Shown: positions 1-64,000 of the stretch, one piece after another
How positions within the stretch are numbered: position 1 is the stretch's first letter
How the letters are laid out: each line of letters begins with the position of its first letter
From: Anaerolineae bacterium
GTDB taxonomy: Bacteria; Chloroflexota; Anaerolineae; Anaerolineales; Villigracilaceae
NCBI GenBank assembly: GCA_017303655.1
Contig: JAFLCE010000011.1
Span: forward strand, 1 to 64,000
DNA length: 64,000 nt
Direction of reading: 5' to 3'
Position numbers and translations under genes: made by a program
The notes under the pieces: model-generated
Told to the model about the DNA's origin: nothing
The model's input: the letters and a program-made list of their open reading frames with translations, nothing else
The model's database searches: none

Positions 1-546
1 GTTAATTTCTATCATCAGGTCATGGGCTTCCGTCAACTCATGCACTTCGACGATAAAGACATCTCCACCGAATACTCCGCGCTCATGTCCAAGGTCATGC
101 AAAACGGCAACGGACGCGTCAAGTTCCCCATCAACGAACCTGCCGATGGCAAACGCAAGAGTCAGATCGAAGAATATCTCGATTACTATCTCACCCCCGG
201 CGCACAGCATCTCGCCATCATCACCGGCGACATCCTCACCACCATTGAAAAACTCCGCAAGAACGGCGTCGAATTTTTACGAGTGCCCGATACCTATTAC
301 GAAATGCTGCCCGACCGCATCGGCGAGATCAAGGAAGATTACAAAGCCATTCAAGAACTCGGCATCCTTGTCGATAAAGATGACGAAGGCTACCTGCTGC
401 AAATCTTCACCAAACCCATTCAAGACCGCCCAACCATGTTTATCGAAGTTATTCAGCGTCACGGCGCACAGGGATTCGGCAAAGGCAACTTCAAAGCCTT
501 ATTCGAGTCGCTTGAACTTGAACAGGAACGCCGCGGCAATTTATAA
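1..546 (+). CDS. hppD: 4-hydroxyphenylpyruvate dioxygenase, C-terminal part
   Basis: Non-heme Fe(II) dioxygenase of tyrosine catabolism, converting 4-hydroxyphenylpyruvate to homogentisate. The gene is open at the window edge; frame 1 reads in from base 1 ([10 protein letters not shown]) and stops at 544-546. Visible family features are the GAQH motif (second iron-ligand His, about residue 70 of the fragment), the FIEVIQRHG motif with the ligand Glu (about 149), and the C-terminal [18 protein letters not shown] signature that closes the active site. The first His ligand lies upstream of the window. The homogentisate dioxygenase gene 2.3 kb downstream carries out the next pathway step, which supports the call. 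Confidence 0.95.
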
Positions 547-739
547 TGCGGATAGAAAGCCAGCGCCTCCCCACAACCCGCTGCCTGATTCCCTTACAGA
601 CAGCGGAGTTAGCCTTTGGCTTTTCTGCGCATTGCTCACCAAATCGCTCCAAATAGTATCTATGGGTCATGGGACGAATCCTCGTCACGGAATTACACTC
701 AACGTTACGAAAATTTATCCCATCTCAGGAGCTATCAAC

Positions 740-1606
740 ATGAAGATATACAAAAAGATACTTGGGCTAACTGCCGGACTGTTCGTAATTTTGGCATGTG
801 GGCTAAACGCACCCGCAACCCAGTCCCCGCAAACGAACGTCGAAACTGCCGTTGTCGAAACCGTACAAGCTCTCACCGCCATAGCACCCACCTCAGAAAC
901 GAATACACAAGAAAGCGAACAACTTACACCCGATGGCACGCCAGTAGAAACCGCAGAAGTATCGTTCTTCATCCCGAATGGAGTTGCTAACGACGCTTCT
1001 TCCAGCACGACCACAAATGTGGAATACCCCTACATCAACCCGTCTTTCGGCGATATGCCTCAGCACATCAAAGTCACACTAAACCTGTATGCAGTCACCG
1101 ACGGTGTGTACGAACCGCAGATCATGGTCTTCCGTGCCGCCGAGTACTCGCAATACAGCGAATTGACCGCAGCCACCATCAACCAATTGCAATCTCTACA
1201 GTATGTAGAAGGTCAACCTTTGCCCGATGGGCTCGATGCCGATTTCAGCGCTCAGATCTATGCAGTTAACTTCAAAAACGGGCATGGCATTCGTTATCTG
1301 ACGCAGGTATTCCAAAACTTCAACCCAGTAAACAATCAAGAGCTTTTTTACTACTATCAAGGCATGACGGACGACGGACAATATTTCGTTCAAGCAACTC
1401 TTCCCATCAACGTACCCTATCTGCCAGCAGACAGTAACCCCAACACACCTCAGCCAGCAGACGGCATTCCATTCAGCATGGATGATTTCCCCAGCTACCT
1501 CAATGCAGTCAGCCAAAGACTTAACAGCACAGAGACCTTCAATTTCAATCCATATCTCGATGCTTTGGATGAGCTGATCACTTCAATGCAAATCAAGGGC
1601 TTCTAA
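740..1606 (+). CDS. Lipoprotein of unknown function, paralog of the next gene
   Basis: Predicted secreted lipoprotein of 288 aa. A start at 740 is chosen because an AGGAG-like site precedes it and it yields a lipoprotein signal peptide with lipobox VILAC (Cys20). An open frame running far upstream would overlap the dioxygenase gene. A T/E/A-rich linker follows the lipid anchor, then a folded region with Asp/Tyr-rich segments such as YYYQGMTDDGQYFVQATLP. It aligns along its length with the following gene, also 288 aa (shared FKNGHG/FQNGNG and Y-x-G-x-T-x-DG blocks), and ends one base before it. This is a tandem duplication. No known domain recognised. Confidence 0.85.
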   Translation: MKIYKKILGLTAGLFVILACGLNAPATQSPQTNVETAVVETVQALTAIAPTSETNTQESEQLTPDGTPVETAEVSFFIPNGVANDASSSTTTNVEYPYINPSFGDMPQHIKVTLNLYAVTDGVYEPQIMVFRAAEYSQYSELTAATINQLQSLQYVEGQPLPDGLDADFSAQIYAVNFKNGHGIRYLTQVFQNFNPVNNQELFYYYQGMTDDGQYFVQATLPINVPYLPADSNPNTPQPADGIPFSMDDFPSYLNAVSQRLNSTETFNFNPYLDALDELITSMQIKGF

Positions 1607-1607
1607 A

Positions 1608-2474
1608 ATGAATAATAAGTTTATCGCATCCACATTAGCTTTACTGATTACCGCACTTGCCTGCGGCGGGACAGCCCCCCTCACAGATCAGCCAACGATT
1701 GAAACCATTGTCGCCGCCACTCTGCAAGCCGTGACTGAACAAGCCGCGAACAACCCCAGCAGCTCGCCTAGCCAAAACGGTATCCCTGTCTCTTTTCAAA
1801 ATGTGAGCTTGGTAATTCCTGAAGGGCTGGCAAGCGGAGCTACCAGCGAACTTGTGCCTGCTGCAGACGATTCCATAGGCGGACCGTGGGGTGTCGCACC
1901 AGAATACATTGAATTTGTTCTGGTAAATTATTCCCCCCGTGACGATTTCCGCCCACCCGTCATCCACATTTACCCGGCGCAGGAGTATGCAGCCGTCAAT
2001 TCCTGGGCACAAAGCAGTATTGCAAAATTACAAGCGATCCTCGCAAGCCCATCCATGCCACTGACGAATGACAACCTCTCTACCATTCCATTCAACGGTG
2101 CGGCTACCCAGCAATACGCAGCCCAAGCCAAATTGATTGCTTTCCAAAACGGGAATGGCGTTGGCATGCTCTCACAATATGCACAATTCCCAGGACCCAT
2201 TTTGAAAGACAACAGCTACTATCATTATGAAGGTCTCACGAGTGATGGCAAATATATGGTCGCGATCATGCTGCCCGCCACCTTGCCATTGCAAGCCACA
2301 GCAGAAAATCCCTCAGCCGATGGAATTATCTACCCCAGCGATATTTCCGACGTCAATGGATTGAACGCATACTTTCAGGGTGTTACTGATTTCCTCAACG
2401 CCGCAAGCCCTGACTCCTTTCAGCCAAATCTAGCCCTGCTCGAAGCGCTCATCCAATCCATCCACATCCAATAA
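1608..2474 (+). CDS. Lipoprotein of unknown function, tandem paralog
   Basis: Predicted lipoprotein of 288 aa with signal peptide and lipobox TALAC (Cys19), followed by a short T/S/N-rich linker. The folded part resembles the preceding gene: FQNGNGVGMLSQYAQF matches its FKNGHG segment, and YYHYEGLTSDGKYMVAIMLP matches YYYQGMTDDGQYFVQATLP. It starts one base after the upstream stop, so the two genes are probably co-translated. A ten-base gap containing AGGAG leads to the cupin gene, suggesting one transcript through the homogentisate genes. Function unknown; surface location is inferred from the signal. Confidence 0.85.
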   Translation: MNNKFIASTLALLITALACGGTAPLTDQPTIETIVAATLQAVTEQAANNPSSSPSQNGIPVSFQNVSLVIPEGLASGATSELVPAADDSIGGPWGVAPEYIEFVLVNYSPRDDFRPPVIHIYPAQEYAAVNSWAQSSIAKLQAILASPSMPLTNDNLSTIPFNGAATQQYAAQAKLIAFQNGNGVGMLSQYAQFPGPILKDNSYYHYEGLTSDGKYMVAIMLPATLPLQATAENPSADGIIYPSDISDVNGLNAYFQGVTDFLNAASPDSFQPNLALLEALIQSIHIQ

Positions 2475-2484
2475 CAGGAGCCCA

Positions 2485-2862
2485 ATGACCGACAAGATCA
2501 TCACCGTCCGTCCGCAAGGCACACATATCAGCAAACAACAGCTTCCGAATTTCGAAGGCATCTCCGCCGCAACGGCTGGGTCGCAGCATCTATGTATGCA
2601 CCTCGTCATCATCCCACCCGGCGGTAGAGCCGTGGCACATTATCACGATGGTTTCGAAACCACTATCTACATTATTCAAGGCAAAGCCGAAACGCGCTAC
2701 GGCAAAGACCTCGAATTTTCCACCATCAACGAAGCCGGAGATTTTCTCTTCATTCCGCCCAACCTGCCGCATCAACCCCTCAACCTAAGCGATACCGAAC
2801 AAGTCATTGCCGTCGTAGCACGCAATGACCCTAACGAACAGGAAAGTGTCGTCGTCCTTTAG
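2485..2862 (+). CDS. Small cupin-domain protein
   Basis: Single-domain cupin of 125 aa. The first cupin motif is HYHDGFE (His52, His54, Glu58), and the second contains PPNLPHQP with His96, giving the usual three-His/one-Glu metal site. PGG and GDFLFIPP turns are also typical. It sits between the lipoprotein pair and homogentisate dioxygenase, 15 bases upstream of the latter, so co-expression with tyrosine catabolism is likely. The substrate cannot be told from sequence. It could be an isomerase or dioxygenase-like accessory enzyme, or a sensor. Confidence 0.85.
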   Translation: MTDKIITVRPQGTHISKQQLPNFEGISAATAGSQHLCMHLVIIPPGGRAVAHYHDGFETTIYIIQGKAETRYGKDLEFSTINEAGDFLFIPPNLPHQPLNLSDTEQVIAVVARNDPNEQESVVVL

Positions 2863-2877
2863 AAACAGGAGATTCTC

Positions 2878-4041
2878 ATGCCTTTCTATCATAAGCTTGG
2901 AAGTATCCCGCACAAACGCCATACTCAATTCAAAAAACCAAATGGCAAACTGTATCGCGAAGAAGTAATGGGCTTGGAGGGTTTTTCCTCCATCCAATCC
3001 ATCCTCTATCATCACTTTCTGCCTCCGCGCATCAAACAGATGGCAGACTACGGATCCGCCAAACCCGAATATGTAGACTTCGGACCGATCCGTCACCGTG
3101 CCCTAAAAACGGCTCAAACTCCGCTCGGGGCTGACCCAGTTTCTGGAAGAGTTCCCCTGCTCGGAAATAACGACATTATCCTTGGCGTCTCGCGCGCACC
3201 TAAAGGTAAAATGAGTTACTTCTATCGCAACTCACAAGCGTATGAGACTTGGTGGGTACACGATGGTAGCGGCACACTCTATTCACAGTTCGGCAACCTG
3301 AAATTCCGCAAGGGCGATTACATCGTCATACCCTTCGGCACCACCTGGCAAATGGATTTAAATGAAGAAAGCAAATTCTTCACCATTGAAAACCCCAGCC
3401 AGATCGAGCCGCCCAAACGCTATCGCAATCCCTATGGTCAATTACTTGAACACGCTCCATATTGCGAACGCGACATCCGCGTGCCAGAAGAATTAGAAAC
3501 CCACACCGAACGCGGTGAATTTGAAGTCCGCGTTAAAGTACGTGACCGTATCTCACAGCACATTCTCGACTACCATCCACATGATGTCATTGGCTGGGAT
3601 GGATATCTTTACCCATGGATCTTCAACATCGAAGATTTCGAACCCATAACCGGGCGCATTCACCAACCGCCGCCCGTCCACCAAACCTTCGACGGTCATA
3701 ATTTTGTGGTTTGCTCTTTCGTGCCGCGCCTGTTCGACTATCACCCTGAAGGCATTCCCGCGCCTTATAACCATTCCAACATCCAGTCAGACGAAGTCAT
3801 TTACTACGCTGAAGGCAATTTCATGTCGCGCAAAGGCATTGACCGTTCTGACATCAGTTTGCATCCTTTTGGTTTGGCGCATGGTCCGCAGCCCGGCATG
3901 ACCGAAGCCAGCATTGGCAAGACCGAAACACAGGAACTCGCCGTCATGGTGGATACCTTCCATCCACTACATATGACAAAACAAGCATTGGAAATGGAAA
4001 AGCCTTACATGGAAACCTGGCTCGAAGGTGATGGTGAGTAA
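2878..4041 (+). CDS. hmgA: Homogentisate 1,2-dioxygenase
   Basis: Ring-cleaving Fe(II) dioxygenase converting homogentisate to maleylacetoacetate. The 387-aa protein begins PFYHKLGSIPHKRHTQF, as in the shorter bacterial branch of the family (the longer forms are around 430-440 aa). Candidate iron ligands are His299 and Asp305/Glu306 in PYNHSNIQSDE and His335 in LAHGPQPG, which aligns with the classical H-E-H set although the carboxylate position reads D-E. An SD-like AGGAG lies upstream. Its stop overlaps the beginning of the next lipoprotein frame. Together with the partial dioxygenase at the window start it forms a tyrosine-degradation module; the later isomerase and hydrolase are not in the window. 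Confidence 0.93.
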   Translation: MPFYHKLGSIPHKRHTQFKKPNGKLYREEVMGLEGFSSIQSILYHHFLPPRIKQMADYGSAKPEYVDFGPIRHRALKTAQTPLGADPVSGRVPLLGNNDIILGVSRAPKGKMSYFYRNSQAYETWWVHDGSGTLYSQFGNLKFRKGDYIVIPFGTTWQMDLNEESKFFTIENPSQIEPPKRYRNPYGQLLEHAPYCERDIRVPEELETHTERGEFEVRVKVRDRISQHILDYHPHDVIGWDGYLYPWIFNIEDFEPITGRIHQPPPVHQTFDGHNFVVCSFVPRLFDYHPEGIPAPYNHSNIQSDEVIYYAEGNFMSRKGIDRSDISLHPFGLAHGPQPGMTEASIGKTETQELAVMVDTFHPLHMTKQALEMEKPYMETWLEGDGE

Positions 4042-4048
4042 TCAAAAT

Positions 4049-4780
4049 ATGAAACGCATATGCTCCATTCTATTTGCTACAAGCTTACTCCTCGCCTCCT
4101 GCAATCTTCCAGATGTGGATGTTGAAACCTCCGTTGCGACTGCCGCCGCACAAACTATAGAAGCCGCGCTCAGCCAGGCGGCTCCGCTTGCCAGCCAAAC
4201 GGCTGCAGCGGAGTCCTCTTCTTCGTTGACGCAACCCGCTCAAACTGAGTCTGCGGCGGGCTCTTCATCCACACCGTTTGCCAGCTTTGAAGATGTGACC
4301 AATTGTCGGACGGGTCCCGGTGTTGATTACGAACGCATCACGCAAATTACGCCGGGTTTTGCTGTAGAGATCGTTGGGTTTTACCCACCCAATTATTGGG
4401 TGGTATCCACCGATAAGGGTTTATGTTGGGTGGCTGGTGAGTTTGTTACGCCTTCTGGAAATTATGCATCTGTCCCCACAGTTACCGCGCCGCCTACTCC
4501 AACAGGTGATGCGCTGCAAAATGTCAGCCTGCAAAAGTGGGACATCTTTTGTAATTTTGCAACCAACGAAGCCGATATCACCATTCGCTGGATAGATCTG
4601 GAAACTGAGTCTGGGTATCGCGTTGTCCGCAATGATGTCGTCATCGCGGAATTGACAGCCAACACAACTGAGTTCATAGAGACGATCAATCTGGTTTCTG
4701 GTCAAAGCGTTGGGTATTACATCATTGCTTATAACAATAAAGGACCCGTAAATAGTAAGGTCATTACGCTAACGTGTTAG
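4049..4780 (+). CDS. Lipoprotein with bacterial SH3 and C-terminal Ig/Fn3-like domain
   Basis: Secreted lipoprotein of 243 aa. Start ATG 4049 is preferred over GTG 4028 or ATG 4031 because it has GGTGAG ten bases upstream and puts the signal peptide at the N-terminus (lipobox LASC, Cys18). A long A/S/Q/T linker follows. Residues roughly 75-125 form an SH3b-type domain beginning NCRTGPGVDYERI, a pattern seen in cell-wall-associated SH3 domains. The C-terminal part (WIDLETESGYRVVRN to the end) looks like a beta-sandwich of the Fn3/Ig type. It is the third lipoprotein in this cluster and closes the transcript before a strong terminator. Confidence 0.82.
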   Translation: MKRICSILFATSLLLASCNLPDVDVETSVATAAAQTIEAALSQAAPLASQTAAAESSSSLTQPAQTESAAGSSSTPFASFEDVTNCRTGPGVDYERITQITPGFAVEIVGFYPPNYWVVSTDKGLCWVAGEFVTPSGNYASVPTVTAPPTPTGDALQNVSLQKWDIFCNFATNEADITIRWIDLETESGYRVVRNDVVIAELTANTTEFIETINLVSGQSVGYYIIAYNNKGPVNSKVITLTC

Positions 4781-4790
4781 TACCAATCAA

Positions 4791-4822
4791 AAAGCCTTGC
4801 AGAGACTGCAAGGCTTTTTTTA
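4791..4822. terminator. Bidirectional intrinsic terminator
   Basis: A perfect 12-bp stem (4791-4802 with 4806-4817, loop AGA) with an A-run on one side and a T-run on the other. It sits between the convergent lipoprotein (plus) and typA (minus) genes and can serve both. Confidence 0.9.
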
Positions 4823-6679
4823 TTATTCTTCGGTGAATTGTTCTTTTGATTTTTTCGTCTGCTTGCCGCGTTCGTCTGTATTCAAAATACGCTTGCGAAT
4901 GCGGAATGATTGCGGCGTTACTTCAAGCAATTCGTCATCGGAAAGGTATTCGATCGCCTCGTCGAGGGACATTTGTCGCGGCGGGGTGAGACGAATTTCC
5001 ATATCACCACCAGAAGCGCGCATGTTGGTCAGATGTTTCTTTCTACAAACATTGACCGAGAGATCCATACCGCGCGAGTACTCACCGACCACCATGCCTT
5101 CATAGACTTCTACACCGGGACCGATAAATAATTGTCCACGCTCTTCGGCGCTCTTAAGTGAATACGCCGTGGTTGTACCAGCTTCCCAGGCAACCAGTGA
5201 ACCTCGTGGGCGCGAAGCCATGGGTCCACTCATTTCATCATAGCCGTTGAAGATGGTATGCATAATACCGGCACCGCGGGTAGATGTAAGGAATTGATAG
5301 CGGAAGCCAAGCAAGCCGCGGGTGGGAACGACATACACAATGCGGGTCATCCCCTGCCCTGTATCCTGCATGTCCATCATTTTGCCGCGTCTACTTCCAA
5401 GCATTTCCACCACAACGCCAACGGTTTCGGCGCTAGTCTCAATATGTACTTCTTCATACGGCTCAAGTACCGCACCATCATCTGCCTTGTGATAAATCAC
5501 CTCAGGACGCGAGACCTGAAACTCATAGCCCTCACGGCGCATGGTTTCGATCAAAATACCAAGATGCAATTCTCCGCGCCCAGAGACGAGGAAATTTTCT
5601 GCTGATTCCGTTTCTTGCACTCGCAAGGAGACGTTGGTGCGAAGTTCTTCAAACAAACGTTCGCGCAGTTTTCGCGAAGTACCCCATTTCCCCTCTTTGC
5701 CGGTAAAAGGGCTTGTATTCACACCAAACGTCATGCGGACGGTTGGTTCTTCCACTTTGATGGTTGGGAGTGCTACAGGGTTGGAGGGATCAGCAAGAGT
5801 TTCACCAATCGCAATTCCATCCAAGCCAGCCAACGAGATAATATCACCCGCTTTGACTTCGTTAATTTCAACTTTATTTAACCCCTTAAAAGTATACAAA
5901 TAACGCGCGGCTTCAGGCGCGACAGTACCATCCAACTTCATACGCGCCATCTTTTGACCCGCTTTGATCGTACCGGCAAAAACACGTCCAATGGCGGTTA
6001 CGCCGCGATAATCGTCGTAACCCAGCATGGTGACAAGCATTTGCATAGGTGCATCGGGGTCAACGGTAGGTGCAGGAATATGCTGAAGGATCACATCAAA
6101 TAAAGGCTGTAGGTCAGGTCCAAGTTCTGGTGTGAGACCAGCCTTCCCGGCGGAACCTTGTGCGTAAATAACAGGAAAATCTGCTTGTTCTTCCGAGGCG
6201 CCAAGTTCAATGAAAAGGTCGAAGGTCTCATTCAACACACGGGCGGGTTCAGCATCCTTACGGTCTACCTTGTTGATGACAACAATGGCTTTGTGTCCCA
6301 TTTGAAGGGCTTTTTTCAACACAAAGCGAGTCTGCGGCATGGGACCCTCAGCAGCATCCACCAACAGGAGGACACCATCCACCATGTTCATAACACGTTC
6401 CACCTCGCCACCAAAATCGGCGTGCCCGGGGGTATCCACAATATTGATCTTGATCGGCTGATTAGTAACAGGTTCGATCAGGCTGATGGCAGTGTTCTTG
6501 GCAAGGATGGTAATACCGCGTTCGCGTTCCAGGTCATTCGAATCCATAACGCGTTCTTCGATATGCTGGTTTTCACGAAAAGTATGAGACTGGCGCAAAA
6601 GTCCATCTACAAGTGTGGTTTTGCCGTGGTCAACGTGCGCAATAATAGCAATGTTTCGGAGGTCAGTTCGTTCGATCAT
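4823..6679 (-). CDS. typA: Ribosome-associated GTPase TypA/BipA
   Basis: Translational GTPase of 618 aa. The start is placed at 6679 ([20 protein letters not shown]), matching the family N-terminus. The frame stays open further upstream but would run into the glycosyltransferase gene. G motifs are AHVDHGKTT (14-22), [13 protein letters not shown] (82-86) and NKVD (136-139), followed by EF-G-like domains and the TypA-specific C-terminal domain. An AGAAAGAG stretch is the likely ribosome-binding site. The family is linked to ribosome assembly and stress adaptation. It lies 115 bases downstream of the glycosyltransferase gene. Confidence 0.95.
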
Positions 6680-6794
6680 GAAGTACTCTTTCTGGTGATA
6701 GGCATATAAATACCCTCGACAGGGCGCCGAGGGTGGATAGTTGGTTCGGCTTGCGGAAAGTATTCTATCAGAGAGATGTGGTTTGAGGAAGGGA

Positions 6795-7535
6795 CTATAT
6801 TCTCGCTTGTTTTCCTGCCCGGCGTAAATCACGGTAATTCCAGAGCACCTGCCAGATACGGATCGCAGCTTCCATTTGGATCTTAAATGACATTTTAGAT
6901 TTCCCAAAGCGCCGGTCGGCAAAATAAATGGGGGACTCACCGATCTTAAACTCGAGACAATGAGTCAAGTAGATCATTTCGACAAGGAAGATGTAGCCGC
7001 TAGATTGTATACGCTCAAAGGGGATCTGCTTCAATACATCAATCCGCCACATGCGGTAACCAGTGGTCACATCGTGAAGAGGCAGCCCTAAAATAGTGCG
7101 GGCATAAAAATTCCCGAATGCTGAAAGCCACTTTCGCCATATAGGCCAGCGCTTGTCGACAGAACCGCCAGACACATAACGTGAGCCGAGAACGACATCT
7201 GTAGTTTCAAGCTTTTTTGCCATATCGACCAGAACGCCAGGGTCGTGAGAAAAATCAGCATCCATCTGTACAACGGCTTGCGAGCCATCATCGAATATCT
7301 TTTGAAAGCCGTTGAGATACGCTGAGCGTAATCCCATTTTTCCCGGGCGATGCAGTACCTTAATTTTTTCGGGATGCGCCTCGGCTAATTCATCTGCCAG
7401 CCTGCCGGTTTCATCCGGGCTGTTGTCATCTACAATCAGCAAATGCAAATCAAGCGGAAGCGAAAATAAAGCGGAGACCAGCTTGGGCAGGTTCTCCGCT
7501 TCGTTATATGTAGGAATGACAATCGTTATTTGCAA
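6795..7535 (-). CDS. Polyprenol/dolichyl-phosphate mannose synthase-like GT2 glycosyltransferase
   Basis: Family 2 glycosyltransferase of 246 aa without an added membrane domain. The N-terminal nucleotide-binding pattern is [12 protein letters not shown] with VDDNSPD at 35-41. The metal-binding motif is MDADFSHDP (Asp92, Asp94). The [10 protein letters not shown] and DVTTGYRMW blocks are characteristic of dolichyl-phosphate mannosyltransferases that load mannose onto a lipid carrier at the membrane. It starts nine bases downstream of the response-regulator stop on the same strand, so it is probably the last gene of that operon. A mannose-1-phosphate guanylyltransferase at 20-21 kb could supply GDP-mannose. 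Confidence 0.88.
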
Positions 7536-7543
7536 TCTTGCAC

Positions 7544-8398
7544 CTATTTTTTAGAATTCAGTAACTCGGTCTTGATCTTTTCAACATCCATAGGGCGGTT
7601 CTTGAGAGAGGAAATCTCTGCCAGTTTCGCGCTCAAGCGGTCTGTTCGCTTTGAAATCTGCTCGCGGTCTTTGATGGGGTAAAAATATTCCACCGATTGA
7701 TCCATTCGCGAGCGGAGTTTGTCACTTAACGCCGCAAGGTTGGAAGGCGGCACCACAAGGATAAATTCCGTAGCGCTTACATGCCCAAGAAAATCTTCTG
7801 GGCGGCTGAACTCACGCATCGTGTTGACGATCATTAAGCTGACGGCGCGGAGGACATCGTCAGAAGCTACAAAACCGTACGCCTCACGAAACACGCTCAT
7901 ATTCTCGATGGAGATAAAAAGGAGTGCAGAGCCGTCTTTTCCAATAACTTCAGATAATTTTTCATCCACAAGCGCACCTTCAGGCAACCCGGTTACTGGG
8001 TTGGTGAGGGAGCCCTGACTAATCCGCTTGAGCGCGTTACGAACACGAAGACGCAATTCTTGCACGTCGAACGGCTTGGTTATATAGTCATCCGCGCCAA
8101 CTTCAAGCCCTTGTAACTTGTCTGAACGGTCACGCTTCTCGGTTAGGAAAATAATGGGAATGTCGGCAGTGCGCCGATCACTTCGCATGCGACGTGCCAC
8201 TTCATATCCATCAATGTCGGGCAAACGGATATCAAGAATGGCGAGATCTGGGTTGACTTGCAACGAAGACCTGACGCCATCCTCACCCCAGTTCACGGTG
8301 TAGACATCATAATCCTGCGAACGGAAATACGCCGTCAACATTTCAGCCACGTCAGGGTCGTCTTCAACGATCAGTATCTTTGACTTTGTGTCTGTCAT
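7544..8398 (-). CDS. Response regulator with degenerate GGDEF-like output domain
   Basis: Protein of 284 aa. Residues 7-120 are a receiver domain with acidic pair Glu12/Asp13, phospho-acceptor Asp56 in AILDIRLPD, switch Thr86 and Lys108 in TKPF. After NPVTGLPEG, which resembles the start of a diguanylate-cyclase fold, residues about 135-260 resemble GGDEF in secondary pattern. The signature position reads GHVSATEF rather than GGDEF, so cyclase activity is unlikely. The C-terminus is charged and helical. It lies 18 bases downstream of a V4R protein and two genes from a roadblock protein. I infer a signalling or polarity role. Confidence 0.85.
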   Translation of the reverse strand: MTDTKSKILIVEDDPDVAEMLTAYFRSQDYDVYTVNWGEDGVRSSLQVNPDLAILDIRLPDIDGYEVARRMRSDRRTADIPIIFLTEKRDRSDKLQGLEVGADDYITKPFDVQELRLRVRNALKRISQGSLTNPVTGLPEGALVDEKLSEVIGKDGSALLFISIENMSVFREAYGFVASDDVLRAVSLMIVNTMREFSRPEDFLGHVSATEFILVVPPSNLAALSDKLRSRMDQSVEYFYPIKDREQISKRTDRLSAKLAEISSLKNRPMDVEKIKTELLNSKK

Positions 8399-8416
8399 GC
8401 CAGCCCCGGAGTTTCT

Positions 8417-9052
8417 TTAAGAGATCGGTTCTTTTTGAACGATGAATTCACAGATGGGATCACCCATGGCAATGCACTTGGATTCGTTTACACGGAATTC
8501 ATTGCCGCCGGATACCCACTTTAAGCTTTCCTGTAACAAGCCTGTGGAAATAAAACAAACGGGCTTATCCACATTGGAACGTCCCCAACAGCATGGGCAT
8601 TTGTGGATGGTCCACACCCATTCGGTATCTTTTTCTTCAACAGTGGTCTGCTGGTCGCTTAATTGGGTGAAGATCTTGGCAAAGGCGGGCAGACCAATTC
8701 TCAGCTTGGATTGAAGCGGAAGGACAACAAATGCAAGGTCAGCCGCACCCGCCAGAGCTCCAAAATTGCGCAACGCATCCGCGAAGGTGGCGCGTCCAGC
8801 GCGTAATGCCAATCCACGCCCACCACGAGGTCCATACATTTCTTCCAATGCCGAGCCGATGGCGGAGAGCTCAGCAAAGTCAAACCCTTTATCCAGATTA
8901 TCGGGAGGATAGTTTTCTATGTAATGGCTTAATCCGCCGAGGTTCAAGATCGCGTTCAAGCCATTCTTTCCCATCACTTCTTCAAGTGATTTGATAGTGA
9001 TCAAACCAAATTTATTAGGATAATACAAACCAGCTTTTTGGACGGGGCTCAT
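8417..9052 (-). CDS. V4R-domain (4-vinyl reductase/hydrocarbon-binding) protein
   Basis: Protein of 211 aa whose C-terminal two thirds look like a V4R domain, a small-molecule binding fold also found in bacteriochlorophyll and regulatory proteins. It ends with the family-typical CIAMGDPICEFIV block (Cys193, Cys201). A cluster of further cysteines (152, 154, 155, 166) in HKCPCCWGR suggests a metal or redox site. It lies between a roadblock protein (10-base gap) and a response regulator, so a ligand-sensing role in that system is a reasonable inference. The ligand is unknown. Confidence 0.82.
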   Translation of the reverse strand: MSPVQKAGLYYPNKFGLITIKSLEEVMGKNGLNAILNLGGLSHYIENYPPDNLDKGFDFAELSAIGSALEEMYGPRGGRGLALRAGRATFADALRNFGALAGAADLAFVVLPLQSKLRIGLPAFAKIFTQLSDQQTTVEEKDTEWVWTIHKCPCCWGRSNVDKPVCFISTGLLQESLKWVSGGNEFRVNESKCIAMGDPICEFIVQKEPIS

Positions 9053-9062
9053 AGGGACTCCA

Positions 9063-9434
9063 TTAAATCAACTTCGCCAGATCTTCAGCGGCGCGACGCA
9101 TATCAAGGAAGATCAGGCCAAGCCTGGCCTGTTCGCGTACCAAGGCGGTGAGGACTGCTTCCTCACCCACGGAAATAAGGACAACATACCCCTTCATCCC
9201 TTTAATATACACTTGTTCAAGCGATCCGCGTCCCAACTCACTCGCGATTCGTTCGCCCAATGAGAGCATCGCAGCCGACATGGCGGAAACACGATCTTCT
9301 TCAACACCTTGAGGCAGGGCAGAAGCAATGCTCAAACCATCTACACTGACAACTGCGGATGCTTCGATATCTGGTGAAGACGCTTGTAATTCTCGCAGGC
9401 GATCCACCATTTGTTGACTACGGTTTTTAGACAA
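9063..9434 (-). CDS. Roadblock/LC7-domain protein
   Basis: Small protein of 123 aa forming one roadblock/LC7 domain. The pattern is a helical N-terminus, then DIEASAVVSVDGLSIASALP, a helix with SMSAAMLSL-like repeats of small residues, and a strand pair around YVVLISVGEEAVLTALV. In bacteria such proteins act as dimeric partners or GTPase-activating proteins of Ras-like GTPases (MglB type). No GTPase gene is adjacent here. It is the first gene of a roadblock - V4R - response regulator - glycosyltransferase transcript with a well-formed promoter at 9502-9530. Confidence 0.87.
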   Translation of the reverse strand: MSKNRSQQMVDRLRELQASSPDIEASAVVSVDGLSIASALPQGVEEDRVSAMSAAMLSLGERIASELGRGSLEQVYIKGMKGYVVLISVGEEAVLTALVREQARLGLIFLDMRRAAEDLAKLI

Positions 9435-9501
9435 CCAGCCCTCCTGGGGGTTTTAGGATGCCTGGAAAGAATTAAGGCATTCCTTGGGTTAAGTAGAAAC
9501 A

Positions 9502-9530
9502 ATTTTAGAACATGGCTTTCATTGTGTCAA
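9502..9530 (-). promoter_or_regulatory. Sigma70-type promoter of the roadblock operon
   Basis: On the minus strand TTGACA (9530-9525) is followed after 17 bases by TAAAAT (9507-9502). It lies about 70 bases upstream of the roadblock start. The rest of the 9435-9632 gap holds only a 7-bp inverted repeat (CTGCACG 9569-9575 with CGTGCAG 9587-9593). Confidence 0.75.
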
Positions 9531-9632
9531 GTTCGATAACTGCTGGTTTGCAAAATGGCAAGGCTTACCTGCACGACAAACCTTGACGTGCAGATCGAAT
9601 AAATTCATTTCTACAATTGCTCAATTCTCGTA

Positions 9633-9661
9633 TTGACATGAAAATATCATCATGGTAAACT
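9633..9661 (+). promoter_or_regulatory. Promoter of tRNA-Asp
   Basis: TTGACA at 9633-9638, a 17-base spacer, then TAAACT at 9656-9661, 19 bases before the tRNA 5' end. Confidence 0.75.
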
Positions 9662-9680
9662 ACTGCCCGCTTAACAAATT

Positions 9681-9754
9681 GGTCCCGTGGTGTAGCGGCC
9701 TAACATGCGGCCCTGTCAAGGCCGAGATCGCGGGTTCGAATCCCGTCGGGACCG
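9681..9754 (+). tRNA. tRNA-Asp (anticodon GTC)
   Basis: 74-nt cloverleaf: acceptor GGTCCCG pairs with CGGGACC and the discriminator is G. The anticodon stem CGGCC/GGCCG encloses loop CTGTCAA with GTC at positions 34-36. The T arm is GCGGGTTCGAATCCCGT. CCA is not encoded. Confidence 0.96.
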
Positions 9755-9776
9755 CAGAGTACGACTCTGCTCAAAG

Positions 9777-9822
9777 AAAAGCAAGTGGCTCTTGGTAGAA
9801 CTACCAAGAGCCACTTGCTTTT
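9777..9822. terminator. Long perfect inverted repeat after tRNA-Asp
   Basis: 22 bases (9777-9798) are perfectly complementary to 9801-9822, with two bases between the arms, an A-run at the start and a T-run at the end. It is placed between the plus-strand tRNA and the minus-strand helicase gene, so it can end both transcripts. Confidence 0.85.
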
Positions 9823-9873
9823 AAGTGCATGGGAAGGTATGGAGATTAAAATTTTCTGCCTTTAGCTTTCTAA

Positions 9874-12276
9874 TCACTTCCGACCCCAGAAACGTGTTAA
9901 TTTACCCTTCACCTCGGAAGTGTTTTGTACAACTTGATAGCCGCGCCAGTGCAATGGGAACAATTGGCGGTAGTGGGATTGGGTAAAGCGCTCATCGATC
10001 AATACAATAATCCCCTGATCTGTATCCGTGCGAATGACGCGACCCGTTGCCTGCAGCACGCGGTTGAAACCCGGATATTGGTAGGCATACGCAAAGCCAC
10101 TGCCCAGATCACGATCAAAATACTCTTTGATCAGATCTCTTTCCAAGCCCAATTGGGGTATGCCCACACCCACAACCACAACACCGATCAATCGTTCCCC
10201 TACCAGGTCGATCCCTTCGCCAAAGATCCCGCCCATCACAGCCAGCCCGACCAGCGTTTCCTCGTTCGTGGAAGAAAACCTAGCCAGAAACACATCACGC
10301 GCTTCTTCCGTCATACCTCGTTCTTGAATGAGAAGCTGCCTTTCGGGCAATCTTTCTTTTAGACGTTCCACTACTTCATTTAGATATACATAGGAAGGAA
10401 AGTAAACCAAATAATTTCCTGCACGGGTGCCAAGTACGGTCGAGATTGTCTCGGCGATGGAATCGTAGGAATCAGCTCGTTGCACATACTTGGTTGAAAT
10501 CTTGTTGTGAATTAATAAGCAGACATTTTCCTGTGGAAAGGGAGATTGGAAGATACGCTTGGGGTGCTCCGCAGCGCCGGTTAGGAGCTTCATAAAATAA
10601 TCCATTGGCAAAAGCGTCGCTGAGAAAAAGACGGTTGACTGGCTGCGCTCTAATGGGACAGCCAACATGGGGGCTGGGTCTAGGCAAAATAATTTTGCTC
10701 GAAGATCAGACTGTCCCCGCCGCTCAAAGTAAGAGATATAGAATGTGTCAAAGTATTCGGCTGTGCGGAGGTAGTTACTGCACAAGAAATAAAACTCCAA
10801 TAACTCCTGCCTGAATTCGACGGGTTGATTCAATACCAACCAGTCTTCTGCCTTGTGGTTGAACTCTCGGATTGCCTTGAGCAGGGTTTCGGGAAGTTCA
10901 TGCTCGATCAACGCCTCCTTCCCTTCCTGCTCGCAGGCTTTACGTTTCTCCAGCAGAATCTTATTGATCTCACTCAGCTTTTTAGCCAGCGCAGGCACAT
11001 GCGGTTTCAATGTGCGTTGGAGTTGTAATACAGTCCCTTTATCCAGCTCCGCCGAATACATGGCTCTGGCTCGATCTGGAAGATTGTGTGCTTCGTCAAC
11101 CAGAAAAATATACGGCTCGATGCCAAAGTCAAAAAAACGATGGAGATACACGCGCGGATCGAAAACATAGTTGTAGTCACAGATGATGCAATCCACCCAT
11201 AATGCCAGGTCCAGTGAGAACTCGAAGGGACAGATCTCATACTTTCGGGCAAGCTCTTCAATGACCGGGCGGGTAAAGGCTTGATGCTGGTCGAGTTCTT
11301 CCAGCGCTAGTTTTACTTTATCAAAATAGCCACGGGCGAAGATACATACGTCCGGGTCGCAATTGACTGGCGGGCAAAAACAGATCTTTTCCTTGGCAGT
11401 CAGCGTTACGCTGCGAAGGTATAGATTCGACTGGCGCATATCTTCCAATGCTTTTTCCGCCACCAGACGACCGGATGTTTTGGCAGTCAGGTAAAAGATC
11501 TTTTCAGCCAACCCAAGACCCAGAGCTTTGACGGACGGAAAGAGGGTACCAATCGTCTTCCCAACCCCTGTAGGCGATTGAATATAGGAACGATTCTTCT
11601 CTCGGATGGTTTTGTAAACCGCGACTGCCATATCGCGCTGACCGGGGCGATACTCTTCATATGGAAAGTTCAGTTGCTCGATCGATTGATCACGCCGGAT
11701 TTGCCATGCCTGAACTTTTCGAAACCAGTCCAAGTAGGGAGTGATTAAGTTGGAGAAAAAGATCTCCAAATCTTCCCAAGAAAATTGGCGTTCGAAGGTT
11801 TTTTCTTCATGGCTATCCAATTGATAATAGGTCAGGTGGATGCGGATATCGCTCAGATGATGTTGCCGGGCGTACATATAAGCATAGCATTGTGCCTGCG
11901 CCCAATGCAGTGGATTGTGGTTCTCATTCACAAGCTCGAGGCTCAGCGTGGTTGTTTTGATCTCTTCGATGATGACTGGCTCATGGCTGGCGTACAAGCC
12001 ATCGATCCGCCCCCGTACTACCAAAGGCGGCTCGGTGTCTTCGATCTGGCAAATAACCTCCACTTCGGTTTCATACCCATCGGGGCGGGAGCGCTGTACG
12101 CGTTTATGTCCTTGAGTTCCGAGTTGGGCGCGATCACGCCTTTGAAACCCGCCAGGGGTAATATCTCCAGATTGCATCACAAACTCCACCAGGCTGCGGA
12201 CAGAGATGCTATGAGGCGGAACTACGTCAATTTGGGAGGCGGTATCGATGTCCATATTTATTTGAGATTCTAGCAT
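9874..12276 (-). CDS. Rad3/XPD (DinG-like) helicase with N-terminal PD-(D/E)xK nuclease-like domain
   Basis: 800-aa superfamily 2 helicase. Residues about 25-180 resemble a Cas4/RecB-type PD-(D/E)xK nuclease: RIDGLY (Asp92), then EEIK (Glu105, Lys107), then QAQCYAY. The helicase core has Walker A SPTGVGKT (234-241) and DEAH (394-397). Between them lie cysteines at 299, 301, 306, 311, 349, 363 and 366, fitting the 4Fe-4S cluster of XPD/DinG proteins. The second helicase half holds EGIDLVGERL and QATGRVIRT (motif VI). It probably acts in DNA repair. Met8 (position 12255) is an alternative start; neither has a clear SD. Confidence 0.88.
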   Translation of the reverse strand: MLESQINMDIDTASQIDVVPPHSISVRSLVEFVMQSGDITPGGFQRRDRAQLGTQGHKRVQRSRPDGYETEVEVICQIEDTEPPLVVRGRIDGLYASHEPVIIEEIKTTTLSLELVNENHNPLHWAQAQCYAYMYARQHHLSDIRIHLTYYQLDSHEEKTFERQFSWEDLEIFFSNLITPYLDWFRKVQAWQIRRDQSIEQLNFPYEEYRPGQRDMAVAVYKTIREKNRSYIQSPTGVGKTIGTLFPSVKALGLGLAEKIFYLTAKTSGRLVAEKALEDMRQSNLYLRSVTLTAKEKICFCPPVNCDPDVCIFARGYFDKVKLALEELDQHQAFTRPVIEELARKYEICPFEFSLDLALWVDCIICDYNYVFDPRVYLHRFFDFGIEPYIFLVDEAHNLPDRARAMYSAELDKGTVLQLQRTLKPHVPALAKKLSEINKILLEKRKACEQEGKEALIEHELPETLLKAIREFNHKAEDWLVLNQPVEFRQELLEFYFLCSNYLRTAEYFDTFYISYFERRGQSDLRAKLFCLDPAPMLAVPLERSQSTVFFSATLLPMDYFMKLLTGAAEHPKRIFQSPFPQENVCLLIHNKISTKYVQRADSYDSIAETISTVLGTRAGNYLVYFPSYVYLNEVVERLKERLPERQLLIQERGMTEEARDVFLARFSSTNEETLVGLAVMGGIFGEGIDLVGERLIGVVVVGVGIPQLGLERDLIKEYFDRDLGSGFAYAYQYPGFNRVLQATGRVIRTDTDQGIIVLIDERFTQSHYRQLFPLHWRGYQVVQNTSEVKGKLTRFWGRK

Positions 12277-12384
12277 GGGTTAGGATAATGATTAAGACAC
12301 AAGACAAATCATTGGCTTCATTTGATGGAGAAAAAAATACGCCTTGTCAGCATAACAAGGCGTATTGAACAGTGAAGAGTAAGT

Positions 12385-14508
12385 TTACGAAACCCAACCC
12401 AAACTAATACGATCGCGTTCCATGTCGATCTTTTGGATCTCTACATCGAGGATATCACCAACTTTTATGACCGTACCTTGAGGAATCTGGGTGCGATGCA
12501 GCAGACCATCTTGTTTCACTCCAATGTCAACAAAGGCTCCAAAATCCACCACGTTGCGGATCGTGCCTTTGAGCTGCATACCCACAACCAAGTCTTCGGC
12601 TTTGAGCACATCGGAACGAAGGATGGGCGTGGGGGTATCGGAGCGCGGATCTCTACCAGGGCGAGCCAACTGCTCAAGCGCGTCTTTCAACGTGGGCACG
12701 CCACAATCCAATTCTGTGGCAAGTGCTTCGACGGTAGTTGTAGTGAGAAGAGACTCTACAGCCTGGATTCTTTTCTCGAGAGGCGAATCCACTTTCAGTC
12801 CGGTGCGAGCGAGAATGGCTTCTGCCAGGGCGTAGGATTCAGGATGGATGGCAGTTTCATCCAAGGGGTTCGCCCCATCTCGAATCCTCAAAAAACCAGC
12901 AGACTGCTCGAAGGCTTTCGGACCCAGACCAGAAACTTTTTTCAAAGCTGCGCGAGATTTAAACGGACCATTGGTATCGCGATGGGTCACGATGTTCTCT
13001 GCGAGTTTCGGTCCAATGCCAACCACATGCGTGAGCAATGCCGCGCTGGCAGTGTTCACATCCACGCCAACATGGTTGACCACACTTTCCACCACGCCAT
13101 CGAGCGCATGGTTCAACGCAGCCTGGTCAACATCGTGCTGATACATGCCCACGCCAATAGATTTCGGATCGATCTTAACCAACTCAGCCAGCGGGTCTTG
13201 CGCGCGACGGGCGATGGAGACTGCGCCACGGATGGAGACATCAAGATTGGGAAACTCGGCGCGGGCGAGGGCAGAGGCGGAATAGACAGAAGCTCCCGCT
13301 TCATTCACAATCAGATACTTGGTCTGCAACTTTGAGCGAGTCAACTCTGAGACCAGTTTCTCGGTTTCACGTGAGGCGGTGCCATTCCCGATGGTGATGA
13401 GTGTGACGTGATGACGATTGATCATATCCTGCAGCGTGTTGATCGCACCCTGCCAATCGTTTTTTGGCTCATGCGGATAGATTGTGCCGGTATCGAGCAG
13501 CTTGCCAGTGGAATCGACCACAGCAACCTTACAGCCAGTGCGAAAGCCCGGGTCGATACCGAGGACAGTGTGATTTGCAAGCGGAGCCTGGTTAAGAAGT
13601 GCGCGCAAGTTTGAAGCAAAAACCTGAATGGCATGGTTATCTGCACGTTCACCTTTTTCGCGGCGCACATCGCGCTCGATGGAAGGTAACAATAGACGTT
13701 CGGCGCAATCTTGAATGGACATCTCAAGCTGGTCTGCAAAGGGACTGATGATATCTTGCTCGTATTCCGATTGAATAGAGTCAAGCCAGTCGCGTTCGGG
13801 AATCTCTACGCGGACTTTCAATACCCCTTCCTTTTCGCCGCGAGTGATGGCGAGGATTTGATGAGGGAGTAAACGGTCCACACGGTAGGAGAAATCGTAA
13901 TAGCTTTCGTACACGCGTTTTTCATCGACGGCATCTTCGATCTTTTTGGAATAGACAGTGGAGAATTTAAGCGCCTTTTCGCGCAAGGTCGAGCGGACAT
14001 TGGCATTGTCGCTGATGGTTTCGGCAACGATGTCACGTGCGCCTTGTAGCGCTTCTTCGATGCTGCCTACCTGTTCGTTTAGGAATTTTTCGGCAAGTTT
14101 TTCGGGTGAGCCGGAGCCTTGTTTGAGGATCAACTCTGCCAGCGGTTCCAATCCATTTTCACGGGCGACCATAGCGCGGGTACGGCGCTTCTTTTTGTAT
14201 GGCGCGTAGAGATCTTCGAGCTTTGTCATGGTCTGAGCAGACTCGATGGCAGAGCGCAGTTCATCGGTCAACTTGCCTTGCTCTTCGATGGATGCCAGAA
14301 TGGTTGTACGACGTTCGTCCAACGCTCGCAGGCGGGTCAATTCATCTGCGATGATGCGGATCTGTTCATCATCCAGTGAGCTGGTCATTTCCTTGCGATA
14401 GCGGGCGATAAAAGGGACGGTGTTACCTTCGTCCAGTAATTTGATGACGGCTTCCACTTGGGAAGGCTTGACATGGAGTTGAGTTGCGATAAGTTCTGCG
14501 TGGGTCAT
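12385..14508 (-). CDS. tex: Tex-family RNA-binding transcription accessory protein
   Basis: 707 aa, near the usual length for Tex. The order of domains is an N-terminal helix-rich Tex region, a central YqgF/RNase H-like domain beginning VLGIDPGFRTGCKVAVVD (from about residue 324), a helix-hairpin-helix segment with VSGLGPKAFEQSAGF, and a C-terminal S1 RNA-binding domain (VVDFGAFVDIGVKQDGLLH). Known homologs associate with transcription and ribonucleoprotein quality control. The gene stands alone between the helicase and the tRNA-Leu gene. Confidence 0.95.
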   Translation of the reverse strand: MTHAELIATQLHVKPSQVEAVIKLLDEGNTVPFIARYRKEMTSSLDDEQIRIIADELTRLRALDERRTTILASIEEQGKLTDELRSAIESAQTMTKLEDLYAPYKKKRRTRAMVARENGLEPLAELILKQGSGSPEKLAEKFLNEQVGSIEEALQGARDIVAETISDNANVRSTLREKALKFSTVYSKKIEDAVDEKRVYESYYDFSYRVDRLLPHQILAITRGEKEGVLKVRVEIPERDWLDSIQSEYEQDIISPFADQLEMSIQDCAERLLLPSIERDVRREKGERADNHAIQVFASNLRALLNQAPLANHTVLGIDPGFRTGCKVAVVDSTGKLLDTGTIYPHEPKNDWQGAINTLQDMINRHHVTLITIGNGTASRETEKLVSELTRSKLQTKYLIVNEAGASVYSASALARAEFPNLDVSIRGAVSIARRAQDPLAELVKIDPKSIGVGMYQHDVDQAALNHALDGVVESVVNHVGVDVNTASAALLTHVVGIGPKLAENIVTHRDTNGPFKSRAALKKVSGLGPKAFEQSAGFLRIRDGANPLDETAIHPESYALAEAILARTGLKVDSPLEKRIQAVESLLTTTTVEALATELDCGVPTLKDALEQLARPGRDPRSDTPTPILRSDVLKAEDLVVGMQLKGTIRNVVDFGAFVDIGVKQDGLLHRTQIPQGTVIKVGDILDVEIQKIDMERDRISLGWVS

Positions 14509-14594
14509 GGGCGCGATTTTATCATGGGTGAGCTTATCGAAGCATGGGGGACTGTTTGAGACTCTGTCCGCGCGTGTGTACGAGTAAGTCGCGT

Positions 14595-14600
14595 TATAAT
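14595..14600 (+). promoter_or_regulatory. -10 element upstream of tRNA-Leu
   Basis: Consensus TATAAT 30 bases before the tRNA 5' end. No good -35 hexamer is seen at 16-18 bases upstream. Confidence 0.5.
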
Positions 14601-14629
14601 CTACAACTTATAGTAAAATAATCCACGCC

Positions 14630-14713
14630 GGGGCGATGGCGGAATCGGCAGACGCAACAGACTTAAAATCTGTCGTTGGAAACAACGTGAGGGTTCGACC
14701 CCCTCTCGCCCCA
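14630..14713 (+). tRNA. tRNA-Leu (anticodon TAA)
   Basis: 84-nt class II tRNA. Acceptor GGGGCGA (14630-14636) pairs with TCGCCCC (14706-14712) and the discriminator is A. The anticodon stem ACAGA/TCTGT encloses loop CTTAAAA with TAA. A variable arm CGTTGGAAACAACG is present. CCA is not encoded. Confidence 0.96.
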
Positions 14714-14717
14714 CTCA

Positions 14718-14755
14718 GTCATTGCAACACTATTCCCGGGGTTGCAATGACCTTT
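14718..14755 (+). terminator. Terminator of tRNA-Leu
   Basis: The 11-bp perfect stem GTCATTGCAAC / GTTGCAATGAC (14718-14728 with 14741-14751) is followed by CTTTT, directly downstream of the tRNA. Confidence 0.8.
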
Positions 14756-14861
14756 TCATCTATTGCTTGTCTCATGATTAAGTAAACTTTTCCTTGAAAA
14801 TTGCGAAGGAAAATCAAAGTTTTTGTTTACCAAATTATGCGATACTCTGTAAAAGGCAGCC

Positions 14862-16013
14862 ATGTTCTTTACCCGCTTGCAATTGGAAGATAATGAAGAT
14901 CGCAGCCTTGCGCCCTATGGAATGCGCAGCAAGGATACAAAAGGTCGCGCCTATTTAGACTCAGAGCCTGAATATCGCACTTCCTTTCAACGCGACCGCG
15001 ACCGTATCTTACATACAACGGCATTCCGGCGACTCGAATATAAAACGCAAGTCTTTATCAACTTTGAAGGCGACCACTTCCGGACGCGCCTCACCCATAC
15101 GCTTGAAGTTGCTCAAATCGGGCGGACACTTGCCCGTGCCCTTGGCGGCAATGAAGATCTCGTAGAAGCCATCTGCCTGGCACACGACCTCGGACATTCT
15201 CCTTTTGGGCATTCAGGAGAAACCGCACTCGCCAGGTTGATGAAGGACTTCGGCGGCTTCGACCACAATAAACAATCGTTACGCATCGTCACGGAACTTG
15301 AGCAGCGCTACCCTGAATTCCCGGGCTTGAACCTCAGTTGGGAAGTACGCGAAGGCATGGTCAAGCATGAATCGGAATATGATATTTCAGACGCGCGAGA
15401 ATTCAACCCCGACCTGCGCGGGAATCTCGAAACTCAAATCGCCAATGTAGCCGACGAACTCGCGTACACCACGCACGATCTGGATGATGGACTGCGCTCC
15501 GGGATGATTAACCCGCAAATTTTGGAAGGCATTGCCTTGTGGGAGATACTACGCGAAACCTACAACTGGCATGGCGCCATCCTGAGCGACATGGAACGTC
15601 ATCGCATGATCCGTCAATTGGTAGGTTTACTCGTTACAGATATGATCAAAAGCACCGATGCCCGGCTCAAGGAAAGTAAAGTTACTTCCTTCCTAGACAT
15701 TCAAAAACTAAAACATAATGTCGTTGGGTATAGCGAAGAAGTGCAAAGACGAAATAGAGAACTAAAAGACCTGTTATACAAAAAGCTTTACCGACATTTC
15801 CGTGTTGTTCGAATGCAAGTCAAAGCTGAGCGGATCATTTCAGACCTGTTCCATGCATTTCATGCCGAACCCTCAACTCTGCCAGGGCATGTGCAATCTC
15901 TCATCGAAAAGCGCGGATTGGAGCGTACCATTTGCGATCACATAGCTGGAATGACAGATCGCTACGCCGCTGAAGAACATCAGAAGATGTTCAACCCACT
16001 TGAAAAGCCATAG
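14862..16013 (+). CDS. dgt: Deoxyguanosine triphosphate triphosphohydrolase-like protein
   Basis: 383-aa HD-domain dNTPase that releases tripolyphosphate from dGTP or related dNTPs. The N-terminal pattern is SEPEYRTSFQRDRDRILHT, then FRRLEYKTQVF. HD metal ligands are seen as RLTHTLEVAQIGR (His79) and LAHDLGHSPFGHSGE (His108, Asp109), then YTTHDLDDGL. The length fits the shorter bacterial dGTPase-like branch. The start at 14862 has AAAGG upstream. The greA gene follows 84 bases downstream, after a hairpin. Confidence 0.93.
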   Translation: MFFTRLQLEDNEDRSLAPYGMRSKDTKGRAYLDSEPEYRTSFQRDRDRILHTTAFRRLEYKTQVFINFEGDHFRTRLTHTLEVAQIGRTLARALGGNEDLVEAICLAHDLGHSPFGHSGETALARLMKDFGGFDHNKQSLRIVTELEQRYPEFPGLNLSWEVREGMVKHESEYDISDAREFNPDLRGNLETQIANVADELAYTTHDLDDGLRSGMINPQILEGIALWEILRETYNWHGAILSDMERHRMIRQLVGLLVTDMIKSTDARLKESKVTSFLDIQKLKHNVVGYSEEVQRRNRELKDLLYKKLYRHFRVVRMQVKAERIISDLFHAFHAEPSTLPGHVQSLIEKRGLERTICDHIAGMTDRYAAEEHQKMFNPLEKP

Positions 16014-16030
16014 TTATTGAAACGGCAATC

Positions 16031-16066
16031 AATGGGGGCAATCAGAATCTTTTCATTGCTCCCATT
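16031..16066 (+). other. Hairpin between dgt and greA
   Basis: 12-bp stem (16031-16042 with 16055-16066, one G-T wobble), without a T-run. It may protect the dgt mRNA end or weakly terminate. Confidence 0.45.
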
Positions 16067-16097
16067 TCATAGTGCATCTACAAGAAAGGAAACTGAC

Positions 16098-16553
16098 ATG
16101 CCAAATTATTTAACCCCTGAAGGCGAAGAAAAACTAAAAGCAGAACTCGCAGATTTAAAGGGACCACGTCGCGAAGACCTGGCACAAAGACTGCGTTCTG
16201 CCATACAAATGGGCGACCTCTCTGAAAACGCCGACTACCATAAGGCAAAAGAAGATCAGGGATTTCTGGAGGGGCGCATTCAAGAAATTGAAGCCATCCT
16301 GCGCAATTCCGTGCTGATCGAGAACAAAGGCTCAGACACAGTCTTGATCGGTTCACATGTCACCATCCAGGAAGAGGGCTTCGACCCGGAAGAGTACTTC
16401 ATTGTCGGACCTACCGAGGCAGACCCGCGCAATGGACGAATTTCTCACGAATCCCCTATTGGCGTAGCTCTCCTGAACAAAAAGGTTGGACAGATCGCAG
16501 AAGCCGAAACCCCTGGTGGCAAGATCAAATTCAAGATCATCAAGGTTGAGTAA
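16098..16553 (+). CDS. greA: Transcription elongation factor GreA
   Basis: 151 aa. The start at 16098 (MPNYLTPEGEEKLKAEL) matches the family N-terminus and has AAGAAAGGA eight bases upstream. The frame is open further 5' but has no family support. The N-terminal coiled coil (about 1-75) carries GDLSENADYHKAKEDQ with the acidic tip residues that reactivate backtracked RNA polymerase. The C-terminal FKBP-like domain contains NGRISHESPIGVALL. It promotes transcript cleavage in stalled complexes. Confidence 0.95.
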   Translation: MPNYLTPEGEEKLKAELADLKGPRREDLAQRLRSAIQMGDLSENADYHKAKEDQGFLEGRIQEIEAILRNSVLIENKGSDTVLIGSHVTIQEEGFDPEEYFIVGPTEADPRNGRISHESPIGVALLNKKVGQIAEAETPGGKIKFKIIKVE

Positions 16554-16555
16554 AT

Positions 16556-16591
16556 AAAAAAATCCCGTCCACAAGTGGACGGGATTTTTTT
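16556..16591. terminator. Bidirectional terminator greA / membrane protein
   Basis: 12-bp GC-rich stem (16561-16572 with 16575-16586) flanked by an A-run and a T-run, between two convergent genes. Confidence 0.9.
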
Positions 16592-16601
16592 ACGTTTTTT
16601 T

Positions 16602-17603
16602 CTATCCTTGTCGCGGCCAGATGGCTAATTCCAAGGTCACGCGCTCAAAGTAACTATTATCCGGTAAAGAGGTCTTGCCGTATTCAATATCGACCACGGT
16701 CGCAAGCAATTGCAGGGTAGCCGTTTCGAGCAGAATCTGAACCTGCGGCTCCACCAGAACCAACTCACCCTTAGGTTCGAGCCGGGAACGGATCGCCGCG
16801 TCTGAGAAGGCATGTCGCGACATCAAAACTTTTGTGGCGGTCTTGATATCGTTTTTATCAAACAGCCAAACTTCCAAGGCGGTTACTTTTTTGGGTTCGC
16901 CCACACCAATGATCTCAGAAACACCAACTCCGTATTCACCGAGGAATTCACCGGCACCTGTGTCAATGCTGAATGACTCATCGTAGAGATCATCACCCAA
17001 CACATAGGTGGTCATCATTTGGGTGATGGGAGGAGCCAGCCCTTGTTCTTCAAAATTTGTCTTCGCCGCAGACTTACTGATCTCTGAACCTTGCATCACG
17101 GCGGTTACTTCACCAGAACCACGTTTGCCAAACAAACGGAAGAGATACAACCCTGCCGCGGCAGCAACACCCAGGAGCAAAATAATCCCGACCCCTATCA
17201 AAGCCGTCCGCATGACGGGCGACATTCCAGTGGATGGGTCCGCCACAGGTTGACCACCACGAGCAGCGATCTCATTTGTAACCGACTGCCCAAATTCCTG
17301 AACAAGCGGCGCTGGCAAATAACCGGGGTTGTTTTGAATAGCCGTAAAGGCTTCCTGAGATGTACTTCCAAGCCCCAGCCAACGGTCGGCAGCCAACGGC
17401 GCACTTTTATTGATGCTGTACGAGTCGATTGCCATGCGCAGATAATCTTCCCTCAAATCTGAGCGCAGGTAAAAGGGAGTCGCATTCACAAATTCCACCG
17501 GGGCGATCACCCAGCCGATTAAGAGCCCAAACACCAACCCCCCAATAAAAAGGGCAATTGGTACAAGGGGTAGTTTTTTCAAAAATGCAACCACGAATTG
17601 CAT
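16602..17603 (-). CDS. Membrane protein of unknown function, two TM segments
   Basis: 333 aa. TM1 spans about 10-33 (VPIALFIGGLVFGLLIGWVI), followed by an extracytoplasmic segment of about 95 residues with a conserved-looking FYLRSDLREDYLRMAIDSYS stretch. TM2 spans about 132-155, and a cytoplasmic C-terminal domain of about 175 residues follows. That domain contains YVLGDDLYDESFSIDT and GVGEPKKVTALEVWLFDKNDI, suggesting a folded beta-rich unit. I recognise no named family. It is a single gene ending at the greA terminator. Confidence 0.75.
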   Translation of the reverse strand: MQFVVAFLKKLPLVPIALFIGGLVFGLLIGWVIAPVEFVNATPFYLRSDLREDYLRMAIDSYSINKSAPLAADRWLGLGSTSQEAFTAIQNNPGYLPAPLVQEFGQSVTNEIAARGGQPVADPSTGMSPVMRTALIGVGIILLLGVAAAAGLYLFRLFGKRGSGEVTAVMQGSEISKSAAKTNFEEQGLAPPITQMMTTYVLGDDLYDESFSIDTGAGEFLGEYGVGVSEIIGVGEPKKVTALEVWLFDKNDIKTATKVLMSRHAFSDAAIRSRLEPKGELVLVEPQVQILLETATLQLLATVVDIEYGKTSLPDNSYFERVTLELAIWPRQG

Positions 17604-17757
17604 ATCAAACTCCTTCGCTTGGATGTATTCGTTAGATTATACAACTTAAATCCAGCCTGCCGCATGGCAGAATGATTGCCTGAGCGACGACAAGCCCAGC
17701 CTCAGTCACAGCCGCTGCTTGCTTCAACAGACCGGGCTTTTTGCCACGCTGAAAATT

Positions 17758-20061
17758 TTATGCGCTTTCGGGCACGATCTCTTCCAACAAAAAGCTTTCG
17801 GAACAGTTCGTACATTGCGCTTCACGTTTATTAGCGATCACCAGCAATCCATTGCATTTTGGGCAAGGCTTGGCAAGCGGTTTCTTCCAGGTGGTGAAAT
17901 CGCAATTCGGATAATTGGCGCACCCATAAAACGTTCGTCCTTTGCGCGTACGGCGTTCCACCATGTCACCGCCGTCTTTCGGACAGGCAACACCGATCTT
18001 CTCCAACCACGGCTCGGTATAGCGACAGGTTGGGAAATTGCCGCAGGAAATGAATTTCCCAAAACGCCCATAACGGATTACCAATTCTCCACCGCAATCG
18101 GGGCATTGCCTACCGATCGGCTCAGGCTCCGACTTGGCAACCGGCATCTCGGCTTGTGCCTTTTTGACATCTTCAGAAAATGGCGTATAGAACTCACGAA
18201 TGGCATCAGTCCAGAGCATTTCGCCTTCGGCGATCTTATCCAGATCTTCTTCCATATGAGCCGTGAAATTAAAGTCTACAACTTCGGGGAAGTATTGCGC
18301 CATCAAGTCATTGACCTGAATACCCATGTCTGTGGGGATAAGGCGTTTCTCTTCGCGCAAGGCATATCCGCGAGCCTGGATCGTGGATATGGTCGGCGCA
18401 TAGGTGGAAGGACGCCCAATGCCATTTTCTTCCAAGGCTTGCACCAAAGACGCTTCAGAGAAGCGCGGCGGTGGCTGTGTGAAATGTTGCTCGGGAATCA
18501 AACGCACCAACTCTTGCACTTGTCCCTCTGCCACCCCGGCAGGGATCTTCACGTCATCTTCTTCTTCGGTTTTGGCGTCTTCATTCTTGGCTTCTTCGTA
18601 GACCACCATAAACCCTGGGAATTTTATAGCCGACCCGGAAGCTCGAAGCAAATACTCATGCTCCTTGGTTTTGCCGGTCACTTCAACTTGAAGCGTATCG
18701 TATACCGCCGCTTCCATTTGAGATGCAACAAAACGCTGCCAGATCAAGCGGTACAGCTTGAACATGGCTGGCTCAAGAAACTCTTTGATCTTCTCCGGCT
18801 CACGCATCACTGCGGTAGGACGAACGGCTTCATGGGCTTCTTGCGCATTGGCAGACTTAGTCTTATAGACCGGAGGCTCGGGAGGTAGATAATCGGTGCC
18901 ATATTTACCAGACACGAATTCACGAACCTCATTCTGAGCAATGGTTGAGACATTGGTCGAGTCGGTACGCATATAAGTGATAAGACCAGTCGTGCCTCCT
19001 TCACCAACGTCTTGACCTTCATATAGTCCCTGTGCCAACGCCATGGTTCGGCGAGCTGTGAAGCCAAGTTTACGCGAGGCCTCCTGTTGCAAGGTGGAGG
19101 TTGTAAAGGGCGCAGAGGGTTTTCGACGACGCTCTCCGCGTTTGACCTTTGAAATGGCAAAAGAAGCAGTTTCGAGGTCATAGAGAAGCGGCTTAACCGA
19201 TTCTTCATTGGAGAGTTCAGGCTCTTTTTCATCCACACGCACAAGTTTGGCGGTGAAGTTCGATTTCAATTTTTCCGGTTTGAACTCGGCATGGATCGTC
19301 CAATATTCCACCGGCTTGAAAGCGTCGATCTCACGCTCACGATCCACGATGATGCGCAATGCCACAGATTGCACACGACCCGCAGAGAGACGTCCGCGCA
19401 CTTTTTCCCAAAGAATTGGGCTAATGCTATACCCAACCAAACGATCAAGCACGCGGCGCGCCTGCTGTGCATTGACGAGGTTCATATCAATGTTACGGGG
19501 ATGAGAGAACGCCTCTGCCACCGCCGGGGCTGTGATCTCATGAAAGACCACACGCTTCGTCCGTTCGGGTTCAATGCCTGCTGCTTCCATCAAATGCCAT
19601 GAAATCGATTCGCCTTCGCGGTCGGGATCGGTTGCGAGGAAGATTTCTTCGGCTTTCTTCGCCAATAGCTTGATCTCTTTGACCACATCCTTCTTTTCAT
19701 TTGGCACACGATATTTAGGCTCGAAATTATTATCCACATCCACAGAAAGCTGCGACTTCAACAAGTCGCGTACATGCCCCACCGAAGCGCGGACGGTATA
19801 GCCTTTCCCCAGGAACCGCCCCACGGTTTTTGCTTTGGCAGGCGATTCTACGATCACCAGTTTGCCTTCACGCACTTCCACCTTCACAGGCTTGGGTGGT
19901 GGAATCAAACCAGCATGGGCATCTGTTTTTCCCATGCGAAAAAGTTTTGTGCCGCAAACGGGGCAAATACCGGTTGTCACTGCAGACGACTTGGCGTTGA
20001 AAGCCGCCACAGGGTCTTGTATTTCCCGTTTGGTCTTGCACTTCATACAATAAGCTTCCAT
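17758..20061 (-). CDS. topA: DNA topoisomerase I with N-terminal zinc ribbon
   Basis: Type IA topoisomerase. The start is placed at 20061 (MEAYCMKCKTKREI, 767 aa) because GGAGGA lies ten bases upstream on the minus strand and it begins exactly at a DUF5679-type zinc ribbon (CxxC at 5/8 and 33/36). ATG 20127 is in frame but adjoins the previous gene's terminator. The Toprim domain runs from KLVIVESPAKAKTVGRFLG with DPDREGE. The catalytic Tyr363 lies in LITYMRTDSTN. Three C-terminal zinc motifs follow (CPDCGGEL, CPKDGGDM, CPKCNGLL). It relaxes negative supercoils. Confidence 0.93.
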   Translation of the reverse strand: MEAYCMKCKTKREIQDPVAAFNAKSSAVTTGICPVCGTKLFRMGKTDAHAGLIPPPKPVKVEVREGKLVIVESPAKAKTVGRFLGKGYTVRASVGHVRDLLKSQLSVDVDNNFEPKYRVPNEKKDVVKEIKLLAKKAEEIFLATDPDREGESISWHLMEAAGIEPERTKRVVFHEITAPAVAEAFSHPRNIDMNLVNAQQARRVLDRLVGYSISPILWEKVRGRLSAGRVQSVALRIIVDREREIDAFKPVEYWTIHAEFKPEKLKSNFTAKLVRVDEKEPELSNEESVKPLLYDLETASFAISKVKRGERRRKPSAPFTTSTLQQEASRKLGFTARRTMALAQGLYEGQDVGEGGTTGLITYMRTDSTNVSTIAQNEVREFVSGKYGTDYLPPEPPVYKTKSANAQEAHEAVRPTAVMREPEKIKEFLEPAMFKLYRLIWQRFVASQMEAAVYDTLQVEVTGKTKEHEYLLRASGSAIKFPGFMVVYEEAKNEDAKTEEEDDVKIPAGVAEGQVQELVRLIPEQHFTQPPPRFSEASLVQALEENGIGRPSTYAPTISTIQARGYALREEKRLIPTDMGIQVNDLMAQYFPEVVDFNFTAHMEEDLDKIAEGEMLWTDAIREFYTPFSEDVKKAQAEMPVAKSEPEPIGRQCPDCGGELVIRYGRFGKFISCGNFPTCRYTEPWLEKIGVACPKDGGDMVERRTRKGRTFYGCANYPNCDFTTWKKPLAKPCPKCNGLLVIANKREAQCTNCSESFLLEEIVPESA

Positions 20062-20127
20062 CTGTTTGTAGTCCTCCAACATGCCCACAATAGCACTAGA
20101 AACCACTGAGGGGTATTCCGTTTGCAT

Positions 20128-20161
20128 AAAAAATATCCCGTAAGGATAAACCTTACGGGAT
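20128..20161 (-). terminator. Terminator downstream of the mannose-1-phosphate guanylyltransferase gene
   Basis: On the minus strand an 11-bp perfect stem (20161-20151 with 20145-20135, 5-base loop) is followed by TATTTTTT. It lies between the guanylyltransferase stop and the preferred topA start. Confidence 0.85.
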
Positions 20162-20249
20162 GGACATTCTACAACACATCTCTGTTTTTTTGCAAACGTG
20201 AATTTTTCGAGCGAAAACCATTCAGTATCATTTGCATAAAACCGCAGGG

Positions 20250-21353
20250 TTAAAGATACTTTTCCTGCCTATGTTTCTTCAAGTGTTCGACTACATCTTT
20301 AACCTTTTGCGACTGGTCCGTCTTACAGATCAGCAGGGCATCTCCTGTATCCACAACGACCATATCGTCCACGCCAATGGTCACCACCAACCGGTCTGAG
20401 CTGCCGCCATAGATCAAGGTGTTATTCGTTTCGAGTGCCAAATGCAAAGAGGCACTGGTGGCGATATTGCCATTCATATCTGGCAAAAGCACTTCGAAGA
20501 GTGAAGACCACGAACCAACATCACTCCAACCTAAACCGCCAGCAGGTAAAACAGCAACCTTCTCGGCTTTTTCCATAATGCCATAATCGACAGTTTCATT
20601 CTTCAAACCGGGCCAGATCTTTTTCAAGACTTCTTCTCGATTCGGAGAATCCCATGCGGTGCCGATCTCGTTCAATGCTTTTCCAAGGGCAGGCATTTGT
20701 CTGTGGATCTCACCCATAATGGCGTCAGCCCGCCAGATGAACATGCCGCTATTCCACGAGTGACCGCCCATGCGTAACAACTGTTGAGCTGTTTCTTCGT
20801 TTGGTTTTTCTCTAAAACTTTGCACCGTATAAACGGGATATTTGTATTCACCCTTTAATGGTGTGCCCTGTTGGATGTACCCATAGGCTGTGGAAGGCAT
20901 CGTAGGCGTAATGCCTAAAGTGACCAGATAATTATCCGCTGCGACATCAAAGGCGGCTTTCAACAGATAGTGAAATAGGTCTACGTTTCGTATGAAATGG
21001 TCCGATGGCAAGATCGCCATGGAGGCTTGTGGGTCACGCTTTTGCAGCACCATCGCCGCCAACCCCACCACGGAGGCTGTCCCACGTGGAGCCGGTTCGA
21101 TCAGGTAATTTTCCTCGGGCAGTTCAGGGGCTTGTTGCTTCATTTCAAGCACCTGCTCTTCCACCGTCACGACCAAGATGCGTTCGGGTGGAAATAGTTC
21201 CTTCAAGCGGGCAACTGTGCTCTGGAATAAAGTCTCCTGCCCGATCAACGGCAAGAGCTGCTTGGGTTTATCCTTACGTGAAAGGGGCCATAAACGTGTC
21301 CCGCCGCCGCCTGCCATAATGACGGCATATGCATGTGAAAAATCTGCTGCCAT
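20250..21353 (-). CDS. manC: Mannose-1-phosphate guanylyltransferase
   Basis: 367-aa nucleotidyltransferase making GDP-mannose from mannose-1-phosphate and GTP. The N-terminal signature is MAGGGGTRLWPLSRKDKPKQ, followed by LPSDHFI and FVEKP-like FREKPNEETA blocks and WNSGMFIWRADAI. The C-terminus is short, without the isomerase cupin found in bifunctional ManC/AlgA. It lies 11 bases downstream of dprA on the same strand. It may feed the polyprenol-mannose transferase at 6.8-7.5 kb, although the two genes are not linked. Confidence 0.92.
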   Translation of the reverse strand: MAADFSHAYAVIMAGGGGTRLWPLSRKDKPKQLLPLIGQETLFQSTVARLKELFPPERILVVTVEEQVLEMKQQAPELPEENYLIEPAPRGTASVVGLAAMVLQKRDPQASMAILPSDHFIRNVDLFHYLLKAAFDVAADNYLVTLGITPTMPSTAYGYIQQGTPLKGEYKYPVYTVQSFREKPNEETAQQLLRMGGHSWNSGMFIWRADAIMGEIHRQMPALGKALNEIGTAWDSPNREEVLKKIWPGLKNETVDYGIMEKAEKVAVLPAGGLGWSDVGSWSSLFEVLLPDMNGNIATSASLHLALETNNTLIYGGSSDRLVVTIGVDDMVVVDTGDALLICKTDQSQKVKDVVEHLKKHRQEKYL

Positions 21354-21364
21354 AGTGATGCCTC

Positions 21365-22489
21365 CTAGGTTGTGTAATCAGACTGTTCTTCACGAACAGC
21401 CACGTAATTCATACCACCAACCTGCCGCACCATACCTTTCAATTCCATCATAGTAAGGGTGGCAGATATTTTTTCGATCGGCAAATTAGCCTGATTGCGA
21501 ATTTCATCCACATGCAGAGGCTCTCTGCCAAGGACATTCAAAACAAGTGCCTCGGTTTCATCAGAAGGCAAAGCCCTGCGTGCCGTTTTATGATCGCCCA
21601 TACGGGTTAAGTCCAGAGCTTGCATCAGATCTGCCGGGGTCAATAAAGGTTGTGCCCCTTTTTGGATCAAGCGATTGGTGCCTTTGCTCTGCGGTGCAAG
21701 AATACTGCCCGGCACAGCAAAGATCTCACGCCCTTGGTCTGCGGCAAATTCTGCAGTGATCAAAGCCCCGCTGGTTTCCGCAGCCTCAATAACGACAACC
21801 GCTAATGACAAGCCTGAAATAATTCGATTACGCGGCGGGAAGTTTGAAGCATCTGGCGGCGTGCCCACGGCATAGTCGCTGATGACTGCGCCACGCGCCA
21901 TGATCTGCTCGGCAAGCCCACGATGTTCAGGCGGGTAGATCTTATCCACACCAGAGCCGAGAACCGCCAACGTCCGCCCGCCTGCTTTGAGTGCGGCTTG
22001 ATGCGCAATCGCATCCACTCCACGGGCGAGTCCACTCACGACGGTGATTCCATTCCCGGCCAGGAAAGAAGCGATCTCTTCCGTCACCTGCCGCCCATAC
22101 GGCGTGACCTTGCGCGTGCCTACTATCGCAACCGCAAAAACATCATCATCAACATACTCGCCGCGCAAATATAGAATTGGCGGCGGTTGATCGATTTCTC
22201 TTAATCGGGATGGATAGGATTCGTCTGCCCAGGTGAGGATTTGAATGCCTTGCGCTTCGATCTTTGCCCAAACCTGGTCCAGATCTATTTGCTTTTTCGC
22301 CCCGAGAACTTTCTCTGCCAACTTTGCGCTCAAGCCGGCTTCCATTAACTGACTCGCATCTGCGTTCCACGCCGAAGCAAGGTCGCCAAAATAAGCGACC
22401 AGCCCCTGCATGCGGACTGCGCCAATGCCTTTTATAAGATTGAACCCGATCCAATATTTCTTTTCGTCCATGCGTGGAAATTGTATCAT
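21365..22489 (-). CDS. dprA: DNA-processing protein DprA
   Basis: 374 aa. The N-terminal helical HhH/SAM-like region starts WIGFNLIKGIGAVRMQGL. The central Rossmann domain binds ssDNA and loads RecA (VGTRKVTPYGRQVTEEI, SGLARGVDAIAHQAAL, GSGVDKIYPPEHRGL, FPPRNRIISGLS). A C-terminal winged-helix (DML1-like) segment contains LVLNVLGREPLHVDEIRNQA. The start could also be ATG 22471 (MDEKKYWIGF). Its role is in natural transformation and recombination. It follows rimM by 24 bases on the same strand. Confidence 0.93.
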   Translation of the reverse strand: MIQFPRMDEKKYWIGFNLIKGIGAVRMQGLVAYFGDLASAWNADASQLMEAGLSAKLAEKVLGAKKQIDLDQVWAKIEAQGIQILTWADESYPSRLREIDQPPPILYLRGEYVDDDVFAVAIVGTRKVTPYGRQVTEEIASFLAGNGITVVSGLARGVDAIAHQAALKAGGRTLAVLGSGVDKIYPPEHRGLAEQIMARGAVISDYAVGTPPDASNFPPRNRIISGLSLAVVVIEAAETSGALITAEFAADQGREIFAVPGSILAPQSKGTNRLIQKGAQPLLTPADLMQALDLTRMGDHKTARRALPSDETEALVLNVLGREPLHVDEIRNQANLPIEKISATLTMMELKGMVRQVGGMNYVAVREEQSDYTT

Positions 22490-22513
22490 TCCCCGTAAAA
22501 TGTTTTGAGCTGA

Positions 22514-23053
22514 TTAATCCACCAAGCCATCCAAAAGGTGAACTTTCATGCGCTTTTCGGGCATATTCGTTTCGAGAACAACATCCGGGATGGCAGGCAA
22601 AAGAATCTCTTTGCCCGTGCTATTACGCACAACGTAAACATCATTTGCGCCGGTCTCGATAATTTCAACGATCTCGCCTAGGAGATTTCCACCATCATCT
22701 TCAACGCTTAACCCAACGAGTTCATACTTATAGTGTTTCCCTACTGGCAAAGCAGGCACTTCGCTCGACTTTACATACACCCACTGATTGCGAAAACGCG
22801 CAACGGCTTCAGGAGTTTCAAATCCGCGGATCCTCACCAACATACCATTGGCATGCAGGCGCGCGCCACCCAATGTAAAGGCTTCATGTCTTTCACCCAC
22901 ATAAACCTTACGCCCATCTTTGATACGATCAGGAAAATCAGTATGCAGGTCCATGATCAACTCGCCCTGCACCCCATGCGCACGGCGGAGAAAACCAATC
23001 GCCAGATAAACAGACTCGCCGTTTGGCGAGCCCGCGTTGTTTTCTGTGCTCAT
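22514..23053 (-). CDS. rimM: 16S rRNA processing protein RimM
   Basis: 179 aa, the normal family length. The N-terminal RimM domain (VYLAIGFLRRAHGVQGELIM) is followed by a C-terminal PRC-barrel (HYKYELVGLSVEDDGGNLLGE, GKEILLPAIPDVV). It helps 30S maturation and binds S19. Its ATG overlaps the stop of the KH-domain gene by one base (TAATG), indicating translational coupling in the usual rpsP - KH - rimM order. The trmD and rplS genes that often follow are absent, and dprA comes next instead. Confidence 0.95.
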   Translation of the reverse strand: MSTENNAGSPNGESVYLAIGFLRRAHGVQGELIMDLHTDFPDRIKDGRKVYVGERHEAFTLGGARLHANGMLVRIRGFETPEAVARFRNQWVYVKSSEVPALPVGKHYKYELVGLSVEDDGGNLLGEIVEIIETGANDVYVVRNSTGKEILLPAIPDVVLETNMPEKRMKVHLLDGLVD

Positions 23054-23286
23054 TAGGAGGGTTCCGTTACATCGAGCGTGGCTTGCTTGCCCTGACGTTC
23101 CGCCGTTACTCGCAACAGCGCGCGGATGGCATTCGCCACTTTTCCGCCTTTGCCAATGACCCGCCCCATATCTTCTTTGGCAACACTCAATTCAATACGC
23201 GGACGATTTCCCTTGGTTTCGGTGACAACTACTTCTTCGGGGTGATCCACAAGAGATTTGGCAATGTATTCAATCAGGTCTTTCAT
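23053..23286 (-). CDS. khpA: KH-domain RNA-binding protein (KhpA/YlqC family)
   Basis: 77-aa single KH domain with the RNA-binding GxxG loop in RVIGKGGKVANAIRAL, the standard small protein between rpsP and rimM. It ends in an overlap with rimM. It is separated from rpsP by an 82-base gap with a palindrome. Confidence 0.95.
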   Translation of the reverse strand: MKDLIEYIAKSLVDHPEEVVVTETKGNRPRIELSVAKEDMGRVIGKGGKVANAIRALLRVTAERQGKQATLDVTEPS

Positions 23287-23307
23287 GAGAGGCTTCCTCT
23301 TTTACAC

Positions 23308-23345
23308 ATTACGGATTACGCAATTCGTGACGCGTAATCCGTAAT
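23308..23345. repeat. 14-bp perfect inverted repeat between rpsP and khpA
   Basis: ATTACGGATTACGC (23308-23321) faces GCGTAATCCGTAAT (23332-23345) with a 10-base loop that itself contains a half-like ATTCGTGACGC. It has no T-run. It has the form of a dispersed REP-like palindrome rather than a terminator. Confidence 0.6.
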
Positions 23346-23368
23346 GATGAGTTCTTACAATAGTAGGT

Positions 23369-23710
23369 CTACTTGCTGGTCTTAACCGGCGCAGCGCGTT
23401 TGACTTCAGCGGCGGCAGCTTCTGCAACCAAGGTTTCCACGGCTTCGCCCTTCTTGAAGCGCTCGAAGCGCTCGAGGGTTCCAGATGTCTTGAAAATCTG
23501 TGCCACAGATTCGGTCGGCTGAGCGCCGTTCTTCATCCAGTGGTAAATGCGCTCTTCATTTATTTTGATAGTGGCGGGATCGGTGCGCGGGTTGTACACG
23601 CCCAAAATTTCCAAAAAGCGACCATCGCGGGGGGCTTCCTTGTCCGCAGCGATGATGCGGTACGTGGGTTGGCCTTTGAGACCAATACGACGTAAACGAA
23701 TTCTTACCAT
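23369..23710 (-). CDS. rpsP: 30S ribosomal protein S16
   Basis: 113 aa. The S16 core is MVRIRLRRIGLKGQPTYRII, then ADKEAPRDGRFLEILGVYNP and INEERIYHWMKNGAQPTESV. It carries a somewhat long C-terminal extension rich in Ala/Glu/Lys (AEAAAAEVKRAAPVKTSK). It heads the rpsP-khpA-rimM group, downstream of ffh on the same strand. Confidence 0.96.
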   Translation of the reverse strand: MVRIRLRRIGLKGQPTYRIIAADKEAPRDGRFLEILGVYNPRTDPATIKINEERIYHWMKNGAQPTESVAQIFKTSGTLERFERFKKGEAVETLVAEAAAAEVKRAAPVKTSK

Positions 23711-23821
23711 TTTAAACGTACTCCTTTAGGTTTTGTTTACGTTTCAGACAGGCACTAGAGCCAAGGGGATGTGCGGGCTGAAATCGCGGGCTGTATTTTA
23801 CCAGAGAATAAGGGTTTTTCT

Positions 23822-25144
23822 CTACCCAAACATCCTGCCCAAGCCTTTACCGCCCGTCTTTTGGATCATTTTCATCATCTTTTGCGTCTCGCGGAACTGC
23901 TTGATGAGGCGGTTCACATCCTGAACATCCATGCCGGAACCGGCGGCGATGCGGCGGCGGCGGGAGGCGTTTAAAAGATCGGGGTCGCGGCGTTCTTTTA
24001 GCGTCATCGAATTGATAATCGCTTCTGACTGTTTGAATTGATTTTCAACTAGTGACGGGTCTATACCACGCGCAGCCTGCCCCATTTGCCCGGGCAGCAT
24101 CTCCATGATCTGTGAGAGCGGACCCATCTTTTTCATTTGATTCATCTGTTCGAGCCAGTCTTCGAGCGAGAAGCTGCCCTTCATCAGCTTCTGAGCCTGC
24201 TTCTCAGCAGTCTGCTGATCGAACATGGCTTCAGCTTTTTCGATCAAACCGATCATATCGCCCATGCCCAAAATACGCGAGGACAAACGTGAAGGGTCAT
24301 AACTTTCAAGCGCGTCCAGTTTTTCGCCGGTACCGATGAATTTGATCGGTACGCCCGTCACGGAACGAATCGAGATCGCCGCGCCGCCGCGTGAGTCGCC
24401 ATCCATTTTGGTGAGGACAAGACCCGTAAGGTTGATGGCTTCTTTGAAGCCTTGAGCGATATTTAACGCTTCCTGACCGATCATGGAATCGATGACCAGC
24501 AGCGTATCCACCGGGTTAACATTGGCATGGATGGCTTTCAATTCATCCATTAGATTCGCATCCATCTGCGACCGACCGGCTGTATCGACCAGCACCAAGC
24601 TGTACCCGCCTTTGTCAGCTTTATCTAGTGCACGCTTCGCAAGTTCTGGCGGCGTGATGGAGGTATCCGCTTCCACATCCACACCGACGCGTTCGCCAAG
24701 TTGTTGCAATTGTTTGACAGCCGCTGGGCGATAGGGATCACCAGCAACCATGAGAATACGCTCGCCTTTGGATTTGAGCAGACGGGCTAATTTTCCGGTG
24801 ATCGTGGTCTTACCAGCGCCTTGCAGACCGACCATCATCACCACGCGAGGTTTAGGACCCGTGAGGTTAAGCGGAGCAGGTTCGCCGAGTGTGCCGATAA
24901 GTTCTTCATTGACGATCTTGATGATTTGCTGACCTGGGTTCAGTGCCTTTGATACTTCTGCACCAACGGCACGTTCGCGCACTTTGGCAATGAAGGTTTT
25001 GACCACGCTGAAATGCACATCGGCTTCAAGCAGAGCGAGGCGCACTTCTTTCATGGCGGCATCTACGTCCGCTTCGGAGAGTTTGCCGCGTTTGCGTAGA
25101 TTATCAAATATCTGGTTGAGTCGTCCGGTAAGAGTTTCAAACAT
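23822..25144 (-). CDS. ffh: Signal recognition particle protein Ffh
   Basis: 440-aa SRP54-type GTPase. The N domain is MFETLTGRLNQIFDNLRKRG. The G domain has G1 GLQGAGKTTITGKLA, DTAGRSQMD (G3) and LTKMDGDSRGGAAIS. The M domain contains the methionine-rich MNQMKKMGPLSQIMEMLPGQ and the SRP RNA-binding SRRRRIAAGSGM motif. It targets nascent membrane proteins with 4.5S RNA and FtsY. No SRP RNA was recognised beside it. Confidence 0.96.
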   Translation of the reverse strand: MFETLTGRLNQIFDNLRKRGKLSEADVDAAMKEVRLALLEADVHFSVVKTFIAKVRERAVGAEVSKALNPGQQIIKIVNEELIGTLGEPAPLNLTGPKPRVVMMVGLQGAGKTTITGKLARLLKSKGERILMVAGDPYRPAAVKQLQQLGERVGVDVEADTSITPPELAKRALDKADKGGYSLVLVDTAGRSQMDANLMDELKAIHANVNPVDTLLVIDSMIGQEALNIAQGFKEAINLTGLVLTKMDGDSRGGAAISIRSVTGVPIKFIGTGEKLDALESYDPSRLSSRILGMGDMIGLIEKAEAMFDQQTAEKQAQKLMKGSFSLEDWLEQMNQMKKMGPLSQIMEMLPGQMGQAARGIDPSLVENQFKQSEAIINSMTLKERRDPDLLNASRRRRIAAGSGMDVQDVNRLIKQFRETQKMMKMIQKTGGKGLGRMFG

Positions 25145-25275
25145 ATTAGATGAGACCCTGTGTTTTGCAGGGTAGCAGGATTCCTTTTCAGTGTAGGAAA
25201 GGGATTTTAGCGTGTAGCAGGTTGAGGGTCAAGCAGGAAGCGCCAGGTGTTAACATCCCATTTACGTAATGGTGC

Positions 25276-25304
25276 TTTACATCCCCGTCGAAACTCCTTA
25301 TACT
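25276..25304 (+). promoter_or_regulatory. Promoter of the UMF1-type transporter
   Basis: TTTACA (25276-25281), a 17-base spacer, TATACT (25299-25304), 42 bases before the start codon. Confidence 0.7.
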
Positions 25305-25345
25305 GGCGCGTGTTCTCTTAGTATCCTTAAACTCATGGAGGAACC

Positions 25346-26713
25346 ATGGCAACAGAAGCAATGGTCAACGATAGGAAAGAGATCTTTGGTTGGGCAATGT
25401 ACGATTGGGCGAATTCTGCCTTTAGCACAACCGTGGGGACAGTATTTTTAGGTCCGTATGTGGCAAATTTGGCGCGGACGGCTGCGGAAGCAGCGGGGAC
25501 AACTACGGTTTCATTTTTAGGAATCCCTGTTGCACCTGATTCATTTTTACCGTATTGCATTTCATTCTCAGTGGGTATGCAGGTTTTGTTCCTGCCGATC
25601 CTTGGGGCAATCGCAGATTATTCTCACCTGCGTAAACGAATGATGCAGATCTTCGCTACGATCGGTGCAATCGCGACGCTCTTGATGTTCTTGGTGACGG
25701 GCGACTTATGGTGGTTGGGCGGTGTGCTTTTCATTGTTGCCAACCTTGCCTTTGGCGCTGCCATCGTTTTCTATAACGCCTATCTGCCAGACATTGCCAG
25801 TGAGGAGGAGCGCGACCGGGTTTCCTCGTATGGTTGGGCAATGGGTTATATGGGCGGCGGTATTTTGCTGGCGCTGAATTTGGCGTTCTTTATTTTCAGC
25901 GAAGATATTGGTGTGCCAAGCTCGCTGGCTGTGAGAATCAATCTTGCTTCGGCAGGCATTTGGTGGCTGGGATTTGCATTCATCACATGGAGTCGACTCC
26001 GCCCTCGCCATGCCGCACGCTCTTTGCCCGCTGGTGAAACCTATGCAAGCATTGGCTTCAAGCAATTGAAAAAGACGTTCAGCGAAGTGAGACACTTCCC
26101 TGAGACGATGAAATTCCTGCTGGCATACTTTCTTTACAACGACGGCATTCAAACCGTCATTGCGGTGGCAGCCACATTTGCAGCGGCACCACTGATTCAG
26201 GGCGGGCTTGAACAAGGTCAGACCACACTTACGGCTGTTATTCTGATGATCCAGTTCGTGGCGTTCTTCGGGGCGTTGTTCTGGGGCAGGCTGGCTGGAT
26301 GGATCGGCGCAAAGCAATCGGTGATCGTCAGTTTGGTCATCTGGTCCGGTGTTGTCATCTATGCTTATGGCGGTTTGAAAGGTGAAAATGTCACTGCGCA
26401 ATTTTTTGTGCTGGGAATTTTCATTGCCCTCGTCATGGGCGGCTCGCAAGCCATCAGCCGTAGTTTGTTCGCGCAGATGATTCCCAAGGGCAAGGAAGCA
26501 GAATTCTTTGCTTTTTACGAGATCAGTGAACGCGGTACCTCGTGGATCGGTCCGTTGGTGTTCGGGTTGGCGAATCAGATCTTTGGGAATTTGCGCATCG
26601 CGATCCTGGCATTGATCTTCTTCTTCATTATGGGCTTGATCTTGCTGCCCTTCGTGAATGTTAACAAAGCCATTACGGATGCTAAAAAATACGACGGCAA
26701 TACAGTCAGCTAG
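25346..26713 (+). CDS. MFS transporter, UMF1/Atg22-like family
   Basis: 455 aa with about 12 hydrophobic helices. The N-terminus IFGWAMYDWANSAFSTTVGT is the hallmark of the UMF1 branch of the major facilitator superfamily. Other visible features are the DIASEEERDRVSSYGWAMGYMGGG loop after TM4 and QAISRSLFAQMIPKGKEAEF in the second half. The substrate is unknown; relatives in fungi export amino acids from vacuoles. The start has GGAGGA just three bases upstream. The gene is monocistronic, with its own promoter and a strong terminator. Confidence 0.9.
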   Translation: MATEAMVNDRKEIFGWAMYDWANSAFSTTVGTVFLGPYVANLARTAAEAAGTTTVSFLGIPVAPDSFLPYCISFSVGMQVLFLPILGAIADYSHLRKRMMQIFATIGAIATLLMFLVTGDLWWLGGVLFIVANLAFGAAIVFYNAYLPDIASEEERDRVSSYGWAMGYMGGGILLALNLAFFIFSEDIGVPSSLAVRINLASAGIWWLGFAFITWSRLRPRHAARSLPAGETYASIGFKQLKKTFSEVRHFPETMKFLLAYFLYNDGIQTVIAVAATFAAAPLIQGGLEQGQTTLTAVILMIQFVAFFGALFWGRLAGWIGAKQSVIVSLVIWSGVVIYAYGGLKGENVTAQFFVLGIFIALVMGGSQAISRSLFAQMIPKGKEAEFFAFYEISERGTSWIGPLVFGLANQIFGNLRIAILALIFFFIMGLILLPFVNVNKAITDAKKYDGNTVS

Positions 26714-26725
26714 TAAATTCTCAAC

Positions 26726-26762
26726 AAAAACGAGCGCGGACGAAAGTCCGCGCTCGTTTTTT
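26726..26762. terminator. Bidirectional terminator with GAAA tetraloop
   Basis: 11-bp GC-rich stem (26731-26741 with 26746-26756), loop GAAA, with A- and T-runs on the two sides, between convergent genes. Confidence 0.92.
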
Positions 26763-26763
26763 A

Positions 26764-27861
26764 TTAATGAGTATGCTTATTTTTCTTCAGGAACAAAGGC
26801 GGGAGTTTGAATTTCGGGGCGCGGTCACTGGACCATGGCACTTGAGGCGCCATGACCATGCTACACATAACCAGCAAAGTACGGTCGTAATTGACGCGCC
26901 ACCCGGCGAAGTCTTTCCATGCCTGCTCGCGATCTGACTTGATGGGCAAACCTGCATCTTCCAATTTGCGGATCAAGTCATCATATTCTGCGCGCGTGAC
27001 GCTAATGGGAGTTTCAGGAAATTTAGGCTCATGCGGATGCGGAATATCAAAATAATCGGTAATACGATGAAAAGAAATGAAGCCTGCGCGAAGGCACAAG
27101 GCGGCGGACATTTCTCTGGGAATGTCGATGGAAGATAAGGTGATGGCAGCCGAATCAAGCACAGCCCCGGCAGATGTAACCCATGAGTTATCGGCGCGGG
27201 GTGAACGGAAGAAGACCAGCGCAGGCAGAGTGGTATGGCTCTCTTCCACATCTGCAAACCAGATTTCCCAGGTTTTCCAGAGTTCTGCGAGTTTATCCAA
27301 GCCGTGGATGCGGTTGAAGCGGGTCAACATATCGTAGGGATTGGGTGGGTCACCTGCACGGACTTCAAGCATATTCACCGCCTGCTCGCGGCGCGAGAAT
27401 GCAGCGTACATGGTGGGCAGGTACGCGATCAATAAACCGACCATGATGAGTCCCAGCATGGCTTCTGAGAATGCCAGAATGGTGATCAGATATCCTTCAG
27501 AAGCCGTAAAGCCCAGAGTCAAAAGTGACGATCCGCTCAGGCGCAGGTCGAAAAAGTAATCCCCCGCTTGCAATGCCCAGTACATGAACGAATACCCGAG
27601 CGCGATCAAGATATACCAGGTGGGCACCAACAACATCAGAGCGAGCGGCGAATAATATGCCATGATCGCATCACGCTGTTCGTAGGTCTTCGAAAAGCGC
27701 ATGATGAATTCAAAGAGATGGCGCATGACCCCAAAGACAAGCCGGTTTAATTGACTGCGGGCACTGCGCGGCAGGACAAAGGTGGAGATCGCTGAAAAAA
27801 TTGTAGCGATGACGATGCCTGCCCCAAACAAGAAAGCGATGATTCGAAAAGCTGTATCCAT
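26764..27861 (-). CDS. Putative ion-channel-like membrane protein
   Basis: 365 aa. Three hydrophobic segments lie in the first 160 residues: about 5-30, 70-97 and 127-155. Between the last two is SGSSLLTLGFTASEGY, which resembles the pore loop of two-TM potassium channels but lacks a full TxGYG/TxGFG filter. The cytoplasmic C-terminal 200 residues include LDKLAELWKTWEIWFADVEESHT, a helical block similar in style to sensory or regulatory domains. The upstream divergent gene is another membrane protein. The channel assignment is tentative. Confidence 0.6.
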   Translation of the reverse strand: MDTAFRIIAFLFGAGIVIATIFSAISTFVLPRSARSQLNRLVFGVMRHLFEFIMRFSKTYEQRDAIMAYYSPLALMLLVPTWYILIALGYSFMYWALQAGDYFFDLRLSGSSLLTLGFTASEGYLITILAFSEAMLGLIMVGLLIAYLPTMYAAFSRREQAVNMLEVRAGDPPNPYDMLTRFNRIHGLDKLAELWKTWEIWFADVEESHTTLPALVFFRSPRADNSWVTSAGAVLDSAAITLSSIDIPREMSAALCLRAGFISFHRITDYFDIPHPHEPKFPETPISVTRAEYDDLIRKLEDAGLPIKSDREQAWKDFAGWRVNYDRTLLVMCSMVMAPQVPWSSDRAPKFKLPPLFLKKNKHTH

Positions 27862-27886
27862 GAGGCGCGATTATATTTGAGAACGG

Positions 27887-27914
27887 TTGAAAATCGAAGA
27901 AACTGTTGTATAGT
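27887..27914 (+). promoter_or_regulatory. Promoter of the 27939-29015 membrane protein gene
   Basis: TTGAAA (27887-27892), a 16-base spacer, TATAGT (27909-27914). GGAGAG precedes the ATG at 27939. Confidence 0.65.
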
Positions 27915-27938
27915 TAATCTTATTCATATGGAGAGACG

Positions 27939-29015
27939 ATGGCGCAGCGACAATTGACTACTGAGGATATTTACGGGTCAGATCCTTTTGCCTGGGTTGC
28001 ATTGAAAACGCTTGGGGCTACACCAGTCACATTGGGATTATTTTTTCTTCTCACTAGTGTTCTTTATGCACTCATCCTGCCGTTCTTTTGGGGGTATCCG
28101 TTAACCGTCAACGGGAATGATTTTATCTATATGTTCCTTGTCTTCCCGGTGGCTGGATTCTTTTATGCCTATCAGCCCACCCGGATCATCACCACCTATG
28201 AAAGCGTCATGCGCTTCCTACGTGATGAAGAACAGGGGCATATCATCCATTTTGAGAAAATCATCCGCAGACATAACAGCCGCGTATTATGGATCATCGG
28301 ATTATTATTCGGCTTGATGGGCGCATGGTTTGGGGTTACGTATAGCGCAGAACACTTTGGAGAGTATTGGTACAGCACGAATTGGTTTCAGATCATATTC
28401 GTTCATCTCATGCGTTTGCTGGCATTTTATTGCATTGGCGTGACGGTTGCACGGCATATCGCTACCTCGATTGAGTTAAATCATTTATTTGAAAGCGCAG
28501 ATTTTCCGCTGACCCTCGATGCAGACCGGCTGGATGTGTTCCGCAGTGTAAAGAATTTTGCGCTGGAATTCGTAGGGGTTGCCGCATTGATCGCTTTGAA
28601 TCTTGGGGTACAGCCTTTGATCATTGACCCGCCCATTTTGGAATATTCGATCTATGTTGCTTTATATTTCATCGTAGCGCCGTTCAGTTTTTTTCTGCCG
28701 ATCTGGGAAGCGCATCAGCGCATGGTACACATCAAGAAAGAGATTCTCGACAGATTGCACCACGATTATCAAGAAGAGTCGCAAAGACTGTACGGAGAGA
28801 TCCATCGGGATGGAAACACGTCTACTGAATATTTGCATGTCTCAGAAAAATTACTGCAACTGGATAAAATGATCGAAACCGTATCCAAGGCGCTGGTATG
28901 GCCCTTCGAAGGGACAACGGTCTACCGACTGGCAGCTACGGTCATTTCGCCGTTCATTTTGGTGCTGTTCGAACTTTCCATTAATATTGTAAGCAATATA
29001 CTGGCAGGGACATAG
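27939..29015 (+). CDS. Multi-pass membrane protein of unknown function
   Basis: 358 aa. Hydrophobic segments lie near 30-53, 62-82, 113-135, 145-170, 210-245 and 330-352. Between the last groups is a charged helical stretch (HIKKEILDRLHHDYQEESQRL) with coiled-coil character and a TTVYRLAATVISPF motif near the end. The overall layout suggests an integral membrane protein with a cytoplasmic coiled region. I recognise no family. It is divergently transcribed from the channel-like gene, sharing a 77-base intergenic region. Confidence 0.72.
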   Translation: MAQRQLTTEDIYGSDPFAWVALKTLGATPVTLGLFFLLTSVLYALILPFFWGYPLTVNGNDFIYMFLVFPVAGFFYAYQPTRIITTYESVMRFLRDEEQGHIIHFEKIIRRHNSRVLWIIGLLFGLMGAWFGVTYSAEHFGEYWYSTNWFQIIFVHLMRLLAFYCIGVTVARHIATSIELNHLFESADFPLTLDADRLDVFRSVKNFALEFVGVAALIALNLGVQPLIIDPPILEYSIYVALYFIVAPFSFFLPIWEAHQRMVHIKKEILDRLHHDYQEESQRLYGEIHRDGNTSTEYLHVSEKLLQLDKMIETVSKALVWPFEGTTVYRLAATVISPFILVLFELSINIVSNILAGT

Positions 29016-29065
29016 ATTAACCTGAGCACTACCTTTTAGTTCTAACCAAAACCAAAATCTTTAGC

Positions 29066-29092
29066 CGCGAATTACACGAATTTTCGCGAATA
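29066..29092. repeat. Short CGAATT-type repeat with CGCGAA/TTCGCG arms
   Basis: About three imperfect 9-10-base units (GCGAATTAC, ACGAATTTT, CGCGAATAA) with inverted CGCGAA (29066-29071) and TTCGCG (29083-29088), lying in the 3' non-coding stretch after the membrane protein gene. It has the look of a dispersed intergenic repeat. Confidence 0.45.
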
Positions 29093-29100
29093 AGAGAAAA

Positions 29101-29145
29101 AAAATGCCTCACCCACGAAACTTAATTTCGGGGTGAGGCATTTTT
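29101..29145. terminator. Bidirectional terminator
   Basis: A 16-bp stem with a single bulged A (arms 29103-29120 and 29125-29142, approximate) flanked by an A-run and a T-run. It separates the plus-strand membrane gene from the minus-strand thioredoxin-like gene. Confidence 0.85.
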
Positions 29146-29149
29146 CTAC

Positions 29150-29689
29150 TTACTGTAAATATTCTTCAAACAAGGAACGGAAGTCGTTCTCTGAGGTGAA
29201 ACCGATCAATTTCTTAAGAACGTTGCCGTTTGCATCCAGGAGATAGAACTCTGGCTGGTACACGAACCCGAGCGTGCGTTGAAAGGATTCGGTCAGTGGA
29301 TCGTCGGCGTCGAGATAACTAAATGTGACCCTGCCATAATACTCTGCTTCGAGCCCATGAACCATGGGCGCCATTGCGCGGCAGACACTTCAGGTGAAGC
29401 GGAAGAACTCGACCAGTTGCAACCCACCTGAAGCCAGGCTAACAGTGGCTGGGTCGGTGGCTTCGAGGGCATCACCACGCGGGGTGACGACCACGGCAGG
29501 GACGACGGCGGGCGCTTCGGTGAGGGCGGGTGCCTCGGTCTGCGCTGCGGCGGCTTCTGTGGCTGCGGGGGGTACTGCGGCTGGGTCAGAAGCTGTGGAC
29601 GGGGTTTCGGTTGGAGGGGTTGAGGCGCAGGCAACTGCCAGAAGGGCAATCACCAGGCTCAGGCTCCAGAACAAGAGGCGGGGTTTCAT
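29150..29689 (-). CDS. Thioredoxin-like lipoprotein, predicted selenoprotein (in-frame TGA, U-x-x-C)
   Basis: Reads as one 179-residue protein if the TGA at 29392-29390 is decoded as selenocysteine (residue 100). Residues 1-21 are a lipoprotein signal (lipobox LAVAC, Cys21), followed by a long A/P/T/E-rich linker. The thioredoxin fold starts LQLVEFFRFT, then U100-S-V-C103, then RAMAPMVHGLEAEYYGRV. It continues with a cis-Pro segment YQPEFYLLDANGNVL and a final helix. The frame is identical on both sides of the TGA, with no frameshift. A bacterial SECIS-like hairpin lies at 29353-29369. AAGGAG precedes the start. It is probably an exported thiol redox protein. Confidence 0.85.
29353..29369 (-). 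promoter_or_regulatory. Candidate bacterial SECIS element of the thioredoxin-like gene
   Basis: Within the coding sequence, 20 bases after the TGA, GCCCATG pairs perfectly with CATGGGC around loop GTT (29362-29360 on the minus strand). The apical loop begins 27 bases after the TGA and its first base is G. This fits the published bSECIS model (short stem, 3-14-base loop, G in the first two positions, 16-37 bases from TGA). Confidence 0.75.
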
Positions 29690-29793
29690 CGAGTTTCTCC
29701 TTGGGTTAATGATACTCAGTTCTCTGAACTTCTTACACTTTCACAGCAATTTCTAACATGAGGTACGTCATCCTTAAAAACCGTCGCATTACT

Positions 29794-29822
29794 TTGACGG
29801 AGGTCAACTCCTACGCTATACT
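29794..29822 (+). promoter_or_regulatory. Promoter of the aldehyde dehydrogenase gene
   Basis: TTGACG (29794-29799), a 17-base spacer, TATACT (29817-29822). Confidence 0.75.
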
Positions 29823-29827
29823 TTGTT

Positions 29828-29884
29828 TAGTTGGGTAGTTCGCTTGTGATGTAGTTTGAAAGTTGTATAGTTGGGTAATTCGCT
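29828..29884 (+). repeat. Two 17-base direct repeats in the leader of the aldehyde dehydrogenase gene
   Basis: TAGTTGGGTAGTTCGCT (29828-29844) recurs with one change at 29868-29884, 40 bases apart. The repeats lie just downstream of the promoter, so they fall in the untranslated leader. They could be an operator pair or a decayed dispersed repeat. Confidence 0.6.
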
Positions 29885-29932
29885 ACAAACACAAGAACTA
29901 CGAAACCAAGAAACAAAACAAGGAGACCTCCT

Positions 29933-31651
29933 ATGGCAAAGTTCAAGCTCACGTACGCAACCATGTTCAACCCGCCCGAAGAACTGCACACTGGCTTTGA
30001 TAAAGCAGTGGCAGAGCTCAAAGCCAATATGGGCAAAGAATATGGCATGTTCATCAACGGTAAGGAAGTGCTGGCGGATGAGAAGTTTGACGACCACTCG
30101 CCCGTCAACACCGATTGGGTGCTCGCCAGAATGCAAAAGGGCAATTCGAGCCATGCCAAAATGGCAATGGAAGCGGCTCGTAAAGCCTTCCCCGCCTGGA
30201 GCCGTACCCCCTGGCAGGAACGTGTGAAGTTGTTGCGCCGGGCGGCGGCGTTGATGGAAGATCGTATTTTCGAGTTGGGCGCTGCCATGGCAATGGAAGT
30301 CGGCAAGAACCGCATGGAGTCGTTGGGGGATGTGCAAGAAACTGCAGACTTGATCTATTACTCCTGCTATCAAATGGAAAAAAATAACGGCTACATCACC
30401 GAAATGGGACGTGATCCGTTGGTGGGCTATGAAGCCACCAATATTTCGGTACTGCGTCCTTACGGCGTGTGGCTGGTGGTTTCACCGTTCAACTTCCCAC
30501 ATGCACTTACGGGCGGACCTTCGGGCGCCGCTTTGGTTGCGGGCAATACGCTTGTGATCAAACCCGCTACAGATACTGCCTGGATCGTGCGCCTCTTGGT
30601 GGATTGCTTCCGCGATGCGGGCATTCCTGAAGGTGTGGTTAACTTTGTGACAGGACCCGGCTCGACTCTTGGTCAGGCTTTGGTCGACAGCCCTGAAGTG
30701 GATGGCGTCACCTTTACCGGTTCCTTCGATGTCGGCATGAAGATGTACCAGGATTATGCCAAGCGTGAATATGCGCGCCCGATGATCCTTGAACTCGGCG
30801 GCAAGAATCCTGTGATCGTTTCGCGCAATGCCAATTTGGAATTGGCTACTTTGGGCATTATCCGCTCGGCATTCGGCTTGCAGGGGCAAAAATGCTCCGC
30901 TGCCTCGCGCGTGTTGGTGGAAGAACCGGTCTACGATGAAATGGTCGCCCGCCTCAAAGAGATGGCAGACAAACTCGTCCTCGGCGACCCGACCGACCGC
31001 AACACCTATAACGGACCGGTCATCAATAAGAGTTCGTATCAAGACTTCAAAGATTTCACCGAAGAGATCAGCCAAGCCGGTGCGACGTTCTTAACCGGCG
31101 GCAAAGTACGCGTGGACGGTGATTATGGCAAGGGCTTCTTCTGTGAAAGCACCTTCGTCACCAACCTGCCCTTTGAACACCGTTTGTGGAAACATGAAAT
31201 GTTCCTGCCCATCACCACGATCGGCAAGGTAAAGAATCTTGAAGAAGGCATGGCAATCGCCAACGACGTTAACTATGGTCTGACGGCTGGCTTCTACGGC
31301 TCGCCTGAAGAGACCAATTGGTTCTTCGACAAGATCGAAGCAGGCGTCACCTACGCCAACCGCCCGCAGGGCGCATCCACTGGCGCATGGCCCGGCTTCC
31401 AACCCTTTGGCGGCTGGAAAGGCTCCGGCTCCAGTGGCAAGAACGCTGGCGGACATTACTACCTGCCGCTCTACATGCACGAGCAGATCCACACCTCAGT
31501 GAAGGTCGCTCCTGCAAAAGCTGCTGAGACTCCGAAGAAGAAAGCGGTAGCTGCGAAGAAAGTTGCTAGCAAGAAAGTAGCGGCGAAGAAGGTCGTTGCG
31601 AAAAAGGCTGTCAAGAAAGCAGTAAAGAAGACGGCTAAGAAAAAGAAGTAA
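29933..31651 (+). CDS. Aldehyde dehydrogenase, delta-1-pyrroline-5-carboxylate dehydrogenase-like, with Lys/Ala-rich tail
   Basis: 572 aa. Catalytic Cys321 lies in GLQGQKCSAASR and general-base Glu287 in LELGGKNP, with VVSPFNFPHALTGG in the NAD site. NRPQGASTGAWPGFQPFGGW near residue 490 resembles P5C dehydrogenases, which oxidise glutamate semialdehyde to glutamate. The last 47 or so residues are an unusual tail of AAKK-type repeats (for example KKVAAKKVVAKKAVKKAVKK), like histone H1 C-termini, so the enzyme may bind nucleic acid or another polyanion. The gene is monocistronic, with its own promoter and terminator. Confidence 0.88.
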   Translation: MAKFKLTYATMFNPPEELHTGFDKAVAELKANMGKEYGMFINGKEVLADEKFDDHSPVNTDWVLARMQKGNSSHAKMAMEAARKAFPAWSRTPWQERVKLLRRAAALMEDRIFELGAAMAMEVGKNRMESLGDVQETADLIYYSCYQMEKNNGYITEMGRDPLVGYEATNISVLRPYGVWLVVSPFNFPHALTGGPSGAALVAGNTLVIKPATDTAWIVRLLVDCFRDAGIPEGVVNFVTGPGSTLGQALVDSPEVDGVTFTGSFDVGMKMYQDYAKREYARPMILELGGKNPVIVSRNANLELATLGIIRSAFGLQGQKCSAASRVLVEEPVYDEMVARLKEMADKLVLGDPTDRNTYNGPVINKSSYQDFKDFTEEISQAGATFLTGGKVRVDGDYGKGFFCESTFVTNLPFEHRLWKHEMFLPITTIGKVKNLEEGMAIANDVNYGLTAGFYGSPEETNWFFDKIEAGVTYANRPQGASTGAWPGFQPFGGWKGSGSSGKNAGGHYYLPLYMHEQIHTSVKVAPAKAAETPKKKAVAAKKVASKKVAAKKVVAKKAVKKAVKKTAKKKK

Positions 31652-31652
31652 C

Positions 31653-31666
31653 GAGTAATAAGTAAT
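31653..31666 (+). repeat. Heptamer repeat (GAGTAAT / AAGTAAT)
   Basis: Two adjacent heptamers right after the stop codon, similar in form to the AGTGANN heptamers at 62488. Confidence 0.35.
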
Positions 31667-31668
31667 GA

Positions 31669-31700
31669 GAGCCTCCTGAGTGTCAACTTGGGAGGCTTTT
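31669..31700 (+). terminator. Terminator of the aldehyde dehydrogenase gene
   Basis: Stem AGCCTCC / GGAGGCT (31670-31676 with 31691-31697), extended inward by weaker pairs, then TTTT. Confidence 0.7.
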
Positions 31701-31768
31701 GATTCGGGAAAAACAGAGGAAGTGGAATAAAATTAGTTAATTATGAAAAAGAAAATCAAGGAATCAAA

Positions 31769-32107
31769 ATGATACATACCCTTGGCCAAAAAGTCTCTTC
31801 AAGTCAAATAAAAGATATGCTTCAGGAGTACGATGGTATGATCAAGATCGTGGTAGATATCCGTCAGCGAATAGTATCGGGCGGCGGAGAAATGCATGCG
31901 GACTGTGAGTCTGTTCTACTGGAAAGCGGAAGCGAACAAGATGACCTTTGGGGTGCAAACTGGTATCCCTCAGAACAGCGCATCGAATTCGAATCGCTCA
32001 TCAATATCCGCCCGCGCATGGGAAATCGAAGTATTATTTTGCAAGACGAAAACCTTCGCAAACAGGTAGAGGATGTGACCCGCTCCATCCTTGGAGATGT
32101 GCAATGA
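31769..32107 (+). CDS. DUF5674-like protein
   Basis: 112 aa, soluble, no signal. It contains MIKIVVDIRQRIVSGGGEMH followed by a GSEQDDLWGANWYP block and INIRPRMGNRS, a set I associate with DUF5674, a small family of unknown function. The charged His/Asp/Glu positions (GGGEMHADCESVLLE) could form a binding site. It starts after AAGGA and its stop overlaps the next start (ATGA), so the two are translationally coupled. Confidence 0.72.
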   Translation: MIHTLGQKVSSSQIKDMLQEYDGMIKIVVDIRQRIVSGGGEMHADCESVLLESGSEQDDLWGANWYPSEQRIEFESLINIRPRMGNRSIILQDENLRKQVEDVTRSILGDVQ

Positions 32108-32448
32108 CCGACAAAGAAAAAAAGAGACAGCGTTTTCTGCGTGACCCGCTTGAAAGACGACTTGGCGGACTCGCCGCCACCCTCGCGCGAATTTCCTCCA
32201 GCGCGCGCAATTCTGAATCACCCATCATCGTGGAGAATCTACTGGACGAAGCCAAGCATTACATCGAATGGACTGCCGCGGACGCGGAAGCTGAAACTGC
32301 AGCAGAGTTGGTGCAAATGCAAAGACTGATCACACTTTGGCAAAAATCATGGAAGAATGCATTTCAGGATGTATCCCAACGGGTGGTTCTTTCCACATTA
32401 GCAAAGGAATGGTCAGATAAAGCATTAGAGAGTTCGGGGTTGGTGTAA
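32104..32448 (+). CDS. Small helical protein of unknown function
   Basis: 114 aa. The start at 32104 overlaps the DUF5674 stop by four bases, which fixes both the start and the pairing. The N-terminus is basic (MTDKEKKRQRFLRDPLERR), followed by amphipathic helices rich in Ala/Glu (IEWTAADAEAETAAELVQMQ). It has no membrane segment and no recognised motif. Operon pairing suggests a shared function with the DUF5674 protein. Confidence 0.7.
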   Translation: MTDKEKKRQRFLRDPLERRLGGLAATLARISSSARNSESPIIVENLLDEAKHYIEWTAADAEAETAAELVQMQRLITLWQKSWKNAFQDVSQRVVLSTLAKEWSDKALESSGLV

Positions 32449-32514
32449 AGCAACAAATACTCCCTCTCCTGGAGAATAGGAGTTAATTGCCAAAACAGAA
32501 AAAACATTAACGTT

Positions 32515-32904
32515 ATGAAAAAAACTAAGATCATTCTATCCACAACATTACTGATTACCCTAATTATCTTCTTAATTCAAAATAGAAATAATGATCCTAG
32601 CACGCCGTCAAGTGAACCGACTTTATCGCCTTATGGCGATTTTAACGTCCACATCCCACAAAAAGCGTTGTTGAAAAATTACATCAACGTCGCTGTAGAA
32701 GCGGAGCCGGGTACAGAATGTACCTTGACCTATGTCCCGCCCATGGGCGAGTCTATGCAAATGGAAACCACTGCCAAATCAAATGGTCTGTGTGAATGGC
32801 GCTGGCAGATCGCAGAAAGCGACACCCAAGGTCATGCCCGTTTGATCTTCACGATCAACGGCTTGAGCGATACACACTTCCTCCAGATCTTCAATGAATT
32901 TTAG
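32515..32904 (+). CDS. Membrane-anchored extracytoplasmic protein of unknown function
   Basis: 129 aa with an N-terminal hydrophobic anchor (about residues 5-22, IILSTTLLITLIIFLIQ) and no lipobox Cys. The remainder is predicted beta-rich, with Cys residues in GTECTLTYVPP and SNGLCEWRWQI that could pair as in small Ig-like domains. No family recognised. Confidence 0.65.
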   Translation: MKKTKIILSTTLLITLIIFLIQNRNNDPSTPSSEPTLSPYGDFNVHIPQKALLKNYINVAVEAEPGTECTLTYVPPMGESMQMETTAKSNGLCEWRWQIAESDTQGHARLIFTINGLSDTHFLQIFNEF

Positions 32905-33038
32905 CGAAGAAAATCTTTCTTAACACGAATGTCACGGCATTTGTGCCCTATGGTTTTCGACTTTGTGCCCTTCGGTGTTTAGGCATTTTCTCATTAACCA
33001 CGGCAGAGCCATCTTTTCCAATGCGGTAAAATACAAAC

Positions 33039-33332
33039 ATGGATAACGAAGATCCAATCGAAGTCCGCATGGGCACGTTTTTTGTCGTCATGGGCGGTGG
33101 GGTATTTCTCCTATTCGTATTGTCTGACGTGGCAGACCGGGTGGAATTCGACTATTTCTTTCTCTCGCTTGTCCTCATCGGCATTGGCTATTACTTTCGC
33201 AGAAAAAAAGCGCCTCCCCCACCTTCCGGGCGGTTTACTGGGTTCAAAGATTTTTGGCAGAAAATGCGCTCAGGTCGTGGAAAAGGCGGCGGTGGTGGCG
33301 GTGATTCAAAAGATAAAAAGGATAAGAAATAA
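33039..33332 (+). CDS. Small membrane protein with Gly/Lys-rich tail
   Basis: 97 aa with two hydrophobic helices (about 11-28 and 37-53), then RRKKAPPPPSG and a low-complexity C-terminus (GRGKGGGGGGDSKDKKDKK). The CoA-transferase subunit starts six bases after its stop, so it may be on the same transcript. Function unknown. Confidence 0.65.
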   Translation: MDNEDPIEVRMGTFFVVMGGGVFLLFVLSDVADRVEFDYFFLSLVLIGIGYYFRRKKAPPPPSGRFTGFKDFWQKMRSGRGKGGGGGGDSKDKKDKK

Positions 33333-33338
33333 ACCCCT

Positions 33339-34241
33339 ATGTCAAAACTGATGCCTCTTAAGCAAGCCATTTCAGAATATGTCAGCGATGGAGACGTGCT
33401 CTACGCCGCAGGCTTCACGCACCTCATCCCATTTGCAGCCGGGCATGAGATCATTCGGCAAGGCAAGAAAAACCTCACCCTCGCCCGCGCCACGCCAGAC
33501 CTGATCTACGATCAAATGGTCGCAGCGGGCTGTGCCAAAAAAGTCATCTTCTCATACATGGGTAACCCGGGGGTCGGCTCGCTGCGCATCGTCCGCGGCG
33601 CGATCGAGCGCGGCGAGTTGGAATGGGAAGAATATTCTCACTTCGGCATGATCACACGTTTGCAAGCAGGTGCTTCGGGTCTGCCATTTTTGCCCATGAA
33701 GCAAACCGGCGCCGAAGACCTCGAAAAGGTCAACCCGCAGATCAAACGCATCCCTGACCCTTATGGCGGCAAGGATGTCATCGTCGTGCCTGCTTTGAAT
33801 CCTGATGTTGCCATTGTGCATGTACAGCGAGCAGATAAATTCGGCAACTCACATTTGTGGGGCATCATCGGTGAGCAAAAAGAAGCCGCCTTCGCCGCCA
33901 AAAAAGTCATCCTCACCGCCGAAGAAATTGTGGATGAATCCGTCATCCGCTCCGACCCGAACCGCACCATGATCCCCGGCATAGTCGTCAGCGCCGTGTG
34001 TCACGTTCCGTATGCGAGTCATCCATCCTATTCACAAGGCTATTACGACCGCGACAATGAGTTCTATCTCGCCTGGGATAAGATCAGCGAATCAAAAGAA
34101 CTCACGCAGAAATATCTTGATGAATGGGTCTATGGCGTGAAAGATCGCAATGCCTATTGGAAAAAACTTGGCGAAAAGACGCACAAGCGTTTAAAGGTCA
34201 AAGCACAATATAGTGAAAAAATAAATTACGGCAAATATTAA
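33339..34241 (+). CDS. CoA-transferase subunit A (glutaconate/acyl CoA-transferase family I)
   Basis: 300 aa. The CoA-transferase fold is recognisable from LYAAGFTHLIPFAAGHEIIR, a Rossmann-like NLTLARATPDLIYDQMVAAG, and VIVVPALNPDVAIVHVQRAD followed by GNSHLWG. The C-terminus has a distinct extension (WDKISESKELTQKYLDEWV). It pairs with the subunit B gene 0.9 kb downstream, and an alpha/beta hydrolase gene lies between them. The CoA substrate is unknown; related IpdAB-type enzymes act on ring-cleavage products in aromatic or steroid degradation. Confidence 0.85.
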   Translation: MSKLMPLKQAISEYVSDGDVLYAAGFTHLIPFAAGHEIIRQGKKNLTLARATPDLIYDQMVAAGCAKKVIFSYMGNPGVGSLRIVRGAIERGELEWEEYSHFGMITRLQAGASGLPFLPMKQTGAEDLEKVNPQIKRIPDPYGGKDVIVVPALNPDVAIVHVQRADKFGNSHLWGIIGEQKEAAFAAKKVILTAEEIVDESVIRSDPNRTMIPGIVVSAVCHVPYASHPSYSQGYYDRDNEFYLAWDKISESKELTQKYLDEWVYGVKDRNAYWKKLGEKTHKRLKVKAQYSEKINYGKY

Positions 34242-34242
34242 A

Positions 34243-35106
34243 GTGAACAACATTCCACATTTTGATCTTGGTGGTGAGGGCGCACCGCTGCACTTTCTTC
34301 ATGCCAACGGCTATCCGCCCGAATGTTACATGCCGTTACTGGAACATTTGAAATCCAAATATCGTCCCTTTGGGATGAAGCTCCGCCCACTGTGGGATGG
34401 TGCAAATAAGGATGATTATCAAGATTGGCACGCCTACTCAGATGACTTGCTACGCTTCCTCTCCGACCATGAAACGGGTCCTGTTCTTGGAGTGGGTCAT
34501 TCCATCGGAGGCATTGTCACCTTACGCGCTGCGCTGCGCGAACCCAGCAAGTTTCGCGCCCTCGTGCTGCTCGACCCGGTGCTCTTCGTCCCACCCGTTT
34601 TAGTGGCATGGAATTTTGTCCGCAGTATCGGGCTGGGAGAAAGAGCTCACCCGCTGATTCCTGCGGCAAAAAAGCGCAGACGCACGTTCGATAATTTGGA
34701 AAGCCTTTTTCGCAGCTATCGAACCAAACCTGTCTTTCGCTATATGAGTGATGAAAGCCTGAAAGTTTATATCGCAGGCATTACCAAACCAAAAGCAGAC
34801 GGCGGTTACGAACTCGTCTATACGCCCGAATGGGAAACTCACATCTACCTGACGGGACTGCGTGATTTTGATCTCTGGCGCGGACTCTCCAGTTTCGATG
34901 TGCGCACACTCATCATCCGTGGCGCAGAGACGGATACGTTTCAAGTGAATGCCGCCAAGCTGGTGCAAAAGAAGAATCCGAAAATAAAGATACATACCAT
35001 GCAAAAAGCCACACACATCCTGCCGCTCGAACATCCACAAGAAGTGGCGGAATTAATAAATGATTTTGTTAGACCTGACAGGTTTTTAAAACCTGTCAGG
35101 TCTTAG
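34243..35106 (+). CDS. Alpha/beta hydrolase
   Basis: 287 aa. The GTG start at 34243 lies one base after the CoA-transferase stop. An oxyanion segment HFLHANGYPPECY precedes the nucleophile elbow GVGHSIGG (Ser87). A cap insertion follows, and LIIRGAETDTF with the ATHILPLEHPQ segment supplies Asp and His of the triad. The class is that of esterases or C-C hydrolases. The final residues (RPDRFLKPVRS) and the approach to the stop are encoded by a perfect palindromic repeat (35071-35103), so the present C-terminus is probably a later addition. The position between two CoA-transferase subunits suggests a common pathway. Confidence 0.85.
   Translation: MNNIPHFDLGGEGAPLHFLHANGYPPECYMPLLEHLKSKYRPFGMKLRPLWDGANKDDYQDWHAYSDDLLRFLSDHETGPVLGVGHSIGGIVTLRAALREPSKFRALVLLDPVLFVPPVLVAWNFVRSIGLGERAHPLIPAAKKRRRTFDNLESLFRSYRTKPVFRYMSDESLKVYIAGITKPKADGGYELVYTPEWETHIYLTGLRDFDLWRGLSSFDVRTLIIRGAETDTFQVNAAKLVQKKNPKIKIHTMQKATHILPLEHPQEVAELINDFVRPDRFLKPVRS
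35071..35103. repeat. 16-bp perfect palindromic repeat at the hydrolase 3' end
   Basis: AGACCTGACAGGTTTT (35071-35086) is perfectly inverted at 35088-35103 with a single T between. The stop codon follows immediately. It could work as a hairpin, but lacks the T-run of a terminator and has the form of a dispersed palindrome. Confidence 0.75.
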
Positions 35107-35117
35107 GAGATAACAGC

Positions 35118-35894
35118 ATGCCCGAACTCAAATATTCCTCTGCCGAATTGATGATCATCAATGCCGCGCGTTTATTACGTGATGGCGATGTGGTCTTCGT
35201 CGGCGTGGGTCAACCCAACCTCGCCTGCAACCTCGCCAAGCGGACACATGCTCCCAACCTCGTGATGATCTATGAAGCCGGTGTCATTGGTGCAGAACCT
35301 GAACGCCTGCCGCTTTCCATCGGCGACCCAACCTTGGTCAGTGGCTCGTTATCCGTAGTGAGCATGTACGATATCTTTGCCAATTATCTGCAACGCGGTA
35401 ACGTGGATGTCGGTTTCATGGGCGGCGCGCAAATCGACAAATACGGCAATATCAACGCCACCACCATTGGCGGATATGAACATCCCAAGGTTAGGCTACC
35501 CGGCTCAGGCGGTTCGCAAGAAATCGCGGCTTGGGCAAATCGCTGCTATATCATGACTCCGCATCAGAAGCGGCGCTTCCCTGAACGGGTAGAATTCATG
35601 ACTTCAGCTGGCTTCATTGACGGCAAAGGCGCTCGCGAAGCTCGCGGGTTGCGTGGCGGCGGAATGCTGGCGGTAGTTACCGACATTGGCATTTTAGAGC
35701 CGGATGATTCAGGGGAGATGAGGCTCGCAGCGCTGCACACAGGCAGAACGGTGGAAGAGGCGCAAGCCAACACCGGCTGGGAGTTAAAAGTCGCCGAGTC
35801 GGTTAAGGTCACCGAACCTGTTACCAAGAAAGAGTTAAGAATCTTACGAGAAGAATTGGACCCTGCGGGAATTTATCTCAAAGGGGCAGCGTAA
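35118..35894 (+). CDS. CoA-transferase subunit B
   Basis: 258 aa. IYEAGVIG places a Glu at residue 53, equivalent to the catalytic glutamate (Glu54) of the glutaconate CoA-transferase beta subunit, which forms the acyl/CoA thioester intermediate. Other family blocks are GQPNLACNLAKRTHAPNLVM, GFMGGAQIDKYGNINATTIG and LPGSGGSQEIAAWA. It is preceded by AGGAG. It forms the heteromer with the 33339-34241 product. Confidence 0.87.
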   Translation: MPELKYSSAELMIINAARLLRDGDVVFVGVGQPNLACNLAKRTHAPNLVMIYEAGVIGAEPERLPLSIGDPTLVSGSLSVVSMYDIFANYLQRGNVDVGFMGGAQIDKYGNINATTIGGYEHPKVRLPGSGGSQEIAAWANRCYIMTPHQKRRFPERVEFMTSAGFIDGKGAREARGLRGGGMLAVVTDIGILEPDDSGEMRLAALHTGRTVEEAQANTGWELKVAESVKVTEPVTKKELRILREELDPAGIYLKGAA

Positions 35895-35925
35895 ATTTAT
35901 ATCCTTCCACCAAAGGAGTTAGTTT

Positions 35926-36561
35926 ATGAAAAGCGACAATTTCAAATCATGGATGGCGGTAATGACGGCGATTGTGACCGTGCTTGGGGCAACAGCAGCC
36001 TGTCTAGCGTCGACCGCGGTATCGTCGGCAGGCGATGCAGACTTCGCAGGATTGGATGCATCCATTCGCGCCCAAAAAGCAGAGATCATCAATACCATCT
36101 ACGCCTATGAACATTACCGGGCATTTACCGATTACGTCCGCTATGATGAGCTTGGGTATACGATGTATGACCCCAATGCAGATGCAGAGACCGATGCTCG
36201 CAATGCTGCCACTCAAAAGGAAGTTTGGGGTGTGGCAAGCGGTATTCAGGCATTTTTCTTTAGTCCGCGCTATACGGTCGTAGCGGGTCAATATGATCTT
36301 GAACAAGAATTACAAGAAGCCTTTGCAGAAGATGCCCAAAACGAAGACCTGAATTCTGAGATCTATTTTGTAGAATCAGATAAATATCGTAATCAGTCTT
36401 CGTTCCTGACTGCCACGATGATCTTATTGGCGGTCTCGTTCTGGTTCTTTACCCTGGCACAAGCCACCGAAAAAGGCATCAAATATGTTTGGGCGGCGCT
36501 TGGCATTATGGTCGGGCTGGCTGGCATTGGCGGAATTCTCTACGGGAGATTTTTCTTATGA
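35926..36561 (+). CDS. Membrane protein of unknown function
   Basis: 211 aa: a hydrophobic N-terminus (VMTAIVTVLGATAACLAST, residues about 12-30), an extracytoplasmic region of about 115 residues rich in Asp/Glu/Tyr, and two C-terminal helices (MILLAVSFWFFTLAQA and YVWAALGIMVGLAGIGGILY). The same plan (TM, alpha-helical ectodomain, two TMs) recurs at the N-terminus of the next gene, whose ATG overlaps its stop (ATGA). The two are probably related and form a complex. Confidence 0.75.
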   Translation: MKSDNFKSWMAVMTAIVTVLGATAACLASTAVSSAGDADFAGLDASIRAQKAEIINTIYAYEHYRAFTDYVRYDELGYTMYDPNADAETDARNAATQKEVWGVASGIQAFFFSPRYTVVAGQYDLEQELQEAFAEDAQNEDLNSEIYFVESDKYRNQSSFLTATMILLAVSFWFFTLAQATEKGIKYVWAALGIMVGLAGIGGILYGRFFL

Positions 36562-38246
36562 GAACGGAATCTGTCAGTGAGCAGCGCTTTGAAAAACTGG
36601 CATCGATCCTGATCGCCTCTGTCGCCATTTGGGTTGCCATTACAGCCTATTTTCAAAACTACTCTGCCAACATTTCAGACCAGGCTCGCCGCCGCGCCCA
36701 ACAGTATTCGATTGAAGCCACCAAGAAGGAAGTGACTGGCGCGATCCAATACAGCTATGAATGGCAGGGAGCTTACCAAACCTGGAAAGAACTGGAATGG
36801 CAGATCATTGCCGCAGATCAAAACGGTGACACCGCAGCAGTGGAACGCTTCAACCAGATCCAGGAGCGCATCCTGCCGATGGGCAAGATGCTCGCGCCAG
36901 AATACTTTGACCCGGCTGCGGGCTTCCCAGATACATCCAAATATGAAGCTGAGTCGTATCTGGTGGAATCCACTCGGCTGTCTGAGATCTATCTGGCAGA
37001 GTCGGCGCTGGGGAATGCCACCGACAATACAGCCGATGGTCTCATCGTTCAGATCACATTGTTGACAGTTTCGTTATCGCTTTTTGGTCTTTCGATGGCG
37101 CTAAAAGGTTCTGTGCGTTGGTTGTTCATTATAGTTGGTTCGGGCATCGTCGGATTTTGCATGGTCTGGCTGAGCTGGTCGCTTTTAGAGTTGTTCATCC
37201 GCCCAGAGGTGAATGAGACCGCCATCACCTACTATGCCGAAGGGGTTGGGCTTGAATATCAAGGCTTTCATCAGGAAGCCATCCAAAAATTTGATCTTGC
37301 TGTTACTGAAAATCAATTCTATGCGAAAGCCTATTATCAGCGCGGTCTTGCGTATTATGAGTTAGGCGATTATGCCAAAGCGATTACTGAGATCGAGAAA
37401 GCCCGCTACGAAGGTCTGGACGATACCAACTTAAATTGGAATCTCGCCTGGATCTATTATCTTTCCGGTAATTACGCCAAAGCCATTGAAACCAATGACC
37501 GGGTTTTGAACGAACATCCCGAAGTGCTGGGCATGCGGATGAATCAGGCAATCACCTATCTTTCAATGGGAGATCTCAACAATGCCCGTGCTCAATACGA
37601 CCTTCTAGTGCAGGAAGCAGAAAAACAAGTCGCCGAAGCACGCCGGAACAATTTGGAACCACCAGCCTCGCTTTGGTACTACATGGATGCCGGAGCGCTC
37701 GACCTGCAAAACCTGATCGATTCAATTGATAACAATCCCAAAAACTGGACTCAAGCGCCGCCATCGAACCTGATCCAAGGCGATCATAATCAGATCCGCA
37801 GTTTCGCCTACGACCAGATGAAGCGCATGAAAGAGATCACAGTCGCGCTGGAGTATTCAGGTCAACTGCCGGTTGCGCAGGAGACCATGCAAGTGGAACC
37901 GTTCGTCTTCGGGTTGGTCACTGGCGTAGATGCCGATGGCAATATCACTAACTTTGAACCAGCGTCAAATTCCGTCATTCCGTATGGCGAAAAAGAGGTC
38001 ACACTCGAATTTAGCTATTCAGGCACTCCACCCAGCCAGATGCTTTGGAAGGTGTACGTCAATGGCTACGAAGATGCCGGATTCCGCATTTTCACCAATG
38101 AAGATATTAGCGGCGGCAACACCTGGTATAAAACCTTTGGCTTTGGCTACACCAATATATTCATCCTCTCGCCGGGTGAATATACGGTGGAACTCTACGC
38201 CAATAATATTCTCGTGCAGACCGGAACGTTTTTCGTTCAGGAATAA
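36558..38246 (+). CDS. Membrane-anchored TPR protein
   Basis: 562 aa. The start at 36558 overlaps the previous stop. It has TM1 near 18-36, an ectodomain, two further TMs near 157-176 and 184-207, then at least three tetratricopeptide repeats. Examples are YYQRGLAYYELGDYAKAITE, NLAWIYYLSGNYAKAIETND and MNQAITYLSMGDLNNARAQY. The last 170 residues look like a beta-sandwich (VTLEFSYSGTPPSQMLWKVY, GEYTVELYANNILVQTGTFF). This architecture suits a scaffold for a membrane protein complex. The specific function is unknown. Confidence 0.82.
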   Translation: MRTESVSEQRFEKLASILIASVAIWVAITAYFQNYSANISDQARRRAQQYSIEATKKEVTGAIQYSYEWQGAYQTWKELEWQIIAADQNGDTAAVERFNQIQERILPMGKMLAPEYFDPAAGFPDTSKYEAESYLVESTRLSEIYLAESALGNATDNTADGLIVQITLLTVSLSLFGLSMALKGSVRWLFIIVGSGIVGFCMVWLSWSLLELFIRPEVNETAITYYAEGVGLEYQGFHQEAIQKFDLAVTENQFYAKAYYQRGLAYYELGDYAKAITEIEKARYEGLDDTNLNWNLAWIYYLSGNYAKAIETNDRVLNEHPEVLGMRMNQAITYLSMGDLNNARAQYDLLVQEAEKQVAEARRNNLEPPASLWYYMDAGALDLQNLIDSIDNNPKNWTQAPPSNLIQGDHNQIRSFAYDQMKRMKEITVALEYSGQLPVAQETMQVEPFVFGLVTGVDADGNITNFEPASNSVIPYGEKEVTLEFSYSGTPPSQMLWKVYVNGYEDAGFRIFTNEDISGGNTWYKTFGFGYTNIFILSPGEYTVELYANNILVQTGTFFVQE

Positions 38247-38269
38247 CACCCGACATTTGTCCCCTTTAC

Positions 38270-38312
38270 AAGGCGCAGTCATCGCGGTAAAAGAACCATG
38301 TGACTGCGCCTT
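38270..38312 (+). other. Hairpin between the TPR gene and the HAD gene
   Basis: 12-bp perfect inverted repeat AAGGCGCAGTCA / TGACTGCGCCTT with a 19-base loop. It has no T-run, so it is either a weak terminator or an mRNA-processing hairpin. It ends 14 bases before the preferred HAD start. Confidence 0.5.
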
Positions 38313-38326
38313 CTTCATCCACTTCT

Positions 38327-39061
38327 ATGACTATTCGATACCTGATCTTTGACCTCGGCGGTACCCTCATGCACGCCCGTGACGATTGGCAGCCCATTCA
38401 CAAACAAGCTGACGATGCCCTGGTGCAGGCACTTGGCACGCATGGCATTGAGTTAAATGCGGAAGTCTTTCGCGCGCGTTTGCATGATTACTACCAACAG
38501 CGCGATAAGGATTTTCATGAGACTACGTATCATCTCGTGCTGCGTGAATTGCTTCAGGAGTTGCACCATGCCGAGGTGGATGAATCCGTTCTCAGGTCCG
38601 CGTTGGATGCGTTGTTCAACGTCACCCAAAGCAACTGGCAGTTGGAGTCAGACGCCATCGAAATGCTCGAGCAGTTGAAATCCACAAAATATCGCCTTGG
38701 AATTTTCTCCAACGCCGGGGATGACAAAGATGTTCAGCAGTTGATCGAGACCTTCAAGATCGGTTCGTATTTTGATTTTGTGCTTACATCGGCTGCATGT
38801 TTTTATCGCAAGCCGCACCCGCGCGCGTTCGAGATCGCGCTGGCGCATTGGAATGCCGACCCCCAAGAAGCCGCGATGATCGGTGACAGCCTTTCTGCCG
38901 ATATTACCGGTGCAAAGAATTTGAATATGACTTCGATCTGGATCTCGCGCCGCGCCCAATTTGATGATGATGAAATGCGACGCATCCAACCGGACTTTAG
39001 CCTGCGCAAACTGACCGAGCTTTTACCTACCCTTGACCGCATCTCTATTTCGCGCATATAA
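38327..39061 (+). CDS. HAD-superfamily hydrolase
   Basis: 244 aa. The start at 38327 (MTIRYLIFDLGGTL) is chosen because motif I should lie near the N-terminus; the open frame begins 27 bases earlier at a GTG inside a hairpin. Motif I reads DLGGT, so the nucleophile Asp9 is present but the second Asp (general acid) is Gly11. The helical cap follows, then LGIFSNAGDD (motif II Ser), KPHPRAFEIAL (motif III Lys) and MIGDSLSADITGAKN (motif IV). Haloacid dehalogenase/phosphatase-like; substrate unknown. Confidence 0.85.
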   Translation: MTIRYLIFDLGGTLMHARDDWQPIHKQADDALVQALGTHGIELNAEVFRARLHDYYQQRDKDFHETTYHLVLRELLQELHHAEVDESVLRSALDALFNVTQSNWQLESDAIEMLEQLKSTKYRLGIFSNAGDDKDVQQLIETFKIGSYFDFVLTSAACFYRKPHPRAFEIALAHWNADPQEAAMIGDSLSADITGAKNLNMTSIWISRRAQFDDDEMRRIQPDFSLRKLTELLPTLDRISISRI

Positions 39062-39120
39062 GTATCGAGTACAATATTTTCCGAAGAAAGCCTATCGCAC
39101 AATAAAGGAATATTCACCAA

Positions 39121-39522
39121 ATGCTTGATATAAAATCCACAACGCAAACCGCCCGCGTGCCGGTCACGATCGTACACATTGCAGGTGATATTGACTCGTC
39201 CACGTATCCACTTTTTCAAAGTCATGTAGATGAACAGGTCGCACAGGGAGCGCGCCATATGCTGCTTGATTTCCGCGAAGTAAAACGAATCAGCAGCGCG
39301 GGCTTGAGGGTGATCCACAACTTATTTAATAAACTGCGCGACCTGCATAAAGACGTTAATGATGATGAATTGCGCAAGAAAATGAGTACGGGCGAATATA
39401 AGTCTCCGTATGTGAAGCTGACCAATCTTGCGCCGCACATCGCCGACGTATTCACACTCGGCGGGTTCGATATCTACATCGCGATCATAGATGACGAAAC
39501 TGAAGCCTTAAAATCATTTTGA
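39121..39522 (+). CDS. STAS-domain protein (anti-sigma factor antagonist-like)
   Basis: 133 aa. The core is VTIVHIAGDIDSSTYPLFQ, then HMLLDFREVKRISSAGLRVI with the phosphorylatable Ser in SSAGL, then LTNLAPHIADVFTLGGFD. Between the two halves is a charged insertion (KDVNDDELRKKMSTGEYKSP) of about 20 residues not usual in SpoIIAA-type proteins. No anti-sigma kinase gene is adjacent. It is a single gene ending at a strong terminator. Confidence 0.85.
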   Translation: MLDIKSTTQTARVPVTIVHIAGDIDSSTYPLFQSHVDEQVAQGARHMLLDFREVKRISSAGLRVIHNLFNKLRDLHKDVNDDELRKKMSTGEYKSPYVKLTNLAPHIADVFTLGGFDIYIAIIDDETEALKSF

Positions 39523-39544
39523 TCTATCCCCAGGTTTAATCATC

Positions 39545-39572
39545 AAAAGGACGCTATACGCGTCCTTTTTTT
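39545..39572 (+). terminator. Terminator of the STAS gene
   Basis: 10-bp stem AAAAGGACGC / GCGTCCTTTT (39545-39554 with 39560-39569) followed by more T. Confidence 0.88.
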
Positions 39573-39606
39573 ACCGGTAAATTTCAATAATGCTATAATC
39601 TCAAAT

Positions 39607-41013
39607 ATGACCGATCTCTTCGACCACGCCATGCAAGAACGGATGAAAAGTGAAGCACCGCTTGCCGCACGCATGCGCCCGCGCACGTTGGAAGAATATA
39701 TCGGGCAGGAGCATATTGTTGGCGAAGGCAAATTGCTGCAGCGGGCAATTAAGGCAGATAAACTATTCTCGTCCATCATCCTATGGGGTCCGCCCGGTAC
39801 AGGCAAGACCACTCTGGCACAAGTCATTGCCAATAGCACTAAGAGTCACTTCGTGACGATTTCTGCCATTCTCGCAGGCAAAGCGGATTTACGCATTGTC
39901 ATTGACGAAGCGCTTGAACGCCGCCGTTTGCACAGTGAGCGCACCATCCTTTTTGTGGACGAAGTTCATCGCTGGAACAAAGCTCAGCAAGATGCCCTGC
40001 TCCCCCACGTGGAAAACGGCACGTTTACACTCATTGGAGCAACGACTGAAAACCCATACTTTGAAGTCATCAAAGCGTTGATCTCGCGTTCGCGCGTCTT
40101 CCAACTGCGTAATTTAAATCAGACCGAAACCGGAACGTTGCTCGACCGTGCCCTCAGTGACAAAGAACGCGGCTATGGCGATAAAAAAATTCATTTTGAT
40201 GAGGACGCCCGTAACCATCTCATTGATGTGGCTTCAGGCGATGCCCGCAATGCACTCAACGCATTGGAATTGGCAGTCGAGTCTACAGCACCGGACAAAG
40301 ATGGCGTGATCCGAATCACATTAGATGTAGCACAAGAGTCGATTCAACGGCGCGCCGTGCTTTACGACAAAGACGGCGACGCACACTACGATACCATCTC
40401 AGCCTTTATCAAATCGGTGCGCGGCTCTGACCCAGATGCCGCCTTATACTGGCTGGCAAAAATGATCTACGCCGGAGAAGACCCCAAGTTCATCATCCGC
40501 AGACTCATCATTTTGGCTGGCGAAGATATCGGCTTGGCAGACCCCATGGGGTTGGTTGTCGCATCTTCTGCCATGCAAGCCTTTGAGTTTATCGGCTTAC
40601 CCGAGGGGATTTATCCCATCGTCGAAGCGACTCTATATCTCGCCACTGCGCCCAAGTCCAACACGGCAGGCGCGTATTTCAAAGCAATGAAGAAGATCGA
40701 AGAAGAGGGACAAGTCTCGGTGCCGCGTCACCTGATGGATGGAAACCGCGACGCTGCTGCCATGGGACACGGCAAGGATTACGTTTATCCGCATGAGCAA
40801 GAAGGACATTTCACACCCCAGCAATATCTCCCCAAACGTTTGCTTGGAACCTATTTCTATTCGCCTTCACAAGAAGGCTATGAATCGCAAGTCGCCACCC
40901 GGCTGGAGATGTGGCGCGAAGCACAGCGTAAAGCTCTGGGAATTACAGAAGTTAAGCATATCCCTGATATGAGCGAAGAGCAAATAGTAGAGATGAAAAG
41001 GAAGATAAAGTAG
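39607..41013 (+). CDS. rarA: Replication-associated recombination protein A (RarA/MgsA)
   Basis: 468-aa AAA+ ATPase. The N-terminus [20 protein letters not shown] is followed by Walker [12 protein letters not shown], Walker [21 protein letters not shown] and sensor I IGATTENP. The tetramerisation/MgsA C-terminal domain shows [34 protein letters not shown] and [20 protein letters not shown]. It acts at stalled replication forks. The following acyltransferase gene is very different in base composition. Confidence 0.95.
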
Positions 41014-41060
41014 TACTTTAAGATCTTATATTTATAAGGGATAAAGGAAAAATATAATAA

Positions 41061-43049
41061 ATGAAACAAACTTATCGCGAAGATATTGATGGACTTCGTG
41101 CCATTGCTGTACTTGCTGTAATATTAAATCACGCCAAAATCCCGGGTTTTCCAGGAGGGTACATCGGGGTAGATGTGTTTTTTGTTATTTCCGGTTTCTT
41201 AATCACAAAAATTATAGTGCGTGAAATCGAAGAGAACCAATTCTCTTTTATGAAATTTTATGAACGAAGAATTAGAAGAATTATTCCTGCGCTCAGTGCT
41301 ATGCTGGCTTTTGTTCTAGTAGCGGGGTTTGTTATGTTTGATATTAATAGACTTCAATCGCTTGCAAAGAGTGTAATTGCGGCAATTTTGTTTTACGCAA
41401 ACATTAATTTCTGGTCAGAAGCAGGATACTTCGACGCGCCATCCCAGCTAAAACCGCTCTTGCACACTTGGTCTTTAGCAGTTGAAGAACAATTTTATAT
41501 TTTTTTTCCGATCATTTTGATCTTAGCAACTCGCTATACGAATAAGCACAAAAGCATGATTTTATTCTTTATTTTTGTATGTTCATTAGGAGCCGCTGCG
41601 TATCAAGTTTCACAAAACCAAGTTACGGCTTTCTATCTTGCGCAATTCCGAATCTGGGAATTAATTATTGGCTCCTTATTAGCAATACATATTGATAATA
41701 TCTTGCTTTCCCCAAAAATCAGTAATAGTCTAAGCATATTGGGAATGGTACTAATCGTATCCCCCATTTTCTTTTATTCGGAACACACTTCATTTCCTGG
41801 TCTAACGGCTCTGCCTTCGGTATTTGGTACAGTTTTTGTAATATACGGAAACACTAGAAACTACGGGATAATAAAAAAGGCACTAGAAATTCCATTCCTT
41901 ACATTTTTTGGCAAAATATCATATTCATTGTACTTATGGCATTGGCCACTCTTGGTCTTTACAAAATATTACTTAATTACACCGCCTACACTGATCGAAA
42001 ATCTTTACGTTTTAAGTTTGATATTTTTTACATCCATCTTATCTTGGAAATTTATTGAAACTCCATTCAGATCGAAAAGTTTTCTAAACACAAAAGGAAT
42101 TTACCGATTCGCTGTTATAGTCTTTGCTATTTTGATGATTCCATCTGGAATTTTTTATATATTCGATGGCTTTCTTAATGTTTCTGGCATAGTAGGCAAG
42201 ACAACATCAAACTTAAATGATAAACAATGGTCTTTTGAAGAGTGCGATGTAAATCTTTACGATGCACCAGCAGAAATCCCCATCTGTGTTTTAGGAGAAA
42301 AATCCCAAGAAACAACTTTTATGATATGGGGCGACTCGCATGCTCCAACATTTGGCAAGGGAGTCCAAAAATCTGCTGAAGAAAATGCTGTTTCTGGTAT
42401 ATTAACTTACAATAAAGCCTGCCCACCTTTACTTGATATAAAGGTAGATCCTCAACATGGCGATATTTCTTGCGATACATACAACAACATGGTTATACAA
42501 TACCTAAGAAACCACCCTGAGATAGAAAGTGTAATATTGGCAAGCCGCTTAACAATTTATCTTGAGGGCACTACGTACAAACAAGAAGAAGGAATAAACC
42601 CCAAACTTTTTGACTTAAAAATAGGTTTTGAAGGTCAGCCAACCCAAGAAGTTATTTTCAGAGAAGGGCTTGAGCGGACATTAAGTGCTCTTCAATCCAT
42701 GGGTAAAAAAGTTTATATAATTGTACCGTTACCTGAGATAGGATATGATGTTCCTTCTGCAAACTATATCGCACAACGCACAGGACGAAATTTAAATGAG
42801 ATTATTGCTCCCAGTCTAAGAGAATACTTAGAACGAACAGAAAAAACAAGAAGTGTTTTAAGCTTTTCTCAAGAAAATTACGGAGCACATTTAATCGAAC
42901 CTTGGAAAGGGCTTTGTGCCAGCTCTGTATGCAAAGTATCAATTGACGGAAATCCATTATATAAAGATGATGATCATTTATCAGTTTTTGGATCTGAATA
43001 TTTAAGCCCACTATTTGATTCTGTTTTCAAATCACTAAGTCATCACTAA
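41061..43049 (+). CDS. Acyltransferase family 3 / SGNH-domain peptidoglycan or polysaccharide O-acyltransferase
   Basis: 662 aa. The N-terminal membrane acyltransferase domain (about 10 TMs, residues 5-370) starts YREDIDGLRAIAVLAVILNH and includes IGVDVFFVISGFLITKII and HTWSLAVEEQFYIFFPII. After it comes an extracytoplasmic SGNH domain: block I GDSHAPTFGKG (catalytic Ser) and block V DDDHLSVFGSEYL (Asp and His). This is the OatA/OafB arrangement that O-acetylates cell-surface glycans. The gene is strikingly AT-rich compared with its neighbours, with AT-rich flanks, suggesting horizontal acquisition. Confidence 0.9.
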   Translation: MKQTYREDIDGLRAIAVLAVILNHAKIPGFPGGYIGVDVFFVISGFLITKIIVREIEENQFSFMKFYERRIRRIIPALSAMLAFVLVAGFVMFDINRLQSLAKSVIAAILFYANINFWSEAGYFDAPSQLKPLLHTWSLAVEEQFYIFFPIILILATRYTNKHKSMILFFIFVCSLGAAAYQVSQNQVTAFYLAQFRIWELIIGSLLAIHIDNILLSPKISNSLSILGMVLIVSPIFFYSEHTSFPGLTALPSVFGTVFVIYGNTRNYGIIKKALEIPFLTFFGKISYSLYLWHWPLLVFTKYYLITPPTLIENLYVLSLIFFTSILSWKFIETPFRSKSFLNTKGIYRFAVIVFAILMIPSGIFYIFDGFLNVSGIVGKTTSNLNDKQWSFEECDVNLYDAPAEIPICVLGEKSQETTFMIWGDSHAPTFGKGVQKSAEENAVSGILTYNKACPPLLDIKVDPQHGDISCDTYNNMVIQYLRNHPEIESVILASRLTIYLEGTTYKQEEGINPKLFDLKIGFEGQPTQEVIFREGLERTLSALQSMGKKVYIIVPLPEIGYDVPSANYIAQRTGRNLNEIIAPSLREYLERTEKTRSVLSFSQENYGAHLIEPWKGLCASSVCKVSIDGNPLYKDDDHLSVFGSEYLSPLFDSVFKSLSHH

Positions 43050-43121
43050 ATGCTACATATTTAATAATTTCAAAATATCTATAAAATTAAAAATTTTTCA
43101 AATAAAAGGTTAAGAACAATA

Positions 43122-43748
43122 ATGCCACTCTTATTACTGATCCGTCACGGTGAAAACGAATATGTCAAGACCGGGAAAATGGCAGGGAGACTTCCCGGCG
43201 TACACTTAAATGAAAAGGGACAGAAACAAGCACAGGCGTTGGGTGAGGCGCTGCGCGAGGTGCCGATCAAAGCCATTTATGTGAGTCCGCTTGAGCGGGC
43301 GATGGAAACTGCGACGCCGATCGCTGAGTCGCATAAATTAGTCATTCAACAAGAACCTGAATTGATGGATACGCTAGTGGGAAAATGGCAGGGCAAGTCG
43401 CTGGCGGTTTTGCGATTGACCAAGGCGTGGAAGGTGGTGCAGAGTGCGCCATCGCGATTTCGCTTCCCGGAAGGCGAAACATTTTTAGAATGCCAGATGC
43501 GTATTGTGAATGTGTTGGAACGCATCATTCAAAAACATAACAAGCCGCAAGATATTGTGGCGGTGGTATATCATGCTGACCCGATCAAACTGTCGGTGGC
43601 ACATTTTATGGGGATGCCGCTTGATCATTTTCAACGCTTGGGTTGTGACACTGGCTCGTTAACCGCGGTTCACGCCAGCGAGACCGGCGCGATGTTGATC
43701 AAATTAAATCAACGCCCGCCGTTCGATTTTCTACCGAAGAAAAAATAA
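43122..43748 (+). CDS. Histidine phosphatase (phosphoglycerate mutase-like) family protein
   Basis: 208 aa. The catalytic RHGE motif is LLIRHGENEYVKTGKMAGRL with His at residue 9, then LNEKGQKQAQALGEAL and SPLERAMETATPIA. The second His is in VVYHADPIKLSVAHFMGMP. The length and KMAGRLPGVHLNEKG block fit the MSMEG_4193-type phosphomutase branch. It starts after AAAAGG and its stop lies one base before the AhpD-like gene. Confidence 0.88.
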   Translation: MPLLLLIRHGENEYVKTGKMAGRLPGVHLNEKGQKQAQALGEALREVPIKAIYVSPLERAMETATPIAESHKLVIQQEPELMDTLVGKWQGKSLAVLRLTKAWKVVQSAPSRFRFPEGETFLECQMRIVNVLERIIQKHNKPQDIVAVVYHADPIKLSVAHFMGMPLDHFQRLGCDTGSLTAVHASETGAMLIKLNQRPPFDFLPKKK

Positions 43749-43749
43749 C

Positions 43750-44325
43750 ATGCCGTGGATCAAACAGATCTCAATCGAAGAAGCGACTGGGTTATTGAAA
43801 GCGCAATTCGACTCAGCCCTAAAACGTGCCGGGCGGGTATGGCATATCGTTCAAATCATGTCGCTCAATCCACGCACGATGCGTGACAGCATTGGTTTTT
43901 ACGCCACCATCATGATGGGCGAGTCGCCACTTTCGCGAGTGCAACGGGAAATGCTGGCGGTGGTGGTTTCGGTTGAAAATCATTGCCACTACTGAACACA
44001 ATCGCATGCGCATGACCTCCGTGCTGAGGTCGGAAAAATTTTGGATGACATTGAAGCGAATGCCTTTGTTCACGCAGTGGTGCGGGATTGGAAAAGCGCG
44101 CCTCTTACGGATGTGGATAAAGCGCTATGTCAATATGCTGCCAAGCTCACCCAGTCACCGACAAGCATGTCCCCCGCAGATTTGGATCAACTTCGGAAAC
44201 ATGATCTGGATGACCGCGCCATTCACGATGCGACGCAGGTCATCAGCTATTTCAATTACATCAACCGCGTCGCCGATGCGCTTGGTGTAGAGCCGGAAGA
44301 TTTTATTCCGCCGTGGGGCAAGTAG
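43750..44325 (+). CDS. AhpD-like peroxidase-related protein, predicted selenoprotein (in-frame TGA, C-x-x-U)
   Basis: 191 residues when the TGA at 43993-43995 is read as selenocysteine (residue 82). The segment is VENHCHY-U-TQSHAHDLRAE, where relatives of the carboxymuconolactone decarboxylase/AhpD family have a CxxC redox pair (C-H-Y-C) followed by His. Here it is Cys79-H-Y-Sec82 with His86 as proton relay. The frame is unbroken on both sides. The N-terminus (MSLNPRTMRDSIGFYATIMM) and the C-terminal helix with FNYINRVADALGVEPEDFIP fit peroxidase-related proteins of this fold. A SECIS-like hairpin lies at 44014-44031. It is likely an alkylhydroperoxidase-type antioxidant enzyme. Confidence 0.87.
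44014..44031 (+). promoter_or_regulatory. Candidate bacterial SECIS element of the AhpD-like gene
   Basis: GACCTC pairs perfectly with GAGGTC around loop CGTGCT (44020-44025). The loop begins 25 bases after the TGA and G is its second base. This satisfies the published bSECIS criteria and resembles the element at 29353-29369. Confidence 0.75.
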
Positions 44326-44330
44326 ATTCA

Positions 44331-44364
44331 AAACGGGCGACCTTGTAAGGTCGCCCGTTTTTTT
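44331..44364. terminator. Bidirectional terminator
   Basis: 14-bp perfect stem (44331-44344 with 44347-44360) flanked by A and T runs, between the convergent AhpD-like and ligase/M20 genes. Confidence 0.9.
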
Positions 44365-47185
44365 ATTTCCACAACTTTGCCAGTTCGTTGAGTGACTTGT
44401 AATACGGCTCAATGCTTGGGATGTAGTGCGCTTCGTTCTTCGCATGTGGACCAACGCCGGATTGTCCCCACACCACAGCTTGACCGCCGGGGGCAAACCT
44501 GGCACTGGTACCAGGCAGTTTCTTGCCAATGCGCGGCTCAGACTCACCGGCATTTTTCACCGCTGCAATGAGCGCTTTCAATGCCGGATTATTCGGGTCG
44601 CAAGCCACGCCGTTCTCCATAACAGAGAAGCTGACTTCCAAGTCGTTTTCAGAGCAATACGCTTCGACCGCGGACCGCAGACCCAGAACATCATCTTGCG
44701 GGATGGGACGAATCTCCACGCCAAGAATTCCTTCACCCGCAGTCACGTTATACACACCCGGAGTACCGACGCTGATAAACGGGAACTTGGCTTGCGATTG
44801 CCAACCATCCGCGGCTTTGAGCGTGAGATGCTTGGCAAAAAGTTCATTCAAGGCTATGCGAGCGGCAATTAACTTGTCGCTTAAATCGCCAGAGCCAGCT
44901 ACACCACTATGCGCCTTTGCTCCACGAGCGATGACATCGAAGCGCATCACGCCGCGATTTTCGATACAGATCTCACCAAAAATTTCGTTGCCTTTTTCAC
45001 CCGTGCGTTCGCCTGCAATGAATAACGAGGGAGTGAACGGACTTCCATACTGTTCCCCTAATGCGGTCAAGACATGCGGCGTGCCCCAAGCTTCAGCTTC
45101 GCCATTCTCTTCATTGCCAACCAACATCAAGGCGATGTTTGGATACGGCGCACCAGATCTCATTTGGTCTTTCATCCAAACAAGATAGGTGGCGACAACA
45201 GTCTTCATATCCGCTGCGCCGCGCCCGTGCAGATAATCGCCTTCAATGCGCGGATTGAATTGGGAGTCATCGGGTTCGGGTTCGACCACGTCAAAGTGAC
45301 CAGTGAGCAGGATCGGGTCCGGTCTTGAGGCGCCGGGGAAGGTGGCATAGACCGCGGGATACTTCCCGTCAAAATATTTCACATCCAAACCAGCATTGCG
45401 CAGGTAATCATCCACCAGCGAACCCGCACGATGGACTTCATCGAGACGCTCGTTCGGCGACGCGGTAACAGACGGGATGCGGATCAATTGCTGGGCAAGG
45501 TCGAGGATCTCGGCGGTCTTGTTCGGGTAGGAGAGTTCCACCACAGCTTGAGTACGCGCACGATATAGAATGGGAGCATTGGAAATTTGACGTGCATCTT
45601 CACGCCCGCGTTGAACATACTCGGCGATCTTTGAGGCATCGGCGCCCAATGTGTTGTAATCAGCACAAACCTGTTCCACATCGGCTTTGACCTGTGCTTC
45701 ATGCTCATAAAGAAATTCCTTGAGCAAATCCATTGGCACTTCGTCGCTGTTGCCAATTTCCATTTTGAGGCGTGCGCGGATCTTCTCAGCCGTATTGCGT
45801 CCGCCTTCGGACATTTCTACAAGCGGATGAAGGTCGTTCCACATGTTCAAGGCTTCAGCAAGTGGCTTAATCTCGTTCAGAGTCCACTTGAGGAAGTCTC
45901 GTACCAGAATAGGTTTCCCGGTGAGCGGGTTTTCGATCTCAGCCCAAAGACCATGCTTGGCGGCAAGTTCTTCGTTGGCACGAGCACGGGTGATGTCTTC
46001 GCTATCGTAGCGGAAACCACGCGCAAATTTCGGGTCGGCGTAAATTTTCAACATCAAAAGATAGCGGAAGGTCAAGTTGGCAACATCCACGTCGAGGCTG
46101 TGAGCGCCTTCATCCACGCGAATTTCCACGCGACCCATCGGCAGATTGATACGAGCCATCAAGTTCTGACGTTCGACCTGACGCGCCATTTCTTCGGGCG
46201 GCGTAGATTGCCCTGCAGCGAAAAGTCCACGGGCGTAGAGTGATTCGAGTTGCTCACTCGTGGTGGAGATAATCCGTTCGACTGGCTCGGAGAAACTGCG
46301 GGCACGAACGGGCGTCCAGTTGTTATTACCGAAACGAACTCCACGACGAACAAGGTCATAAGAAATTTGCAGGTAATCGTTGTAAGAGCGGTAGAGATCG
46401 GGCAAATCCACTTCACGCGGATTCGGGAAGGTGAGATTACGGATCGAATCAAACTCAGTGAGGATGACCGCGGCACGTCCGTCTTTGACTTGAGCCTGCA
46501 TCGGCGTAGAAGCACTCGTCGCAATGAAGAGCGAGGCAAAAGCACGTAAGAGGCGCGTGGCAGTGATGTAAAACTCAGACTTGTAATCATCCAGATGTTT
46601 ATCGCCGCGTTCACTGGCAGAGAGATGCATGAAGTCCCAGGCGAAGAGCGGGTCTGGCAAAGAGATGTTGGTGTGGATGCCTGTCGTGGCGAGGGTGTCG
46701 CCGTATAAGTCCACACACTTTTCGAGATAGCGACGCTTGGCTAAAGACCAATTGCCCGGAATGGATTGATGCCCGATATCGGTGAGGAAGAGCAAATTGC
46801 CGTGCCAATAATGCAAGCGTTCGCCGAAATTCAATCCGGCGCGATGCAAGGCGTTCATAAGCGAGGCTTCCATCAGACGCGCTTCGTAGATCGCGCCGCG
46901 CGGCGTGTAATACGGGCGGGTCGCCCATTCCACCATCCAATGGAATACTTCGAGCTGGCTGAATTGCTTCTGCCAAACGGGAATACACTCGGCGCGGAGA
47001 TAATCCACGAATGAATGCTGACTGGGACCTGCGCCTACAGTCAATAACGGACGTAGGTCGGCATCAAGCAGATTCCATTCTTGTTCAAAACCTGCAAGAC
47101 CACCTTGCGGTTTGTCTTTCATGGCTTCTTCGAGTGCGAGTTGATATTTTTCGGCGAATTGTTGGGGTGACATATTATTAACCAA
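44363..47185 (-). CDS. Fusion of GCS2-type carboxylate-amine ligase and M20 metallopeptidase
   Basis: 940 aa. Residues about 1-560 resemble the glutamate-cysteine ligase family 2 (YbdK/GshA-like): GGLAGFEQEWNLLDADLRPL with paired Mg-binding Glu, GIHTNISLPDPLFAWDFMHL, and PMGRVEIRVDEGAHSLDVDV. From about 565 an ArgE/DapE/carboxypeptidase-type M20 domain follows: LLTGHFDVVEPE (His630, Asp632), GRGAADMK (Asp659), GNEENGE (Glu692/693), the dimerisation-domain AKAHSGVAGSG, and NEAHYIPS (His920). Both halves look catalytically complete. The fusion joins amide-bond formation with hydrolysis of an N-acyl or peptide substrate. The actual substrate is unknown. Confidence 0.88.
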   Translation of the reverse strand: MVNNMSPQQFAEKYQLALEEAMKDKPQGGLAGFEQEWNLLDADLRPLLTVGAGPSQHSFVDYLRAECIPVWQKQFSQLEVFHWMVEWATRPYYTPRGAIYEARLMEASLMNALHRAGLNFGERLHYWHGNLLFLTDIGHQSIPGNWSLAKRRYLEKCVDLYGDTLATTGIHTNISLPDPLFAWDFMHLSASERGDKHLDDYKSEFYITATRLLRAFASLFIATSASTPMQAQVKDGRAAVILTEFDSIRNLTFPNPREVDLPDLYRSYNDYLQISYDLVRRGVRFGNNNWTPVRARSFSEPVERIISTTSEQLESLYARGLFAAGQSTPPEEMARQVERQNLMARINLPMGRVEIRVDEGAHSLDVDVANLTFRYLLMLKIYADPKFARGFRYDSEDITRARANEELAAKHGLWAEIENPLTGKPILVRDFLKWTLNEIKPLAEALNMWNDLHPLVEMSEGGRNTAEKIRARLKMEIGNSDEVPMDLLKEFLYEHEAQVKADVEQVCADYNTLGADASKIAEYVQRGREDARQISNAPILYRARTQAVVELSYPNKTAEILDLAQQLIRIPSVTASPNERLDEVHRAGSLVDDYLRNAGLDVKYFDGKYPAVYATFPGASRPDPILLTGHFDVVEPEPDDSQFNPRIEGDYLHGRGAADMKTVVATYLVWMKDQMRSGAPYPNIALMLVGNEENGEAEAWGTPHVLTALGEQYGSPFTPSLFIAGERTGEKGNEIFGEICIENRGVMRFDVIARGAKAHSGVAGSGDLSDKLIAARIALNELFAKHLTLKAADGWQSQAKFPFISVGTPGVYNVTAGEGILGVEIRPIPQDDVLGLRSAVEAYCSENDLEVSFSVMENGVACDPNNPALKALIAAVKNAGESEPRIGKKLPGTSARFAPGGQAVVWGQSGVGPHAKNEAHYIPSIEPYYKSLNELAKLWK

Positions 47186-47235
47186 TTAATGCCTTTACAG
47201 GAAGGATTTTTTTCACAACTGGCGATATCTTTTTA

Positions 47236-47697
47236 TTATTCATACCAATTTTCCAATTTACACAGGAATAAATAATTTCCAATAGTATATTCCTTTGGGT
47301 TCTTATTTTGAGTGACGAAGCCAAGATATTTTTCCATAGATAATTCGGCATTGAGCATGGTGAAACTAAAGATCGAAAAAAACCTTCCCTGATGTTCAGA
47401 TTCCACTAATACAGAAGAAACAGGATTTGGTTCTTTATTCCATTGTTCTTTGTAGTGTAGAAGCATTTCTTTAGGTTCGTAACTTGCCGTCGCTACAAAA
47501 AACCATTGGAATCGCCTGCAAGTTCTCTTGTGTACACCTTGTTGTTCTCGAAAAGTTGACGTCATTGTCTGATTTAAACGGACGTTGCTCGATTTCGGAT
47601 AAATATCTCTAACAACATCCAGTGTCAACATCATCACAGGCAACACGACAAAAAGTAAAACGATTCCAATAAATATCCCAGTTTGCCAGTTTTTCAT
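47236..47697 (-). CDS. Membrane-anchored protein of unknown function
   Basis: 153 aa with one N-terminal hydrophobic helix (IFIGIVLLFVVLPVMMLTL) and no lipobox, then a basic region with Cys (HKRTCRRFQWFF) and a probable alpha/beta ectodomain ending LCKLENWYE. It follows the aminotransferase by four bases on the same strand, so it is probably co-transcribed. Base composition is slightly more AT-rich than its neighbours. No family recognised. Confidence 0.65.
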   Translation of the reverse strand: MKNWQTGIFIGIVLLFVVLPVMMLTLDVVRDIYPKSSNVRLNQTMTSTFREQQGVHKRTCRRFQWFFVATASYEPKEMLLHYKEQWNKEPNPVSSVLVESEHQGRFFSIFSFTMLNAELSMEKYLGFVTQNKNPKEYTIGNYLFLCKLENWYE

Positions 47698-47701
47698 TCT
47701 T

Positions 47702-49006
47702 CTAGCTCTTGAGTGAATTCAAACCTTCCAACAAACGCTTGAAAGCGCCTTCGGTTCGCTCCGCAGGAGTGGCATACGAGAAGCGGATCCAGTCACCGCC
47801 GAAGGGCGAGAAGAAGGCACCAGGCACAACAGCCACGCCGTGATTCTCAGCGAGATATTGACCCAATTGTTCGGTATCTGCCCAGCCTTTGGCTTTGATG
47901 AACTCACCCACATTCATGAAGGCATAGTACCCTTTGCCGATGATGTGCTGAAGTCCGCTTTCGGCGAGGAGTTTCTTGAGCGCAACACGGCTGGCATTGG
48001 TCGGTTCGATGATGGGCTTGGCAGCTTCTTGAAATCCCATTTCGTAGGCAGCCATGGCAACCGCTAGCGAGAAGAACGAAGGGATGACTCCGTGGGAGGC
48101 GCGCGCTGTGATGAATTTGATCACGGCTTCGTCCGCAATGAGGTGGCAATTGCGGACGTTCGACCCGCCCAGCGATTTGGTGATGCCATCCAGGAACATG
48201 ATGCGCTTGCGTTCTTCGGGCGTAAAGTTCTTGAGGAAAGAATTCAAATCCATTGGGGATTCGTCGGTGACGTAGTGATACATCCAATCGAAGAGCACAA
48301 AGGCAACACCAGCTTCAAGTGCGGCTTTGGCAAGTGAAACCTGTTTTTCAACAACAATTGTTAAACCAGTGGGGTTATCTGGGTTGGTGATGATGATGCC
48401 TGCGATCTTGCGTCCCTTTGATTCGGCAAATTTTACACTTTCACGAATAGCATCTTCAGAATATGCCCAGCCTTGCGCCGGGTCACCGGGAGCCCACAAT
48501 ACATTCGCACCAACGCCGTATGGACCCCAGTTATAGGAAATCCATGGCACGCGTGAAACCATGATGAGGTCACCCTGACGTCCATGCCCCAAAGCCAGCA
48601 TGGCTTGATAGGCTTTATTCAAGGCGTCACGTCCACCCGCGGTGCCGAGTACATTGGCAGGTCCCCAGCCGGATGAGGAATCTAGTTTCCAATACTGCTC
48701 AATGACGGCTTTGCGATAGGCATCCGTACCGAACGGCATATCGTAAGCCGTACCATGCTCGAGCTGGAGTTGAAGCGCGCGTTCCAGAATCGGCTTGGGC
48801 GTGCCGGGCAGTGAAGCGCCTCCATCGCCTTGAGAGGCATCGAAGATCTTTGCTCCAGCATTCTTCTCAACATAGACCTTCAAAGACTTATTGATGAGGA
48901 ACATGCGGGAAGGCGGAATATCCATCAGTTGCTTGAGATGGTCGCTGACAGGGACGAGATATTTCTCTTCCACAGCGAGAACGGGTGTGGCGTTTGAAAC
49001 GGACAT
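47702..49006 (-). CDS. Class I/II pyridoxal-phosphate aminotransferase
   Basis: 434 aa. ATG 49006 is the start, with AAGGAG eight bases upstream; a TTG six bases earlier is less likely. PLP-fold features are the VLGTAGGRDALNKAYQAMLA cofactor loop, NPDNPTG (about 208-214), FDWMYHYVTDE with the pyridine-binding Asp and Tyr, and LDGITKSLGGSNVRN with the Schiff-base Lys277. This is fold type I, aspartate-aminotransferase-like; the amino donor is not evident. It is preceded by a promoter, a short reading frame with two Trp codons and a terminator, so Trp or aromatic amino acid control is a possibility. Confidence 0.88.
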   Translation of the reverse strand: MSVSNATPVLAVEEKYLVPVSDHLKQLMDIPPSRMFLINKSLKVYVEKNAGAKIFDASQGDGGASLPGTPKPILERALQLQLEHGTAYDMPFGTDAYRKAVIEQYWKLDSSSGWGPANVLGTAGGRDALNKAYQAMLALGHGRQGDLIMVSRVPWISYNWGPYGVGANVLWAPGDPAQGWAYSEDAIRESVKFAESKGRKIAGIIITNPDNPTGLTIVVEKQVSLAKAALEAGVAFVLFDWMYHYVTDESPMDLNSFLKNFTPEERKRIMFLDGITKSLGGSNVRNCHLIADEAVIKFITARASHGVIPSFFSLAVAMAAYEMGFQEAAKPIIEPTNASRVALKKLLAESGLQHIIGKGYYAFMNVGEFIKAKGWADTEQLGQYLAENHGVAVVPGAFFSPFGGDWIRFSYATPAERTEGAFKRLLEGLNSLKS

Positions 49007-49020
49007 GGTCAATTCTCCTT

Positions 49021-49052
49021 AAGAAAAATGCCCCGAACTCTTCGGGGCATTT
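49021..49052 (-). terminator. Terminator/attenuator hairpin in the aminotransferase leader
   Basis: 12-bp perfect stem AAATGCCCCGAA / TTCGGGGCATTT (49026-49037 with 49041-49052) with loop of three, followed on the minus strand by T-residues. It lies between the short leader reading frame and the ribosome-binding site. Bases GGGGCTTTGG in the leader frame, including the first Trp codon, can pair with CCAAATGCCCC of its 5' arm, offering an alternative fold. Confidence 0.78.
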
Positions 49053-49055
49053 GGT

Positions 49056-49163
49056 TTACTTCGTTGTATGAACTTGTTGCTGTTCACCTGACAACCACCA
49101 AAGCCCCGCCGGGAAACCGGTACGAGTAGTGTTGGTGTTGTTGCGATCATTCAGGTTGAACAT
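49056..49163 (-). CDS. Leader peptide upstream of the aminotransferase
   Basis: 35-codon frame: MFNLNDRNNTNTTRT then GFPAGLWWLSGEQQQ then VHTTK. It contains adjacent Trp codons at 22-23. The promoter at 49172-49200 would start transcription only a few bases before this ATG, so it is nearly leaderless. It stops four bases before the terminator stem. The arrangement matches peptide-controlled attenuation (trp-type or tna-type). Ribosome position at the stop codon would cover the 5' arm of the terminator; at the Trp codons it would hide the competing segment. I infer function from layout only. Confidence 0.55.
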   Translation of the reverse strand: MFNLNDRNNTNTTRTGFPAGLWWLSGEQQQVHTTK

Positions 49164-49171
49164 TTCGCGCA

Positions 49172-49200
49172 AGCATACCACCTGCATATGGATGCGTCAA
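49172..49200 (-). promoter_or_regulatory. Promoter of the leader/aminotransferase transcript
   Basis: On the minus strand TTGACG (49200-49195), 17 bases, TATGCT (49177-49172). Confidence 0.75.
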
Positions 49201-49208
49201 GAAGAGAT

Positions 49209-49514
49209 TTACATGTTCGCGCCATGCCCGCCCAAGACTTTTAATTCCGAACCACTTGGCGCACCTGCCAACAAAGGCATCGCCTCGGCAATCAATGCCC
49301 GCACTCGTTCATCACGCAATGAGGCATCATGAGATTCTTTATCAGCCCACATTTCAAAAACAGAAACTATCTTTTCATCTTTCAAATCTTCGAGAATGAT
49401 ATAAGCATGGCAACCTGGCATGTTGGCTACCAATGCTGATGCACGTAACAAGATACTCGCAAGCTCAGCACGCTTGCCCGGCTGGGCAGATAAATGACCC
49501 GTCATGGCATACAT
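49209..49514 (-). CDS. Antibiotic biosynthesis monooxygenase-type (ABM/YgiN) small protein
   Basis: 101-aa dimeric alpha/beta-barrel domain: a first strand GHLSAQPGKRAELASILL, then MPGCHAYIILEDLKDEKIVS and VFEMWADKESHDASLRDERV. The family includes small cofactor-free monooxygenases acting on quinones or polyketides and also heme-degrading proteins. It is the last of three small genes transcribed together (VOC, YciI, ABM). Confidence 0.85.
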   Translation of the reverse strand: MYAMTGHLSAQPGKRAELASILLRASALVANMPGCHAYIILEDLKDEKIVSVFEMWADKESHDASLRDERVRALIAEAMPLLAGAPSGSELKVLGGHGANM

Positions 49515-49523
49515 TCAAAAAAC

Positions 49524-49826
49524 TCACTTTCGCATCAAAGCGATCTGATAAGGATACAACTCTGCGGTCATCACACCGCCTTTAACCGCTGGGTCATTTT
49601 CCATGATGTTCCGCGCTGCGCTTTCATCTTCCGCTTCAAAGATCGCAATACCCAGTGTTGATTCATCATTGTTTTGCGTTCTACCTACAAGGATCATCAC
49701 GCCTTTGTTCGTCAGGTCTGTTAGGTAAGCAAAATGACGTGAGACCGTTTCAGCTTCTGCGGGGGTTGGTCCTTCAGTGACCATGCCAAGGCGGGCAGGT
49801 TTTAGAAGATACAAAAATTGCTTCAT
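49524..49826 (-). CDS. YciI-like (DUF3343-type ferredoxin-fold) protein
   Basis: 100-aa protein with the YciI-related ferredoxin-like fold. Its blocks are KQFLYLLKPARLG, ETVSRHFAYLTDLTNKGVMI with the conserved His, GIAIFEAEDESAARNIMEND and PAVKGGVMTAELYPY. Members are proposed small-molecule enzymes or binding proteins without a settled role. It lies seven bases downstream of the VOC gene, in the same transcript. Confidence 0.85.
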   Translation of the reverse strand: MKQFLYLLKPARLGMVTEGPTPAEAETVSRHFAYLTDLTNKGVMILVGRTQNNDESTLGIAIFEAEDESAARNIMENDPAVKGGVMTAELYPYQIALMRK

Positions 49827-49833
49827 AACTTGT

Positions 49834-50196
49834 TTAAGGATTTAGGCTTGTATAAAGCGCAAGCACATTGCCAGTCGGATCCTGAAAGACTCCGTACCAG
49901 CCCATGCCGGGAATCTCAGATTTTTCACGCAACACTTTGCCGCCCAAGGCTTTCACCTTGTCTAAGTCTTCATCAATATCTTCACTGTCAATATAAACCA
50001 AGACCTGCCCGGCAGGGTTCTCGTCTGAAACCTGCGGAAAGCCGCCATATTCATCGCCACTGCCCGCCTCCCACATGACATAATTCATTTCAGGCATGGG
50101 CGTGATCTTCCAGCCGAACAGTTCTTTATAAAATTCTCCGGCAGCACCAGTATTTGTGGCAGGAATCTCAACATGGACAATATTTCTTTTAGGCAT
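49834..50196 (-). CDS. VOC (glyoxalase/extradiol dioxygenase fold) protein
   Basis: 120 aa from ATG 50196 (the ATG at 50202 directly abuts GGAG, whereas 50196 has six bases of spacing). Two beta-alpha-beta-beta-beta modules are visible: NIVHVEIPATNTGAAGEFYK / LFGWKITPMPEMNYVMWEAG and VLVYIDSEDIDEDLDKVKAL / GWYGVFQDPTGNVLALY. Possible metal ligands are His8 and Glu10 and the final Gln/Asp strand. It is a glyoxalase- or dioxygenase-like protein, first of the three-gene operon. Confidence 0.85.
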   Translation of the reverse strand: MPKRNIVHVEIPATNTGAAGEFYKELFGWKITPMPEMNYVMWEAGSGDEYGGFPQVSDENPAGQVLVYIDSEDIDEDLDKVKALGGKVLREKSEIPGMGWYGVFQDPTGNVLALYTSLNP

Positions 50197-50337
50197 GATC
50201 ATCTCCTTTGGATTTAAGAACCGACAATGTCAATTATTTTAGAACATAATTTCTATTAATTCAACCCTACTAGAGGACTATTTTCGGTTCATTCCCTGCT
50301 CATGCTTGTTCTTTCCACCCAAGCCATAGCCAACGCT

Positions 50338-50380
50338 GAAAAAAATACAAACCCCTCTTACAGAGAGGTCTGTATTTTTA
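50338..50380 (-). terminator. Terminator of the 50396-50980 gene
   Basis: A 15-bp stem with two mismatches/wobbles (50344-50358 with 50362-50376). The minus strand continues into a T7 run. The surrounding 50203-50395 gap shows nothing else coding. Confidence 0.75.
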
Positions 50381-50395
50381 AATACTAAAAATCAA

Positions 50396-50980
50396 CTAAA
50401 AAAGACAAGCTTGGAAAAATCCCGACTCATTATTTCCATTGGTTCCACAATAACCATCTGAAATAATGCTCCAGAATTCATAGAGCCAGCTATCATATTC
50501 GATGGTGTCACCGTCTGCGGCAGGTGTATCTTGACAATGAACATCAACAGGAACCCAGAAGAAATCTTCTTCGCTTTCATCGGTTTGGGAATTGTACACA
50601 TCGTAGCAATACTCACTCGGAGCTGTCACAACCGGCGCGGCACGTTCAGGCACGAAAGTCCAGAAAACGAAACCAGCCAGGTTGATGACCACATTTTGCC
50701 CGCCCACCGCTCGAGATGTAGTGCATTGCACCACGCCTTCTTCTACAATATTACAATCTAAAGGAAATCTTTCATCGCCGAAGAAGACAACACCGCCCTT
50801 AAAGTCGGACTTGGAGAAATCACCTGTGAAATTGAAAACGAAAATTACATTACCGTAGGTATCATTTCTTGCTTCACGCAAAGTGATCCCCCCATCTGCC
50901 AGGGGCGCAGCCGAAGCAGAAATAGTTTGTGATGCCAGCAATGAAACGACTAAAACCAAAGTGAACAACCATCTTTTCAT
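50396..50980 (-). CDS. Secreted protein of unknown function, paralog of the 55568-55954 product
   Basis: 194 aa with a Sec signal peptide (KRWLFTLVLVVSLLASQTIS...) and no lipobox. The region LREARNDTYGNVIFVFNFTG to NLAGFVFWTFVPE aligns with the 55568-55954 product (both share RND...FVF, a C-x-V...V-x-C-x-TS block and FWT-VPE). This region probably forms a small beta-sandwich with one disulfide. It then extends by a Cys-rich, acidic C-terminus (YCYDVYNSQTDESEEDFFWV, FFQACLF) absent from the paralog. Surface role unknown. Confidence 0.75.
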   Translation of the reverse strand: MKRWLFTLVLVVSLLASQTISASAAPLADGGITLREARNDTYGNVIFVFNFTGDFSKSDFKGGVVFFGDERFPLDCNIVEEGVVQCTTSRAVGGQNVVINLAGFVFWTFVPERAAPVVTAPSEYCYDVYNSQTDESEEDFFWVPVDVHCQDTPAADGDTIEYDSWLYEFWSIISDGYCGTNGNNESGFFQACLF

Positions 50981-51095
50981 AAATATTCTCCTTATTAAAT
51001 TGTTGGTCTCATTTTAATTCAAAAATTCAGATAATATATATCCATATCATTGTTGCTATTAGAGAAAATTTCGGGTCGCCACAATAGCATGCCTA

Positions 51096-51141
51096 TACGA
51101 AACAGGTCTGAAGACACAAATGTCTCCAGACCTGTTTCGTA
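51096..51141. other. Long inverted repeat upstream of the 50980 gene
   Basis: A 15-bp perfect stem (51096-51110 with 51127-51141), with further inner pairing around AGAC/GTCT. The minus strand after it has no T-run, while the plus strand continues with TATTTATTT. It probably ends or stabilises the 51159-52931 mRNA. Confidence 0.6.
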
Positions 51142-51158
51142 TTTATTTGCAAAAACGT

Positions 51159-52931
51159 TTACGGAGTCGTTCTTACTTCACAAGAATCTGCATTCTCATT
51201 CCATTGGCAGTTCAAGTTCGCCACACAAGGTGACTCAGTCTTGATCGGAGCACAAACCTTATCTTCCACAACCGAACACTTCACTGTGTTTACACGTACT
51301 GTCACACAGCCCGTGCCACCCAAAGCTTCTTCAAAGACTGGCACACAAGCCGCTGCGTTCTGGTCAAAAGTAAAACCAGGCGCACAACCAGGGAAGGCTC
51401 CGCCAGTAGCTGACTGGCAACATTGGAAGTTCGAATTGTAATCATACCCAGCGGCACAGCCAGCATAAGTCTGCTGAGCAAGTGCGGAGTTGTCAATGCC
51501 AAACGGGGCATTTGCTTCGCCATTGGGCGGAACACAGAACCCGGCAAGATCATCGAGATACAAGCCGATCGGGCAAGACCCGTCCACTGCCGGACCGACT
51601 GCACAGACTTGCTGGTCACCGCGTTGAACGGTCACATACCCAAGCGGGCAGCCCCCTGCCGCAGGTTGGGCAAGGATCGGGGTGTAGGAACAAGCTCCGG
51701 TTGCAGGGTCGAGCGTATACCCAGCATCACAGAAAGAGTTCAGGCTGCTAACATCCGGTTGATTCGTACACGCCGGGTTACATACCACCACCTCATTGGT
51801 AGTTTCGATGCCACGCGGTCCACGACAGACTAGGGTTCGTAACCCGCCTTCCAAACGTTCTTCACATTGGATGCGTGTGCCGCGCTCCTCCCAAGTTGCA
51901 CCAAAGGAGATTTGCACGACACCATAGCCATCCCCATTTTGGCAGTATTGATTCACTACTACACCTTCAGGCAATGCACAGGCTGCCGACGAATCGACTT
52001 GATTAGCAGGCACTTGAGCCGTTAGCTGACAATACGGCGCATACGGCTGCGGGTTGGGGACGGCACAGCGAAAACCAATATCACGTCCGCTATCGGTCTG
52101 CTCGTTAAAGCGGCGGATGGCAGAAGCAGCTTGTACATCGGATGTTTCAAAAGAACTTCCGCGTATGCCGCGATATTGGCCAGTTGTGGGACCGGTGGGG
52201 TTTTCAGCCGGAGACTGGGCGTAGTAATTGGCATCATAGAAATCGAAGACCCATTCAAAGACATTGCCAGCCATGTCATACAAGCCAAAGGGACTTTTAC
52301 CATTCTCATAGGTATCCACATTGGTAGTGCGCCCATAACAATTGGCAAAGTTTAAGAGGTCACATGAAGGTTCACTATTGCCCCAGGGGTAGGCGTTGCC
52401 ATTTGCACCACGTGCCGCTTTTTCCCATTGTGCTTCAGTCGGCAGACTGCCTTGTACCCAGGAACAATAGGCTTGTGCTTGATCCCAGGTCACCCCCACG
52501 ACTGGATGACTGGCGAAAGTGGGGTTGGTAAAGACCGGTCCGCCAAGTTCTTGAGTGGGAGGTGTACAGCTCCCAGTAGATACACACTGGTCATACATGC
52601 GGTTTGTTACTTTAGTCTGTTGGATCCAATATCCATCTAATGAGATGCTGTGTACGGGAGCATCCCCGCCATAGCCCATGGTGAAATTACCGGCGGAAAT
52701 ATAAACAAGCACACTGCCGTCGATCCATTTGATCGTCTCACCGTTTTGCGGCCCACCCAAAGAGACCGGCGCCAGCGGGTGGGTCGGCGCAGACGCAGGC
52801 GCCTCCGTTGCAGGCTGATCGGTCGCCGTCACCACCACGGTCACTATCTCTGGCGTTGGGCTGGCACAGGAAGATAGGACAATCAGCAGAGACAGGGCGA
52901 GCGCAAAAGTTATCTTTCGAACGTTTTTCAT
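51159..52931 (-). CDS. Lipoprotein with sulfatase-modifying-factor (FGE-sulfatase) domain and Cys-rich tail
   Basis: 590 aa. The signal peptide ends in lipobox VLSSC, followed by a P/T/A linker. The FGE-sulfatase (SUMF1) domain spans about residues 60-300: SAGNFTMGYGGDAPVHSISL, PVVGVTWDQAQAYCSWVQGS, LPTEAQWEKAARGANG, NVFEWVFDFYDANYY and IRGSSFE, IGFRCAV. From about 310 on it carries a Cys-rich modular tail (repeated CPLGY, CPIGLYLDD, CAAGYDYN, CAPGFTFDQ segments), resembling EGF-like or disulfide-knot repeats. In bacteria many such domains are not formylglycine-generating enzymes and instead bind or modify exported partners. It may anchor an envelope complex with the flanking proteins. Confidence 0.85.
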   Translation of the reverse strand: MKNVRKITFALALSLLIVLSSCASPTPEIVTVVVTATDQPATEAPASAPTHPLAPVSLGGPQNGETIKWIDGSVLVYISAGNFTMGYGGDAPVHSISLDGYWIQQTKVTNRMYDQCVSTGSCTPPTQELGGPVFTNPTFASHPVVGVTWDQAQAYCSWVQGSLPTEAQWEKAARGANGNAYPWGNSEPSCDLLNFANCYGRTTNVDTYENGKSPFGLYDMAGNVFEWVFDFYDANYYAQSPAENPTGPTTGQYRGIRGSSFETSDVQAASAIRRFNEQTDSGRDIGFRCAVPNPQPYAPYCQLTAQVPANQVDSSAACALPEGVVVNQYCQNGDGYGVVQISFGATWEERGTRIQCEERLEGGLRTLVCRGPRGIETTNEVVVCNPACTNQPDVSSLNSFCDAGYTLDPATGACSYTPILAQPAAGGCPLGYVTVQRGDQQVCAVGPAVDGSCPIGLYLDDLAGFCVPPNGEANAPFGIDNSALAQQTYAGCAAGYDYNSNFQCCQSATGGAFPGCAPGFTFDQNAAACVPVFEEALGGTGCVTVRVNTVKCSVVEDKVCAPIKTESPCVANLNCQWNENADSCEVRTTP

Positions 52932-53059
52932 TCAATCTCCTTTTCTCACGAATTGCGAGACTGAATAATTATACCCAGTGCAGTCGTAAATTGCTCGCTT
53001 GCAAAAAACGAAATCAAAAATAAGTCTTGTTGATAATCTTGAACCAGTTGTGAAGCTTA

Positions 53060-53099
53060 AAATAAAAATAGACTGGAAAATTCCAGTCTATTTTTATTT
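53060..53099. terminator. Bidirectional terminator
   Basis: A 19-bp perfect stem (53060-53078 with 53081-53099) whose outer part is A/T-rich, downstream of the minus-strand lipoprotein genes. The gap between 52932 and 53111 holds nothing else coding. Confidence 0.85.
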
Positions 53100-53111
53100 A
53101 TTGTTTTTAAG

Positions 53112-54176
53112 CTAGGGTTGGTTGCAATAACAGACGATCACAACCGCAATCTGAGATACATTTTGGCAAACTAGATATTGCGTGGGACAACCAGGGTCTT
53201 CAGGAGCGTTCCCCCCCGGCGGTGGCGGTAATGGGCATAGCCCAGGCTCATTGCCACTTGGCTGAAAACCAACTGCCATGCGACAGGTATTATCTAACTC
53301 CGACACTTCTTTGATGGGATAGAAATATTCCAGCTCGGTCATTGAAGTTCCTGCCTGCTCATGTGCAAAGTGATCGTTGATGTCGAACAAAGCCGGGTCT
53401 AAATCCTCAGTACCTGACCACATCCCCACAAGATAGGTTGTGTCGCCAGCCAGTACATCCCGTTTGACCGCGATCTGCACGACATGCGGGTCATTAGGAG
53501 AGACGCGCGCCCACGCCAAATCTGGGTCAGGCGAGTCGCTACCGCCGAATAAGCGAGTTTCAAACCCGTCGCCAGCCGGAAGGACATTATCAGTAACGGT
53601 AGGAGTCTGGCCGCCAACGTCATTATTGGAATCTTCCCATACTTCCACCCCCGTTGTAGACCATTCATTCACGGAAGGGTTGGATGCCAAAACAAGCAGA
53701 TCGCCGCCGCCATCCACATTCAGATCGATCTCAAAGCCGTATTTACCATTAAGAACAAAACTCGCATCCTCATTGTTTTTCAAGGTGATTTCACTATACA
53801 GCCATTGCGCATCTTCATAAAAAATGGCACCTTGAATATCTATGGCGGGGAAATAAATATCCATCGCCTCGGAATTAAACGGGCGCTCAAATCGTGTAAA
53901 TGTAAACCGATCTCCGCCGGGGGCTCGGTTCTGATCGGCTGTCAACGAGGAATCCTGGTCGCCAACCACGCCGCTCTGAATCTCAGGGATTTCTCCCGGC
54001 TTGGTCTTATGTTCCACTATCGGCGTAGCTTGAGGCGCTGCTTCCGTGGGCACAGACGTATTACTTTGCGAAACAACTTCCGCAGTTTCAGTAGCGGGAG
54101 GTACTTCGCCGCTCGTAGTACAAGCAAGCACAGAGATCAATAAAACGAGTATTGCTAAACGGGTTTTTGAATACAT
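53112..54176 (-). CDS. Lipoprotein of unknown function, paralog of the upstream gene
   Basis: 354 aa with a lipoprotein signal (lipobox VLAC), a T/P/E-rich linker, and an ectodomain sharing blocks with the 54333-55382 product. Examples are GDRFTFTRFERPFNSEAMDI, the YGFEIDLNVDGGGDLLVLAS strand with an Asp-rich, calcium-style loop, LYGSDSPDPDLAWARVSP-like text, and DNTCRMAVGFQPSGNEPG. The C-terminus ends in Cys-containing low complexity. A calcium-binding beta-domain is possible. It is the second member of a tandem pair within the envelope-protein block. Confidence 0.8.
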   Translation of the reverse strand: MYSKTRLAILVLLISVLACTTSGEVPPATETAEVVSQSNTSVPTEAAPQATPIVEHKTKPGEIPEIQSGVVGDQDSSLTADQNRAPGGDRFTFTRFERPFNSEAMDIYFPAIDIQGAIFYEDAQWLYSEITLKNNEDASFVLNGKYGFEIDLNVDGGGDLLVLASNPSVNEWSTTGVEVWEDSNNDVGGQTPTVTDNVLPAGDGFETRLFGGSDSPDPDLAWARVSPNDPHVVQIAVKRDVLAGDTTYLVGMWSGTEDLDPALFDINDHFAHEQAGTSMTELEYFYPIKEVSELDNTCRMAVGFQPSGNEPGLCPLPPPPGGNAPEDPGCPTQYLVCQNVSQIAVVIVCYCNQP

Positions 54177-54271
54177 ATAAGCCTCTCTTTCATTAAGAAA
54201 GAGTATAGTAAATACAGAGAATGGTAGCTATACCCCATTAGTCTTATATGAACGCAGCTAATATAAAATGA

Positions 54272-54301
54272 ACTGGACTGGCAAATTTCTGCCAGTCCGG
54301 T
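54272..54301 (-). terminator. Terminator between the two lipoprotein paralogs
   Basis: 12-bp stem with one G-T pair (54272-54283 with 54290-54301), followed on the minus strand by a T-run within AGTTCATTTTATATT-like sequence. Confidence 0.65.
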
Positions 54302-54332
54302 TTTTATGTTATTTTGACTCCATCAGAGAAAC

Positions 54333-55382
54333 TTATCCCTGTGGAGAGAGGCAATAACAGCCATTAGGGGAGCAATACAAAATCGAAGGTGGAGGACAAC
54401 TTTGCCCGGGCGGAGGAGGTGTATCCTGAATCGGTGCTGAAGGAACCGGGCAGACGCCTGGTTCACTGCCATTGGGCTGAAAACCAACAGCCATACGACA
54501 AACATTATCCAGCTCGTTTATTTCCTTCAGCGGATAAAAGAATTCAAATTCCTTTAAAGGAGAACCTGCCTGCTCATGCGTTACGCCATCGTTGTGGTCA
54601 AATAGAGCAGGGTCGAGTTGATCATTTCCAGCCCACATGCCAATGAGATACATATTTCCTTCAAGTGCAGCTTGCTTAAGAGCGATCTGCACGGTACAAG
54701 AATCCGTTGGTGAGATCCGGACCCAAGCCATGTCAGGATCTTCTCCTATACCTCCCCCAAAAATCTGGCTTTCATACCCATCGTCTTGCGAAGTCGCTTC
54801 ATCCGAGGTGTTTTTGAGTGCCCCACCAACATCATCATTTTCATCAAACCAGACTTCTACATTAGCAGTTGTCCATTCTGTCGAAGATGGAGTTAATGCC
54901 AGCACCAATAAATCACCACCGCCATCTATATTCCAGTCGACTTCAAAGCCATATCTGCCATTGAAGCTGCATTCAGATGCGGCATCTTCTTTTATCGCAA
55001 TAGTCCCATACACCCAGTTATCATCTTCAAACACTGAAGCGGCTTGAATATCAATACCAGGGTAATAAACATCCATTTCACTGGCATTAAAAGGTCTCTC
55101 ATATCGACCAAATGTAAAGCGGTCCCCGGCTGGGGCACGATTCTCATCTGCGGTAGAGGAGGAATCCTGATCACCAGCCAAGCCGCTTTGAAGCTCGGGT
55201 AATTCAGCTGGGATCATCGCATGTTGCACCGCCGGTGTATTAGTGGCGGCTTGTACCTGCTCAACGATTGGAACGTTCACTACAGCCGAGGTTTCTTCTA
55301 CTACAGGCTGTCCTACCCCTGCATTACAAGCGCTGATCAAAAGCATAAAAACGATACACAAAACATTAAAGTTTTTTCTCAT
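54333..55382 (-). CDS. Lipoprotein of unknown function, tandem paralog
   Basis: 349 aa with signal and lipobox SAC (residue 19), then a V/T/P linker. The ectodomain has SGLAGDQDSSSTADENRAPA, GDRFTFGRYERPFNASEMDV, YGFEVDWNIDGGGDLLVLAL and DNVCRMAVGFQPNGSEPGVC, closely matching the downstream gene. The C-terminal end is Cys/Pro-rich (CPPPSILYCSPNGCYC), which may form disulfide-linked contacts. A secreted or surface role is inferred. Confidence 0.8.
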   Translation of the reverse strand: MRKNFNVLCIVFMLLISACNAGVGQPVVEETSAVVNVPIVEQVQAATNTPAVQHAMIPAELPELQSGLAGDQDSSSTADENRAPAGDRFTFGRYERPFNASEMDVYYPGIDIQAASVFEDDNWVYGTIAIKEDAASECSFNGRYGFEVDWNIDGGGDLLVLALTPSSTEWTTANVEVWFDENDDVGGALKNTSDEATSQDDGYESQIFGGGIGEDPDMAWVRISPTDSCTVQIALKQAALEGNMYLIGMWAGNDQLDPALFDHNDGVTHEQAGSPLKEFEFFYPLKEINELDNVCRMAVGFQPNGSEPGVCPVPSAPIQDTPPPPGQSCPPPSILYCSPNGCYCLSPQG

Positions 55383-55511
55383 GGTATTTGTCCTTTCATA
55401 AAATAATATAAAACCCTATTATCCATACAACAATGGGATATTGGTATGAATATAGCTACCATTACTACTTACTTTAGTACTACACCAAGTAGCAATGGTT
55501 TTAATTAAACA

Positions 55512-55535
55512 GGGCTGGCACATTACTGCCAGCCC
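55512..55535 (-). terminator. Terminator-like hairpin between paralog genes
   Basis: 9-bp perfect stem GGGCTGGCA / TGCCAGCCC (55512-55520 with 55527-55535). The minus strand then reads TGTTTAATTAAAA, a weak T-tract. It closely resembles the hairpin at 54272-54301. Confidence 0.55.
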
Positions 55536-55567
55536 ATTTCATTACGGGAATATACGCCTAGGTCAAA

Positions 55568-55954
55568 CTATGCCATGTTGAATATGGGAGCAGGTACAGG
55601 AGCAGGCTTAGGAGCAACGGGTCTTTCTTCCGGTACAACGGTCCAGAAATCGGAGCCGCCAAAATGAACCATCACGCGGTGTCCGGCTGCTTTTTTCGAC
55701 GTGTGACAAACCACAGTGGTTTCATCTTGAACGGCGCAATGGAGAGCATACTGTCCTTCGCCGCTGACCAGCACATAGCCCTGGTTATGTAACTCACCGT
55801 TCGTGAAAGTACCGTTTACCCGAAAAACAAACGTTGGAACCCCATCGTCATTCCGAACTTCGAGAAGAGAAAGGGCCGTGCCCGCAAAAACAGTGCTGGT
55901 GGTCAGAGCAAGCAGTGCCACCATGACCAAAGATGAGAAGAAAAAACGTTTCAT
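55568..55954 (-). CDS. Small secreted protein, paralog of the 50396-50980 product
   Basis: 128 aa with a Sec signal peptide (RFFFSSLVMVALLALTTSTVFA) and an ectodomain matching the first half of the 50396-50980 product (LEVRNDDGVPTFVFRVNGTF, a disulfide-type C...C in ALHCAVQDETTVVCHTSKKA, FGGSDFWTVVPEERP). The C-terminus is a P/A/V low-complexity stretch ending IFNMA. Unknown function; the two paralogs bracket the SUMF1-domain gene and the lipoprotein pair. Confidence 0.72.
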   Translation of the reverse strand: MKRFFFSSLVMVALLALTTSTVFAGTALSLLEVRNDDGVPTFVFRVNGTFTNGELHNQGYVLVSGEGQYALHCAVQDETTVVCHTSKKAAGHRVMVHFGGSDFWTVVPEERPVAPKPAPVPAPIFNMA

Positions 55955-56088
55955 GAAAAAGCTCCTTTAGGTTTGTCTGAATGGATTGTGTGATGAACCT
56001 TACACAATCTACTATAAGACTCAAAAGAAGCATGGACAATAAGGGAAAACCTCCAATCAACCTTACAGGCAACTATCACGAAAAAAAA

Positions 56089-58041
56089 TCACTTTAGCAA
56101 TTTGATCTCTTCCACTGCCGCCGGGTTAACCAACGACGAGGTATCTCCCAACTCCAACCCCAAATACGCCGCGCGGATCATGCGCCGCATCACTTTGGCA
56201 TTGCGCGTCTTAGGCAGGTCTGAAACGAACAAGATGGATTTCGGCGCGAGCGGCTTGCCCATTTCTGCCACAACCATCTCGTGCAATTCTTGACGAAGTG
56301 CCGCGCTTCCTTCCACGCCGGGAGCTGTTACCGCAAAAAGGACCAGTTCACTTCCTTTGACCTCGTGTGGCACACCAATAGCAGCCGCCTCCACAATCGA
56401 TTCATGCCGGACAATAATCGACTCGACCTCCGCCGGACCTAATCGTTTGCCTGCAATTTTGATCGTATCGTCTGAGCGCCCGAGGATGTACCATAAGCCA
56501 TCGTTATCAATGGCTGCAAAATCACCGTGGACCCAAACATTCTCCCAACGCGACCAGTACGTATCTAAATATCGTCCCTGATCTTTCCAAAAGCCGCGCG
56601 TCATGCCGATCCACGGCGCTTTGATGACCAACTCCCCGACCGCATTGCGGAGCGAATTGCCATGTTCATCGACCACGTCCGCATCCATGCCGGGACAGGC
56701 AGCAGAGAAAGCACAAGGTTTAAGCGGCAGTAACATATTGCCCATTACAATGCCGCCAGAAATTTCAGTGCCACCCGAATAATTGATAATGGGAATACGC
56801 CCATCACCGACTTTCTCGAACAGCCACATCCACGGATCAGGGTTCCACGGCTCCCCCGTAGAGGCAAAGCACTTTAGCGAAGATAGATCATGTTGCTTGA
56901 AATGCTCATCGCCATGCGGAATCAACGAACGGATCAGCGTCGGCGAGACACCCATTTGGTTTATTTTGTGCTTCTCCGCCAAATCCCACAAACGATTCGG
57001 CGCAGGGAAATCGGGTGCACCGTCATACAAGAAGATCGTGGCACCCAGCAGTAAACTGCCAAACACCAACCATGGACCCATCATCCAACCCATATCGGTC
57101 ATCCAATAGATCACATCACCACGATGTACATCTGTGCCGAACGCCATATCTTGTGCGGCTTTGACGGGAAATCCGCAATGTGTGTGCAGTGCACCTTTCG
57201 GTTTACCCGTGGTACCAGAGGTGTAAATAATCATCAACGGATCTTCGGCGGATGTCTTTTCGGTCTCACACACATCACTTTGAGCATCCACCAACTCATG
57301 CCACCAGTGATCTCTTTTTTCTTTCATCTTTATTGCCTGCCCCGTACGCTTCAAAACAATCATATGTTTCAGCGTAGGAATACTTTCCGCAGCTTCATCT
57401 GCAACCGACTTCATCTCAACCGGCTTGCCGCGCCGGAAAGCGCCATCCGCGGCGAAGAGCGCTTTGGCGTCAGCATCGACCATGCGTGAGACGATAGCAC
57501 CTGCCCCATAGCCAGAGAACAAAGGCAGGATGATGCCGCCGATCTTGGCTATTGCCAGTAAAGCAATGACGATCTCAGGCGTCATTGGCATGAAAATACC
57601 AATGGCATCGCCTTTGCCCAACCCTAAGGACTTTAAAGCATTGGCGGCTTTGTTCACTTCCCTATTTAATTCCACATACGATAATTTGCGCGTTGTCCCC
57701 TCTTCGCCTTCGAAAGCAAGCGCGGTTTGCTGTTCTTGGTCTGCTGTCCATTTCTCCACACAGTTATGGACGATATTCATTTTTCCGTCTACACACCATT
57801 TGGGGAATTGAATGCCTTCCTTCAGGCCGACCACCTTGGAGTATGGCTGATAAAACTGGATATCTAGAAATTTCAAGACAGCGTCAGTGAACCATGCGAC
57901 ATCTTGTGTGGAGCGTTGCATGAGCTGTTCAAAATCTTGAATGGCATGCAGGCGCATGAAGCGCGTCAGGTTGGCATGCTCGATCTGTTCAGGCAATGGC
58001 TTCCAGACGATCTCTCCACCAAACGTAAACGGCTCACTCAT
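56089..58041 (-). CDS. Acyl-CoA/acetoacetyl-CoA synthetase-type AMP-dependent ligase
   Basis: 650 aa from ATG 58041, which has GAGGAG six bases upstream; the frame is open for 19 codons more but lacks such a site. AMP-binding blocks are MIIYTSGTTGKPKGALHTHC (P-loop), CFASTGEPWNPDPWMWLF, NYSGGTEISGG, GDFAAIDNDGLWYILGRSDD with the adenylate Asp, and the C-terminal KTRNAKVMRRMIRA Lys. An N-terminal acetyl-CoA-synthetase-type ACAS_N-like segment is present, as in propionyl/acetoacetyl-CoA ligases. It activates a carboxylic acid with CoA; the exact acid is uncertain. Confidence 0.88.
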   Translation of the reverse strand: MSEPFTFGGEIVWKPLPEQIEHANLTRFMRLHAIQDFEQLMQRSTQDVAWFTDAVLKFLDIQFYQPYSKVVGLKEGIQFPKWCVDGKMNIVHNCVEKWTADQEQQTALAFEGEEGTTRKLSYVELNREVNKAANALKSLGLGKGDAIGIFMPMTPEIVIALLAIAKIGGIILPLFSGYGAGAIVSRMVDADAKALFAADGAFRRGKPVEMKSVADEAAESIPTLKHMIVLKRTGQAIKMKEKRDHWWHELVDAQSDVCETEKTSAEDPLMIIYTSGTTGKPKGALHTHCGFPVKAAQDMAFGTDVHRGDVIYWMTDMGWMMGPWLVFGSLLLGATIFLYDGAPDFPAPNRLWDLAEKHKINQMGVSPTLIRSLIPHGDEHFKQHDLSSLKCFASTGEPWNPDPWMWLFEKVGDGRIPIINYSGGTEISGGIVMGNMLLPLKPCAFSAACPGMDADVVDEHGNSLRNAVGELVIKAPWIGMTRGFWKDQGRYLDTYWSRWENVWVHGDFAAIDNDGLWYILGRSDDTIKIAGKRLGPAEVESIIVRHESIVEAAAIGVPHEVKGSELVLFAVTAPGVEGSAALRQELHEMVVAEMGKPLAPKSILFVSDLPKTRNAKVMRRMIRAAYLGLELGDTSSLVNPAAVEEIKLLK

Positions 58042-58144
58042 GGACGTCTCCTCGAATTGATTTGCCGTGATTTTAATCGCTAGGTAGATGCAAAGCAATG
58101 AATGAGTAGTACGAATGTCTGGGTTAAATCTCAGGCTTGAAGCG

Positions 58145-58150
58145 TATAAT
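58145..58150 (+). promoter_or_regulatory. -10 element upstream of the zinc-ribbon membrane protein
   Basis: Consensus TATAAT, 31 bases before the start. The -35 region is poor. Confidence 0.45.
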
Positions 58151-58180
58151 CAGTTCAACTTTAAAGAAAGAGGCGCATTT

Positions 58181-58705
58181 ATGTCCACCCAGTCATTTAA
58201 ATTATTGAAGTGTCCGTCTTGCGGCGGTCCGATTGAGCCGCCCGGAAACGAAAGTTCAACGAAGTGCCCGTATTGCGGCGTTTCGGTCATTATCCCTGAG
58301 ACTTTGCGAAAAACGGAAACGCAGAATACTCAAAGCCAGGGTCATCTTTTCGGCACACCCGACTTAAACTCGATGCTTGGGTATGGCGCGCAATGGTCGC
58401 AAGTGGTGCAGTTGGCGCAAGGTGGGAAGAAAGAAGAAGCGGTTCAAAAATATATGAGTTTTTCGAGCATCAGTGAAATGGATGCCCGCCGTACGGTGGA
58501 AGGGCTGGTGAATTCACAAGTGTATGATGTCAGTTCAGTGTATAGTGCCACGAACATCGCGCCGATGATGGCGAACTATGCGGATACTGCGAAAAAGATC
58601 ACGGCTTGGTCTTTAGGTTTTAGTTGTTTGGTCACTGGCTTTATTATGCTGGTGACTCTGATCGTGGTGGGCGTAAGTCTTTGGGCGGCATTTGCTGCCT
58701 TCTAA
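58181..58705 (+). CDS. Zinc-ribbon membrane protein
   Basis: 174 aa. ATG 58181 has GAAAGAGG eight bases upstream. An N-terminal zinc ribbon CPSCGGPIEP ... KCPYCGVSV (two CxxC) is followed by a P/T/Q linker, a helical region (QVVQLAQGGKKEEAVQKYMS), and one C-terminal membrane helix (FSCLVTGFIMLVTLIVVGVS). It resembles the next gene in plan. Function unknown. Confidence 0.78.
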   Translation: MSTQSFKLLKCPSCGGPIEPPGNESSTKCPYCGVSVIIPETLRKTETQNTQSQGHLFGTPDLNSMLGYGAQWSQVVQLAQGGKKEEAVQKYMSFSSISEMDARRTVEGLVNSQVYDVSSVYSATNIAPMMANYADTAKKITAWSLGFSCLVTGFIMLVTLIVVGVSLWAAFAAF

Positions 58706-58736
58706 AAAAGCGGACGGTTATCCCGTCCGCTTTTTT
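58704..58736 (+). terminator. Terminator of the zinc-ribbon gene
   Basis: Perfect 14-bp stem with A/T ends (58704-58717 with 58723-58736), then more T. Confidence 0.9.
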
Positions 58737-58767
58737 TATTTAATACAAGCATACTATAATTGCAAGT

Positions 58768-59133
58768 ATGACAGATACCTTTCCCTGCACCGCTTGCGGC
58801 GGACCGAATGAAGCCATACCCGGCGCGAGCCAAATGGCATGTACCTATTGTGGCGCGAACCTAACCATCCCGAACGAGTTGCGGATGCAAGCCACACCAA
58901 AACCCGCAGCGAGGATTCAAACTCCGCCCGCAAGACCAACCGTCAGTTTAGAAAAAGAAGCGCCCGATCTTCTTCGCAAGGCTCAACCATTTGCCATCAA
59001 AGCTTGGAATACGTACGCCTACTGGACCTGGCTGCGCTGGCTGATACCCACCTGCCTAACATTGGTAGTCGTCGGGGTTTTGATCTGTGCCGTGCTTGGG
59101 GCGTTGCCGGTCGTGTTTGGATTATTCCGTTAA
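58768..59133 (+). CDS. Zinc-ribbon membrane protein, short paralog
   Basis: 121 aa with an N-terminal zinc ribbon CTACGGPNEA ... CTYCGANLTI, a P/R-rich linker and a C-terminal membrane helix (LRWLIPTCLTLVVVGVLICAV). It has the same plan as the neighbouring 58181-58705 product, suggesting duplication. Its 3' end overlaps the oppositely transcribed nitroreductase-type gene by 12 bases. Confidence 0.75.
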   Translation: MTDTFPCTACGGPNEAIPGASQMACTYCGANLTIPNELRMQATPKPAARIQTPPARPTVSLEKEAPDLLRKAQPFAIKAWNTYAYWTWLRWLIPTCLTLVVVGVLICAVLGALPVVFGLFR

Positions 59134-59544
59134 TTTGATCTTTACGAACAAGCGGTCTTTGGCTGTGGTGGCGATATCTGTTGAATTGGGCTTGCCACCC
59201 TCCACATGGATTTTCATGGGCTTTGCTGCCTGTGGCACATGCCGCAGATATTCGTACATCCGCGCCTCGACCGCCTTCTCATCCAACTCCACATTAGCAA
59301 TTCCATGCGCAGGTTTGCGTTTAAGTAAAAGTCTCACTTCCGCGCCGCCTTGCAGATTCTTCCACCACTTGCGTTCGCGGCTGGTGATGACCCACAGGTA
59401 TTCTCCTTCCACATAATATCCAACGGGTGTGGTGTAGGTCATGCCAGTCTTGCGCCCGGTGAGGGTGATGAGCATCATGCCATTGCTCAACATGCCGTGA
59501 AAAGGCGAGTGCAAGACCCATGCCATAAAATCATTTCCATTCAT
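59122..59544 (-). CDS. Deazaflavin-dependent nitroreductase-type (DUF385) protein
   Basis: 140 aa from ATG 59544 with GGAGG nine bases upstream. The split-barrel pattern is FHGMLSNGMMLITLTGRKTG, then TTPVGYYVEGEYLWVITSRE and WWKNLQGGAEVRLLLKRK, as in F420-dependent or pyridoxamine-oxidase-like small reductases. It adjoins the upstream DUF998-type gene and its SD lies inside that gene, so the two are co-transcribed. Confidence 0.82.
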   Translation of the reverse strand: MNGNDFMAWVLHSPFHGMLSNGMMLITLTGRKTGMTYTTPVGYYVEGEYLWVITSRERKWWKNLQGGAEVRLLLKRKPAHGIANVELDEKAVEARMYEYLRHVPQAAKPMKIHVEGGKPNSTDIATTAKDRLFVKIKLTE

Positions 59545-59545
59545 A

Positions 59546-60136
59546 TTATTGTGCCTCCATGTAAATTTGACGTTCTTCATAGACCAACCATGCCAGCCCA
59601 GCAAAATATAGAGCACGCTGAGCGATGCCCTTCCCGATTTCCAAAATATGATTCTCTGCAAGACCAAACAACCCTGATATTCCCACAACGAAAAGCAGGA
59701 AAATGATCCGTGCCCAGCGTTCGCGGCGGGTGGAAGATGCCACAATTTGCCAGATGATCCCCATGCTCATACAAACCCCTGCAATGGTCGCAAAAGTGGA
59801 GTGGATCCTGGCTTCCTGTAATGAGTACTCAATGGAAGGGTCGATGGCTGCAGCGCAATAAAATCCTGTGACCAAAACCGACAAGCCGTAGCCAGTCACA
59901 AGCCACAAAAAATATCGCTTTTTGTTTTGCCAGAAATAATAAATAGACCCCGCAGCAAGCAGCAAACCAAACCCGACAAACCCCGCCTGCATGATCCATT
60001 TGTATGCGTGTCCCTGCGAAGCTAGGTCACTGATGGTGTTTTGCGTCCAATCATAGTTCGGCGGAATAAAAAAGTGCGCCAACACGATCACAGCAATGAA
60101 GTAAAGGACCGCGAGCAGAAATGGTTTGACTTTCAT
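59546..60136 (-). CDS. DUF998-like integral membrane protein
   Basis: 196 aa with about six hydrophobic segments. It starts PFLLAVLYFIAVIVLAHFFI, and PNYDWTQNTISDLASQGHAY is the conserved loop between TM1 and TM2 typical of DUF998. GYGLSVLVTGFYCAAAIDPS and IHSTFATIAGVCMSMGIIWQ follow. It lies four bases downstream of the CPBP protease gene and two bases before the reductase gene. Function unknown. Confidence 0.82.
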   Translation of the reverse strand: MKVKPFLLAVLYFIAVIVLAHFFIPPNYDWTQNTISDLASQGHAYKWIMQAGFVGFGLLLAAGSIYYFWQNKKRYFLWLVTGYGLSVLVTGFYCAAAIDPSIEYSLQEARIHSTFATIAGVCMSMGIIWQIVASSTRRERWARIIFLLFVVGISGLFGLAENHILEIGKGIAQRALYFAGLAWLVYEERQIYMEAQ

Positions 60137-60140
60137 TCTT

Positions 60141-60956
60141 TTACCCCGCTACCTGTTTTTCGCGAGTAGACAAATTCGCGGGCTTGTAAATGAAGATCAA
60201 CACAATAGCCCAAATCATGACGAGGGTACTCATAATCGCAGCGCCCAAGCCCTCGCCAGCCCCAGATGCGGTGATGAAATTAAACGAACCGTGCCAAAGC
60301 GCAACCGCCAGCAGACTTCCGTCCGTACTGTTATACATCCATGTGAATAGGATCGCGCCGCACATCAGTCCAAAGAACCAACCTACCGCAATGGCGGTAT
60401 CAAATACATAGAAAAAGATCGGCAGATGCCACAATGCCCAAAGCACACCCAACAAAAGAGTCGCATTCAACGCACTCATTTTTTCCTGCAATCTGGGCAA
60501 GGCATATCCGCGCCAGCCCACTTCTTCTCCAATACCATAAGTAAAGATCCACAGAAAGAGCGCGCCGATCCCCAAATTTGGAAGGAAATTGACTTGCCCC
60601 AGCAAGCTCAAATCGACCCATGTGCCCTGAATCAAGCGAAGAACGATAACGATCAAAAAATATGCAGGCAGCGGTGATAAAGCAAGCAGCCACCAGACCG
60701 GGCGCATCCGCCAGGTGGTCAACCGCTTGAAAATATCAACCATGCCAGACTTGCCCTTCGTTAGAGCAGTCATGATTAAAGCCGCCAACATTGGACCATA
60801 TGAATAGAGGTAATGAACGGCGAATGGGATCTCCCAATTAACTTTTTCTTGCGCAATCAACGCCAACGGAATGCCAATACTCCACGAAATGGCATAAGCC
60901 AGAAAAAAATATCCCGTCAGTGAGTTTCTTTGAAGCCACGTTGCATTTGTGTTCAT
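60141..60956 (-). CDS. CPBP-family intramembrane glutamic protease
   Basis: 271 aa, eight or so TM segments. The catalytic signature is GIGEEVGWRGYALPRLQEKM (EExxxR) and the second His block is LLGVLWALWHLPIFFYVFDT. This matches the CAAX/Abi (Rce1-like) family of membrane proteases, involved in bacteriocin self-immunity or protein maturation. It is preceded 67 bases upstream by a TetR regulator on the same strand, which may control this set. Confidence 0.88.
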   Translation of the reverse strand: MNTNATWLQRNSLTGYFFLAYAISWSIGIPLALIAQEKVNWEIPFAVHYLYSYGPMLAALIMTALTKGKSGMVDIFKRLTTWRMRPVWWLLALSPLPAYFLIVIVLRLIQGTWVDLSLLGQVNFLPNLGIGALFLWIFTYGIGEEVGWRGYALPRLQEKMSALNATLLLGVLWALWHLPIFFYVFDTAIAVGWFFGLMCGAILFTWMYNSTDGSLLAVALWHGSFNFITASGAGEGLGAAIMSTLVMIWAIVLIFIYKPANLSTREKQVAG

Positions 60957-61023
60957 TATTATTTCCTTATTTTGTCGCCATTATTTTCCAGCCAAAACGA
61001 ATGGCGATTTATCATATTTTCCT

Positions 61024-61716
61024 TTATTCCAACCCCAATACTTTCTTCATTTTTTCGATCTCAAATTCAACAAACGCTTCCACGTTATCTTGTAAAAAGC
61101 CCGTCAGATAGTTGTATAAAAAAAGGGACGTCATGCCATGGATCATGGACCAGGCGGATAGCGCCAACTGAGTGACAGCGCCCGTATAGGGCATCCCAAA
61201 CTTCCCCAGCACTTCATATTGGACTTTGAGACGGGTCGGCAGTTTCAAAGCTGCGGCTTCGCCTTTTATTTTCCCCGCCACAAATGCTTCACCGATCACC
61301 CCTTGCAAAACGAGGAAACTCCGTTGCGCCACTGGTCCCAACTCATCGGCAAACAAATAGCCCTGAATAGGGGTTCCAAACAAAAGCATATAACGCTGTG
61401 GGTTCTCTGCCGCCCAGCGAAAGTATGCCCAACACATGCTGCGAAAGCGCCCAACATGGTTCTTTACATCACACAAATCGCGCCCAGTCTCTAGGCTTGT
61501 CGTGAAGGATGAAAACGCATCCATTAATAATGCTGTAACCAAGGCATCGCGGTCTTTATAATAGCGATACAGCCCTGGCGCGGTGATGCCCATTTCGCGC
61601 GCAATCGCCCGCAGAGACAGCGACGCCGCACCCTGCTCACCGATCTGCTTCCAGGCAGTGGATTTAATCTCGTTAATCGTTTCAAGTCGTAATCGTTCTC
61701 TACGGGTCTGTGCCAT
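61024..61716 (-). CDS. TetR/AcrR-family transcriptional regulator
   Basis: 230 aa. The N-terminal HTH is [40 protein letters not shown] and [15 protein letters not shown]. The C-terminal ligand-binding part resembles the WHG-type TetR_C domain. It is followed on the same strand by the CPBP/DUF998/reductase genes, so it probably represses them and itself. Direct repeats GTTTACA at 61732-61738 and 61741-61747 just upstream are a candidate operator. Confidence 0.88.
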
Positions 61717-61731
61717 GATATCCTCAAAACA

Positions 61732-61747
61732 GTTTACAGTGTTTACA
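61732..61747. promoter_or_regulatory. Candidate TetR operator
   Basis: GTTTACA GT GTTTACA: two 7-base direct repeats, nine-base period, 15 bases upstream of the TetR gene start, within an AT-rich, palindrome-like context. Confidence 0.45.
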
Positions 61748-61858
61748 TTTTATAACACATATAACAATTCTGGAATATTGATTCATCACCCTTACCCTAT
61801 GACAAATATCCTGACTCAATCCGGCTATAATTGCAAAAAAACTGAAAACGGAGTTTCC

Positions 61859-62485
61859 ATGTCCACCGTACACGAGTCCAAACACCCGCTAGTTGCCCAC
61901 AAACTATCCCGCTTACGTGATAAGAACACCGAGCCCAAGAAGTTCCGCGAACTTGTGCGTGAGATCGCCGGTCTACTCGCCTACGAAGCGACCGCCGATT
62001 TAGCCACCACCCCGGTCGAGATCGAAACGCCGATTCAAAAAATGACCGCACAACAATTACAGGAAAAGATCGGGCTGGTGCCGATCCTACGCGCCGGGCT
62101 GGGAATGGTGGAAGGGATCTGGGAATTAATGCCCTCCTCCGAAGTCTGGCATATCGGTTTGTACCGCGATGAAAAGACCCTCAAGCCGGTGGAATATTAC
62201 AACAAGCTGCCGGTGCAGCCACGCGTTGCCGTGTGCTTGATCCTTGACCCGATGCTTGCCACAGGCGGCTCAGCCACAGCCACAGCGGACGTGCTCAAAC
62301 GCTGGGGCGTGACCAAGATCAAATTTGTCGGGCTGATCGCCGCACCGGAAGGTATCAAAGCCATGCAAGAAGCGCATCCCGATATTGATATCTACGTTGC
62401 CGCAATTGACGACCACCTGAACGAGCGCGCTTACATCGTACCTGGCTTGGGTGACGCCGGCGATCGACAATTCGGCACGGGATAA
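61859..62485 (+). CDS. upp: Uracil phosphoribosyltransferase
   Basis: 208 aa from ATG 61859 (CGGAG six bases upstream), starting [20 protein letters not shown], the usual family N-terminus. Catalytic blocks are [20 protein letters not shown], the PRPP-binding [12 protein letters not shown] and the C-terminal uracil loop [16 protein letters not shown]. It salvages uracil with PRPP. The frame open upstream to 61583 is not coding. A heptamer repeat follows its stop. Confidence 0.95.
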
Positions 62486-62487
62486 GC

Positions 62488-62515
62488 AGTGAGAAGTGAA
62501 TAGTGATCAGTGAGG
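62488..62515. repeat. Four heptamer repeats AGTGANN
   Basis: AGTGAGA, AGTGAAT, AGTGATC and AGTGAGG in a row after the upp stop codon, similar in style to short tandem heptamers described in other bacteria. Confidence 0.55.
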
Positions 62516-62522
62516 AGTTAAG

Positions 62523-62855
62523 ATGGCGTACGACTCAAAGCTTGCTGAGCGAATCCGTGCTGAGGTTCAAGGGCTGCCGATCATTGAGAAAAAGATGTTC
62601 GGCGGCGTTGGCTATATGCTGCATGGAAATATGGCGGTCGGCATTCTCGGCGATGACTTGATCGTGCGTGTGGGCGTGGACGAATATGAATCCATGTTAA
62701 AGCGTACACACGTCAAGATATTCACTATGAATGGCAGCCCCAAACCCATGAAAGGCTGGCTCATGGTGGAACCCAGCGGAACTAAATCCGCCAAGGGACT
62801 CGCGCAATGGGTGAAGCTCGGCGTGGAATTTGCACTCACACTGCCGCCCAAGTAA
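62523..62855 (+). CDS. TfoX N-terminal domain protein
   Basis: 110 aa. The TfoX/Sxy N-domain pattern is IRAEVQGLPIIEKKMFGGVG, then YMLHGNMAVGILGDDLIVRV and KPMKGWLMVEPSG. Full TfoX regulates competence, while stand-alone N-domains such as this have no proven role. No promoter motif was identified. The tandem heptamer repeats lie just upstream. Confidence 0.85.
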   Translation: MAYDSKLAERIRAEVQGLPIIEKKMFGGVGYMLHGNMAVGILGDDLIVRVGVDEYESMLKRTHVKIFTMNGSPKPMKGWLMVEPSGTKSAKGLAQWVKLGVEFALTLPPK

Positions 62856-62939
62856 ATTCCCTATAACACCACTTTTATTTTTAGAACAAATAAGCTAAAA
62901 TATCTCTACTTTAACCGTTCATCAAAAAGGAGATACCTC

Positions 62940-63365
62940 ATGGCAAAGAATGCAGAGTTGAAAACAAAATTAAACGAAGCGAGCGTGGAAGATTTTCTTA
63001 ACACGGTCAGTGATGAGCAAATCCGCGCTGACTGTTTCGAGATCGCGAAAATCATGAAGCAGGTCACCAAAGCGGAGCCGAAGATGTGGGGAGCGAGCAT
63101 TGTCGGGTTTGGCAGTTATCACTACAAAGGCGCAAGCGGACGCGAAGGCGATTGGATGCTGGTGGGCTTCTCCCCTCGCAAACAGAATCTCACAGTGTAC
63201 ATCATGGCGGGGTTTGAGCGTTACGATGAGTTAATGAAAAAGCTTGGCAAGTTTTCTACGGGCAAGTCTTGTTTGTATATCAAGAAATTGGCAGACGTGG
63301 ATAAGAAAGTCTTGAAAGAGTTGGTCAGTGAATCCGTTCAGTACCTGAAAACACTATCCAAATAA
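62940..63365 (+). CDS. DUF1801-family protein, first of a tandem pair
   Basis: 141 aa. Its blocks are ASVEDFLNTVSDEQIRADCF, WGASIVGFGSYHYKGASGRE and FSPRKQNLTVYIMAGFERYD, then LYIKKLADVDKKVLKELVSE. This is the YdhG/DUF1801 fold, related to frataxin-like alpha/beta domains, of unknown function. It resembles the next gene over its full length (shared TKAEP-MWG, PRKQN and LYIKKLADVDKKVLKE), so the two arose by duplication. Confidence 0.85.
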   Translation: MAKNAELKTKLNEASVEDFLNTVSDEQIRADCFEIAKIMKQVTKAEPKMWGASIVGFGSYHYKGASGREGDWMLVGFSPRKQNLTVYIMAGFERYDELMKKLGKFSTGKSCLYIKKLADVDKKVLKELVSESVQYLKTLSK

Positions 63366-63375
63366 GGAGAGCGAC

Positions 63376-63792
63376 ATGGCGGAGCCGAAAACCCAAAAGA
63401 CGAATGCCAGTGTTGAAGATTTTATCAATGCCCTTCCCAATGAGCAGACTCGCGCCGATTGTTTCGAGATCTTGAAGATGATGAAGCAAGCCACCAAAGC
63501 GGAGCCAGCCATGTGGGGCAGCAATATTGTCGGCTTTGACGAATACATAATGACCTACGCCAATGGAAAGCAATTGCCCTGGCCCATCATTGCGTTCGCA
63601 CCGCGCAAACAGAATATCACCGTTTACGTTGAACCCAATTTCGATGGTTATGCAAGCCAACTCAAAAAGCTGGGCAAACATTCAAAATCAAAGGTTTGTT
63701 TGTACATCAAAAAACTAGCGGATGTGGATAAAAAAGTTCTCAAAGAGATCATCACCGACTCGGTGAAGTTTACGAAAATGATGAATAAATAA
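63376..63792 (+). CDS. DUF1801-family protein, second of the pair
   Basis: 138 aa. NASVEDFINALPNEQTRADC, WGSNIVGFDEYIMTYANGKQ and FAPRKQNITVYVEPNFDGYA correspond to the preceding gene. It is separated from it by only 10 bases and immediately adjoins the methyltransferase start, so the three probably share a transcript. Confidence 0.85.
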   Translation: MAEPKTQKTNASVEDFINALPNEQTRADCFEILKMMKQATKAEPAMWGSNIVGFDEYIMTYANGKQLPWPIIAFAPRKQNITVYVEPNFDGYASQLKKLGKHSKSKVCLYIKKLADVDKKVLKEIITDSVKFTKMMNK

Positions 63793-64000
63793 ATGCCCAT
63801 ACAAAAAGACCCTGAGAACATTGAAGGCAAAATCCTGCAACGGCTGGTGGATTTTTCCAATGCGCGCGTGCTGGAAGTTGGCTGCGGCGAGGGACGCTTG
63901 GCGTTCAAGTATGCGGACTCGGCAAAGCAGGTCATTGCGTTTGACCCAGATCACGATGCACTGCGGGTGGCAAAAGCCGATGCGCGCATAAAGGACATTT
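63793..64000 (+). CDS. SAM-dependent methyltransferase, N-terminal part
   Basis: Class I methyltransferase open at the window end; the ATG at 63793 directly follows the upstream TAA. Motif I is VLEVGCGEGRLAFKYA and the motif II region is VIAFDPDHDALRVAKADA. About 69 residues are visible, so the acceptor substrate cannot be judged. Confidence 0.82.
   Translation, partial: MPIQKDPENIEGKILQRLVDFSNARVLEVGCGEGRLAFKYADSAKQVIAFDPDHDALRVAKADARIKDI

Follow-up and report, generated by a model that had tools for sequence, protein, structure and literature searches.

A putative exported thioredoxin-like selenoprotein of Anaerolineae and its selenocysteine, double-selenocysteine and cysteine relatives

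Introduction

Thioredoxins of the PF00085 family that contain selenocysteine (Sec) at the first position of a UxxC motif are listed as experimentally verified in the excerpt of the review PMC13188914 on which this account draws. Known thioredoxin-like UxxC selenoproteins are many and include NF041057, the Rcas_1661 family thioredoxin-like (seleno)lipoprotein, which the review excerpt gives as a DsbG-like protein (PMC13188914; PMC9312934, also in excerpt). The same source includes UxxU Prx-like thiol:disulfide oxidoreductases (PF00578) and a form of selenophosphate synthetase that itself contains Sec, and states that Sec-to-Cys substitution is rare, FdhA and SelD being the main documented cases (PMC13188914). 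For the Chloroflexota, the selenoproteins reported in the available parts of PMC5736913 and PMC4959059 are formate dehydrogenases.

The gene considered here lies in a 64-kb window, the whole stretch of Anaerolineae DNA that was analysed. Its product shares with the known Sec-thioredoxin the PF00085 family and the Sec at the first UxxC position, and is unlike it, as far as the excerpted description goes, in having a signal peptide, a lipobox and a long Ala/Pro linker. The redox motif is U-S-V-C in the window protein and U-[SG]-T-C in most of its close relatives, and identity to the solved thioredoxins in the Foldseek list is about 16-28%. With NF041057 the protein has in common, by the name and table entry of that family, the character of a thioredoxin-like lipoprotein and the UxxC motif, but the NF041057 model, of 247 positions, matches it only up to the active site and with 15.2 bits against a cut-off of 190. 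The Rcas_1661 family has its origin in Roseiflexus, also a member of the Chloroflexota. Nowhere in the window's genome is the NF041057 cut-off of 190 exceeded (best 144.4), and the window protein passes none of the NCBIfam cut-offs, the best being TIGR01068 with 29.4 bits against 96.8. The PF00578 UxxU proteins, as excerpted, resemble eight relatives described below in carrying two Sec in one redox motif, whereas they belong to another Pfam family and the window protein itself is UxxC. A search by title and abstract of the open-licence PMC literature, with subscription papers and preprints outside its scope, found no description of an Anaerolineae thioredoxin-lipoprotein family. The kind of protein, a UxxC thioredoxin, is already known; what is unusual is the wealth of Sec, double-Sec and Cys forms, including some with remnants of a hairpin.

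Results

The reading frame is interrupted by a single TGA, with S-V-C next to it, and closes with TAA (Table 1). A first-pass annotation of the window had claimed that a signal peptide and the first half of a thioredoxin fold end at this TGA, that the same frame goes on with S-V-C and the rest of the fold including a cis-Pro segment, and that the TGA falls where the first Cys of CxxC belongs. Translation, the PF00085 match and the alignment bear out all of this: both halves of the domain are present, one on each side of the TGA, and PF00085 matches residues 89-172 with 31.2 bits against a cut-off of 23.5 when Sec is written as Cys. Signal and lipobox Cys were seen by eye in the translations of the window and of relatives, and suggest a putative lipoprotein; a hydrophobic start ending in a lipobox-like Cys recurs in most relatives, whose start sites were chosen by a script with that motif in view. 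The large open reading frames on either side (27939-29015 and 29933-31651) are both on the opposite strand, so the gene seems to stand alone. The likely terminator hairpin (-33.5 kcal/mol, z = -9.56) was revealed by direct folding and was not listed by a simple terminator scan.

Table 1. Positions in the window of the gene, its protein segments and its flanking signals
Feature	Positions	Strand	Remarks and basis
Whole selenoprotein gene	29150..29689	minus	179 residues and TAA stop, codon 100 TGA read as selenocysteine; translation, PF00085, relatives
Signal peptide, residues 1-20	29630..29689	minus	read from translation
Putative lipobox cysteine, Cys21 (LAVAC)	29627..29629	minus	translation; similar motifs in relatives
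Ala/Pro/Thr-rich linker, residues 22-75	29465..29626	minus	read from translation
Thioredoxin domain, residues 76-179	29153..29464	minus	PF00085, AlphaFold2, Foldseek
In-frame TGA, Sec100, first redox position of U-S-V-C	29390..29392	minus	translation and relatives
Resolving cysteine, residue 103	29381..29383	minus	column invariant in 50-row alignment (TGA written C)
Bacterial SECIS hairpin, 7 bp, GTT loop 29362-29360	29353..29369	minus	six conserved pairs, compensatory changes in four
cis-Proline, residue 146	29252..29254	minus	invariant in 50-row alignment
Shine-Dalgarno-like AAGGAG, 7 bases 5' of ATG	29697..29702	minus	read by eye
Likely intrinsic terminator, strong hairpin and T run directly 3' of stop codon	29098..29147	minus	fold

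An AlphaFold2 model of residues 60-179, built from a 50-row alignment with Sec written as Cys, has a mean pLDDT of 91.9, and its best Foldseek matches are thioredoxins (best E 3.1e-8, 24% identity). Invariant in the same alignment are the two redox positions, Gly155 and Pro146, the last of which we take to be cis from general knowledge of the fold. The PF00085 score, the fold, the two redox residues and the cis-Pro are all those of the thioredoxin family. The model arranges its strands and helices as a plain thioredoxin does, and has no helical insertion of the DsbA type.

TGA occupies the aligned codon in all 46 relatives from named records other than the window's. These relatives were gathered by matching short peptides; since the hairpin codes for one of these, AMAPMVHG, the set is biased towards Sec forms. 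A second search, with the domain as query and no hairpin-encoded pattern, covered 396 whole genomes from the class to which the window belongs. Domain matches were found in 131 of the 396 genomes, relatives without TGA among them; the 23 best listed matches all carry one TGA, TGA-less matches appear from rank 24 down, and the best listed match bears a TGA in 93 genomes, distant members included. In the relatives read, frame and domain run on past the TGA (in L060 the sequence after the site is masked by N). The 60 regions fetched were picked from the listed matches of the class search, one batch leaning to genomes without selA. The TGA-bearing sequences, window included, make up a set of 102 Sec forms, from which L060 (N runs; the codon itself is TGA), eight duplicates and seven loci with a local alignment short of the codon (L109, L118, L119, L128, L129, L150 and L155) were left out. 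TGC or TGT stands in the same column in 18 distinct relatives, which supplies the Cys homologues that the first-pass annotation had asked for. The locus thus has the pattern by which bacterial selenoproteins are recognized, a conserved in-frame UGA (46 of 46) aligned with Cys elsewhere.

The hairpin GCCCATG-GTT-CATGGGC (29369-29353) is a perfect 7-bp stem that starts 20 bases past the TGA, its loop opening with G after 27 bases, just as had been claimed. The published SECIS model, in the excerpt of PMC13188914, is a stem-loop with a G in the first two loop positions and 16-37 nt from the UGA to the loop; at 27 nt and with G as first loop base, the window hairpin agrees with it. Taken alone the hairpin is unremarkable by energy (z = -0.40 for the 60-nt fold), and some stem of at least seven pairs, G-U counted, occurs in the allowed place in 42% of synonymous shuffles of the window; the window's own six-pair stem occurs at its own place in 1.25%. 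Since single-sequence folding could not tell the hairpin from chance, comparative tests were used instead.

With columns numbered from the T of the TGA, the six stem pairs join 24-29 to 35-40. The covariation count took in 83 Sec forms out of the 102, each of them UxxC and most of them higher-scoring, and these comprise 81 distinct sequences. Among these 81, 98.1% of the 486 stem cells are paired, both partners are altered in 35 cells where shuffles give 4.9, and pairing falls to 11.9-47.7% when the partner is slid along; RNAalifold, unaided, returned the same six pairs. Compensatory changes occur in four of the six pairs, yet 92 of 500 shuffles equalled this, and the measure alone says little. 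The compensations seen include CCC/GGG, TCC/GGA (Pro to Ser) and CCT/AGG (Gly to Arg), and in some of them an altered amino acid on one side is met by a silent base on the other. The stem-count tests covered all 102 Sec forms: six of six pairs are formed in 88 and five in 14, whereas synonymous shuffles gave a mean of 1.7 and a maximum of 7 full stems in 200 trials. The third base of the His codon follows its partner as well (A-T 65, G-C 16, G-T 1 in the 82 Sec forms that bear the His). Judged from the aligned sequences, the conservation of the TGA and of the stem pairing across relatives is far beyond chance, and the comparison shows a downstream hairpin, under RNA-level selection, that marks the UGA. 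The earlier identification of a bacterial SECIS therefore holds through conservation and pairing, and the single-sequence hairpin from which it was drawn is weak evidence.

The window's genome encodes selA (541 bits), selB (343 bits), selD (361 bits) and tRNA-Sec (68.5 bits, also called as tRNA-SeC by ARAGORN), all on contigs other than that of the gene. The lack of such machinery, which would have spoken against a selenoprotein, is hence not the case: selA, selB, selC and selD are found in the same genome. The assembly is a draft of 172 contigs with 5.82% contamination. Three genomes of the same genus or family that consist of one contig each (G027, G213 and G351) contain the gene, selA and selB together, so that a binning error is not the cause. 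The selD gene has an in-frame TGA of its own (L070, G000:C129:40505-41434), and its product is probably a selenoprotein itself.

The association of TGA with machinery was examined by a Fisher test on the best match of 128 of the 131 matched class genomes, three with unlisted rows being left out. Here TGA was taken from the stop count of the match, its position being confirmed in fetched loci only; selA was scored as absent when there was no match or E was weaker than 1e-60, and selB was looked for in 24 genomes, those without strong selA and a few others. Strong selA is present in 88 of the 93 genomes with a TGA-bearing best match, against 21 of the 35 without (p = 6e-6, the genomes being related to one another), and is missing from 5 and 14, respectively. 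Neither selA nor selB was found in 3/93 of the former and 12/35 of the latter; the three with TGA (G315, G312 and G354) are 78, 67 and 67% complete. The link between TGA and selA is real but partial, because 21 of the 35 genomes with a TGA-less best match still have selA. Some of the TGA-less best matches are ordinary thioredoxins (L120, L108). Among the 75 rows with a known genome, Sec goes with machinery in 55 and without it in 2, and Cys without machinery in 13 and with it in 5, the Cys rows leaning to genomes without selA. A test of Sec against machinery on independent pairs comprised 4 pairs only, too few to reach 0.05.

Eight relatives (L122-L127, L130 and L131) are UxxU forms, with TGA at both redox positions and one downstream hairpin, whose stem has six of six pairs in seven of them and five in the other. 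A quick tree of 120 domains contains at least 11 Sec/Cys changes and at least four changes at the second position, the domain being short, the root on an ordinary thioredoxin chosen and single switches poorly placed; a single clade of all Sec forms is rejected (p-AU 1.1e-8). Node support where Cys leaves join the path of the window ranges from 32 to 99, and is 65 for the nearest (L095).

In 12 of the 18 Cys forms four or fewer of the six stem pairs are left. The other six keep five or six SECIS pairs at the exact position, against 1.2 expected from GC3-matched synonymous shuffles, none of 2000 of which reached six such stems. Only 1 of 40 control ordinary thioredoxins has such a stem (Fisher p = 0.003), and on shifting the stem by -9, -6, -3, +3 or +9 bases it is found in 0/18 Cys forms, and in 3/18 at +6. 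The hairpin-keeping forms are L095 (G288), L106 (G073), L110 (G293), L111 (G238), L116 (G348) and L117 (G310); the stems of L111 and L117 are individually weak (p 0.17 and 0.15), and the other four have p 0.015-0.031 each. G288, G073, G293 and G238 are without strong selA and selB, and G348 and G310 have selA. These codons and stems make it probable that several lines went back from Sec to Cys.

Discussion

The locus is best explained as encoding one exported, lipid-anchored thioredoxin with selenocysteine as its first active-site residue, to which we assign a probability of about 0.95. That it is an exported thioredoxin-like selenoprotein, its UGA recoded and not a stop, appears nearly certain from the sequence comparison; TGA conservation, stem covariation and the sel machinery support the earlier reading of a selenocysteine-containing thiol oxidoreductase. 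A draft assembly with this degree of fragmentation and contamination could harbour a sequencing or assembly error that turned TGC or TGT into TGA, or a pseudogene, but the codon is TGA in 46/46 relatives from other records and also in one-contig genomes, and the frame past it is intact and conserved. A misread Cys codon and a true stop in homologues, the two other objections foreseen in the first-pass annotation, are thereby ruled out, and error or decay has a negligible share in our assessment. Equally negligible is an altered genetic code in which TGA stands for an ordinary amino acid throughout. Such a code would need the read-through of TGA as its only anomaly, but TGA also terminates 24 of 102 Sec-form genes, and 9 of 46 in the close set made up of the window gene, which itself has TAA, and 45 relatives, so that the code as a whole is unaltered in those genomes. 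The presence of tRNA-Sec and of the Sec enzymes argues in the same direction, as does a hairpin that is conserved with the TGA and reduced to four or fewer pairs in two thirds of the Cys forms (12/18). In other systems Sec UGA codons are known to be read through incompletely, and a signal and a lipobox are both present in the N-terminal piece; UGA might accordingly mostly stop, with a short lipoprotein as the main product and read-through set by selenium supply. However, conservation extends over the second half of the domain with its cis-Pro, and the short piece would hold the first strand of the domain only, which makes this account very improbable.

Given a full-length selenoprotein, we propose that SelB on the hairpin would deliver Sec-tRNA to the UGA, and that the protein would be exported and anchored through Cys21. 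At the outer face of the membrane Sec100 would attack disulfides or similar oxidised thiols, Cys103 would resolve the selenenylsulfide, and a CcdA/DsbD-type membrane protein would pass electrons across from the cytoplasm. The plain thioredoxin fold of the model favours a reductase over an oxidase, a preference that we hold with some reserve. The selenoprotein could also be supplied by VKOR and work as a thiol oxidase or isomerase outside the cytoplasm, since two VKOR proteins are encoded in the window's genome and the motif is without the WCGPC of cytoplasmic thioredoxin; the predicted order of strands and helices, with no insertion of the DsbA type, speaks against it, and three CcdA/DsbD-type proteins over the cut-off are encoded too. 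Genes of both types are absent from the window's contig, and neither adjoins the selenoprotein gene; a protein of either type could be the redox partner. We regard the oxidase or isomerase as the less probable of the two functions, though a serious one.

What looks like two broken pieces is thus almost certainly a single gene for a complete, exported protein of thioredoxin type. Such genes would be split or truncated by automatic annotation, and an exported selenium-dependent redox protein may in this way be overlooked, one that would link thiol chemistry outside the cytoplasm to the supply of selenium in a poorly cultured group. The family may moreover be a natural record of repeated Sec/Cys exchange, in which the ancestors were UxxC, with UxxU under a single SECIS arising in several lines, and lineages losing SelA and SelB went back to CxxC, while the hairpin lingers in their coding sequence as a fossil in the course of decay; for this scenario the odds seem to us about even. 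With Sec, double-Sec and Cys forms side by side, and an RNA hairpin that can be traced through them, the direction of the exchange can be tested.

The surroundings of the gene were compared in 46 loci, the window and 45 relatives, the neighbours being named by eye from their translations. In 33 of them the opposite strand carries an aldehyde dehydrogenase gene upstream (window 29933-31651; relatives L015-L059), and in 30 there is a CoA-transferase gene; no clear redox partner was seen among the neighbours of these loci. Elsewhere in the window's genome, a weak DsbD_TM match below the cut-off (L166, G000:C1:227461-227679) contains one in-frame TGA and sits beside another DsbD_TM match; it could be a second selenoprotein or end at an ordinary stop. 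A DsbD_TM-type membrane protein also adjoins a sub-cut-off relative of NF041057 without TGA (L163 and L178, G000:C168:3610-5074), possibly as an exported thiol-redox pair.

Among 400 genomes of the phylum searched with a profile, 364 had a match at 1e-12. Below the leading rows, which bear TGA, the matches listed are mostly without a stop, and those examined look like ordinary thioredoxins, so the search says little on the spread of the family outside the class. Two matches outside the window's class, G660:C27:10999-11277 and G521:C2:30379-30660, have one in-frame TGA each and may be Sec forms of a wider family.
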